A DNA stretch of 27,269 bases from a virus, in IMG/VR virus record IMGVR_UViG_3300009002_000033, positions 1-27,269 of that record, one strand, 5' to 3'. A program made the translations under genes and the position numbers. Under the pieces are notes generated by a model. It made no database searches, was not told the DNA's origin, and was given only the letters and a program-made list of their open reading frames with translations. Below, piece after piece: positions 1-27,269 of the stretch; the stretch's first letter is position 1, and each line of letters starts with the position of its first letter.

Positions 1-1692
1 AATATATTCATTATCGTCAGGTGCCGCAATCGATACTGGAAACTGTAACTGTTGATTAATAGAAACTTTGGCGGCTGATAGTTTTGACTTAATGTATGTA
101 GTGTTTTCACCACTAAGATCGTTTAATACCATATAGTTTGCCGCATCATTATATCTTTGACTGACAACAAAGTCAACTATTTTATTAAGGTCAGTAGCAG
201 ATGTTGTAAGAGGATTTGAAAGCAACTTGTTTATAACACTGATCAAAGTCGGTGCTGTAGGCGTAAATCTTTGTTGCAGTCTAACATTCGATCTTGATGA
301 GAGAACAGCGGGAGAAGATTCGTCTACAAGAGATAGGACATTTGATCTTCTGAATGCCTGTTTAAAGTTACCAGTATTTGTGGCAAAGTATCCTGAAATA
401 ATAGTATTAATAGAATCTTGTACGGCATTTAAAGTTAAGTCTGTGAGTTTTGGGTTGAACTGAAAGAACGTATCCATTTCAACAAATGTTTGAACAGGAT
501 CTATAAATCTAATATTGAAAGATACAATAGACAGTTGTGTTGCTAGATCTCGTATTGCTTGTTTTGTTGTGGCAATAGTTTCTGTAGTAACATCACTCTC
601 AAACAATATTGATATGTATACAGCACCAAACTCAGGATCTACTGCCACTTCTCCACCCCATGAAGCAATGTCTTGTATGAGAGTAGAATAACTCTGAAGT
701 ATAAGTGATGAGTAATCTTCTGCCGTGACCATACGGTTTTGAGTAGCATATCTGAAAGGCGCATTCTTACGAATAGATTCTATGCTTTCTTTCTCTTCAC
801 CACCAATAGAGTTCACATATGTCACAACATTAATATCAGAAGTTATGTTTCCTGATGTGAACTGTGCTGAAGGAACAAACACACTAGCACCATTAGCAAC
901 AGCACCTTTTACTGATAGGTATTCAACTTCAATACGATTACCAGCACTAGGAGCAACACCGAATGTTACACCATCACCAAAAGATAGTTCGAAGTATCCG
1001 TTAGGAGATTCTTTTAGAATATAGATTGTTGAGTTGGCACTAAGAGTGGTAGCACTTTTAATGTTTTGATATGTAGTAAAGTCTGTTGACGTAGCACTTG
1101 TGAATACTTTTATCGTAACAGTATCCGCATCAGCCGTTCCATCTGGAATAACATAAACAGGGTTATCTTCGTATTCTCCAACTAGGAATGTTTTTGTTTT
1201 CAGTGTACCTTCAAAGATTGGAATACGATTTGATCCAGCGTTTGTTTTAAACTCATAGAAACCTGTGCCATCATCTGTAGCAGAAAAGTTTTCTACATTC
1301 TGGAAGCTGTATGTCGCATCATCTACACTTGAAGTGAATTTGGTGTATGCTGGTAGAGTAATAGTTTGCTCACGGGCAACAGCGGTTGAGTTCAAAGTAA
1401 GTCTAACCTTTGCCTGAGATGATGTATCAGTGTCTGGCACATATCCTATACCTTCTGATAGGGAAACAACTGAACTTCTTAACTGTGCAGTCGGAAGGTA
1501 TGATTCATTAAGAGCAAAGTTTGCTATAAGAGCATTGAGATGTGTGTTGTAGGCTAGAACATCAAGGATGTTTGAAAGACCTGATGCCTCAAAGTTATAA
1601 TCTTTAAACTCATCTTTATTAGCAAGATAATCTTTTAAATTACTCTTGATATTGTTAAAGTCTAAGGCTGATGATTTAATCGTTGTTGCCAT
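1..1692 (-). CDS. 6: Baseplate wedge subunit gp6 (C-terminus beyond window edge)
   Basis: Reading leftwards from an ATG at 1692, the frame stays open for 564 codons to the window edge, so the 3' end is missing. The translation starts MATTIKSSALDFNNIKSNL and continues with a region around residues 40-60 containing LAYNTHLNALIANFALNESYLPT in essence, the conserved N-terminal signature of T4 gp6-like wedge proteins. A baseplate_J-like middle part follows (FGVAPSAGNRIEVEYL; later ENAPFRYATQNRMVTAEDY-like residues near 290). gp6 forms the inner iris of the baseplate wedge with gp7, gp25 and gp53. The gene starts one base after the gp25 stop, so the two are co-translated. T4 gp6 has 660 residues, so roughly 100 should be missing here. 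The family assignment comes from remembered signature and context; the open frame is directly visible. Confidence 0.93.
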   Translation of the reverse strand, partial: MATTIKSSALDFNNIKSNLKDYLANKDEFKDYNFEASGLSNILDVLAYNTHLNALIANFALNESYLPTAQLRSSVVSLSEGIGYVPDTDTSSQAKVRLTLNSTAVAREQTITLPAYTKFTSSVDDATYSFQNVENFSATDDGTGFYEFKTNAGSNRIPIFEGTLKTKTFLVGEYEDNPVYVIPDGTADADTVTIKVFTSATSTDFTTYQNIKSATTLSANSTIYILKESPNGYFELSFGDGVTFGVAPSAGNRIEVEYLSVKGAVANGASVFVPSAQFTSGNITSDINVVTYVNSIGGEEKESIESIRKNAPFRYATQNRMVTAEDYSSLILQSYSTLIQDIASWGGEVAVDPEFGAVYISILFESDVTTETIATTKQAIRDLATQLSIVSFNIRFIDPVQTFVEMDTFFQFNPKLTDLTLNAVQDSINTIISGYFATNTGNFKQAFRRSNVLSLVDESSPAVLSSRSNVRLQQRFTPTAPTLISVINKLLSNPLTTSATDLNKIVDFVVSQRYNDAANYMVLNDLSGENTTYIKSKLSAAKVSINQQLQFPVSIAAPDDNEYI

Positions 1693-1693
1693 G

Positions 1694-2140
1694 TTATCTT
1701 AACCTTGATAGGGAAGTCGTGAACGTCACAACTTCTTCTGTGTTTACAATTTGAAACTCTATTGTTATTGATATAGAGTTTCTTTCTTCTTGATAATTTA
1801 CATCAATAGCCCTAATAATTGCTCTTGGTTCATAGGCATTTATAGCTCTGACTATATTTTCACGTGCATCATCTTCAATATCGTCATCGGCTAATTCGAA
1901 TAGTAGTGCTCTTATATTTCCACCAAAGAAAGGCTCGAATGGCTTCTCAAAGAAGTTAGTCATAACAAGATTTTTTACTGACTGCTTAACAGCCGCCGCT
2001 TCTTTCTTAGTGAATATTTCGCCATTAGGTTTAGCAGTAAAAGATAAATCAATATCTTTATACTCAGACTTTCTACTTACTATTAAAGCAGACTTACTGA
2101 GGTTGCCATCCTCTCTTGATAATACTCTATTGGTTGCCAT
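1694..2140 (-). CDS. 25: Baseplate wedge subunit gp25 (GPW/gp25 family)
   Basis: This 148-residue protein has the full gp25 layout. The hallmark is in the middle, NFFEKPFEPFFGG followed by IRALLFELADD, and then an acidic helix and the RAINAYEPRAI segment near residues 103-113. T4 gp25 is 132 residues. It sits at the junction of the wedge, tube and sheath and primes sheath polymerisation; related proteins occur in type VI secretion baseplates (TssE). The ATG at 2140 is preceded by AGAGAAG at SD distance. A perfect late promoter lies 22 bases upstream of it, overlapping the stop of the spike gene, so gp25 and gp6 can be transcribed independently of the longer hub operon. Confidence 0.95.
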   Translation of the reverse strand: MATNRVLSREDGNLSKSALIVSRKSEYKDIDLSFTAKPNGEIFTKKEAAAVKQSVKNLVMTNFFEKPFEPFFGGNIRALLFELADDDIEDDARENIVRAINAYEPRAIIRAIDVNYQEERNSISITIEFQIVNTEEVVTFTTSLSRLR

Positions 2141-2162
2141 AAGTTCTTCTCTATTTTACCTT

Positions 2163-2170
2163 TATTTATA
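2163..2170 (-). promoter_or_regulatory. T4-type late promoter for genes 25-6
   Basis: Read on the minus strand this is TATAAATA, a perfect match to the T4 late-promoter -10 element recognised by gp55. It ends 22 bases before the gp25 ATG, which predicts a start near 2157 and a leader of about 17 bases containing AGAGAAG. The element overlaps the stop codon (2166-2168) of the upstream spike gene. Confidence 0.8.
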
Positions 2171-4616
2171 CGATTTTTGCGAAGGAAACATTAAAACCAT
2201 TACTCCAAGTTCCAGCATCATCTGCACCCGCTTGTCTCCATTCACTCTCATCATAGTGAATAAATGTTGAATAGCCACCAATACCGGGGCGAACACCACG
2301 TGCCTTTGCGTTTCTGACCAGTATCCTAATGTAACGTTGATACAAGATCTTATTCTGTGAAGGATTGATACGAACCCCGTCAAGCAGTAAGAAGTGATCT
2401 GCCGCTTCACCAACAGGATGATTATTAGTCCCACTATCTCTTTTCGCTCTACCACCATTTGATGTTATCTGTGCTGTGTAACCTTCACCAAGCTCTCTCA
2501 CTGCTTCAGCAATGGAGTCTACTATTCTTTGATCAGGCCAGTGTATTCTATCATTTCCTCTAGCGTGGGTAACAACATTGTCAGTTGGTGGTATAGCAGA
2601 TTTATTTCTTGCACGTTCCTCTAAAGTCTCTGTGGTTTCTAATAGACATTCGATAAACTCACCTTCAGATAACAACTGTCTATTATATTCAGTAGATATT
2701 TTTCTTCTGAATGTGCCTGTCCACTGATCATCAATGTCTGGCATGACTATGATTAGTCTTGAACTCAATACAACCTGATCACCTACACACTCTAAAGTGT
2801 CATAAGATAGGATCATCTCATCGAAGAAACTAACGTCCTTTAAGTATTCTGCAATATCAAATAAGTCTAGGTTATTTGGCTTACCGCTTTTATCGATTGC
2901 TTTATAGACTACGGCTTTTCCTTTAGCCTTTAGATCATTTATACTATCAGGTGTTATTATTTCCGAAGCACTTGGTCTATAGACGCCCTCAGATACTACT
3001 AGGTTGACACCTCTAAATCTTTCATTGTTAGTCTGTATTTTTTTAAGTATAAGTGAATGAGCATACAAGTTCTTAGCAATATCTCTTTTCACTGAAAGAG
3101 ACTTTATAAACTTAAGGTTTGTAGGGTCATCAGATCCTAAAAACTTGGCTATAGTAATATTGTCAGACAACTTAGTCTTGATTGTAATATCACCTTGTCT
3201 TAAAGGATTATACTTATCTTCAGGTACAATACTTAGAGAGGATATTTTGGTTATAAATGTTGCGGAAATCTCTGGTGAGTAAATGTTTGCTGGCATATTA
3301 CTTAACACAGGAGTAGATTCCTGTCTTACCGTTCTACCAGTTCTCTCTGGTAACGGGTTGTTATAATCAGAACAAATGATATCTTCTTTTAATAGTTGCC
3401 CCACAAACTGAGCATTACCAGAGTTAACAACATCTCTTAACTTTGATCTGGCCTGTCCTGTTGTCATATAACCATTAGACACGCCACTATAGTCATTGGA
3501 CTTATCAATGAAGTTCTTAATGTAGTCACCCTTGTCAATGATTACCTTACGAATACCGCCAGCGGCCTTTAACAAATATGTAAGAACCTTGGTTGAGGTT
3601 GGCGTTGTGATAGAAGGAGTTGCCGTATTTGTAATAGCCGCACCAGCCGACCCCGTAGCATTTTCAGCATAAGGCTGAGATCTAGTTGATCTTGATGTTT
3701 CAGCAACGCCATTCAAATCTCCATGAAATGTAGGAGCCTCAACACCTTGATCAAAGATAGCACCATTACCCACAAAGTTCATTGCAGTGCCGCCTATAAC
3801 CCCTGTGCCGCCTTGTAGTGTCATGTTGTTAGCAGAGGCAGTGAAGTTATCGGTAGACATATTAAGATAGTCTTCTGATGTAACGTCCATCGTTCCACTT
3901 GAAAACAAACCAACGTTGCCATTGATGTTATAATCCAGATTACCTTTGACGTTGTGTTGATGACCACCCAAGAATAAATCTGTAACCAAGCCAGTAGAGT
4001 ATGTTGTTATCGGTCCTGTTACAGATGACTGTGATCCATTACCTACGTGCTTTTCTTCAGACCCTCTTATAGTTTCAACCTTATTACCGTTCACTTTAAC
4101 ATTATAGTCTAGGCAATCAACATTGAACTCTCCGACAACTTTAATGTTTAGGTTTCCCTTATAGACTAGTTGTGCGTCTCCCTCAACGATAACTTCATTA
4201 GAGCCGCCAATGACTTCTACTTTTCTTTTCTTGGTGCTAATAAGAATACTTCCATCAGGAGTAAGTTCAATACCACTACCTTCTGAATGCTTGATAAGAA
4301 TACGTTCATTACCATCAGTGTCATCTACTTCCCATATATGACCCTTTTCTGATTTAGATACTTGGTTCTTACCATAAACAGAAGAAACTTTATTACCCGT
4401 TTCCAACTCAACGTCATCATACTGAGCGAAAAACTCTAGGTCATTTCTGGCAACGCCTCTTGCTTCCTTGGAAATATTGCTTGAAAAGAAGTAGTCTGTC
4501 TCTGGATACTGACCAGTAGGATCTTCTGGACGATTTTTAGATTTACTTGAAACTCTAGCATCTATAAATTCCTGAGGAATTCCTGAAAGGTTATTTGAAT
4601 ATTTACCATACGCCAT
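2166..4616 (-). CDS. gp5-like baseplate spike with C-terminal M15-type peptidase domain
   Basis: This 816-residue protein begins with about 110 residues of low similarity to anything I recognise. Residues of roughly 110-310 are repetitive, rich in V, G and N with an eight-residue rhythm (VEVIGGSNEVIVEG, LNIKVVGEFNV, DYNINGNVGLF). That is the pattern of the gp5C/VgrG triple-stranded beta-helix that punctures the outer membrane. The C-terminus (about 680-816) has a zinc-peptidase signature of the M15 (D-Ala-D-Ala carboxypeptidase/endolysin) type: NNHPVGEAAD with H733 and D740, then GIGGYSTFIHYD with H787. The H-x6-D spacing and the final FxHxD fit that family. The N-terminal OB fold and lysozyme of T4 gp5 are absent here and lie in the gene at 6111. 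A role in piercing and trimming the host wall is inferred. The middle part (about 340-680) is unassigned. Confidence 0.75.
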   Translation of the reverse strand: MAYGKYSNNLSGIPQEFIDARVSSKSKNRPEDPTGQYPETDYFFSSNISKEARGVARNDLEFFAQYDDVELETGNKVSSVYGKNQVSKSEKGHIWEVDDTDGNERILIKHSEGSGIELTPDGSILISTKKRKVEVIGGSNEVIVEGDAQLVYKGNLNIKVVGEFNVDCLDYNVKVNGNKVETIRGSEEKHVGNGSQSSVTGPITTYSTGLVTDLFLGGHQHNVKGNLDYNINGNVGLFSSGTMDVTSEDYLNMSTDNFTASANNMTLQGGTGVIGGTAMNFVGNGAIFDQGVEAPTFHGDLNGVAETSRSTRSQPYAENATGSAGAAITNTATPSITTPTSTKVLTYLLKAAGGIRKVIIDKGDYIKNFIDKSNDYSGVSNGYMTTGQARSKLRDVVNSGNAQFVGQLLKEDIICSDYNNPLPERTGRTVRQESTPVLSNMPANIYSPEISATFITKISSLSIVPEDKYNPLRQGDITIKTKLSDNITIAKFLGSDDPTNLKFIKSLSVKRDIAKNLYAHSLILKKIQTNNERFRGVNLVVSEGVYRPSASEIITPDSINDLKAKGKAVVYKAIDKSGKPNNLDLFDIAEYLKDVSFFDEMILSYDTLECVGDQVVLSSRLIIVMPDIDDQWTGTFRRKISTEYNRQLLSEGEFIECLLETTETLEERARNKSAIPPTDNVVTHARGNDRIHWPDQRIVDSIAEAVRELGEGYTAQITSNGGRAKRDSGTNNHPVGEAADHFLLLDGVRINPSQNKILYQRYIRILVRNAKARGVRPGIGGYSTFIHYDESEWRQAGADDAGTWSNGFNVSFAKIV

Positions 4617-4617
4617 A

Positions 4618-6111
4618 TTAGTTTCCTACATATCCATCTACCAGTTGTTTTTGCGTCAAAGGTGCAGTCGTATTGGGATTATAATCTTTTATATTCTCTT
4701 TACCAAATACATTCTTTACATTAAGAGATACGTTCCACCAAGGAGATTCAGTGGTTCTTATAATATCATGAATCCCAAATACCTGAACCCCCGGCTTGAC
4801 ATTAAATATGCTCTGAAACATCTTTCGAATAGTATTCATCTGTGCAGTACTAGCCATATAGTTTGGTTCTTCAAGAGCAATCAATATACTTCTCTCTGAA
4901 TGATCTGGCACACCACTATAGTAAAATCCTGTTCCTTTTATATCTACTGGTCTTCCTCTGAAAAGCACACCAGCATAGTTGATGTAATAGTGTGGCTCGA
5001 ACCCTTGATCATATTTATCAACGTATAACTGATGCCATTCTTCAACTGTCGTTGTGCTACCATCGACTGTGGCAAAGGCTTCTACTATAACTTCAGTAAC
5101 TTCTCTGGTCATATTAGCAAGTTCAGTTTCTAGTTCACTTATGTCTGCTATAGGATCAAATATCTTTGAGTTAATATCTGTAGTTGCTTCACGCCACACA
5201 TTGTTGTAGTCATCGGTTCTTTTACTTGGTATATGCACTGAAACTGCGGCTGGTTCTAAAACTGTGGATGCTCTATTGTCTATTTTCAATATAACATTTT
5301 TTAAATCAGCATCAGACTTATCAGAATATTTTTTTAATATTTTAACAGCATTATCAATATTACCATTATTTTTTGATGTGACAATATCTTTTACATCTTC
5401 AGGTGGAACGTTATATGTAACGTCACCCTTTTTTGCTACTGAGTTTAAAAGAACTTCAGTTGATTGAAAAGTTGTCTCTACCAAGTTTTCTATTGTGCCA
5501 TTAAATCCAGAAGAAGAGTTATTCAGTACTTTAGATCTAGAGTTGTTTTGATTTGAAATGGCATTGATTACTTTATTACTTGTGCCTTTTTTAGTATTTA
5601 ATACGTCCCCTAACACGTTGTCCAAAATATCATCTCTGGCAAGTTCTGTTGATACATTATTACCGACAATAGTTTTTACCTCACTAGATGAAGAGGTTGT
5701 TGTGGATTTAACAACTTCAGCCAAGGCTTCTGGGAACGGAGCACTAACAGCCACGTCAAGAAAACCATCCGAAGACAATCGACTATCTCCTGTGATTGTA
5801 GTCAAATCTGTCTCATCAGATCCCACATCTTTTATTAGATCAGACGATTTAGCACTTGGATCTAATTTGACAACACCTAAAGACTTTTGTATCTGATCTG
5901 GCACAGATCCTTCGACACCAGACACGATATCTCTATCGGCACTGGCTAAAGATTGAAACCCACCAGAGGTTGTATTATCAGGTTTATACTTAAAACTAAC
6001 AGAAGTATCATAAATTTCTCTCAGTTCTCTTGTAGCACTACTAGAAGATTGCTGGCCTAATAGTCTACTTAAAGCATTCATACCATCTTGTAATAAATCT
6101 TTAGAGGACAT
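4618..6111 (-). CDS. Baseplate hub protein with degenerate N-acetylmuramoyl-L-alanine amidase fold
   Basis: This 497-residue protein lies between the OB-lysozyme and spike genes, with a TAATG overlap upstream and one base between it and the spike start. Residues 1-335 are rich in S, T, D and K, look extended or coiled, and match nothing I know. Residues of about 338-470 align by eye with T7 lysozyme/Amidase_2 proteins: VIVEAFAT against IFVHCSAT, EEWHQLY against the QWH helix, PHYYINYAGVLFRGRP against GYHFIIKRDGTVEAGR, STAQMNTIRKMFQSIF against TPAQMQSLRSLL, and FGIHDI against the GHxD loop. The zinc ligands are missing: the first His is E344, the second is I447 and no Cys follows. The catalytic Tyr position is P373. 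It is probably a non-catalytic, wall-binding or structural module. The fold is an inference from alignment; its hub location is inferred from context. Confidence 0.6.
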   Translation of the reverse strand: MSSKDLLQDGMNALSRLLGQQSSSSATRELREIYDTSVSFKYKPDNTTSGGFQSLASADRDIVSGVEGSVPDQIQKSLGVVKLDPSAKSSDLIKDVGSDETDLTTITGDSRLSSDGFLDVAVSAPFPEALAEVVKSTTTSSSSEVKTIVGNNVSTELARDDILDNVLGDVLNTKKGTSNKVINAISNQNNSRSKVLNNSSSGFNGTIENLVETTFQSTEVLLNSVAKKGDVTYNVPPEDVKDIVTSKNNGNIDNAVKILKKYSDKSDADLKNVILKIDNRASTVLEPAAVSVHIPSKRTDDYNNVWREATTDINSKIFDPIADISELETELANMTREVTEVIVEAFATVDGSTTTVEEWHQLYVDKYDQGFEPHYYINYAGVLFRGRPVDIKGTGFYYSGVPDHSERSILIALEEPNYMASTAQMNTIRKMFQSIFNVKPGVQVFGIHDIIRTTESPWWNVSLNVKNVFGKENIKDYNPNTTAPLTQKQLVDGYVGN

Positions 6112-7049
6112 TATCTAGCTCCTGACGATAAGTTAGAAGATAAAGAAGCTATCAAAGTTGCTTTGTATTCATCATAAGCCGCTCTAGCCGCCAACGGTCT
6201 TGATCTACCACTATTATTACTATAGTTTGCTGGATCTGCTCTTTCAAATATGTGAAAGAAGTGGAATGTGGAATTTCTATCATCCTTATCTCCATCAAAG
6301 TTAGTTATATTCATCTCATTACTTAAATGATTCCAACAATCATGTGGTACGCCTGTCTTCATATCATATATTAAAAACTTTAACTGTAGAAAAAGATCGT
6401 AGGGATCTTCGTTTAAGTCAGAAGCATATGCCTCAACTCTTTGCCATCTACCCACTGCCGTGTTCCATTGAGCAATACCTCTAGAGTCTTCTGAGCCAGC
6501 CGAAACAGCTTTAGGATCAAAGTTGCTTTCTATTTCTAGGTTACCGCAAACACCAGCCGCTGATTTTATTGGAAGGCCGTTACTAATCAAAAAGTCCATG
6601 ACCAAAACTCTTAACTGTCTTATTTCAGCACTACCATTTTCATACATCTGACGTTGTTGTTCAGATACTGTGACACCTTCTTTACCAATGTTTCTAGAAT
6701 CAAGAAGATTTACTCTTCCAGATTCAGCCGCCGCTTTTACTTGAGAAGAAGAGGGCTGTTCTATATGACTCATAGAACCAATTATCATAGGGTTTTGAGA
6801 AGCTTTACCGTCCAAGAAGATCCCAAATACTAAAGCATTATTCTTCAACTGTGGTATTCTACCTACACCAGATACTCCACCCTCTGTAGTAGGTACGACT
6901 GTTTCAGCCCAAGGTAGAAACTTATCTTCAACTTCTTGAGAGTGTACACCAAATATTCTTACTTGAAATCTACCAGCCTGTTGAGGATCATTACCATTAA
7001 TAACTCTCGCAACAAACCACCTATTATTATCGCCATAGTATTCATTCAT
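6111..7049 (-). CDS. Baseplate hub OB-fold and tail lysozyme protein (gp5 N-terminal half)
   Basis: I start this gene at the ATG at 7049 (MNEYYGDNN), not at an in-frame ATG 21 bases upstream. The 7049 start has GGAG eight bases before it, and it overlaps the upstream TGA by eight bases. The protein then has 312 residues. Residues 8-95 form a gp5/VgrG-type OB domain (WFVARVINGNDPQQAGRFQV, then FGVH and FLPWAE). Residues of about 140-300 match phage tail lysozymes: GVCGNLEIESNFDP with the probable catalytic E174, followed by SRGIAQW and a large helical lobe. T4 gp5 carries the OB fold, lysozyme and spike in one chain that is cleaved during maturation. Here the first two are a separate gene, and the 497-residue gene lies between it and the spike. 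It presumably degrades peptidoglycan locally during DNA entry. Confidence 0.8.
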   Translation of the reverse strand: MNEYYGDNNRWFVARVINGNDPQQAGRFQVRIFGVHSQEVEDKFLPWAETVVPTTEGGVSGVGRIPQLKNNALVFGIFLDGKASQNPMIIGSMSHIEQPSSSQVKAAAESGRVNLLDSRNIGKEGVTVSEQQRQMYENGSAEIRQLRVLVMDFLISNGLPIKSAAGVCGNLEIESNFDPKAVSAGSEDSRGIAQWNTAVGRWQRVEAYASDLNEDPYDLFLQLKFLIYDMKTGVPHDCWNHLSNEMNITNFDGDKDDRNSTFHFFHIFERADPANYSNNSGRSRPLAARAAYDEYKATLIASLSSNLSSGAR

Positions 7050-8397
7050 TAGAAATACTCCGACCAGCAAGTTTACACAGATCTAAAGAAACGTTATGTC
7101 TTCCACCAGCAACATCTAAACAATGGCGTTTAGCCATTATTATGAATCGTCCAGATCTCTTCTCATCAATTTTTCCTCCAACAGCATAGGTTATATCATT
7201 TTTATATACTTCCATGGATATTTGATGCCCAACACAAGCTGCAATATTGCTCGTAGAAAACAATAACCCCGGAACATTTATGTTATATTTGTTTTTTAGC
7301 AAATGTGCAAAAACACTTCTTTTAGTCAATTTTAAAGTTTCACTTCCTTCGTAGGATTCTTGATCAAATCCATTAGCATCATCATAGGGATTGGTGACTA
7401 CTCTAGTATGTATCTTTGAATTAAAATCAGTTATTTTGGATTGATCTATTTTTTTAGGATCTGATATAAACTTACTATCAAAGGCAATAAAGTTTTGATC
7501 TTTTGGAAGTAATTCTTCTTTTATTAACTTACTGAAATGTCTGTTCATATCCTGATGATATTGAATGTGATTTCCCGTAGTTGCATTAATAGATTCGTAC
7601 TGAGACCCCATTCCACCTTCTAGTGCTAGGTTTAAAGTATTCTCTAAGAGACCTGATTCGAAATGTGTTATGTTCGTAGCTTGAGATTCTATGTCATTTT
7701 TATTGACGTTTTCTTGATCGTAAACGAATGGTTTCATATGATTAAAGGATTGAGTATTAATAATAGTTTCAAGATCAGTCAAGTAAAAGTTATCATCTAC
7801 TATAGATGAGTAAAAGAAAAATGGATAGCCATTATCTGTAGACATTTTAGACAATACAGTTTTAATAGCAGTTAGTGGATCTTGATAAGGAACAATGTAT
7901 CTAAAGGTATTTTGTACAGATTTAACTTTGCTTTCAATAATAAGTTCTCTACCAAGTTTATCTTTTACAATATTTTCTATTATTTGCTCACCAGTTCCTG
8001 TGTATGCTTTACTAAACTTGTTTAAGTCGTTATAGAACTTTATATCTTCAACCAAAGATAGTGATACCATTGAAGAGTAATCATTAGACTTTACACTATC
8101 AGTAATTTCCTCTACAACAAAAGTTTTAGTTATTATATTCGAAGATTGATCTGGAGTTACAAAATCTAATACTATTCTTTCAGTTCCATTAATGTCTGCT
8201 ACTCTGTAGATATCTTGATCGTCTTGAAGAATAATATTTCCACTTAAAAACCCATTTGCTAAGTTTTCATATATATTCATTTCAACAACAATGCCAGATC
8301 CAGAGTTTCTGGAAATTATTAATGGCTCACTGAATCGTTCAGACTCTATTCTAATACTAATTAACTTTAGTTGTTCTGCTGATACTATATCTGACAT
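7042..8397 (-). CDS. Putative baseplate hub protein, gp27-like
   Basis: This 451-residue protein has a beta-rich N-terminus (LKLISIRIESERFSEPLI, then IYENLANGFLSGNIIL and FVVEEITD). Such an N-terminus is typical of gp27/gpD-like hub proteins, which form the trimeric ring joining the tail tube to the spike. The middle (SKMSTDNGYPFFFYSS, FYLTDLETII) resembles the second tube-like domain of the same family. T4 gp27 is 391 residues. The gene lies directly upstream of the OB-lysozyme gene, which fits gp27-gp5 complex formation, and one base separates its ATG from the gp53 stop. Sequence identity to T4 gp27 is not something I can confirm by eye, so the call rests on architecture, length and order. 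Confidence 0.6.
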   Translation of the reverse strand: MSDIVSAEQLKLISIRIESERFSEPLIISRNSGSGIVVEMNIYENLANGFLSGNIILQDDQDIYRVADINGTERIVLDFVTPDQSSNIITKTFVVEEITDSVKSNDYSSMVSLSLVEDIKFYNDLNKFSKAYTGTGEQIIENIVKDKLGRELIIESKVKSVQNTFRYIVPYQDPLTAIKTVLSKMSTDNGYPFFFYSSIVDDNFYLTDLETIINTQSFNHMKPFVYDQENVNKNDIESQATNITHFESGLLENTLNLALEGGMGSQYESINATTGNHIQYHQDMNRHFSKLIKEELLPKDQNFIAFDSKFISDPKKIDQSKITDFNSKIHTRVVTNPYDDANGFDQESYEGSETLKLTKRSVFAHLLKNKYNINVPGLLFSTSNIAACVGHQISMEVYKNDITYAVGGKIDEKRSGRFIIMAKRHCLDVAGGRHNVSLDLCKLAGRSISNE

Positions 8398-8398
8398 A

Positions 8399-9457
8399 TT
8401 AACTTCTTAACAGTTTCTGAAATTCGCTGTTTACTTGAGATACAACATTAGGTTTAAATATGTTTATTCTACGCAAGGTGTCATTAGATTCGATAAGACG
8501 ATCCAGATATGTAACTGGAGTATGACTTACAAACGCTGTTCTGTTTTCTACACCACCACCAGAAACTATAGTTAAATCAGATTCTTCGCCATTTGCATTA
8601 TTATAGTGATGAGGAGCATTATACTGATCAAGATTACTATGTATTATTAAACTTCGAACAGTATCATCATCCCATAGCAACACATTTGGTTGATTACGTT
8701 GAGAGTAAATGGTTGTGCTGTTAGGAAGACTAAAACTTGAAAGTACTGAGGTTGCTGTAGCCTGTGTTCCATTTGCAATGTTAGGTTCTGATATAATAAC
8801 TCTGGGAGCACTTGTGTATCCTTCACCACCTGTTGTGACTGCTATAGATTGTATTGTTTCTGAAACCTTGACTTCACTACCATCCAAATAGGTCATAATT
8901 GCTTGCACAGTTGCACCTGTTCCACCACCCCCAGATAGGGTTATAGTAGGTGGTGAGGTGTAACCAGTGCCACCATTAGTCAGAGATATTGACCTAACAT
9001 CAATAATAGGCTTCACTGTTATCTGTCCAAGATCATAGTTCTTCTCTATAATCTTCCCTTTGAACACTGTGCCAAACTCATCAGAGTTAACACGATCCGC
9101 AACAAGATCTCCAATGTAAAACTCTCCATGCATTGCCGCTGTAGATTTTAATATTCTATTAGGATAATATACTTTAGCAAGATCATTTATTTTATAATTG
9201 TCCTGAGGCCAACCTTGTATACGCAACTTTTCATTTAACAAAAAGAAGGTCCAATACAAATCAACATTGCCATATAACTCATATGAAAGAATATCAGGTC
9301 TTGATGCATCATCAATATAATACTCTTCATAAAACGTTGCGTCATCTGCTATCTGATCGACAAGATCTATGTAAGCAGTTAAGTTTTGAAATGCTGTATC
9401 AGAAGTCTCTGTTCCAAAATTATAATCAACAACTGGAAAGTTTCTAAAAAATGCCAT
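8399..9457 (-). CDS. 53: Baseplate wedge subunit gp53 with inserted glycine-rich repeat domain
   Basis: The ATG at 9457 gives MAFFRNFPVVDYNFG, the usual gp53 opening. It follows the upstream stop directly (TAACATG) with GGGA before it; an alternative start 36 bases upstream is less likely. The first 130 residues carry gp53 features: DQIADDATFYEEYYIDD, SYELYGNVDLYWTFFLLNE, then YYPN and DLVADRV. The C-terminus (NRTAFVSHTPVTYLDRLIESNDTLRRINIFKP) is also gp53-like. Residues 156-233 hold two copies of a repeat centred on GG(T/E)GYTS(P/A)P at 162-170 and 210-218. The protein is 352 residues against 196 for T4 gp53, so the repeat domain is an insertion. gp53 locks adjacent wedges together around the hub. 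Confidence 0.88.
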   Translation of the reverse strand: MAFFRNFPVVDYNFGTETSDTAFQNLTAYIDLVDQIADDATFYEEYYIDDASRPDILSYELYGNVDLYWTFFLLNEKLRIQGWPQDNYKINDLAKVYYPNRILKSTAAMHGEFYIGDLVADRVNSDEFGTVFKGKIIEKNYDLGQITVKPIIDVRSISLTNGGTGYTSPPTITLSGGGGTGATVQAIMTYLDGSEVKVSETIQSIAVTTGGEGYTSAPRVIISEPNIANGTQATATSVLSSFSLPNSTTIYSQRNQPNVLLWDDDTVRSLIIHSNLDQYNAPHHYNNANGEESDLTIVSGGGVENRTAFVSHTPVTYLDRLIESNDTLRRINIFKPNVVSQVNSEFQKLLRS

Positions 9458-9458
9458 G

Positions 9459-10478
9459 TTAAAATCCCGTCCCAAACGTATAATCTTCACCAAGTGCGGC
9501 GGCTTCTTCTATAATATCTCTTTTGGTCAAAGGTCTTTCTTCAACAAAGTTTAGTGACACATCAGTTTCTTGGAAGTTACCGTCTTTATGAAACGCCATC
9601 CCTGTTGCGTTATAAACAACATCAACACCTTGTAAAAAGCATGGCAATATTCTTGTAGCAACTTTCTTCTTATCATAAAATAAATTTATTTTAAATTTAC
9701 TAGGAAATCTAAGTGCCGCTTCTAGTACATCGTCAGATGTGTCAGGATACATTTCTTCTCTAAAAAACTGAACTATTCTTTTTACTTCTTCTGCTTCTTC
9801 CGCTGAAGTTGGTATCATTTTAAATGTAAATCTAAACTGTCTTATACCAATACCTTTTAAAGTAGATCGTCTATTAGGGTTTATGGCTATACCAGTTTCT
9901 GTTTCTATCGCACCTTGTAATTCGGGGCTTATCTTACTTGCTAATCTAAGTCCAGCAACTTGAGCGGCTTCACTTTTCAAACCTTTATTAAAAGCTTCTT
10001 GTATAGAAGAAAAATCAGGGAGAAGATTTCCAGCCATTGCTTTAGCAATAGCTCCACCAGATCTACCAGCCGCTATTGCCTCTGCCGCACCACGACCAAC
10101 AATGCCAAGATCTATTCCAGTATATTCAACAGTATCTTGGAACTGTAATGCTTGTGGTAAATATAGAGAAGCCTTACGCCCAGCACCAATACGTGGTGGA
10201 AGGTTTCCTCTTACAGTTTTTTGCACACCCGTAAAAGAGTTTTGTTGTGCTAATTTATTAGGATCAGCATTAGCATCTGGACGTGGTAAGCTTTTTTGAA
10301 CTACATTTGCACCTTCAACTAGCCCGTTAAACACTGTCTCAGGTAAAGTTCTATACGCTTCTTGAACTGCTTCGAAAGTGATACGTCCTTTATATCCATC
10401 ATCTTCTAATGGAAATTTAAAACTGCTTTTAGCCAGTTCTTTATTGCCAGTAGCACCATAGCGTTTGTAATATGCCAT
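9459..10478 (-). CDS. 48: Baseplate tail-tube cap, gp48-like
   Basis: This is a 339-residue protein whose C-terminal part (about 205-330: GIGIRQFRFTFKMIPTSAEE, then EEVKRIVQFFREEMYPD, and later VVYNATGMAFH..ETDVSLNF) fits the tube-like fold shared by T4 gp48, gp54 and gp19. T4 gp48 has 364 residues. gp48 caps the dome of the baseplate and positions gp54 and the tape measure before tube growth. The alanine/glycine-rich stretch at 126-150 may be a flexible or membrane-like segment. The gene is first in the leftward hub operon, behind a perfect late promoter at 10512-10519 with AAGGAT as ribosome site. gp48 and gp54 are hard to tell apart by eye; I chose gp48 on length and because the plus-strand gene at 11690 looks more like gp54. 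Confidence 0.65.
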   Translation of the reverse strand: MAYYKRYGATGNKELAKSSFKFPLEDDGYKGRITFEAVQEAYRTLPETVFNGLVEGANVVQKSLPRPDANADPNKLAQQNSFTGVQKTVRGNLPPRIGAGRKASLYLPQALQFQDTVEYTGIDLGIVGRGAAEAIAAGRSGGAIAKAMAGNLLPDFSSIQEAFNKGLKSEAAQVAGLRLASKISPELQGAIETETGIAINPNRRSTLKGIGIRQFRFTFKMIPTSAEEAEEVKRIVQFFREEMYPDTSDDVLEAALRFPSKFKINLFYDKKKVATRILPCFLQGVDVVYNATGMAFHKDGNFQETDVSLNFVEERPLTKRDIIEEAAALGEDYTFGTGF

Positions 10479-10489
10479 TATCGATCCTT

Positions 10490-10497
10490 GATAAATA
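10490..10497 (+). promoter_or_regulatory. Probable T4-type late promoter for gene 4
   Basis: GATAAATA differs from the late consensus TATAAATA at its first base only. It lies 30 bases before the gene 4 ATG and predicts a leader of about 25 bases containing TAAGG at SD distance. It faces away from the perfect late promoter at 10512-10519 on the other strand; the two elements are 14 bases apart. Confidence 0.55.
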
Positions 10498-10511
10498 TAA
10501 AAAGTTACTAT

Positions 10512-10519
10512 TATTTATA
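10512..10519 (-). promoter_or_regulatory. T4-type late promoter for the 48-53-hub operon
   Basis: The minus strand reads TATAAATA exactly. It ends 33 bases before the gp48 ATG, with AAGGAT in the predicted leader. It is the only late-type element I see upstream of the run of genes from 48 to the spike. Confidence 0.8.
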
Positions 10520-10527
10520 AGGTATTT

Positions 10528-11019
10528 ATGGCATATTCAGGAACCTATAGGGTTAAAAACCGCACCAAATATAGTGGTGCAGTCGATAAAGTAGTCTTCA
10601 GATCTCTTTGGGAGAGAAATGCTTTTAAATGGTGTGACGATAGTAGTGAGATTGTTGCGTGGTCTTCCGAAGAAGTTGTCATTCCTTACTTCTATGAGGT
10701 AGATAAGAAGTACCATAGATACTTCATGGACTTAAAACTTACCTATAAGAATGGTAAGACAATACTAGTTGAGATCAAACCAAACAAAGAAACATCACCT
10801 CCAAAGTTTAATGGCAAGAAGTCTAAACGTTATATTACTGAAGGTATGACCTATGTAAAGAATATGAACAAATGGGCGGCGGCTCAGAACTATGCCGCTG
10901 ATCGTGGTTGGGGATTTCAGATATGGACTGAGAATGAACTTAGTGCCATGGGTATCTTACCTAAACCTAGAAAAAAGATAGTTCCGTTAAAACCATTAAG
11001 AAAACCTAAGAAAAAATAA
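10528..11019 (+). CDS. 4: Head completion protein gp4 (TnsA/PD-(D/E)xK-like fold)
   Basis: This 163-residue protein closely fits T4 gp4 (150 residues), which acts on filled heads before tail joining. It opens with GTYRVKNRTKYSG and continues FRSLWERNAFKWCD. The acidic residues are arranged as in TnsA-like nucleases: E29 in the first helix, D68 in YFMDL, and E82-I-K84 in VEIKP. All key positions look intact, so a DNA-trimming or end-processing activity is plausible. The C-terminus is a basic, proline-containing tail (PKPRKKIVPLKPLRKPKKK) that may bind DNA. It is the first gene of the rightward late group, with TAAGG before the ATG. A sigma70-type promoter at 11051-11079 points back across it on the opposite strand. 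Confidence 0.88.
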   Translation: MAYSGTYRVKNRTKYSGAVDKVVFRSLWERNAFKWCDDSSEIVAWSSEEVVIPYFYEVDKKYHRYFMDLKLTYKNGKTILVEIKPNKETSPPKFNGKKSKRYITEGMTYVKNMNKWAAAQNYAADRGWGFQIWTENELSAMGILPKPRKKIVPLKPLRKPKKK

Positions 11020-11050
11020 CATACTCACCCAACTCAATGACCTCTCTTTA

Positions 11051-11079
11051 ATTATATACACATAATTATGATTCGTCAA
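11051..11079 (-). promoter_or_regulatory. Near-consensus sigma70-type promoter reading antisense to gene 4
   Basis: The minus strand reads TTGACG (11079-11074), a 17-base spacer, then TATAAT (11056-11051). It shares the extended block TTGACGAATCATAA with the gp32 promoter at 15925-15953. It lies in the 86-base gap between two plus-strand genes and points left across gene 4. No minus-strand gene begins before gp48 at 10478, more than 550 bases away. Confidence 0.65.
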
Positions 11080-11092
11080 CCCCTAAAATAGA

Positions 11093-11100
11093 TATAAATA
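11093..11100 (+). promoter_or_regulatory. T4-type late promoter placed five bases before an ATG
   Basis: This is a perfect TATAAATA. T4 late transcripts start about six bases after the last A of the element, which here falls on the A of the ATG at 11106. No SD-like sequence precedes that ATG, so the message may be leaderless. Confidence 0.7.
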
Positions 11101-11105
11101 ACAAC

Positions 11106-11690
11106 ATGGCTAACTTATTTAAGAACTTAGAAATAGAAGCATTCAGAGCGGGTATCACCCCTAGAACAAAAGAGTCTAGGGAATGGTTCCGTAAACGCTT
11201 ATCCAGTATGGGTAGGATAAATCAAAAAGAACTTATGACCTCAGACTCAGTAAAGCTTGCTAACAAGCAACTTGTAGGGTCTATGCAGATGTTCTACTAT
11301 CAAGCAAAGCATAGAGACAAGCTTCCTTACTTCGATGCCTTTCCTTTAGTGATTGTTCTTGGTCCAGCGGAAAAGGGATTTCTAGGAATGAACTTACATT
11401 ATCTTCCACCACCATTGAGAGCAAAGTTCTTAGATGCTCTTATGGATATAACTACTAATACAAAATATAATGAGTCCACACGCTTTGATGTTACATACGA
11501 TATGCTAAAGGGTGCCGCTAAATACAAATACTTTAAGCCATGTGTTAAACATTATCTAACAGCACAGGTTAGAAGTAAGTTTGCTAGGATACCAGCACCT
11601 GAGTGGGAAATCGCAACCTTCTTACCGACTGCTAGTTGGCAGGGTGGTTCTGCTTCACAAGTGTATAAAGACTCTAAGGGAATGATTTAA
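11106..11690 (+). CDS. Conserved-looking protein of unknown function in tail/head gene cluster
   Basis: I do not recognise a function for this 194-residue protein. It opens MANLFKNLEIEAFRAGITPR, is basic in the first 60 residues, and has a hydrophobic core segment FDAFPLVIVLGPAEKGFLGMNLHYLPP near residues 80-105, followed by helical sequence. There are no clear catalytic motifs, signal or transmembrane segment. It lies between gene 4 and gene 54, and its stop overlaps the next start (TTTAATG), so a late virion or assembly role is likely by context; proteins with this opening are, as far as I recall, common in marine T4-like phages. The ATG sits five bases after a perfect late promoter with no ribosome site. 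The next in-frame ATG is 34 codons downstream and would discard the basic start, so 11106 is preferred. Confidence 0.7.
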   Translation: MANLFKNLEIEAFRAGITPRTKESREWFRKRLSSMGRINQKELMTSDSVKLANKQLVGSMQMFYYQAKHRDKLPYFDAFPLVIVLGPAEKGFLGMNLHYLPPPLRAKFLDALMDITTNTKYNESTRFDVTYDMLKGAAKYKYFKPCVKHYLTAQVRSKFARIPAPEWEIATFLPTASWQGGSASQVYKDSKGMI

Positions 11691-12409
11691 TGTCCAGCAT
11701 TGACCAGTTAAAAAGTTTAGTATCCAGAAAAGATGGTATAGCACGTCCAAACGTGTTCAGAGTAAAGTTCCCATCTATCCCCGGTGCTACCTCAGAAGAA
11801 GTAAATCTTCTCTGTAAGGACGTTGTACTCCCCGGTAAGCAGATTATAACCAATGAACGTAGAATTGGTATGCAGACGCACAAGGTTCCGTATGGGTATG
11901 GTGTCTCAGATATCTCTATGACATTTCATGTGCTAAACGATTATGGCATCAGAAAATACTTTGATGTATGGCAAAGCCTTGCTATAGATCAGGATGGACA
12001 AACCGCTGGATATCTTAGAGGTAGAGAAGGTTACGGAAAACAGATTGTTATTGAACAGTTAAAGAAGGGCATAGGTCTTCCTATCTATTCTACACCACTT
12101 GGCATTCCAAAACTACCTTCAGAAATACAGAATAGACTGCCTAAGTTTGGTCCTATTGATCTTGCCCAAGGTCAGTTTGACTTAGACTTTGTAACAGGGG
12201 ATGATGTAATATACTCATGCACATTGTTTGATGCATTCCCTACCACAATGAATGACATTACCTTAAACAGTGAAATGGATGGTGTAGTAGAATTGAACGT
12301 ACAACTATCATATACAAAATGGATTCCGAATGAAGTCGAATCCGCTAACAATATTGAGAAGTTCTTAATGACCCAAATTGGAACAGCAATAGGAAAGATA
12401 TTTAATTAA
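11690..12409 (+). CDS. 54: Tail-tube-fold protein, probable baseplate-tube initiator gp54
   Basis: This 239-residue protein has the tail-tube fold of T4 gp19/gp54. It shows GIARPNVFRVKFPSIPG (compare FARPNLFQVEI in gp19), then LLCKDVVLPGKQI, a YGVSDISMTFHVLNDYGIRKYFDVWQSL segment, and a C-terminal VVELNVQLSYTKW strand. T4 gp19 has 163 residues and gp54 has 320, so the length is intermediate. Immediate neighbours are gene 26 and the tape measure, while gp19 normally follows sheath gene 18; this favours gp54, the initiator that starts tube polymerisation on the gp48 platform. A specialised second tube protein is the alternative. It starts by overlapping the previous stop and is followed, 14 bases on, by gene 26. 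Confidence 0.65.
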   Translation: MSSIDQLKSLVSRKDGIARPNVFRVKFPSIPGATSEEVNLLCKDVVLPGKQIITNERRIGMQTHKVPYGYGVSDISMTFHVLNDYGIRKYFDVWQSLAIDQDGQTAGYLRGREGYGKQIVIEQLKKGIGLPIYSTPLGIPKLPSEIQNRLPKFGPIDLAQGQFDLDFVTGDDVIYSCTLFDAFPTTMNDITLNSEMDGVVELNVQLSYTKWIPNEVESANNIEKFLMTQIGTAIGKIFN

Positions 12410-12423
12410 AGGATTGAATTGAG

Positions 12424-13131
12424 ATGGCACTACCTAAACTAAATGATAAACCAAAGTATGAACTTGTTATACCTTCGACACAACAAAAAGTTAGATTTAG
12501 ACCTTATCTTGTAAGAGAAGAAAAGGTTTTAATGATGGCAATGGAAAGTGAAGATCAGACACAAATGTTTGAAGCCATTGCTGATACCATTGAAGCCTGT
12601 GTTGATGATGAAATAAACAAAACGGCACTGACTAGTTTTGATGTAGAATATATGTTTGTTAAGATTAGATCAAAGTCTGTAGGAGAAAATATAAAACTCA
12701 CACCTAAGTGTGGAGAATGTGAAGCAGAAAACGAGGTAGAGATCCCACTTGACGATATAACTATAACTTTACCTGTTACAGATTTGATGATTAAGTTAAC
12801 TGATGATATAAGCATTAAGATGAAGTATCCATCGTATGTTGAAATATTAGATAAAGAAATTTTGAATGCGGAGTCTGCTACAAAACAAACATTTGGTATG
12901 ATTTTAAAATGTATTGAATCTGTTATGACTGAAGATGAGAATATGATGTTTAAAGAAGAAACAAATAAATCTCAAATGGATTTTATTGAGTCTTTAAGTT
13001 CTACGCAGTTTGATGAGATACGAAAGTTTATTGAAGGAATACCGCAAGTAAGTTATGATGCATCATATGAATGTGTTGGATGTAAACATAATAACGAAGT
13101 CATGTTGAGAGGCATGAATGATTTTTTTTAG
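12424..13131 (+). CDS. 26: gp26-like baseplate protein / tape-measure chaperone (zero-frame product)
   Basis: This 235-residue protein matches the T4 baseplate gp26 family: KYELVIPSTQQKVRFRPYLVREEKVLMMAMES at the start is its hallmark. A zinc ribbon is formed by C96-x2-C99 and C217-x2-C220. ATTGAGATG gives a weak ribosome site. The last codons are GAT TTT TTT TAG, and the eight-T run lies exactly where a -1 slip would bypass the stop and enter the extension at 13131-13322. In other long-tailed phages the gene before the tape measure makes a short (G) and a frameshifted long (GT) chaperone, which coat the tape measure and recruit tube subunits. The G/GT role for this protein is inference from arrangement. 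Confidence 0.85.
   Translation: MALPKLNDKPKYELVIPSTQQKVRFRPYLVREEKVLMMAMESEDQTQMFEAIADTIEACVDDEINKTALTSFDVEYMFVKIRSKSVGENIKLTPKCGECEAENEVEIPLDDITITLPVTDLMIKLTDDISIKMKYPSYVEILDKEILNAESATKQTFGMILKCIESVMTEDENMMFKEETNKSQMDFIESLSSTQFDEIRKFIEGIPQVSYDASYECVGCKHNNEVMLRGMNDFF
13122..13129 (+). promoter_or_regulatory. Candidate -1 frameshift (slippery) site, run of eight T
   Basis: Zero-frame codons are GAT TTT TTT TAG. A tandem -1 slip on T TTT TTT keeps Phe pairing at both tRNA positions and continues TTA GTA TCT into an open frame of 63 codons. Transcriptional slippage on eight T is an alternative mechanism. A weak AT-only hairpin (13154-13160 with 13170-13176) lies 24 bases downstream. Confidence 0.75.
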
Positions 13132-13322
13132 TATCTCTTTCTCATGATAACCTAGTTAACTATTATCAAGTTAACTTTCAGTTAATGCAGAACCATAATT
13201 ATTCGTTAGAAGACGTTGAAAATATGATGCCATGGGAAAGAGAAATATATTTAGCTATGTTAATTGAACAAATAAAAGAACAACAAAGAGAAGCTGAAAG
13301 GCAAAGGATGACTAATGGCTGA
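13131..13322 (+). CDS. -1 frame extension of gp26 (GT-like chaperone tail)
   Basis: From the slip at the T run, the -1 frame reads VSLSHDNLVNYYQVNFQLMQ, then NHNYSLEDVENMMPWEREIYLAMLIEQIKEQQREAERQRM, and stops with TGA at 13320-13322, eight bases inside the tape-measure gene. The motif SLEDVENMMPWEREIYLAML followed by a charged helix is what I expect of the C-terminal half of tail-assembly chaperones (a PWER-type motif ahead of the tape measure). The 183 bases between genes 26 and 29 are thus coding, not spacer. The frame has no ATG near its beginning; the first (QLMQ) comes 20 codons in and lacks a ribosome site, which favours translation as a gp26 fusion of about 298 residues. Independent expression as a separate small protein (in T4 gp51 is separate) is the alternative. 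Confidence 0.8.
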   Translation, partial: VSLSHDNLVNYYQVNFQLMQNHNYSLEDVENMMPWEREIYLAMLIEQIKEQQREAERQRMTNG

Positions 13323-14883
13323 TACTAATTTCAATGATGTTGTAAAAGCAATAAAAGAGCAAAATTCATCACAGTTGGATACTACTAATTCTATAAATGC
13401 ACTTAATGATACTATGCGAGAACAGTTTAAACTTCAGGCTCGTGGTAAAAAAGATGAAGAAGAAGATAGAAAAGAAAGTAAAAAGGCTGGTAGGCAAAGC
13501 AAAAGTGGAAGTAGCTCTGGAGTATTAGGATCATTTAAAGATGGTGCTGGATTTGGTGCAGGGTTTGGTATAGCTGGTATGTTAGGTAAAATGGCTGGAG
13601 CCGCTGGAAGACTTATAAAGCCTATAGTAATGGCTGGACGTTTGTTACTAGGACCAGTTGGCTTGACTTTAATGGCGGCTTATGTTCTATTTAAAAACAT
13701 TGCAGAAAACGAAAACTTTAAAGCTACTCTCGCCGTTCTTTCAGAAACATGGACAAAGTTAAAAACAGCATTCACTGATTTAATAAGTGTATTTTCGGCG
13801 GCTAGTGAAAATGAGGGGCTAAACACACTCATAGAAAATGTAAAGAATTTTATCCCAAGCTTTATAAAAAATGTGCAAGATATTGTACTAGATATAGCGG
13901 CAACACTTGCTGAATCTATATCAGGAGTAATAGACACGATCAGAGCGTTAATAGAAGGAGATTTTAAAGGTGCTTTTGACTCAATCTGGAATGTTATTAA
14001 AGGTATCGGAGATTTTATAACAAGAACAGTAGATAATATTATACAAATGTTTTTACCGACAACAGAAGATGGTTTTATTTCCAAGAAGTTTTTTGAGGTT
14101 TTTGATATGGTTGCAAACATATTTGATAATGTTAAAGCCAAATTAATAGAAGGTGTAACACTTGTAGGAGATAATATCTTATTGGCTTGGGAAGCAGTCA
14201 CTAATTTCTTTTCAGATGAATCAATTCGTGGAGCCTTTGCCTATGTTAAGGATGGTATTTGGAATAAGATCACATCTTTTACAACAATGTTAGTGGATGG
14301 TTTCAAAAATGCTTTTTCACTATTAACATTTGAAAATCTTATTGCTGGAGTATTAGGTGCTGGAAAAGGTTTATCAGATATATTATGGTTCCCTATTAAT
14401 ACTGTTATTGATTGGATAAGTAAAAAGTTTGGATGGAGTGATGAAGATGCACCTAAGTTTAATTTAGCTGATAAAATAGGTGAATGGGTCACAGCGTTTG
14501 GAAAATGGTTTGGAAGCTTCTTACCTGATATAGGACAAATAGCCAGAGACTTAACTGCAAAATTATTAGGGTTTTTACCTGATTGGGTGGTTAAAGGAAT
14601 GATTAAAATGAATGGCGGCGATCCTGACTTATTTACAGTAAAGGATGGTGCGATTAATAAAAAAATCGTAGTTGAGACCCCGCCTCGTAATCCTTACGCA
14701 GAATTAATGGGAGATCCAAGATTTAAAGGCATAGGAACTTCAAACTATGTTGTGGATACTTCGACAAACTCTGGAGACAATATCTCTATAACAAATGTAG
14801 CACCGCAAATGATACCTTCTATGTCGGCAGTAGATCAAAAGATTTTGAACCAACAAAATATAAGAGCTTTCGGTTTTTACTAA
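13315..14883 (+). CDS. 29: Tape-measure protein, gp29-like
   Basis: This 522-residue protein follows the chaperone gene directly, as tape measures do. The N-terminus (1-75) is polar and highly charged (GKKDEEEDRKESKKAGRQ). Residues of about 82-130 form a Gly/Ala-rich hydrophobic stretch (GAGFGAGFGIAGMLGKMAG, then VMAGRLLLGPVGLTLMAAYV) able to insert in membrane on ejection. The rest is long amphipathic helices, ending with a beta-like tail (NISITNVAPQMIPS). T4 gp29 has 590 residues, so the tail should be somewhat shorter than T4's. The gene overlaps the frameshift ORF by eight bases, and its ribosome site is AAAGG in the end of that ORF. It ends at a hairpin shared with the convergent gp32 gene. 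Confidence 0.9.
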   Translation: MADTNFNDVVKAIKEQNSSQLDTTNSINALNDTMREQFKLQARGKKDEEEDRKESKKAGRQSKSGSSSGVLGSFKDGAGFGAGFGIAGMLGKMAGAAGRLIKPIVMAGRLLLGPVGLTLMAAYVLFKNIAENENFKATLAVLSETWTKLKTAFTDLISVFSAASENEGLNTLIENVKNFIPSFIKNVQDIVLDIAATLAESISGVIDTIRALIEGDFKGAFDSIWNVIKGIGDFITRTVDNIIQMFLPTTEDGFISKKFFEVFDMVANIFDNVKAKLIEGVTLVGDNILLAWEAVTNFFSDESIRGAFAYVKDGIWNKITSFTTMLVDGFKNAFSLLTFENLIAGVLGAGKGLSDILWFPINTVIDWISKKFGWSDEDAPKFNLADKIGEWVTAFGKWFGSFLPDIGQIARDLTAKLLGFLPDWVVKGMIKMNGGDPDLFTVKDGAINKKIVVETPPRNPYAELMGDPRFKGIGTSNYVVDTSTNSGDNISITNVAPQMIPSMSAVDQKILNQQNIRAFGFY

Positions 14884-14884
14884 A

Positions 14885-14912
14885 AAAGGATGACCATTTC
14901 TGATCATCCTTT
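14885..14912 (-). terminator. Terminator between convergent genes 29 and 32
   Basis: A nine-base stem AAAGGATGA/TCATCCTTT (14885-14893 with 14904-14912) has a ten-base loop. Read on the minus strand it is followed by a run of six T (14889 side outward to 14882), making a good intrinsic terminator for gp32. On the plus strand only TTTCT follows, so it would be weaker for gene 29. Confidence 0.75.
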
Positions 14913-14949
14913 CTAAACAAAGCTCCTCGGCGTTAGCTGGTGGCCTCGT

Positions 14950-15867
14950 TTAATCTTCTGCGGCTAGTTTCGCAAAGTACTGCATCGTATCATCTTCTTC
15001 CATAGATGACTCTGCCGTTGCCGTAACTGGTGCTGGTGCAGATGTAGCAACTGGTGCCGCTTTAGTATTCGGCTCACCCCATGGAATATTATTAGCCAAA
15101 TCTTCTGCCTGTTTCCTTGTAGAAGGTGAAGACTCTCCAAGAACAATAGCCAAACGAGATTTCAACTCATCATAGGACTTATAGTTCTTTGGATCTGTCC
15201 ACTCAGACATATCGTGTTGCTTGTTATAGATGGCCTCTAGATCATCATCAGTGCCAGCCATTGCTGACGGTGCCTTGAATGAAGAAGCATCATAGTTAAC
15301 GTAACCTTCAACCTTACGGATCTTTACTGTAAAGTCAGCACCCTTCCACATATCAAATGGATTGATAGGTGCTTCATCAGGAAACTGTGGTTGCATTGTA
15401 TCCATGATCTTATCAAAGATCTTCTTACCAAAACGATACAACTTAACTTGTCCTTCGTTCTCAGGGTTAGAAGGATCAGATAGGATCTGAATGTTTGCCA
15501 TGTAACGTAAGTTACGCTTACGATCACGCACTGTAGACTTAGCCTCATCAGAGCCATCTTCATTCCACAAACGTGAGTTTGCTTCTGCCAATGGATCAGG
15601 CATACCAATAGAAGTAAGAGACTTCTCTACATACCACTGGCCTGTTGGTCCTTTAAAGAAGTGATCCCAATAGCGAACCCAAGGAGTAGGCGCATCAGCC
15701 GACCCCGGAAGGAAACGAATAACAGCATAGCCGTTACCAGCTTTATCTCTGGAAGGTTGCCACAATCGTTCATCGTTACGATTGTCTGTTTTCTGTTCAC
15801 CGCCTGATGCGGCTTGTACCATAGCCGACAAATCTGTGCGGCGTGTTTTTAGTTCTGCGAATGACAT
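14950..15867 (-). CDS. 32: Single-stranded DNA-binding protein gp32 lacking the zinc-site cysteines
   Basis: This 305-residue protein (T4: 301) is gp32. It has a basic N-terminal LAST-like segment (LKTRRTDLSAM), then GNGYAVIRFLPGSAD, a WYVEKSLTSIG segment, RDRKRNLRYMANIQIL, then ENEGQVKLYRFGKKIFDKI. An alanine/proline linker and an acidic C-terminus (MEEDDTMQYFAKLAAED) follow, the part that recruits partner proteins in T4. It coats ssDNA in replication, recombination and repair. The T4 zinc site (one His, three Cys) falls in the WYVEKSLTSIGMPDPLAEAN region, and the whole protein has no cysteine at all, so the zinc is lost. A near-consensus sigma70 promoter lies upstream and a strong terminator downstream, so it can be expressed alone. 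Confidence 0.95.
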   Translation of the reverse strand: MSFAELKTRRTDLSAMVQAASGGEQKTDNRNDERLWQPSRDKAGNGYAVIRFLPGSADAPTPWVRYWDHFFKGPTGQWYVEKSLTSIGMPDPLAEANSRLWNEDGSDEAKSTVRDRKRNLRYMANIQILSDPSNPENEGQVKLYRFGKKIFDKIMDTMQPQFPDEAPINPFDMWKGADFTVKIRKVEGYVNYDASSFKAPSAMAGTDDDLEAIYNKQHDMSEWTDPKNYKSYDELKSRLAIVLGESSPSTRKQAEDLANNIPWGEPNTKAAPVATSAPAPVTATAESSMEEDDTMQYFAKLAAED

Positions 15868-15924
15868 TTATTATTCCTTTGTATATTAATGTATGTCTTT
15901 GTATTTTGTGTTATCCACCTAATC

Positions 15925-15953
15925 ATTATATAATAGTATTTATGATTCGTCAA
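15925..15953 (-). promoter_or_regulatory. Near-consensus sigma70-type early promoter for gp32
   Basis: On the minus strand: TTGACG (15953-15948), 17-base spacer, TATAAT (15930-15925), then about 57 bases to the gp32 ATG. The -35 box covers the stop codon of the upstream oxygenase gene. Its TTGACGAATCATAA block recurs at 11066-11079. Confidence 0.85.
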
Positions 15954-16486
15954 GTCTTGATGCCAATCCAAGCAACAAGAACGCTTCTTTCTCCTTTCGT
16001 TACTGGTGTTACTTTATGAAACCTATTTGATCTGAAGAAGATTGTCTCCCCAACTTCTAAAGATGTTTTTATTTCTGTGTCTAGTTCATCATATATTATA
16101 AAGTCTCCACCTTCTAAATCATTTGACACTTCCATTATTGTAGAGGTAGAGAAAACTCGTGATTTCTTATCATCTCCAACTTCGTCTCTATGTTTAACAA
16201 AATGATCATTCACACCGTATTTTAAATAATCAAACTGAGTTACTTTATAATCATCAGGGTCTAGTGTAACATCCCATATGTTAATCATTTTCAAAAGGAT
16301 GTTACATATATCTGGATAGTGTTTAGGCATTATATTTTTTTTAATTAGTGTAGATCTTGTGTCTTTGTCTACAGACCCCTTGCCAACATCATTAACAGGG
16401 GCATCTTTCCATCCAGTATTTTCAGATTGCATATCATATAAAGATTGTAGTTCAACATCTTTTCTTTTTAAATAAAGTTTCTCCAT
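15950..16486 (-). CDS. 2-oxoglutarate/Fe(II)-dependent oxygenase (prolyl-4-hydroxylase-like)
   Basis: This 178-residue protein carries the complete facial triad and co-substrate residue of this superfamily. H99 and D101 (HFVKHRDEV) and H157 (FRSNRFHKVTPV) bind iron, and R167 (KGERSVLVAW) would bind 2-oxoglutarate. The strand pattern LEGGDFIIYD between them is typical of the P4H branch. Such genes are common auxiliary genes in marine T4-like phages; the substrate (a protein, a nucleotide or a small molecule) cannot be told from sequence. The start overlaps the gp33 stop (TAATG), so it is translated with gp33 and lies between 33 and 32, which are close together in T4 too. It should be active, as no key residue is missing. 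Confidence 0.85.
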   Translation of the reverse strand: MEKLYLKRKDVELQSLYDMQSENTGWKDAPVNDVGKGSVDKDTRSTLIKKNIMPKHYPDICNILLKMINIWDVTLDPDDYKVTQFDYLKYGVNDHFVKHRDEVGDDKKSRVFSTSTIMEVSNDLEGGDFIIYDELDTEIKTSLEVGETIFFRSNRFHKVTPVTKGERSVLVAWIGIKT

Positions 16487-16701
16487 TAGTCCACAGGAAG
16501 CATAGCTTGCTTTGGTAAATAGTTTAGCACCATTGCTTCTGCTTCTAGCTTATCTTTTATTGTTGGAGAGATGAACTTACGCACATCTTCCAGTTCAACT
16601 GCAATCTCATCGCAAACGTGTATAATTGCATCCATGTAAGATGATTTATGATTTTTTACTGTTTTTTCTATTAGCACCGTGAACTTTGTTTTTGTCAACA
16701 T
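16486..16701 (-). CDS. 33: Late-transcription co-activator gp33
   Basis: This is a protein of about 71 residues: MLTKTKFTVLIEKTVKNHKS, then SYMDAIIHVCDEIAVELEDV, ISPTIKDKLEAEAMVLNYLP and a terminal AMLPVD. The SYMDAI..CDE..VE..DV..ISP..K.K.EAEA..LN.LPK pattern is what I recall for gp33 of marine T4-like phages. gp33 bridges RNA polymerase and the sliding clamp and, with gp55, activates TATAAATA late promoters such as those in this window. Its position next to gp32 matches T4 (32-59-33). Start choice: the frame is open to 16728 (two more ATGs), but 16701 begins at the conserved part and shortens the overlap with the upstream gene, which is still 56 bases. T4 gp33 has 112 residues. Confidence 0.65.
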   Translation of the reverse strand: MLTKTKFTVLIEKTVKNHKSSYMDAIIHVCDEIAVELEDVRKFISPTIKDKLEAEAMVLNYLPKQAMLPVD

Positions 16702-17173
16702 ATCTTCTTGTGGTTGCATTATCTTCATCTTCCATTTCTATGGTGTAAGTACCTATATCGGGATACCATATCCCTACTGTTCTTTTAGGAGTTCCATCAG
16801 CATAGTATGCCATGCCTACACACTTGTAGCTTACCAAGTGTTGTCTCTCAGATCCCCATCTACTATCCATGTAGATTCCAGTTCTAAGATAGTTCTGAAG
16901 GTTAGCCAAGTAGACCTCTTCGACTGCATATGCGGATTTCTCTTTTACGTCTTTAGAGTTTTTCCATTTCCTTATAGACTGCATTTTAGCTTTAGTATTA
17001 TTAATCCATCCTCTTACTCGTGGTGGAGCAAAGGGATCTGTATCAGGTAGGTTTCTGATCGATTGATGAACCGAAAGTTGTTTAGAAGGAGCTTTCGCTT
17101 CTCTAGCCTTTGCTAGACGTTCACGCAACTCTTCACGTTGCTCTTCCGAAAGTTGTCTCTTTTTTCTAGCCAT
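16646..17173 (-). CDS. Conserved-looking basic protein of unknown function
   Basis: This protein of 175 residues is strongly basic at both ends: MARKKRQLSEEQREELRERL at the start and NRKNSKKS at the end. The middle has a helical segment VRGWINNTKAKMQSIRKWKN, then VEEVYLANLQNYLRTGIYMDSRWG. A short beta-rich part (VGMAYYADGTPKRTVGIWYPDIGTYT) near residues 118-145 looks like a small compact domain. Related proteins next to gp33 in marine T4-like phages are, to my memory, of unknown function. Position suggests replication or transcription, perhaps in place of gp59, to which I see no similarity. GGAG precedes the ATG at good distance, and the gene has its own early promoter at 17194-17222. Confidence 0.75.
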   Translation of the reverse strand: MARKKRQLSEEQREELRERLAKAREAKAPSKQLSVHQSIRNLPDTDPFAPPRVRGWINNTKAKMQSIRKWKNSKDVKEKSAYAVEEVYLANLQNYLRTGIYMDSRWGSERQHLVSYKCVGMAYYADGTPKRTVGIWYPDIGTYTIEMEDEDNATTRRYVDKNKVHGANRKNSKKS

Positions 17174-17193
17174 TACAAAATCTCCATAATAAT

Positions 17194-17222
17194 ATTATAC
17201 CACAATTATTCAATGTTGTCAA
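17194..17222 (-). promoter_or_regulatory. Consensus sigma70-type early promoter for the 175-aa gene, gp33 and oxygenase
   Basis: On the minus strand: TTGACA (17222-17217), 17-base spacer, TATAAT (17199-17194), then about 20 bases to the ATG with GGAG. Both hexamers match the sigma70 consensus exactly. The -35 box overlaps the stop codon of the upstream membrane-protein gene. Confidence 0.88.
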
Positions 17223-17434
17223 TCTTCGTTAATCTTTAATATTTCTGTATCTCCGCTATCAAGTATTTTATTTTTAATATATCCCTGATCACACAAGTAA
17301 ATAATAGTCTCTTCTATTATCTCTTCCTTCTTCTTGTTTGACCACACATATCCCATCATAAAAGCGCACAAGCATAGTAATGTAAGTATGACCCACTGTG
17401 TAGTCTCAGGATTATCTAAAACATAAGTTAACAT
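17219..17434 (-). CDS. Small single-span membrane protein, unknown function
   Basis: This 71-residue protein has one clear transmembrane helix at about 13-31 (TQWVILTLLCLCAFMMGYVW), followed by a positively charged SNKKKEE boundary. The cytoplasmic tail of about 38 residues is acidic at its end (KINED). The charge pattern predicts the N-terminus outside. The gene overlaps the end of the upstream glycosyltransferase-like gene by 23 bases and ends within the next early promoter. I do not recognise the family; small early membrane proteins of phages often alter host envelope functions, but nothing here shows that. Confidence 0.65.
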   Translation of the reverse strand: MLTYVLDNPETTQWVILTLLCLCAFMMGYVWSNKKKEEIIEETIIYLCDQGYIKNKILDSGDTEILKINED

Positions 17435-18143
17435 ATTTATCTACCTTTTTTAAATCGTTACATATTAAAGAGTCGGGACCACCAGTGTTTTTAGAAACTT
17501 GTTTCCAGTTTGAAAGTGTCACTAACTTCTTATTATAATGATAGGCTATCTGTTGTCCAAGACCTTCGTAACCTAAACATAATGTGCTATTTCGAATCGT
17601 TTCGAAAACATAATCTATTGACATTCTATAATGGACTATTTTCACAGGAATGTCAAGGGTATTAATATAACTATCTAAAGTATCTTTATTTATAGGCATT
17701 TTATCATGCTCTACTGGAGCGAGATTATTCCAAGGTGTCCACACACAAAGATACTTGTGATCTAAAGGTTTTTCTTTAGTTACTAGTTTAGGATATCCTA
17801 TTTTCTTTGCAACTATATCAGCATTCTCTTTACGCAAAAAGTTAACATACTTATGAGCATACTTTTCAAGTTCACATATTTCAACTTCATATTGAATACA
17901 ATCGCTGTAGTTATCTAACACATCATAAATGTTTTGTTCATACTCAAAAGAATCAGGCCAAGCATAGTTTTCTTTATCAGAAGATACCACATACTTTACT
18001 GATATTTTTTTACCTAAGATATATTTTATAGATCTGGCATATGACATAGTTCTTATGATATCACTATAGCCGTAAGAGTTTTGGGTGATGATAGTAAGCC
18101 CATCATCACCTTTTTGAAGCTTTATGTCTTCTTCTAGTCCCAC
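17412..18143 (-). CDS. Putative GT-B-fold glycosyltransferase-like protein (GT9-like C-terminal half)
   Basis: This 243-residue protein has an N-terminal half of mixed alpha/beta sequence without clear motifs. The second half resembles the donor-binding Rossmann domain of GT9 (heptosyltransferase-type) enzymes: KYLCVWTPWNNLAPVE near 130-145, PVKIVHY near 166-172, a helix IDYVFETIRNSTLCLGYEGLGQQIAYHYNKKLVTL at 176-210, where GYEG takes the place of the usual G-x-D-S-G-x-x-H loop, and a final GGPDSLIC. The catalytic acidic residue of GT9 enzymes is not visible, and the protein is shorter than true heptosyltransferases (about 320-350 residues). It overlaps both neighbours, so it belongs to the early operon. 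Acting on host surface glycans is a guess from the fold; other UDP/ADP-sugar-binding roles are possible. Confidence 0.5.
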   Translation of the reverse strand: MGLEEDIKLQKGDDGLTIITQNSYGYSDIIRTMSYARSIKYILGKKISVKYVVSSDKENYAWPDSFEYEQNIYDVLDNYSDCIQYEVEICELEKYAHKYVNFLRKENADIVAKKIGYPKLVTKEKPLDHKYLCVWTPWNNLAPVEHDKMPINKDTLDSYINTLDIPVKIVHYRMSIDYVFETIRNSTLCLGYEGLGQQIAYHYNKKLVTLSNWKQVSKNTGGPDSLICNDLKKVDKYVNLCFR

Positions 18144-18355
18144 TCATTATCCCATTTTGTGGTGTAATGCATTACTTCACCGTAGTACTCTTTAGCATAT
18201 TTAGGAGCATCAGTATAGAAAGGATTGTAAAGTTCTAACTCCTCATCCTTCTTTTTATTTTGCTGACGCTTTATGCCAGCCTGTTTTCTTTGTTTCAACA
18301 TTAACGTATCATGTTGTTTCTTAAGTTCGTCAACGAATGTATTCATACCAACCAT
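18134..18355 (-). CDS. Small charged helical protein, unknown function
   Basis: This 73-residue protein is a long charged helix in its first half (VDELKKQHDTLMLKQRKQAGIKRQQNKKKDEEL), probably a coiled coil. A tyrosine-rich second half follows (YNPFYTDAPKYAKEYYGEVMHYTTKW). I know no family for it. AAAGG precedes the first ATG at 18355; a second ATG nine bases on would put that site too far away. It overlaps the upstream gene by 26 bases and the downstream gene by 10. It has its own promoter at 18379-18407 inside the upstream coding region. Confidence 0.65.
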   Translation of the reverse strand: MVGMNTFVDELKKQHDTLMLKQRKQAGIKRQQNKKKDEELELYNPFYTDAPKYAKEYYGEVMHYTTKWDNEWD

Positions 18356-18515
18356 TATCCTTTAATCGATTCTTGAAAAGTATACACTCTTCACTACTTA
18401 ATGTCAACTCAGTCTTCTTACTTTTGTTGGCAAACTCACGTAGGGTAAACATACCCATTCCATTACTTACAAGACTATATTGTTTGTCTTCTTGTTTATC
18501 GTTTTTAAAGATCAA
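18330..18515 (-). CDS. Small protein of unknown function starting at TTG
   Basis: This 61-residue protein begins at a TTG that overlaps the upstream TGA (TTGA), with AAAGGTG before it; no ATG is available near this place. The sequence (FKNDKQEDKQYSLVSNGMGMF, TLREFANKSKKTELTLSSEE) suggests a small alpha/beta domain ending in the helix ECILFKNRLKDNGWYEYIR. I recognise no family. Coupling to the upstream small basic gene and the embedded promoter for the next gene are the main observations. The overlap arrangement on both sides supports a real gene. Confidence 0.6.
   Translation of the reverse strand: MIFKNDKQEDKQYSLVSNGMGMFTLREFANKSKKTELTLSSEECILFKNRLKDNGWYEYIR
18379..18407 (-). promoter_or_regulatory. 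Sigma70-type early promoter inside a coding region
   Basis: On the minus strand: TTGACA (18407-18402), 17-base spacer, TATACT (18384-18379), about 17 bases from a predicted start to the ATG at 18355, with AAAGG between. It lies within the 61-codon gene at 18330-18515 and would let the genes at 18355, 18143 and 17434 be expressed apart from those upstream. Confidence 0.75.
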
Positions 18516-18667
18516 CTTAACTTCACCTTTGGCTTTGAGTATAAATCTCTACGCTTGCTGTCGCTCAATCTTCGAGATTTATACCACGCATTATTTTTAG
18601 ACATAGATCCTGTCTTCACAACGCCAGACCTTTTGATCCTATTGATAAGCCTTTTGATATCCTTCAT
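18512..18667 (-). CDS. Small basic protein (51 aa), unknown function
   Basis: A 51-codon frame starts at an ATG that shares ATGA with the stop of the 107-residue gene and ends in a TGA that overlaps the TTG start of the next gene. The product opens MKDIKRLINRIKRSGVV and continues KTGSMSKNNAWYKSRRLSDS and KRRDLYSKPKVKLS. It has about 17 Lys/Arg in 51 residues and no clear hydrophobic core, so it probably binds nucleic acid. No SD is free, since a seven-base hairpin (18669-18688) occupies that position; translation would depend on coupling. Its second half contains a perfect 11-base inverted repeat. I do not know a family for it. Confidence 0.6.
   Translation of the reverse strand: MKDIKRLINRIKRSGVVKTGSMSKNNAWYKSRRLSDSKRRDLYSKPKVKLS
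18539..18584. repeat. 11-bp perfect inverted repeat
   Basis: GTATAAATCTC at 18539-18549 is matched by GAGATTTATAC at 18574-18584, with a 24-base loop. It lies inside the small basic gene, so the RNA of the operon would carry a stable hairpin there. Each arm also contains a TATAAATC, one base off a late-promoter element. Confidence 0.75.
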
Positions 18668-18987
18668 GCCACGGCCTCAAAGCCGTGGTTAGCAACAACA
18701 AACTTATTGCCGTTGAATGAGTCGATGATAATATCACCAACAGATACTGAATGCATCCTGTCGAAACGAGTGATGCTATCCTCAGGACCAATGTTACCAA
18801 CTTCAAAAACACCATGTAAGTTGTCTGCTTCAATGTCAGCAACGTGCTTATAAAAGCCCTCATCAAAACTAGTCTTAGCAAGATTAGCAATTTGTGTGCC
18901 ACGAAAGTCCATCATCATTGCTTTTTTTGCATCAAGTGAAACATCGTCTAGATCTTTCAAATGCATTTGGTGTAGTGCGTATTTCAT
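18664..18987 (-). CDS. Conserved-looking small protein, possibly YodL-like
   Basis: This 107-residue protein opens MKYALHQMHLKDLDDVS and ends with a segment DRMHSVSVGDIIIDSFNGNKFVVANHGFEAVA. The pattern S-V-G-D-I-I..NG..FVV...GFE.V is like the small beta domain of YodL-type proteins that occur in phage and plasmid accessory genes; I give this only as a resemblance. The middle is helical (FDEGFYKHVADIEADN). The gene is first in an operon and lies behind a near-consensus sigma70 promoter with a 17-base spacer. Its leader contains GTGATTCGA just before the ATG, a block seen also before the gene at 22068. Early expression and the number of such small genes suggest host takeover, but no function can be read off. 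Confidence 0.65.
   Translation of the reverse strand: MKYALHQMHLKDLDDVSLDAKKAMMMDFRGTQIANLAKTSFDEGFYKHVADIEADNLHGVFEVGNIGPEDSITRFDRMHSVSVGDIIIDSFNGNKFVVANHGFEAVA
18669..18688 (-). other. GC-rich hairpin directly before the ATG of the small basic gene
   Basis: A seven-base stem CCACGGC/GCCGTGG with a six-base loop ends one base before the ATG at 18667. It lies in the last codons of the 107-residue gene and takes the place of a ribosome-binding site. Its GC content stands out against the surroundings. Confidence 0.6.
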
Positions 18988-19017
18988 ATCGAATCACTTT
19001 CTTTATTACCTACTACC

Positions 19018-19046
19018 TTTATAGTATAAATAGAGGTGAATGTCAA
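19018..19046 (-). promoter_or_regulatory. Sigma70-type early promoter overlapping an opposite late promoter
   Basis: On the minus strand: TTGACA (19046-19041), 17-base spacer, TATAAA (19023-19018), about 30 bases to the ATG at 18987. The spacer, read on the plus strand, contains the perfect late element at 19025-19032. Confidence 0.82.
19025..19032 (+). promoter_or_regulatory. T4-type late promoter for the GT25-like gene
   Basis: Perfect TATAAATA on the plus strand, ending 32 bases before the ATG at 19065. The predicted leader of about 27 bases contains GAGAGAA. It lies within the spacer of the early promoter on the minus strand. Confidence 0.78.
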
Positions 19047-19064
19047 CCCTTGTGAGAGAAATAA

Positions 19065-19712
19065 ATGGAAAATTTTAAAACTATAATGATAAGAGTCAAA
19101 GGTAATGATATATCTGAAGCATATGCACAATATTGCTCTAAATCTTGGATGGGGTTTAATTTAAGATATTGGGATGCTGTCACACCAAACACTCTCTCTC
19201 AACAATCAGGATTAACTTTTGGTAAAAGAGGAAATGGTGCAGAACTTACTGATACTGAGAAAGCTTGTTTCTATAGTCAATATCGTCTTTGGAAAAAATG
19301 TGCGATTGAGAAAAAACCTATATTGATTTTAGAACATGATGCATGGTTACAAAATCCAGCCCCTATAACCTTTAATCCAAATTTACAAGTTCAGTATTTC
19401 GGGCAACACGCTATGGAAGCAGTGATGTTTCATCCAGTGTTCTGCCAAAAAATATTAGATCACGTATCAAATAATCCTGTTACTGGACCAATGACTTTAG
19501 TTGATGGCTTGTTGGGCTACTTTAAAGTTAAAGAGCAAAGTAGATATGGGTTACCTCATGCGAGATATATGGGAAAGTTGGCACCAGTACATTCTGTAAT
19601 AGATCCTAGTATAGGAACCACTGTTGCTCATCAATCAGGAACTACTGTAGATAGATTAAAAGACGATGAAGATTTGTTTAGATTGGTAAATGTTAGAAAT
19701 AATACCCAATAG
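19065..19712 (+). CDS. GT25-like glycosyltransferase
   Basis: This 215-residue protein is the only plus-strand gene between 14884 and the window end. It resembles LPS/collagen GT25 enzymes. It has an N-terminal FKTIMIRVKGNDISEAY strand and helix, then LTDTEKACFYSQYRLWKKCA at 61-80 (GT25: L-x-x-x-E-x-x-C-x-x-S-H-x-x-x-W), followed by PILILEHDAWL at 85-95, where E90-H91-D92 stands for the usual EDD metal-binding motif. A D near 160 (TLVDGLLGYF) could serve as acceptor-site acid. It would transfer a sugar from a nucleotide donor; the acceptor may be a host surface glycan or a virion protein. Late expression favours the virion or the very end of infection. Its last 20 bases overlap the end of the convergent methyltransferase-like gene. 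Confidence 0.68.
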   Translation: MENFKTIMIRVKGNDISEAYAQYCSKSWMGFNLRYWDAVTPNTLSQQSGLTFGKRGNGAELTDTEKACFYSQYRLWKKCAIEKKPILILEHDAWLQNPAPITFNPNLQVQYFGQHAMEAVMFHPVFCQKILDHVSNNPVTGPMTLVDGLLGYFKVKEQSRYGLPHARYMGKLAPVHSVIDPSIGTTVAHQSGTTVDRLKDDEDLFRLVNVRNNTQ

Positions 19713-20289
19713 CCATAAATCTTGTATAGTTATCTAGTTTTTTCCTACCTTTATAAAGTGTCTGAGTTAAATTATTCTGTTTAGCTAATTGATTTTCGCT
19801 ATCGACACAGTTTATATGCTGATCTTTTATAGCCCTATAGTCGTTAGATTGTAGAGCATACGTAGGTCCATACACCGCTGGTATATCCTTCATGTGTTCG
19901 CAACTAGTATTGATTATCAAATCATAAGATTGATGGTCAGAAAACTTTGTAGCATCCATAGTGATACTGCTATAGTTTTTAAATAAATTGTTAACTTCAA
20001 AGTAAATATCTCTGTCCCTGTGACAATCTGTATTATTATCTAAAAAGTCAAAGTGTTCAACGTCACAGTGTGTTGACATAAGTTCATATAAGAGTAAAGA
20101 GTTCCAACTCCCTAATACAAGAACTTTCTTCCAGTTCATATTAACATTGGATATCTCTTGCACTAGCCAAGACTTACATTCTATTTGTTTAGGTCTGAAA
20201 CTCTCTAATAATTCTTTTGCATCTATTTTACTTTTGATCATAGCAAAACCTGTTTCAGCTACTCTACCTAAAACTTTTTCATCTATCAT
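19693..20289 (-). CDS. SAM-dependent methyltransferase-like protein
   Basis: This 198-residue protein has a class I methyltransferase layout. After about 50 helical residues comes WKKVLVLGSWNSLLLYELM (53-71), motif I in a G-x-W-x-S form instead of G-x-G-x-G. VEHFDFLDNN follows at 77-86 with acidic residues at the end of strand 2, then ITMDATKF near 108-116, and YDLIINTSCEHM, the strand 4 position, where N-T-S-C-E-H resembles the catalytic loop. It is short for the fold. The start overlaps the kinase-like gene by ATGA, so it is the last gene of the operon that begins at 22068. The SAM motif is weak, so binding of another cofactor cannot be ruled out. The substrate is unknown; context suggests small-molecule or glycan modification. 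Confidence 0.6.
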   Translation of the reverse strand: MIDEKVLGRVAETGFAMIKSKIDAKELLESFRPKQIECKSWLVQEISNVNMNWKKVLVLGSWNSLLLYELMSTHCDVEHFDFLDNNTDCHRDRDIYFEVNNLFKNYSSITMDATKFSDHQSYDLIINTSCEHMKDIPAVYGPTYALQSNDYRAIKDQHINCVDSENQLAKQNNLTQTLYKGRKKLDNYTRFMAIGYYF

Positions 20290-20828
20290 ATTGTCTCTTT
20301 CAATATAGGAATCAGATCGTGATTAATCTTTGATAGCCAAGTATCTATCTCATATTCAGCGCATTGTTTAAACCTCTGCCGCCGTTTACTCATCCACTTA
20401 AAATCAAATATGATAAGTTGATTACCATTTCTACTCATATTGGCTTTGGCACCGTTGTATTTGTAAACACCAACATCTCTGAAGTATCTATAAACATCTA
20501 TAATTTGATCTTCTATATTCATTCCACTGTAGTTTTGTTGTAGTAAATCTGGCCCATAATACTCTAATGTAATTGAACGATCTTCTTCATTATAATCCAC
20601 AAGTCTAGGAGTCCATGGCATATCTTGAAACATCTTCATATATGTCACTTCTGATTTCCATCGTCTATGTAAAAACAACTCTTTCTTATCAATTCGATTT
20701 CCACTACACGACAACCCACCATTAATGTAATGTCTTTTAATAAGAGTTTTATCTTGATTAAGATATAAGGAAGCAACAGTTCCTAACTTATGATGATTGT
20801 GATGTGGAAAGAATGGATACCAAGTCAT
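20286..20828 (-). CDS. Protein-kinase-fold protein with altered catalytic motifs
   Basis: This protein of 180 residues keeps the outline of a small Bud32/LPS-kinase-like fold. TLIKRHYI at 28-35 gives a Lys in the ATP-binding position, and KSEVTYMKMFQDMPWTPRLVDYN carries E60 in helix C and the following P-x-L. ITLEYYGPDL at 86-95 resembles the hinge. A catalytic-loop equivalent KYNGAKAN lies at 123-130, and LIIFDFKW at 138-145 is in the DFG position. The HRD Asp is replaced by N125 and DFG reads DFK (D142 kept), so it is either a pseudokinase or a divergent small-molecule kinase. It sits between the aminotransferase-like and methyltransferase-like genes and is translationally coupled to the latter, suggesting a shared pathway. 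The fold is inferred from motif order only. Confidence 0.5.
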   Translation of the reverse strand: MTWYPFFPHHNHHKLGTVASLYLNQDKTLIKRHYINGGLSCSGNRIDKKELFLHRRWKSEVTYMKMFQDMPWTPRLVDYNEEDRSITLEYYGPDLLQQNYSGMNIEDQIIDVYRYFRDVGVYKYNGAKANMSRNGNQLIIFDFKWMSKRRQRFKQCAEYEIDTWLSKINHDLIPILKETI

Positions 20829-20835
20829 TGTGTCA

Positions 20836-21639
20836 CTACTGTTTCTCTATATTTTGAAAAAACTTTTTCACGTTTGGGTTTAGCATTTCAGATATACACA
20901 CTCTGTTAATATCATCATCACGTTTACAATCATTATATCTATTAAAGTAATCCAAACCAAATATCACAGTACTTGATGGTATAAGGTTATATTCTTCGCA
21001 TACTTTTAGTTGTGCATTTCTATATGTATCATATGCCCAATCAGGGGATCTATTTAAAATCAAGTCAAGATGTAGGTTTGCCTGTGTGATTAATGGGTAG
21101 TGCCATCTGTCGTAATGTTTACAAGGGAAGTTATCTTTAGTGAACAGCATACCAACCCTGTGCAACCCTGTCCCAAAAGTTTTGGAAAGACTAAAGCATA
21201 CGCTGTGAATGTTTCTAAACTTTGAGAAGTCAAAATCTATGCCACCACAGATACCAAAAAATGCACAATCTACGAATATAGGTTTATTGTACTTGTCGGC
21301 AATCTTTAGTAGTTCCATGGCACAGTTACCCGTAGCACTGAATGGATGGCTGACAACTATACAATCAGCCTTAGTCAAATCGTGAGTCACATTCTTGTTT
21401 ACTAATTGATGATAACCATACTCTCCTTTAAATATTCCTATAGTCTTATACAGTCCATACAGTTGATTAAACGCATCTGTTACCCCAGATACGACAACAG
21501 GCGCAGTGTTATCTACGCCCTTCACGGGTTGATTTGAACTGTGTATCCAATCGTAGTAAGTGTCCCTAAATTCTTTATATTTTCGGTAGTCAATAGGGAC
21601 TGCTATATCAATCGGTAGTGCCTGTCTACTGTAGAGCAA
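20836..21639 (-). CDS. PLP-dependent aminotransferase-fold enzyme (fold type I)
   Basis: A 267-residue protein with the fold-type I PLP pattern: VVVSGVTDAFNQLYGLY at 48-64 (cofactor-phosphate loop and helix), DCIVVSHPFSATGN at 92-105, PIFVDCAFFGICGG at 120-133 with D124 for the pyridine nitrogen, and FSLSKTFGTGLHRVGMLF at 149-166, in which K153 is the Schiff-base lysine. These enzymes usually have 350-420 residues, so the C-terminal small domain is largely missing or reduced. Translation starts at TTG directly after the TAG of the upstream gene; no ATG lies nearby, and GAGAAG gives a ribosome site. Reactions of this fold include transamination, decarboxylation and aldol cleavage; the substrate cannot be told. 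A role in making an amino sugar or amino-acid-type modification is inferred from the neighbours. Confidence 0.72.
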   Translation of the reverse strand: MLYSRQALPIDIAVPIDYRKYKEFRDTYYDWIHSSNQPVKGVDNTAPVVVSGVTDAFNQLYGLYKTIGIFKGEYGYHQLVNKNVTHDLTKADCIVVSHPFSATGNCAMELLKIADKYNKPIFVDCAFFGICGGIDFDFSKFRNIHSVCFSLSKTFGTGLHRVGMLFTKDNFPCKHYDRWHYPLITQANLHLDLILNRSPDWAYDTYRNAQLKVCEEYNLIPSSTVIFGLDYFNRYNDCKRDDDINRVCISEMLNPNVKKFFQNIEKQ

Positions 21640-21861
21640 CTACTTCTCTTTCTTTATAGAATCTATTTCAGCATACCGCTCTTTTATTTTCTCTATCATC
21701 CCAGACGTAGCGTGACGTTTAACGCACTCATTACGCCACGCCAGCATCATACCCTCATACTTATCACTTGCATCAATAACAGCATCTGCCATAGCAACTA
21801 GATCATCCCAGACTTTAATTCGTGCATTTAATTCTTCTGGTGTGGGCATCATACTTGGCAT
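21640..21861 (-). CDS. Small helical protein, unknown function
   Basis: This 73-residue protein is entirely helical in appearance: TPEELNARIKVWDDLVAMAD, then AVIDASDKYEGMMLAWRNEC and a charged C-terminal helix IEKIKERYAEIDSIKKEK. I recognise no family. Its stop is followed at once by the TTG start of the aminotransferase-like gene, so the two are coupled, and it may act as a partner of that protein. Six bases separate it from the gene upstream. Confidence 0.62.
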   Translation of the reverse strand: MPSMMPTPEELNARIKVWDDLVAMADAVIDASDKYEGMMLAWRNECVKRHATSGMIEKIKERYAEIDSIKKEK

Positions 21862-21867
21862 TTCAAA

Positions 21868-22068
21868 TTACTCCTTCACCCATGTATCAAATTCAGTGCC
21901 TTTCCAGTGCCAACCCTGAGACATTTTATATACCTCATATGCCACAAGAACTTTATGAGGTTGACCAATGTAGTTTCCATTGTCCATATTCTCAATTAAC
22001 CAATCGAAGCTCTTACCGAAGTATTCACTCCGCTTATTGAGAACAGTCATTGCACCTTTAATTTTCAT
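21868..22068 (-). CDS. Small protein of unknown function, first in the early accessory operon
   Basis: I place the start at the ATG at 22068 (MKIKGAMTVLNKR), which has AGGAG eight bases before it; a GTG nine bases upstream would fall on the ribosome site. The 66-residue product (SEYFGKSFDWLIENMDNGNY, then VLVAYEVYKMSQGWHWKGTE) has no motif I recognise. It lies directly behind an early promoter, and its leader shares the block GTGATTCGA with the gene at 18987. It leads the operon that continues to the aminotransferase, kinase-like and methyltransferase-like genes. Confidence 0.65.
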   Translation of the reverse strand: MKIKGAMTVLNKRSEYFGKSFDWLIENMDNGNYIGQPHKVLVAYEVYKMSQGWHWKGTEFDTWVKE

Positions 22069-22093
22069 TCGAATCACTCCTTATTACTCTTAT

Positions 22094-22122
22094 AGATTAG
22101 CATACGTTTAACTTGATGTCAA
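22094..22122 (-). promoter_or_regulatory. Sigma70-type early promoter for the aminotransferase operon
   Basis: On the minus strand: TTGACA (22122-22117), 17-base spacer, TAATCT (22099-22094). It shares TTGACATnAAGTTAAAC and TATGCTA with the promoter at 23359-23387. The -35 box overlaps the stop codon of the asparagine-synthase-like gene. Confidence 0.8.
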
Positions 22123-22814
22123 CCCCTAACATTCATAGAATTTGGATATCGACCTTTTTGTATACTAAAATTCTTTTTGGTTTCGTCTACAGCAAAGTTC
22201 TTAGATCTCATATATTCTTCAAACGGTTGTTTGTAGTTTGCTCTCATATCAGGATGAAGCAGATAAAATTCCAAGAATACTTCATTTCTTAGCAAAGGAA
22301 ATATTGTCTGTATATTAAAATGATTATAGGCTCTATGAGAATAATGCATGAATTCACATAGTAACATAAAGTTATTAGTATAAAATTCGTCAGTTCCTAA
22401 TCCAGAATATAGATATGAGTTAGGTATATGTTTACTTAAAATGAAATGACTTTGAGGTCGATACTTACCAAATTCAGCATCAGTAAATCCAGCCTTTTCC
22501 ATATCATCCCATGCTTCATTTACTTCAGCATCTGTTTGATCTAGGATAATTTTTGTTGGAACATCTAAGTATTTTATTCTATCATGTAAAACATCAAGGT
22601 TCTCATTACCTTCCACGCAACATAGAGTGAACTTTTTATTAGAAGCATGAAGAGCCGTTGCTATAGTTCCACTATCTGTGCCACTCCCCATACCAAGTAC
22701 GGGAATGGCTTCAGATGGATAACATATATCAACAGCATATTCTATAGCTTTAAAGAAGTCTGAATAACTAGTTTTGTAATTTACCACCAGCCTTTTACCA
22801 TACCAATCGTCCAC
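22119..22814 (-). CDS. Asparagine-synthase-like ATP pyrophosphatase lacking the glutaminase domain
   Basis: This 231-residue protein has the PP-loop GMGSGTDSGTIATAL at 41-55, where S44-G-T-D-S48 matches SGGxDS. KKFTLCCVEGNENLDVL follows at the adenine/ribose position, and YLYSGLGTDEFYTNN at 134-148 fits the S-G-x-G-x-D-E-x-x-x-x-N motif of asparagine synthase C-terminal domains (E143). In that family the domain adenylates a carboxylate, which an amine then attacks. The usual N-terminal class II glutamine amidotransferase is absent, so ammonia or another amine must come from elsewhere. The start is GTG (no ATG in frame nearby), overlapping a 30-codon membrane ORF; no good SD is visible, so coupling is likely. 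A role with the aminotransferase-fold protein in making an amidated or amino-modified product is inference. Confidence 0.7.
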   Translation of the reverse strand: MDDWYGKRLVVNYKTSYSDFFKAIEYAVDICYPSEAIPVLGMGSGTDSGTIATALHASNKKFTLCCVEGNENLDVLHDRIKYLDVPTKIILDQTDAEVNEAWDDMEKAGFTDAEFGKYRPQSHFILSKHIPNSYLYSGLGTDEFYTNNFMLLCEFMHYSHRAYNHFNIQTIFPLLRNEVFLEFYLLHPDMRANYKQPFEEYMRSKNFAVDETKKNFSIQKGRYPNSMNVRG

Positions 22815-22873
22815 ATTAAAATAAGACCAACAATAATAATTCCGTATACATAATTTTCTAGTAAGTTTTTCAT
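22781..22873 (-). CDS. 30-aa single-span membrane microprotein
   Basis: A 30-codon frame starts with TAATG overlapping the upstream stop, with GGAG six bases before it, and ends 34 bases inside the next gene. The product MKNLLENYVYGIIIVGLILM continues WTIGMVKGWW and is mostly one hydrophobic helix (residues 9-26). Good ribosome site, coupling and the only TM-like content nearby support it as real. Function unknown; it may also serve to couple translation of the next, GTG-started gene. Confidence 0.55.
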   Translation of the reverse strand: MKNLLENYVYGIIIVGLILMWTIGMVKGWW

Positions 22874-23124
22874 TATATACTCCGTATCCACTTGAGTTCT
22901 TTTTGAAAGTCTTCGATCATACCTTCAGTGGCCCAAACAGCCCTTTGGCCTTGATCAGAAGGATCTTTCTCTTGGGCAACTAATAGTTGACTGAGATTAT
23001 TTTGACAAGCCTTGATCCAGATTAAAACTTGCTTTTCCATTTCAGATGGTCCTTCAAGCATATCTCCCATGTCAAGTTTGGCAGATTCTAATGGTTGATG
23101 AATGTCTTCTATCCGCTGTATCAT
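22873..23124 (-). CDS. Small helical protein, unknown function
   Basis: This 83-residue protein appears fully alpha-helical (MEKQVLIWIKACQNNLSQLL, then GQRAVWATEGMIEDFQKELK) with an acidic N-terminal third. I know no family. It starts two bases after the previous stop and its own stop overlaps the microprotein start, so it is an internal gene of the early operon beginning at 23327. Confidence 0.62.
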   Translation of the reverse strand: MIQRIEDIHQPLESAKLDMGDMLEGPSEMEKQVLIWIKACQNNLSQLLVAQEKDPSDQGQRAVWATEGMIEDFQKELKWIRSI

Positions 23125-23126
23125 TA

Positions 23127-23327
23127 TTACACCATATCCATAGGATCAGTTTTAACAAAAGCGTGTTGTGGGTTTTTATATCCCATGCTCTCTACTTCAT
23201 CGAAACCATAGAGAATCATACCTTCTAGCAATGGATTTTCGCCCTTCTCATACTCAACAAGATCATACCCTACTGGAATAGAACCTTCAAAACTGTCAAT
23301 GTCGATTTTCATAACTTGCGCTTGCAT
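23127..23327 (-). CDS. Small acidic protein, unknown function
   Basis: This 66-residue acidic protein (MQAQVMKIDIDSFEGSIPVG, then YDLVEYEKGENPLLEGMILY, ending KTDPMDMV) looks like a small mixed alpha/beta domain. I recognise no family. Near the start there is a second ATG five codons on (MKIDIDSF) that could be used. It is the first gene behind the early promoter at 23359-23387, and the leader contains GCGAATCAT close to the ATG. Confidence 0.62.
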   Translation of the reverse strand: MQAQVMKIDIDSFEGSIPVGYDLVEYEKGENPLLEGMILYGFDEVESMGYKNPQHAFVKTDPMDMV

Positions 23328-23358
23328 AATGATTCGCTTTCTATCTTATTACTCCTAT

Positions 23359-23387
23359 AAGATAGCATAAGTTTAACTTCATGTCAA
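23359..23387 (-). promoter_or_regulatory. Sigma70-type early promoter for genes 23327-22814
   Basis: On the minus strand: TTGACA (23387-23382), 17-base spacer, TATCTT (23364-23359). It lies ten bases beyond the end of the late operon, with no terminator between, so late read-through into these early genes is possible. Confidence 0.8.
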
Positions 23388-23396
23388 GTGTTATTT

Positions 23397-23624
23397 TTAA
23401 GTTCTAGAGTCCCAATGAGTTTTACTTAACTCTCCACGAAGGGCTGTTTCTCCAGTTTTACGCACTTCAGTATAAACTTTGTGCGTTCCATCAGTCCTAA
23501 TACCATTGGTTTGCTTCTGCCACAATGGTCTTAGTGGACTAGTTGCTCCGGGGTCTGATGGTGAGTTATTATACTGCCAACCAGTTGCGGCTCCAGCACC
23601 ATTAGTTACATTTACAAATGCCAT
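23397..23624 (-). CDS. Small protein of unknown function, late operon
   Basis: This 75-residue protein opens MAFVNVTNGAGAATGWQYNN and continues SPLRPLWQKQTNGIRTDGTH; it is rich in Gly, Thr and Asn with few hydrophobic helices, the composition of small virion or fibre-associated proteins. No family recognised. It is the last gene of the run 25746-24946-24035-23624 and follows after 12 bases with GAGGAAAC as ribosome site, so late expression is likely and a virion role is possible. Confidence 0.65.
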   Translation of the reverse strand: MAFVNVTNGAGAATGWQYNNSPSDPGATSPLRPLWQKQTNGIRTDGTHKVYTEVRKTGETALRGELSKTHWDSRT

Positions 23625-23636
23625 GATTGTTTCCTC

Positions 23637-24035
23637 TTAATATCTAATGATTTTGTTTGGCGTTTTGAAGTTTTTCTTACGCATTATTGTTTTCATCACA
23701 ACATCAAACTCATCATTACGTTGGTCATACGTGACTGCAACAGGAATGTTCAAGTCTTTCTGAATGTCTTTCACAACAGCTTCAGCACCCGCTATGCCCT
23801 TCAGAGACTTGCCCTGCTTTGCATAGATCTTCTTAATGAACTCTGCTAGTTCTTTGAGCGTTATACAAGGATTGTTACGCTCATCACTCATACGATCAGC
23901 AAAGTGTCTGGTGAACTTGAAGTCAATATCAAACTTCTTAAACAGTTGATCAACAATCTTTTCGAACTGTTGTATCTGCTTCATGCCTATCAGGTCACAC
24001 TGTGCCTCTGTTAAGTGTTGTTTGAATGACAGCAT
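23637..24035 (-). CDS. Late protein with capsid-targeting-like N-terminus, unknown function
   Basis: I start at the ATG at 24035 (MLSFKQHLTEAQ), which overlaps the upstream stop as TAATG; a TTG two codons upstream is the alternative. The product has 132 residues. After the N-terminal SFKQHLTEA come helices (IQQFEKIVDQLFKKFDIDFK, then FTRHFADRMSDERNNPCITL) and a C-terminal segment VAVTYDQRNDEFDVVMKTIM with a basic end. The part from FTRHFADRM through the conserved-looking ITLKELAEFIKKIY to the VVMKTIMRKK strand resembles small RelE/BrnT-like RNase folds only loosely; I do not claim this. Its N-terminus resembles those of the two genes before it in the operon. An internal, packaged protein is a hypothesis. 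Confidence 0.62.
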   Translation of the reverse strand: MLSFKQHLTEAQCDLIGMKQIQQFEKIVDQLFKKFDIDFKFTRHFADRMSDERNNPCITLKELAEFIKKIYAKQGKSLKGIAGAEAVVKDIQKDLNIPVAVTYDQRNDEFDVVMKTIMRKKNFKTPNKIIRY

Positions 24036-24946
24036 TACCAATCAATTCCTTTAGGAACATATTTAGTAATCTTCATACGGATATCTTTTTCTAGTTTTGC
24101 TACTGGTGTCGGTGGTTTACCTCTACGTTTGACATAGAAGTAGTTCGCATCTACAACATACTGTCCACCTTTACCTGACTTAGCAAGATTGCTATCAACA
24201 CCAATTTTATTAAATGCAAACGCTATGTCTCCATCCATATATTTACGTAGACCTTTACCCATATTGAGAATATCATTCATAGTAGCAGAAGCCCCTCTAT
24301 GAGTATTCACTAGAATATCTGCGGGAACTACACGTCCTCTCTTAGGGTCTTTGTTCTGTGTCTTTGCAACTTCAATATCGTTTACCACCCAAACAATGTG
24401 GACATTCTCTTTAGGATATCCGATAGCAGATACTTGTCGTGTAATCTTCTCTAACTTCTGCAAGTCTTTTAAAGTCACATCAAATATTATATTAGGTTTT
24501 CTATCAGGTGGCGCAGTCATTATAGAAGTATACAAAGTCTTCATTCGCCTATCATCAAGATTTAAATAGTCACCTACAATAGCATGAAGTTTACCAACAT
24601 TGTCTTCATTGCTTAAGTTAGATCCTATTTTTTTTATGTCTTTACCTAAGTCTTTCTTCACACGCTTTTGAATCATAGGAGAAGCAACTGCAAGTCTTTT
24701 TAGTTCATCTACATCAAAAGTATAACCTTCAATGCCTACCAGAGTATCCTTCACAAAACCTTTACCTGATCCAGCACCACCAGCCATGATAACCACGTTA
24801 CCAAACTTAGGATAGGCTTTACCACCAAATGTAATAAGTTTCTCTAATAGTTCTTCGTACTGCGCTTCGATATACTGTTCCCTGATAGGATCAGATACCT
24901 TTACACCATCTACTAGTTCGTCTATGAATGAAGAAAAATTTTGCAT
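24035..24946 (-). CDS. Zeta-toxin-like P-loop NTPase/kinase with capsid-targeting-like N-terminus
   Basis: This 303-residue protein has a Walker A motif in NVVIMAGGAGSGKG (G56-G63, K62), followed by FDVDELKRLA at 77-86, as in zeta-toxin/chloramphenicol-phosphotransferase kinases where D-x-D-x-x-K follows the P-loop. Then comes IIFDVT near 154-159 and an Arg-rich KDPKRGRVVPADILVNTHRG segment near 197-216, in the place of the lid region that binds the phosphate donor. Substrates in this group include UDP-sugars, RNA and proteins; which applies here is unknown. The protein starts MQNFSSFIDELV, an amphipathic opening shared in style with its operon neighbours. It is coupled on both sides by TAATG overlaps and is expected to be late because the operon follows a TATAAATA element. 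Confidence 0.68.
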   Translation of the reverse strand: MQNFSSFIDELVDGVKVSDPIREQYIEAQYEELLEKLITFGGKAYPKFGNVVIMAGGAGSGKGFVKDTLVGIEGYTFDVDELKRLAVASPMIQKRVKKDLGKDIKKIGSNLSNEDNVGKLHAIVGDYLNLDDRRMKTLYTSIMTAPPDRKPNIIFDVTLKDLQKLEKITRQVSAIGYPKENVHIVWVVNDIEVAKTQNKDPKRGRVVPADILVNTHRGASATMNDILNMGKGLRKYMDGDIAFAFNKIGVDSNLAKSGKGGQYVVDANYFYVKRRGKPPTPVAKLEKDIRMKITKYVPKGIDW

Positions 24947-25746
24947 TACTTTAATCCCTCAGGAAATAGTTTTTTAAGATCATCAGCATTATCTAAACTA
25001 TATTTACTCTTTGCTTTGGTCAACATTCTTCCTTGTAATCTAAGACCAGCCGCTCTTGCTGGAGTTTTCTCAGGTTCAGTGTTAAAGAATAACTTACTAC
25101 CAGCAAATCTAAGTCCCATTTCAACTTGAACTTCTGCTTTTAATTCTGGAACATCTAATCTCAAAGGATTTTTTCCCATGTAAAATAGACCAGCCCCACC
25201 AACTTGAATATAGTACACACCTTTTTTATTATAGTGATTAACAATAAACTTCGTTGACATTTTAATATTGGTAGCAATCTTGCCAGTAAGACCTTGTTTT
25301 TTTAATTCGCCTCTTGCCTCAGTAGATACTTTTATAGGAACTCCAGATATATGTTTAGTAAACTCTCTTGGCTCTGTTTTTCTTGCCGCTTTAATGTAAT
25401 CATTAATGGCACTTCTTTTAGAGTTAGCCGCTTTAAACATAACATCTAAATCGTCAGGATCAAATTTATCTCCAACAGGACTAAACACACCCGATGCCAT
25501 ATCGTATCGAAAAGATCCACCACCCATTTGATCTTTTGCTGATGCTTTTATTTCTATATTAAATGGTTTACCATTATAAGTTGCTTCTATATCACCAGCA
25601 CCTTGATTGCTAAAACCAGCACCGGGCTTATCTCCTACATTCAATCCTCTTATCTTTGCGCTTTTCATTGCAGTATGAACTTTTAATTCATACTGAAGAC
25701 CCTTTGATCCAACGGTCTCGTTCAAATAGTTAAGGAATGATTGCAT
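24946..25746 (-). CDS. PD-(D/E)xK nuclease-like protein with capsid-targeting-like N-terminus
   Basis: This 266-residue protein starts MQSFLNYLNETVGSKG. A restriction-endonuclease-like core follows: helix GLQYELKVHTAM with E20, then NQGAGDIEATYNGKPFNIEIKAS with D52 and E65-I-K67, the classic D-(x)n-ExK active site, and a GGGSFRYD segment. The rest (90-266) is a mixed domain with many Lys/Arg and no motif I know. All expected catalytic residues are present, so it may cut or process DNA. It is the first gene behind a perfect late promoter and lies after a hairpin-rich stretch. Late timing and the N-terminus suggest packaging into the head and injection, as with T4 internal proteins; that is inference, and a head-assembly nuclease is the alternative. 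Confidence 0.65.
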   Translation of the reverse strand: MQSFLNYLNETVGSKGLQYELKVHTAMKSAKIRGLNVGDKPGAGFSNQGAGDIEATYNGKPFNIEIKASAKDQMGGGSFRYDMASGVFSPVGDKFDPDDLDVMFKAANSKRSAINDYIKAARKTEPREFTKHISGVPIKVSTEARGELKKQGLTGKIATNIKMSTKFIVNHYNKKGVYYIQVGGAGLFYMGKNPLRLDVPELKAEVQVEMGLRFAGSKLFFNTEPEKTPARAAGLRLQGRMLTKAKSKYSLDNADDLKKLFPEGLK

Positions 25747-25771
25747 AAGATTCTACTCTACTGTTTCATTG

Positions 25772-25779
25772 TATTTATA
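25772..25779 (-). promoter_or_regulatory. T4-type late promoter for the nuclease/zeta-like operon
   Basis: The minus strand reads TATAAATA exactly and ends 25 bases before the ATG at 25746. The predicted leader of about 20 bases carries GTAGAGTAGAA as a weak ribosome site. The spacing matches that of the gp25 promoter. Confidence 0.8.
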
Positions 25780-25799
25780 ACACTTTATTACTTGGGATA

Positions 25800-25986
25800 A
25801 AAGAGATGTTGGGAGCCGTTTGGTTATCACGAAACTCCCAACTTAAATCACTGGCACCCAGCTTTCCGCTATCTCTGTAGCGTAGTCGTAACCCAGATAG
25901 GGGGCTATTTTTTTGTGGTAGTGACACCACTTCAAATCATTGGGGATTGCCCCCCAACTAGAGCCAGAACAACTGGCACACGGCTC
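25800..25986. other. Hairpin-rich non-coding stretch beside the tRNA (candidate structured RNA)
   Basis: There is no gene between 25747 and 25986. The stretch is distinctly GC-rich for this genome and holds a series of perfect stems: 25808-25815/25835-25842 (GTTGGGAG/CTCCCAAC); 25867-25871/25878-25882 (CGCTA/TAGCG) or alternatively 25869-25874/25895-25900 (CTATCT/AGATAG); 25915-25919/25926-25930 (GTGGT/ACCAC); 25940-25945/25952-25957 (TTGGGG/CCCCAA); and 25960-25965/25982-25987 (AGAGCC/GGCTCT). The last touches the 3' end of the tRNA. A run of seven T at 25908-25914 would end a plus-strand RNA; on the minus strand this stretch would be the 3' trailer of the tRNA. I could not fit it to a second tRNA or a known RNA family. 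Confidence 0.5.
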
Positions 25987-26063
25987 TGGTGGTCTCTACT
26001 GGACTCGAACCAGTAGCCTACTGCTTAGAAGGCAGTTGCTCTATCCAGTTGAGCTAAGAAACC
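25987..26063 (-). tRNA. tRNA-Arg (anticodon TCT) with encoded CCA
   Basis: The minus strand folds as a complete cloverleaf. The acceptor stem is GGTTTCT (26063 end) with AGAGACC (25991-25997), and the D arm is GCTC/GAGC. The anticodon stem ACTGC/GCAGT has loop CTTCTAA, giving anticodon TCT, which reads AGA and AGG. The T arm is ACTGG-TTCGAGT-CCAGT. Discriminator A and CCA are encoded (25987-25990). It lies nine bases after the end of the small exported protein gene, so both are probably on one transcript. AGA is a frequent Arg codon in the AT-rich genes here, which fits the common idea that phage tRNAs supply codons the host uses less. Confidence 0.95.
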
Positions 26064-26071
26064 TATAACTA

Positions 26072-26269
26072 TTAATTTGTAGAAGGTGGGGTCTGGACGT
26101 AGCACACGTCTCCATTAGCGTCTTCTAAATAGACTTCATTGCGATAATGAGGTTTTCTACAACCTTCAATAACTTCCCACGTGTAACCATTGTTAGCATT
26201 TTCCTGTGTAACAGTAAAGAACTCTTCATTCTCTGCCGCCCACAAACCTAGCATTAAACCGAATAACAT
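26072..26269 (-). CDS. Small exported protein, unknown function
   Basis: This 65-residue protein starts with a short hydrophobic stretch MLFGLMLGLWAAENEEFF that looks like a signal peptide lacking the usual positive n-region, with possible cleavage after WAA. The remaining 50 residues (TQENANNGYTWEVIEGCRKP, then HYRNEVYLEDANGDVCYVQT) contain two Cys that could form a disulphide, which fits a periplasmic location. No family recognised. AAAGGAAAT precedes the ATG well. It stands between the IscA gene and the tRNA. Confidence 0.65.
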   Translation of the reverse strand: MLFGLMLGLWAAENEEFFTVTQENANNGYTWEVIEGCRKPHYRNEVYLEDANGDVCYVQTPPSTN

Positions 26270-26281
26270 TTTATTTCCTTT

Positions 26282-26569
26282 TTAAACTCCAAAACTTTCT
26301 CCACACCCACAACTGGCTGTGGCATTTGGATTAACCACTTTTAAATAAGATCCACCAAGTTCATTCACATAGTCTATAGTGCAACCAAAAACAAACATCT
26401 CAGCCATAGGATCAAGCCAAAGGTTTTCTATGGTAGCGTCTTTATCTGTGACACCCCACTCATATTGGAAACCAGCGCAACCACCACCCTTTACGGCTAG
26501 TGATACGTTTGGTTTTCCGACTTCTTTCATATATTTCTTAGCATCATCAGTAAGAGATATACTAGCCAA
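26282..26569 (-). CDS. A-type iron-sulfur carrier (IscA/HesB/ErpA family)
   Basis: I start this gene at TTG 26569, giving ASISLTDDAKKYM with AAAGGA eight bases before it; the frame is open further upstream, but that part overlaps another gene and is unlike the family. The 95-residue product has the family's three conserved cysteines: C31 in GGGCAGFQYEW, and C87 and C89 in SCGCGESF at the C-terminus. Length and spacing equal those of normal IscA proteins, so it should be able to carry an Fe-S cluster or iron. The TTG overlaps the upstream stop by eight bases. Phage IscA genes are known from marine myoviruses and are thought to support host Fe-S enzymes, or phage proteins with such clusters, during infection; that role is not shown here. 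Confidence 0.88.
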   Translation of the reverse strand: MASISLTDDAKKYMKEVGKPNVSLAVKGGGCAGFQYEWGVTDKDATIENLWLDPMAEMFVFGCTIDYVNELGGSYLKVVNPNATASCGCGESFGV

Positions 26570-26789
26570 AACTATATTCCTTTGGACCAAAATGATGCTC
26601 CAGAACATCAATCTTATCTTGAGCGGAAGCAATCTTGTCGAGTTCGCTATCTACTGCTTCAAGAATATCAGAATGTTCTCCGATACCAACTGAGTTCTCA
26701 AAGTATATCTTAACATTAGCTTCTGCTAATCCAATGATACCTTCGTAATATTTTATTAAGCCTTTTCTAATGTGAACTTCACTAGACAT
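26562..26789 (-). CDS. Small helical protein, unknown function
   Basis: This 75-residue protein appears to be two long amphipathic helices (IKYYEGIIGLAEANVKIYFE and ILEAVDSELDKIASAQDKID) with a short conserved-looking tail LEHHFGPKEYSFG. No family with known function comes to mind, though I recall similar short proteins in marine T4-like phages. GGGAG lies before the ATG, about 10 bases away. Its stop overlaps the IscA start, suggesting coupling. Confidence 0.65.
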   Translation of the reverse strand: MSSEVHIRKGLIKYYEGIIGLAEANVKIYFENSVGIGEHSDILEAVDSELDKIASAQDKIDVLEHHFGPKEYSFG

Positions 26790-26809
26790 TATTATATATC
26801 TCCCTAAGA

Positions 26810-26817
26810 TATTTATT
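26810..26817 (-). promoter_or_regulatory. Weak late-promoter-like element for the 26789-26072 genes
   Basis: The minus strand reads AATAAATA, one mismatch to TATAAATA, and ends 20 bases before the ATG at 26789, the spacing seen for other late promoters here. It overlaps the end of the glycine-zipper gene. AT richness makes chance occurrence quite possible. Confidence 0.35.
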
Positions 26818-27259
26818 TTTGGAATGGAACGTTGTAACGCTTGCCATTTAGAAAAAACCTAATAGTTGAATGACTATAAGTTTCTATATTACTGTTCTGG
26901 TATACTGTGATATCGTTACAATGTACTTCAGTCTTATATCCAGTAACCCTAGTCTTCTTACCATTCTCGTTTGCAATGATGCCACCAATTACTGCACCAG
27001 CCGCCGCACCTTTATCTTTTTTAGTAGCGGCCTTTCCTAGTAAGCCACCTAGCAGTATACCCGCCAACAGATCTCCACCGCTTGCGCCTTGGCTTTGTTG
27101 ATATATAGGAACGTTTACATCTTGACATCTACGTTCAGTTACTGGAACGGATTGAGTCACAAGCTTGGTGTGATCGTAAATTTTAATATTAGTTACGTCA
27201 CTTGCATGGGCTGGACTACAAAATCCTAAGACCATCAAAAATGCTAGTGAGTGTTTCAT
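26813..27259 (-). CDS. Exported glycine-zipper (17-kDa-antigen/SlyB-like) envelope protein
   Basis: This protein of 148 residues starts with a typical signal peptide, MKHSLAFLMVLGFCSPAHAS, with cleavage expected after AHA. The cysteine in it is not in a lipobox followed by a G/A-C pattern, so it is probably not a lipoprotein. Residues of about 58-97 are a glycine-zipper segment (GASGGDLLAGILLGGLLGKA, then KGAAAGAVIGGIIANENGKK), the two-helix membrane motif of the Rickettsia 17-kDa antigen/SlyB group. Flanking parts are beta-rich with two Cys (RRCQDVNVPIY, VHCNDITVY) that may form a disulphide. GGAGAAC precedes the ATG. It presumably sits in the host outer membrane or periplasm; similarity to alphaproteobacterial envelope proteins suggests capture from such a host, which is inference. 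Confidence 0.78.
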   Translation of the reverse strand: MKHSLAFLMVLGFCSPAHASDVTNIKIYDHTKLVTQSVPVTERRCQDVNVPIYQQSQGASGGDLLAGILLGGLLGKAATKKDKGAAAGAVIGGIIANENGKKTRVTGYKTEVHCNDITVYQNSNIETYSHSTIRFFLNGKRYNVPFQK

Positions 27260-27269
27260 AATGTTCTCC

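Follow-up and report, generated by a model that had tools for sequence, protein, structure and literature searches.

A conserved poly-T -1 frameshift at the end of gene 26 very probably yields short and long G/GT-type tail assembly chaperones

The slip site from which phage lambda makes its tail chaperones gpG and gpGT is G GGA AAG. A 2016 review describes the G-T frameshift as a conserved feature of long-tailed phages "except T4" (PMC5009743). For T4, both gp26 and gp51 appear in the list of hub assembly chaperones; assembly needs gp51, which the particle lacks (PMC3004832), and this fits chaperones that leave before the virion is completed. The chaperone genes of T4-like phages have been identified by Vladimirov, Gautam & Davidson (Virology 2022), who propose a mechanism other than frameshifting; a later paper credits the same work with poly-T slip signals in T4-like TAC-N genes (PMC12846349). 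That paper also describes an arrangement in Vandenendeviridae (Pseudomonas phage Adele) that resembles the locus reported here, as a T run ends TAC-N, a -1 extension usually annotated as a separate gene follows and the tape-measure gene lies downstream, and that differs from it in its GTTTTT motif and in belonging to other phage families (PMC12846349).

The window, that is the whole stretch of DNA analysed, is a viral contig of 27,269 bases from a marine T4-like phage (IMGVR_UViG_3300009002_000033), whose gene 26 is very probably a further case of this already known kind of system. Its relevant features are the following:

12424..13131, + strand: putative gp26-type short chaperone (TAC-N, 235 aa) in frame 0, assigned by PF12322, phrog_150, the AF2 model and the match to HK97 2ob9
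13107..13112, + strand: GAGAGG, a Shine-Dalgarno-like tract and possible stimulator, 9 nt upstream of the heptamer
13122..13128, + strand: slippery heptamer T TTT TTT within the T8 at 13122-13129, in a register common to 336/350 relatives
13128..13322, + strand: -1 frame extension of 64 residues plus TGA, a probable gp51 C-terminal domain or T-like domain by phrog_634, hhalign and dN/dS
13129..13131, + strand: frame-0 stop TAG, abutting the slip site
13139..13192, + strand: weak predicted stem-loop region and possible stimulator, where a 60-nt segment reaches z = -2.2 at best against synonymous shuffles
13315..14883, + strand: tape-measure-like protein of 522 aa, matching phrog_58 (tail length tape measure protein, E=1.8e-12) and overlapping the extension by 8 nt

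The 3' end of gene 26 reads GAT TTT TTT TAG, and the slip site, frame relation and coordinates given in the original prediction agree with the sequence. The -1 frame opens at 13122, right after a TGA at 13119-13121, and closes at the TGA at 13320-13322, eight bases into the ATG-initiated ORF 13315-14883 as had been claimed. The predicted length of 63 codons counts from the GTA at 13131 and needs a small correction, as the product gains 64 residues from the TTA at 13128-13130 onwards (codons 13128-13319, LVSLSHDNLVNYYQVNFQLMQNHNYSLEDVENMMPWEREIYLAMLIEQIKEQQREAERQRMTNG). The first ATG of this frame lies at 13185, at codon 21, in line with the claim that none stands near the start of the extension. 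Upstream of gene 26, ORF 11690-12409 matches the tail tube family phrog_45 (E=4.2e-31), so that gene 26 and its extension sit between tail tube and tape-measure genes, as G/GT chaperones do. Of the 25 ORFs surveyed in the window, only gene 26 has both an in-register X XXY YYZ heptamer within 10 codons of its end and a long open -1 frame that is distinct from the following gene, and the arrangement is more than chance. On the - strand, ORF 16646-17173 carries an A AAA AAC heptamer within its last ten codons, and the -1 frame there is open for 89 nt only.

Family searches place both parts of the product among T4 proteins. The gene 26 protein matches PF12322 (T4_baseplate, E=1.1e-59) and phrog_150 (baseplate hub, E=2.9e-62), and the extension matches phrog_634, the family of the T4 gp51 "hub assembly catalyst" (E=1.2e-25), as well as the C-terminal end of phrog_150 (E=2e-9). 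The extension, which had been taken for an unknown charged helix, is thus the C-terminal domain of T4 gp51. An AlphaFold2 model of the gene 26 protein (mean pLDDT 92.7) has as its top PDB matches by VIA the uncharacterised 3fgx (Z 8.3), the HK97 tail assembly chaperone 2ob9 (Z 7.4) and YqbN 3klu (Z 6.8), followed by matches at Z 4.2 and then near 2.3; these three alignments are of moderate Z and cover the N-terminal part only, at residues about 1-95. In the model, this N-terminal part matches the TAC-N fold as in HK97 gp13. A PDB sequence search with the profiles of gp26 and of the extension returned no match, and Foldseek with the model of a T4-type gp51 (pLDDT 84, the extension portion forming three helices) returned nothing significant. 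Compared with lambda gpG/gpGT, the window protein has a larger N domain (235 aa, PF12322) that includes an additional C-terminal part, is without sequence similarity to any solved chaperone in the PDB profile search, and is encoded with a U-rich slip site in place of the lambda heptamer.

The slip site is widely conserved. Relatives were found in IMG/VR with peptide patterns of gp26 that did not cover the T run, and named phages were added; at 350 loci the gene end could be read. In 336 of them a run of at least six T stands in the same register (the first T being a third codon position) with a gp51-like domain in the -1 frame, so that the T run and the frame relation are kept; grouped at 70% identity, these 336 frameshift-type loci form 112 clusters, and the heptamer and the -1 domain occur in 112/112. 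The heptamer is T TTT TTC at 217 loci, T TTT TTT at 105, T TTT TTG at 11 and T TTT TTA at 3, and in 325/336 the distance from its start to the frame-0 stop is 7 or 10 nt. The residue before the Phe pair varies among Asp, Ser, Asn, Thr, Ala and Arg, yet the third base of its codon is T in 112/112 clusters, which under in-gene codon usage (T there about 30 to 75%) has a log10 P of about -21.7, a value not corrected for phylogeny. Hosts of phages with the slip site include Prochlorococcus, Synechococcus, Pelagibacter, Caulobacter, Sinorhizobium, Rhizobium and Agrobacterium, and further such phages infect Vibrio (Schizotequatrovirus), Aeromonas, Acidovorax and Nitratidesulfovibrio. The 14 loci without a T run are explained as T4-type gp26 or gp51 genes (11) and Ackermannviridae-type genes (3). 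The latter (L102, L104 and L105) keep the -1 extension, and their T6 is replaced by GTT TTC, ATT TTC or CTT TTC, which are not standard X XXY YYZ sites.

Candidate stimulators were evaluated on both sides of the heptamer. A Shine-Dalgarno tetramer occurs at the place of the upstream tract in 85% of the 112 clusters, as against 7% in the background but 82% under a synonymous null; its frequency is therefore largely explained by a conserved L-[EKR]-G peptide that dictates it, and apart from a modest extra synonymous signal the tract was rejected as a selected stimulator. Downstream, the folding energy of relatives, set against synonymous shuffles, is lowest in the 60 nt that start at +14 from the first base of the heptamer, where z averages -1.45 and 34% of values are below -2; at +60 and -70 the mean is near 0, and elsewhere in gp26 it is about -0.3 to -0.4. 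In the P-SSM2-type clade (L112-L151) a stem of 11-12 bp starts 5 nt after the heptamer, and it covaries through a synonymous Ala wobble and an amino-acid-changing partner (Glu/Ala/Val), with GCT paired with GAG, GCG with GCG and GCA with GTG. One inner pair of the stem is formed in 67% versus 39% expected among 236 unselected sequences from all lineages; one covariation set had been selected for pairing, which inflates its percentages. At the corresponding place other clades form stems unrelated to this one, and the window's own lineage has no convincing downstream stem-loop in the predicted folds. A trade-off between a long T run and a stem-loop is not claimed: the association is strong over all unique loci (p about 6e-8) but weak over the 70% clusters (5/38 vs 14/67).

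The coding signal bears on an alternative that underlies several GenBank annotations, namely that the extension is a small gene of its own (gp51) that is started independently. Indeed, a short separate "gp51" CDS is listed in the records of P-SSM2, S-RSM4, Mosig and C48C1, and in records of relatives the extension is either annotated as its own gene or omitted. Over the 45 bases that follow the heptamer, most substitutions hit third positions of the -1 frame. The Nei-Gojobori-type dN/dS, computed over 2172 non-independent pairs, is about 0.19 for the -1 frame, as against 1.06 for frame 0 and 1.53 for the +1 frame; judged by this substitution pattern, the 45 bases are protein-coding in the -1 frame only. 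Conserved coding thus starts at the slip site, which lies upstream of the annotated starts in most records with a separate "gp51". The relatives share no conserved start position for the extension, their first in-frame ATG scattering from codon 3 to 47, and no Shine-Dalgarno signal precedes it (mean -0.2 kcal/mol, vs -5.6 before gp26 starts). Moreover, both domains lie in one frame in T4-type gp51. Because coding in the -1 frame begins at the slip and the first ATGs scatter with no ribosome site, the extension is not regarded as an independent gene, and the separate-gene reading is rejected as highly improbable. The inspected records of cyanophages, pelagiphages and rhizobial phages therefore miss a conserved recoding event or split it into two genes.

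The same relatives weigh on two further explanations, both of which concern the T run itself. The -1 product might come from RNA polymerase slippage on the T8, through mRNAs with extra or missing U, rather than from ribosomes. Bacterial RNA polymerases start to slip on runs of about the length of T8, and the window's lineage has no clear downstream stem-loop, which would agree with such an origin. A T6 followed by C is too short for typical transcriptional slippage, yet 217/336 homologous loci have just this sequence and keep the register, the stop position and the -1 domain, and the P-SSM2-type clade with T6C has the covarying stem-loop 5 nt after the heptamer that is typical of ribosomal frameshifting, all of which makes a transcriptional origin improbable. 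Alternatively, since the T8 is a homopolymer in a metagenomic contig, an assembly indel could have broken a single in-frame ORF; the same frame relation is found in 336 loci, including cultured and independently sequenced phages, most of them with T6C, and these relatives have already refuted an indel, whose probability is negligible.

Ribosomal frameshifting is thus the preferred reading. The conserved slip site, purifying selection in the -1 frame only, the absence of an own start, the adjacency to the tape-measure gene, the gp51 homology and the predicted HK97-chaperone-like fold together support the G/GT-type tape-measure chaperone of the original prediction, and it is very probable that ribosomes slip by -1 on the T TTT TTT of gene 26 to give a short and a long tail assembly chaperone. 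Slip-site conservation, -1 coding, homologies, predicted fold and gene order are computed results, and the slippage itself, the ratio of the products and their contacts with other proteins are what we infer. Most ribosomes would halt at the TAG at 13129 and release the short form of 235 aa, and a minority would slip back one base, with the P-site and A-site Phe tRNAs re-pairing on UUU UUU, and would read the -1 frame to 13319, giving a long form of roughly 299 aa with the gp51-type C-terminal domain. A point against this reading is that U UUU UUU did not rank with the most slippery heptamers in E. coli tests, A AAA AAG being reported as much more shift-prone (PMC5009743). Slippage at a low rate would, as in other G/GT systems, leave the short form in excess. 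By analogy with lambda gpG/gpGT, the N domain may coat the tape-measure protein, whose gene follows immediately, and the extension may recruit the tail tube subunit, and both forms would leave before the virion is complete (PMC5009743).

T4 appears to reach the same two forms by another route. The PF12322 family and the gp51 C-terminal domain of T4 are also present in the window gene; the difference is that T4 encodes the forms in two genes, which lie on opposite strands and lack a slip run, whereas in the window both come from one gene. PF12322 is found in both T4 proteins (3.5e-54 for T4-type gp51, 1.9e-63 for gp26). T4-type gp26 aligns with the window protein as far as the Phe pair, where its codons are TTC TTT or similar, with no T run, and in T4-type gp51 residues 7-202 align to gp26 (E=5.9e-13) and the directly adjoining residues 203-245 align to the extension in one frame (hhalign, E=1.1e-6). 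As gp26 ends at the slip equivalent and gp51 spans the short form plus the extension, T4 has a separate gene for each of them, the short and the long form, and these alignments indicate that it makes the two chaperone forms from two paralogous genes. The link between gp26 and the general tail chaperones is accordingly supported; its supposed novelty is not, as it was already published by Vladimirov, Gautam & Davidson (Virology 2022). In a tree, T4 gp26 and gp51 each form one group on a long branch, and the deep branch order is without resolution. In the T4 record (L106, 1708-1995), a product gp26' from an internal in-frame start is annotated inside gene 26.

The breadth of the frameshift suggests that it is ancestral. 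The balance tips slightly towards the poly-T -1 frameshift being the ancestral and near-universal T4-like route to both forms, with a 3' stem-loop in some clades and perhaps an internal Shine-Dalgarno sequence, and lost only by Tevenvirinae in favour of the paralogues 26 and 51. If true, this would qualify the published view that T4-like phages use a non-frameshift mechanism. What is possibly new is the breadth of the frameshift at survey scale and the covarying post-slip stem-loops in one clade. Frameshift phages and T4 also offer natural pairs for asking why the short-to-long ratio matters.

Elsewhere in the window, on the - strand, two ORFs match different parts of the hub/lysozyme family phrog_430 (6111-7070 at model positions 14-110 and 2166-4616 at 329-614), with the unmatched ORF 4618-6111 between them. 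From these matches, a gp5-type hub protein looks to be split over several genes at 2166-7070.
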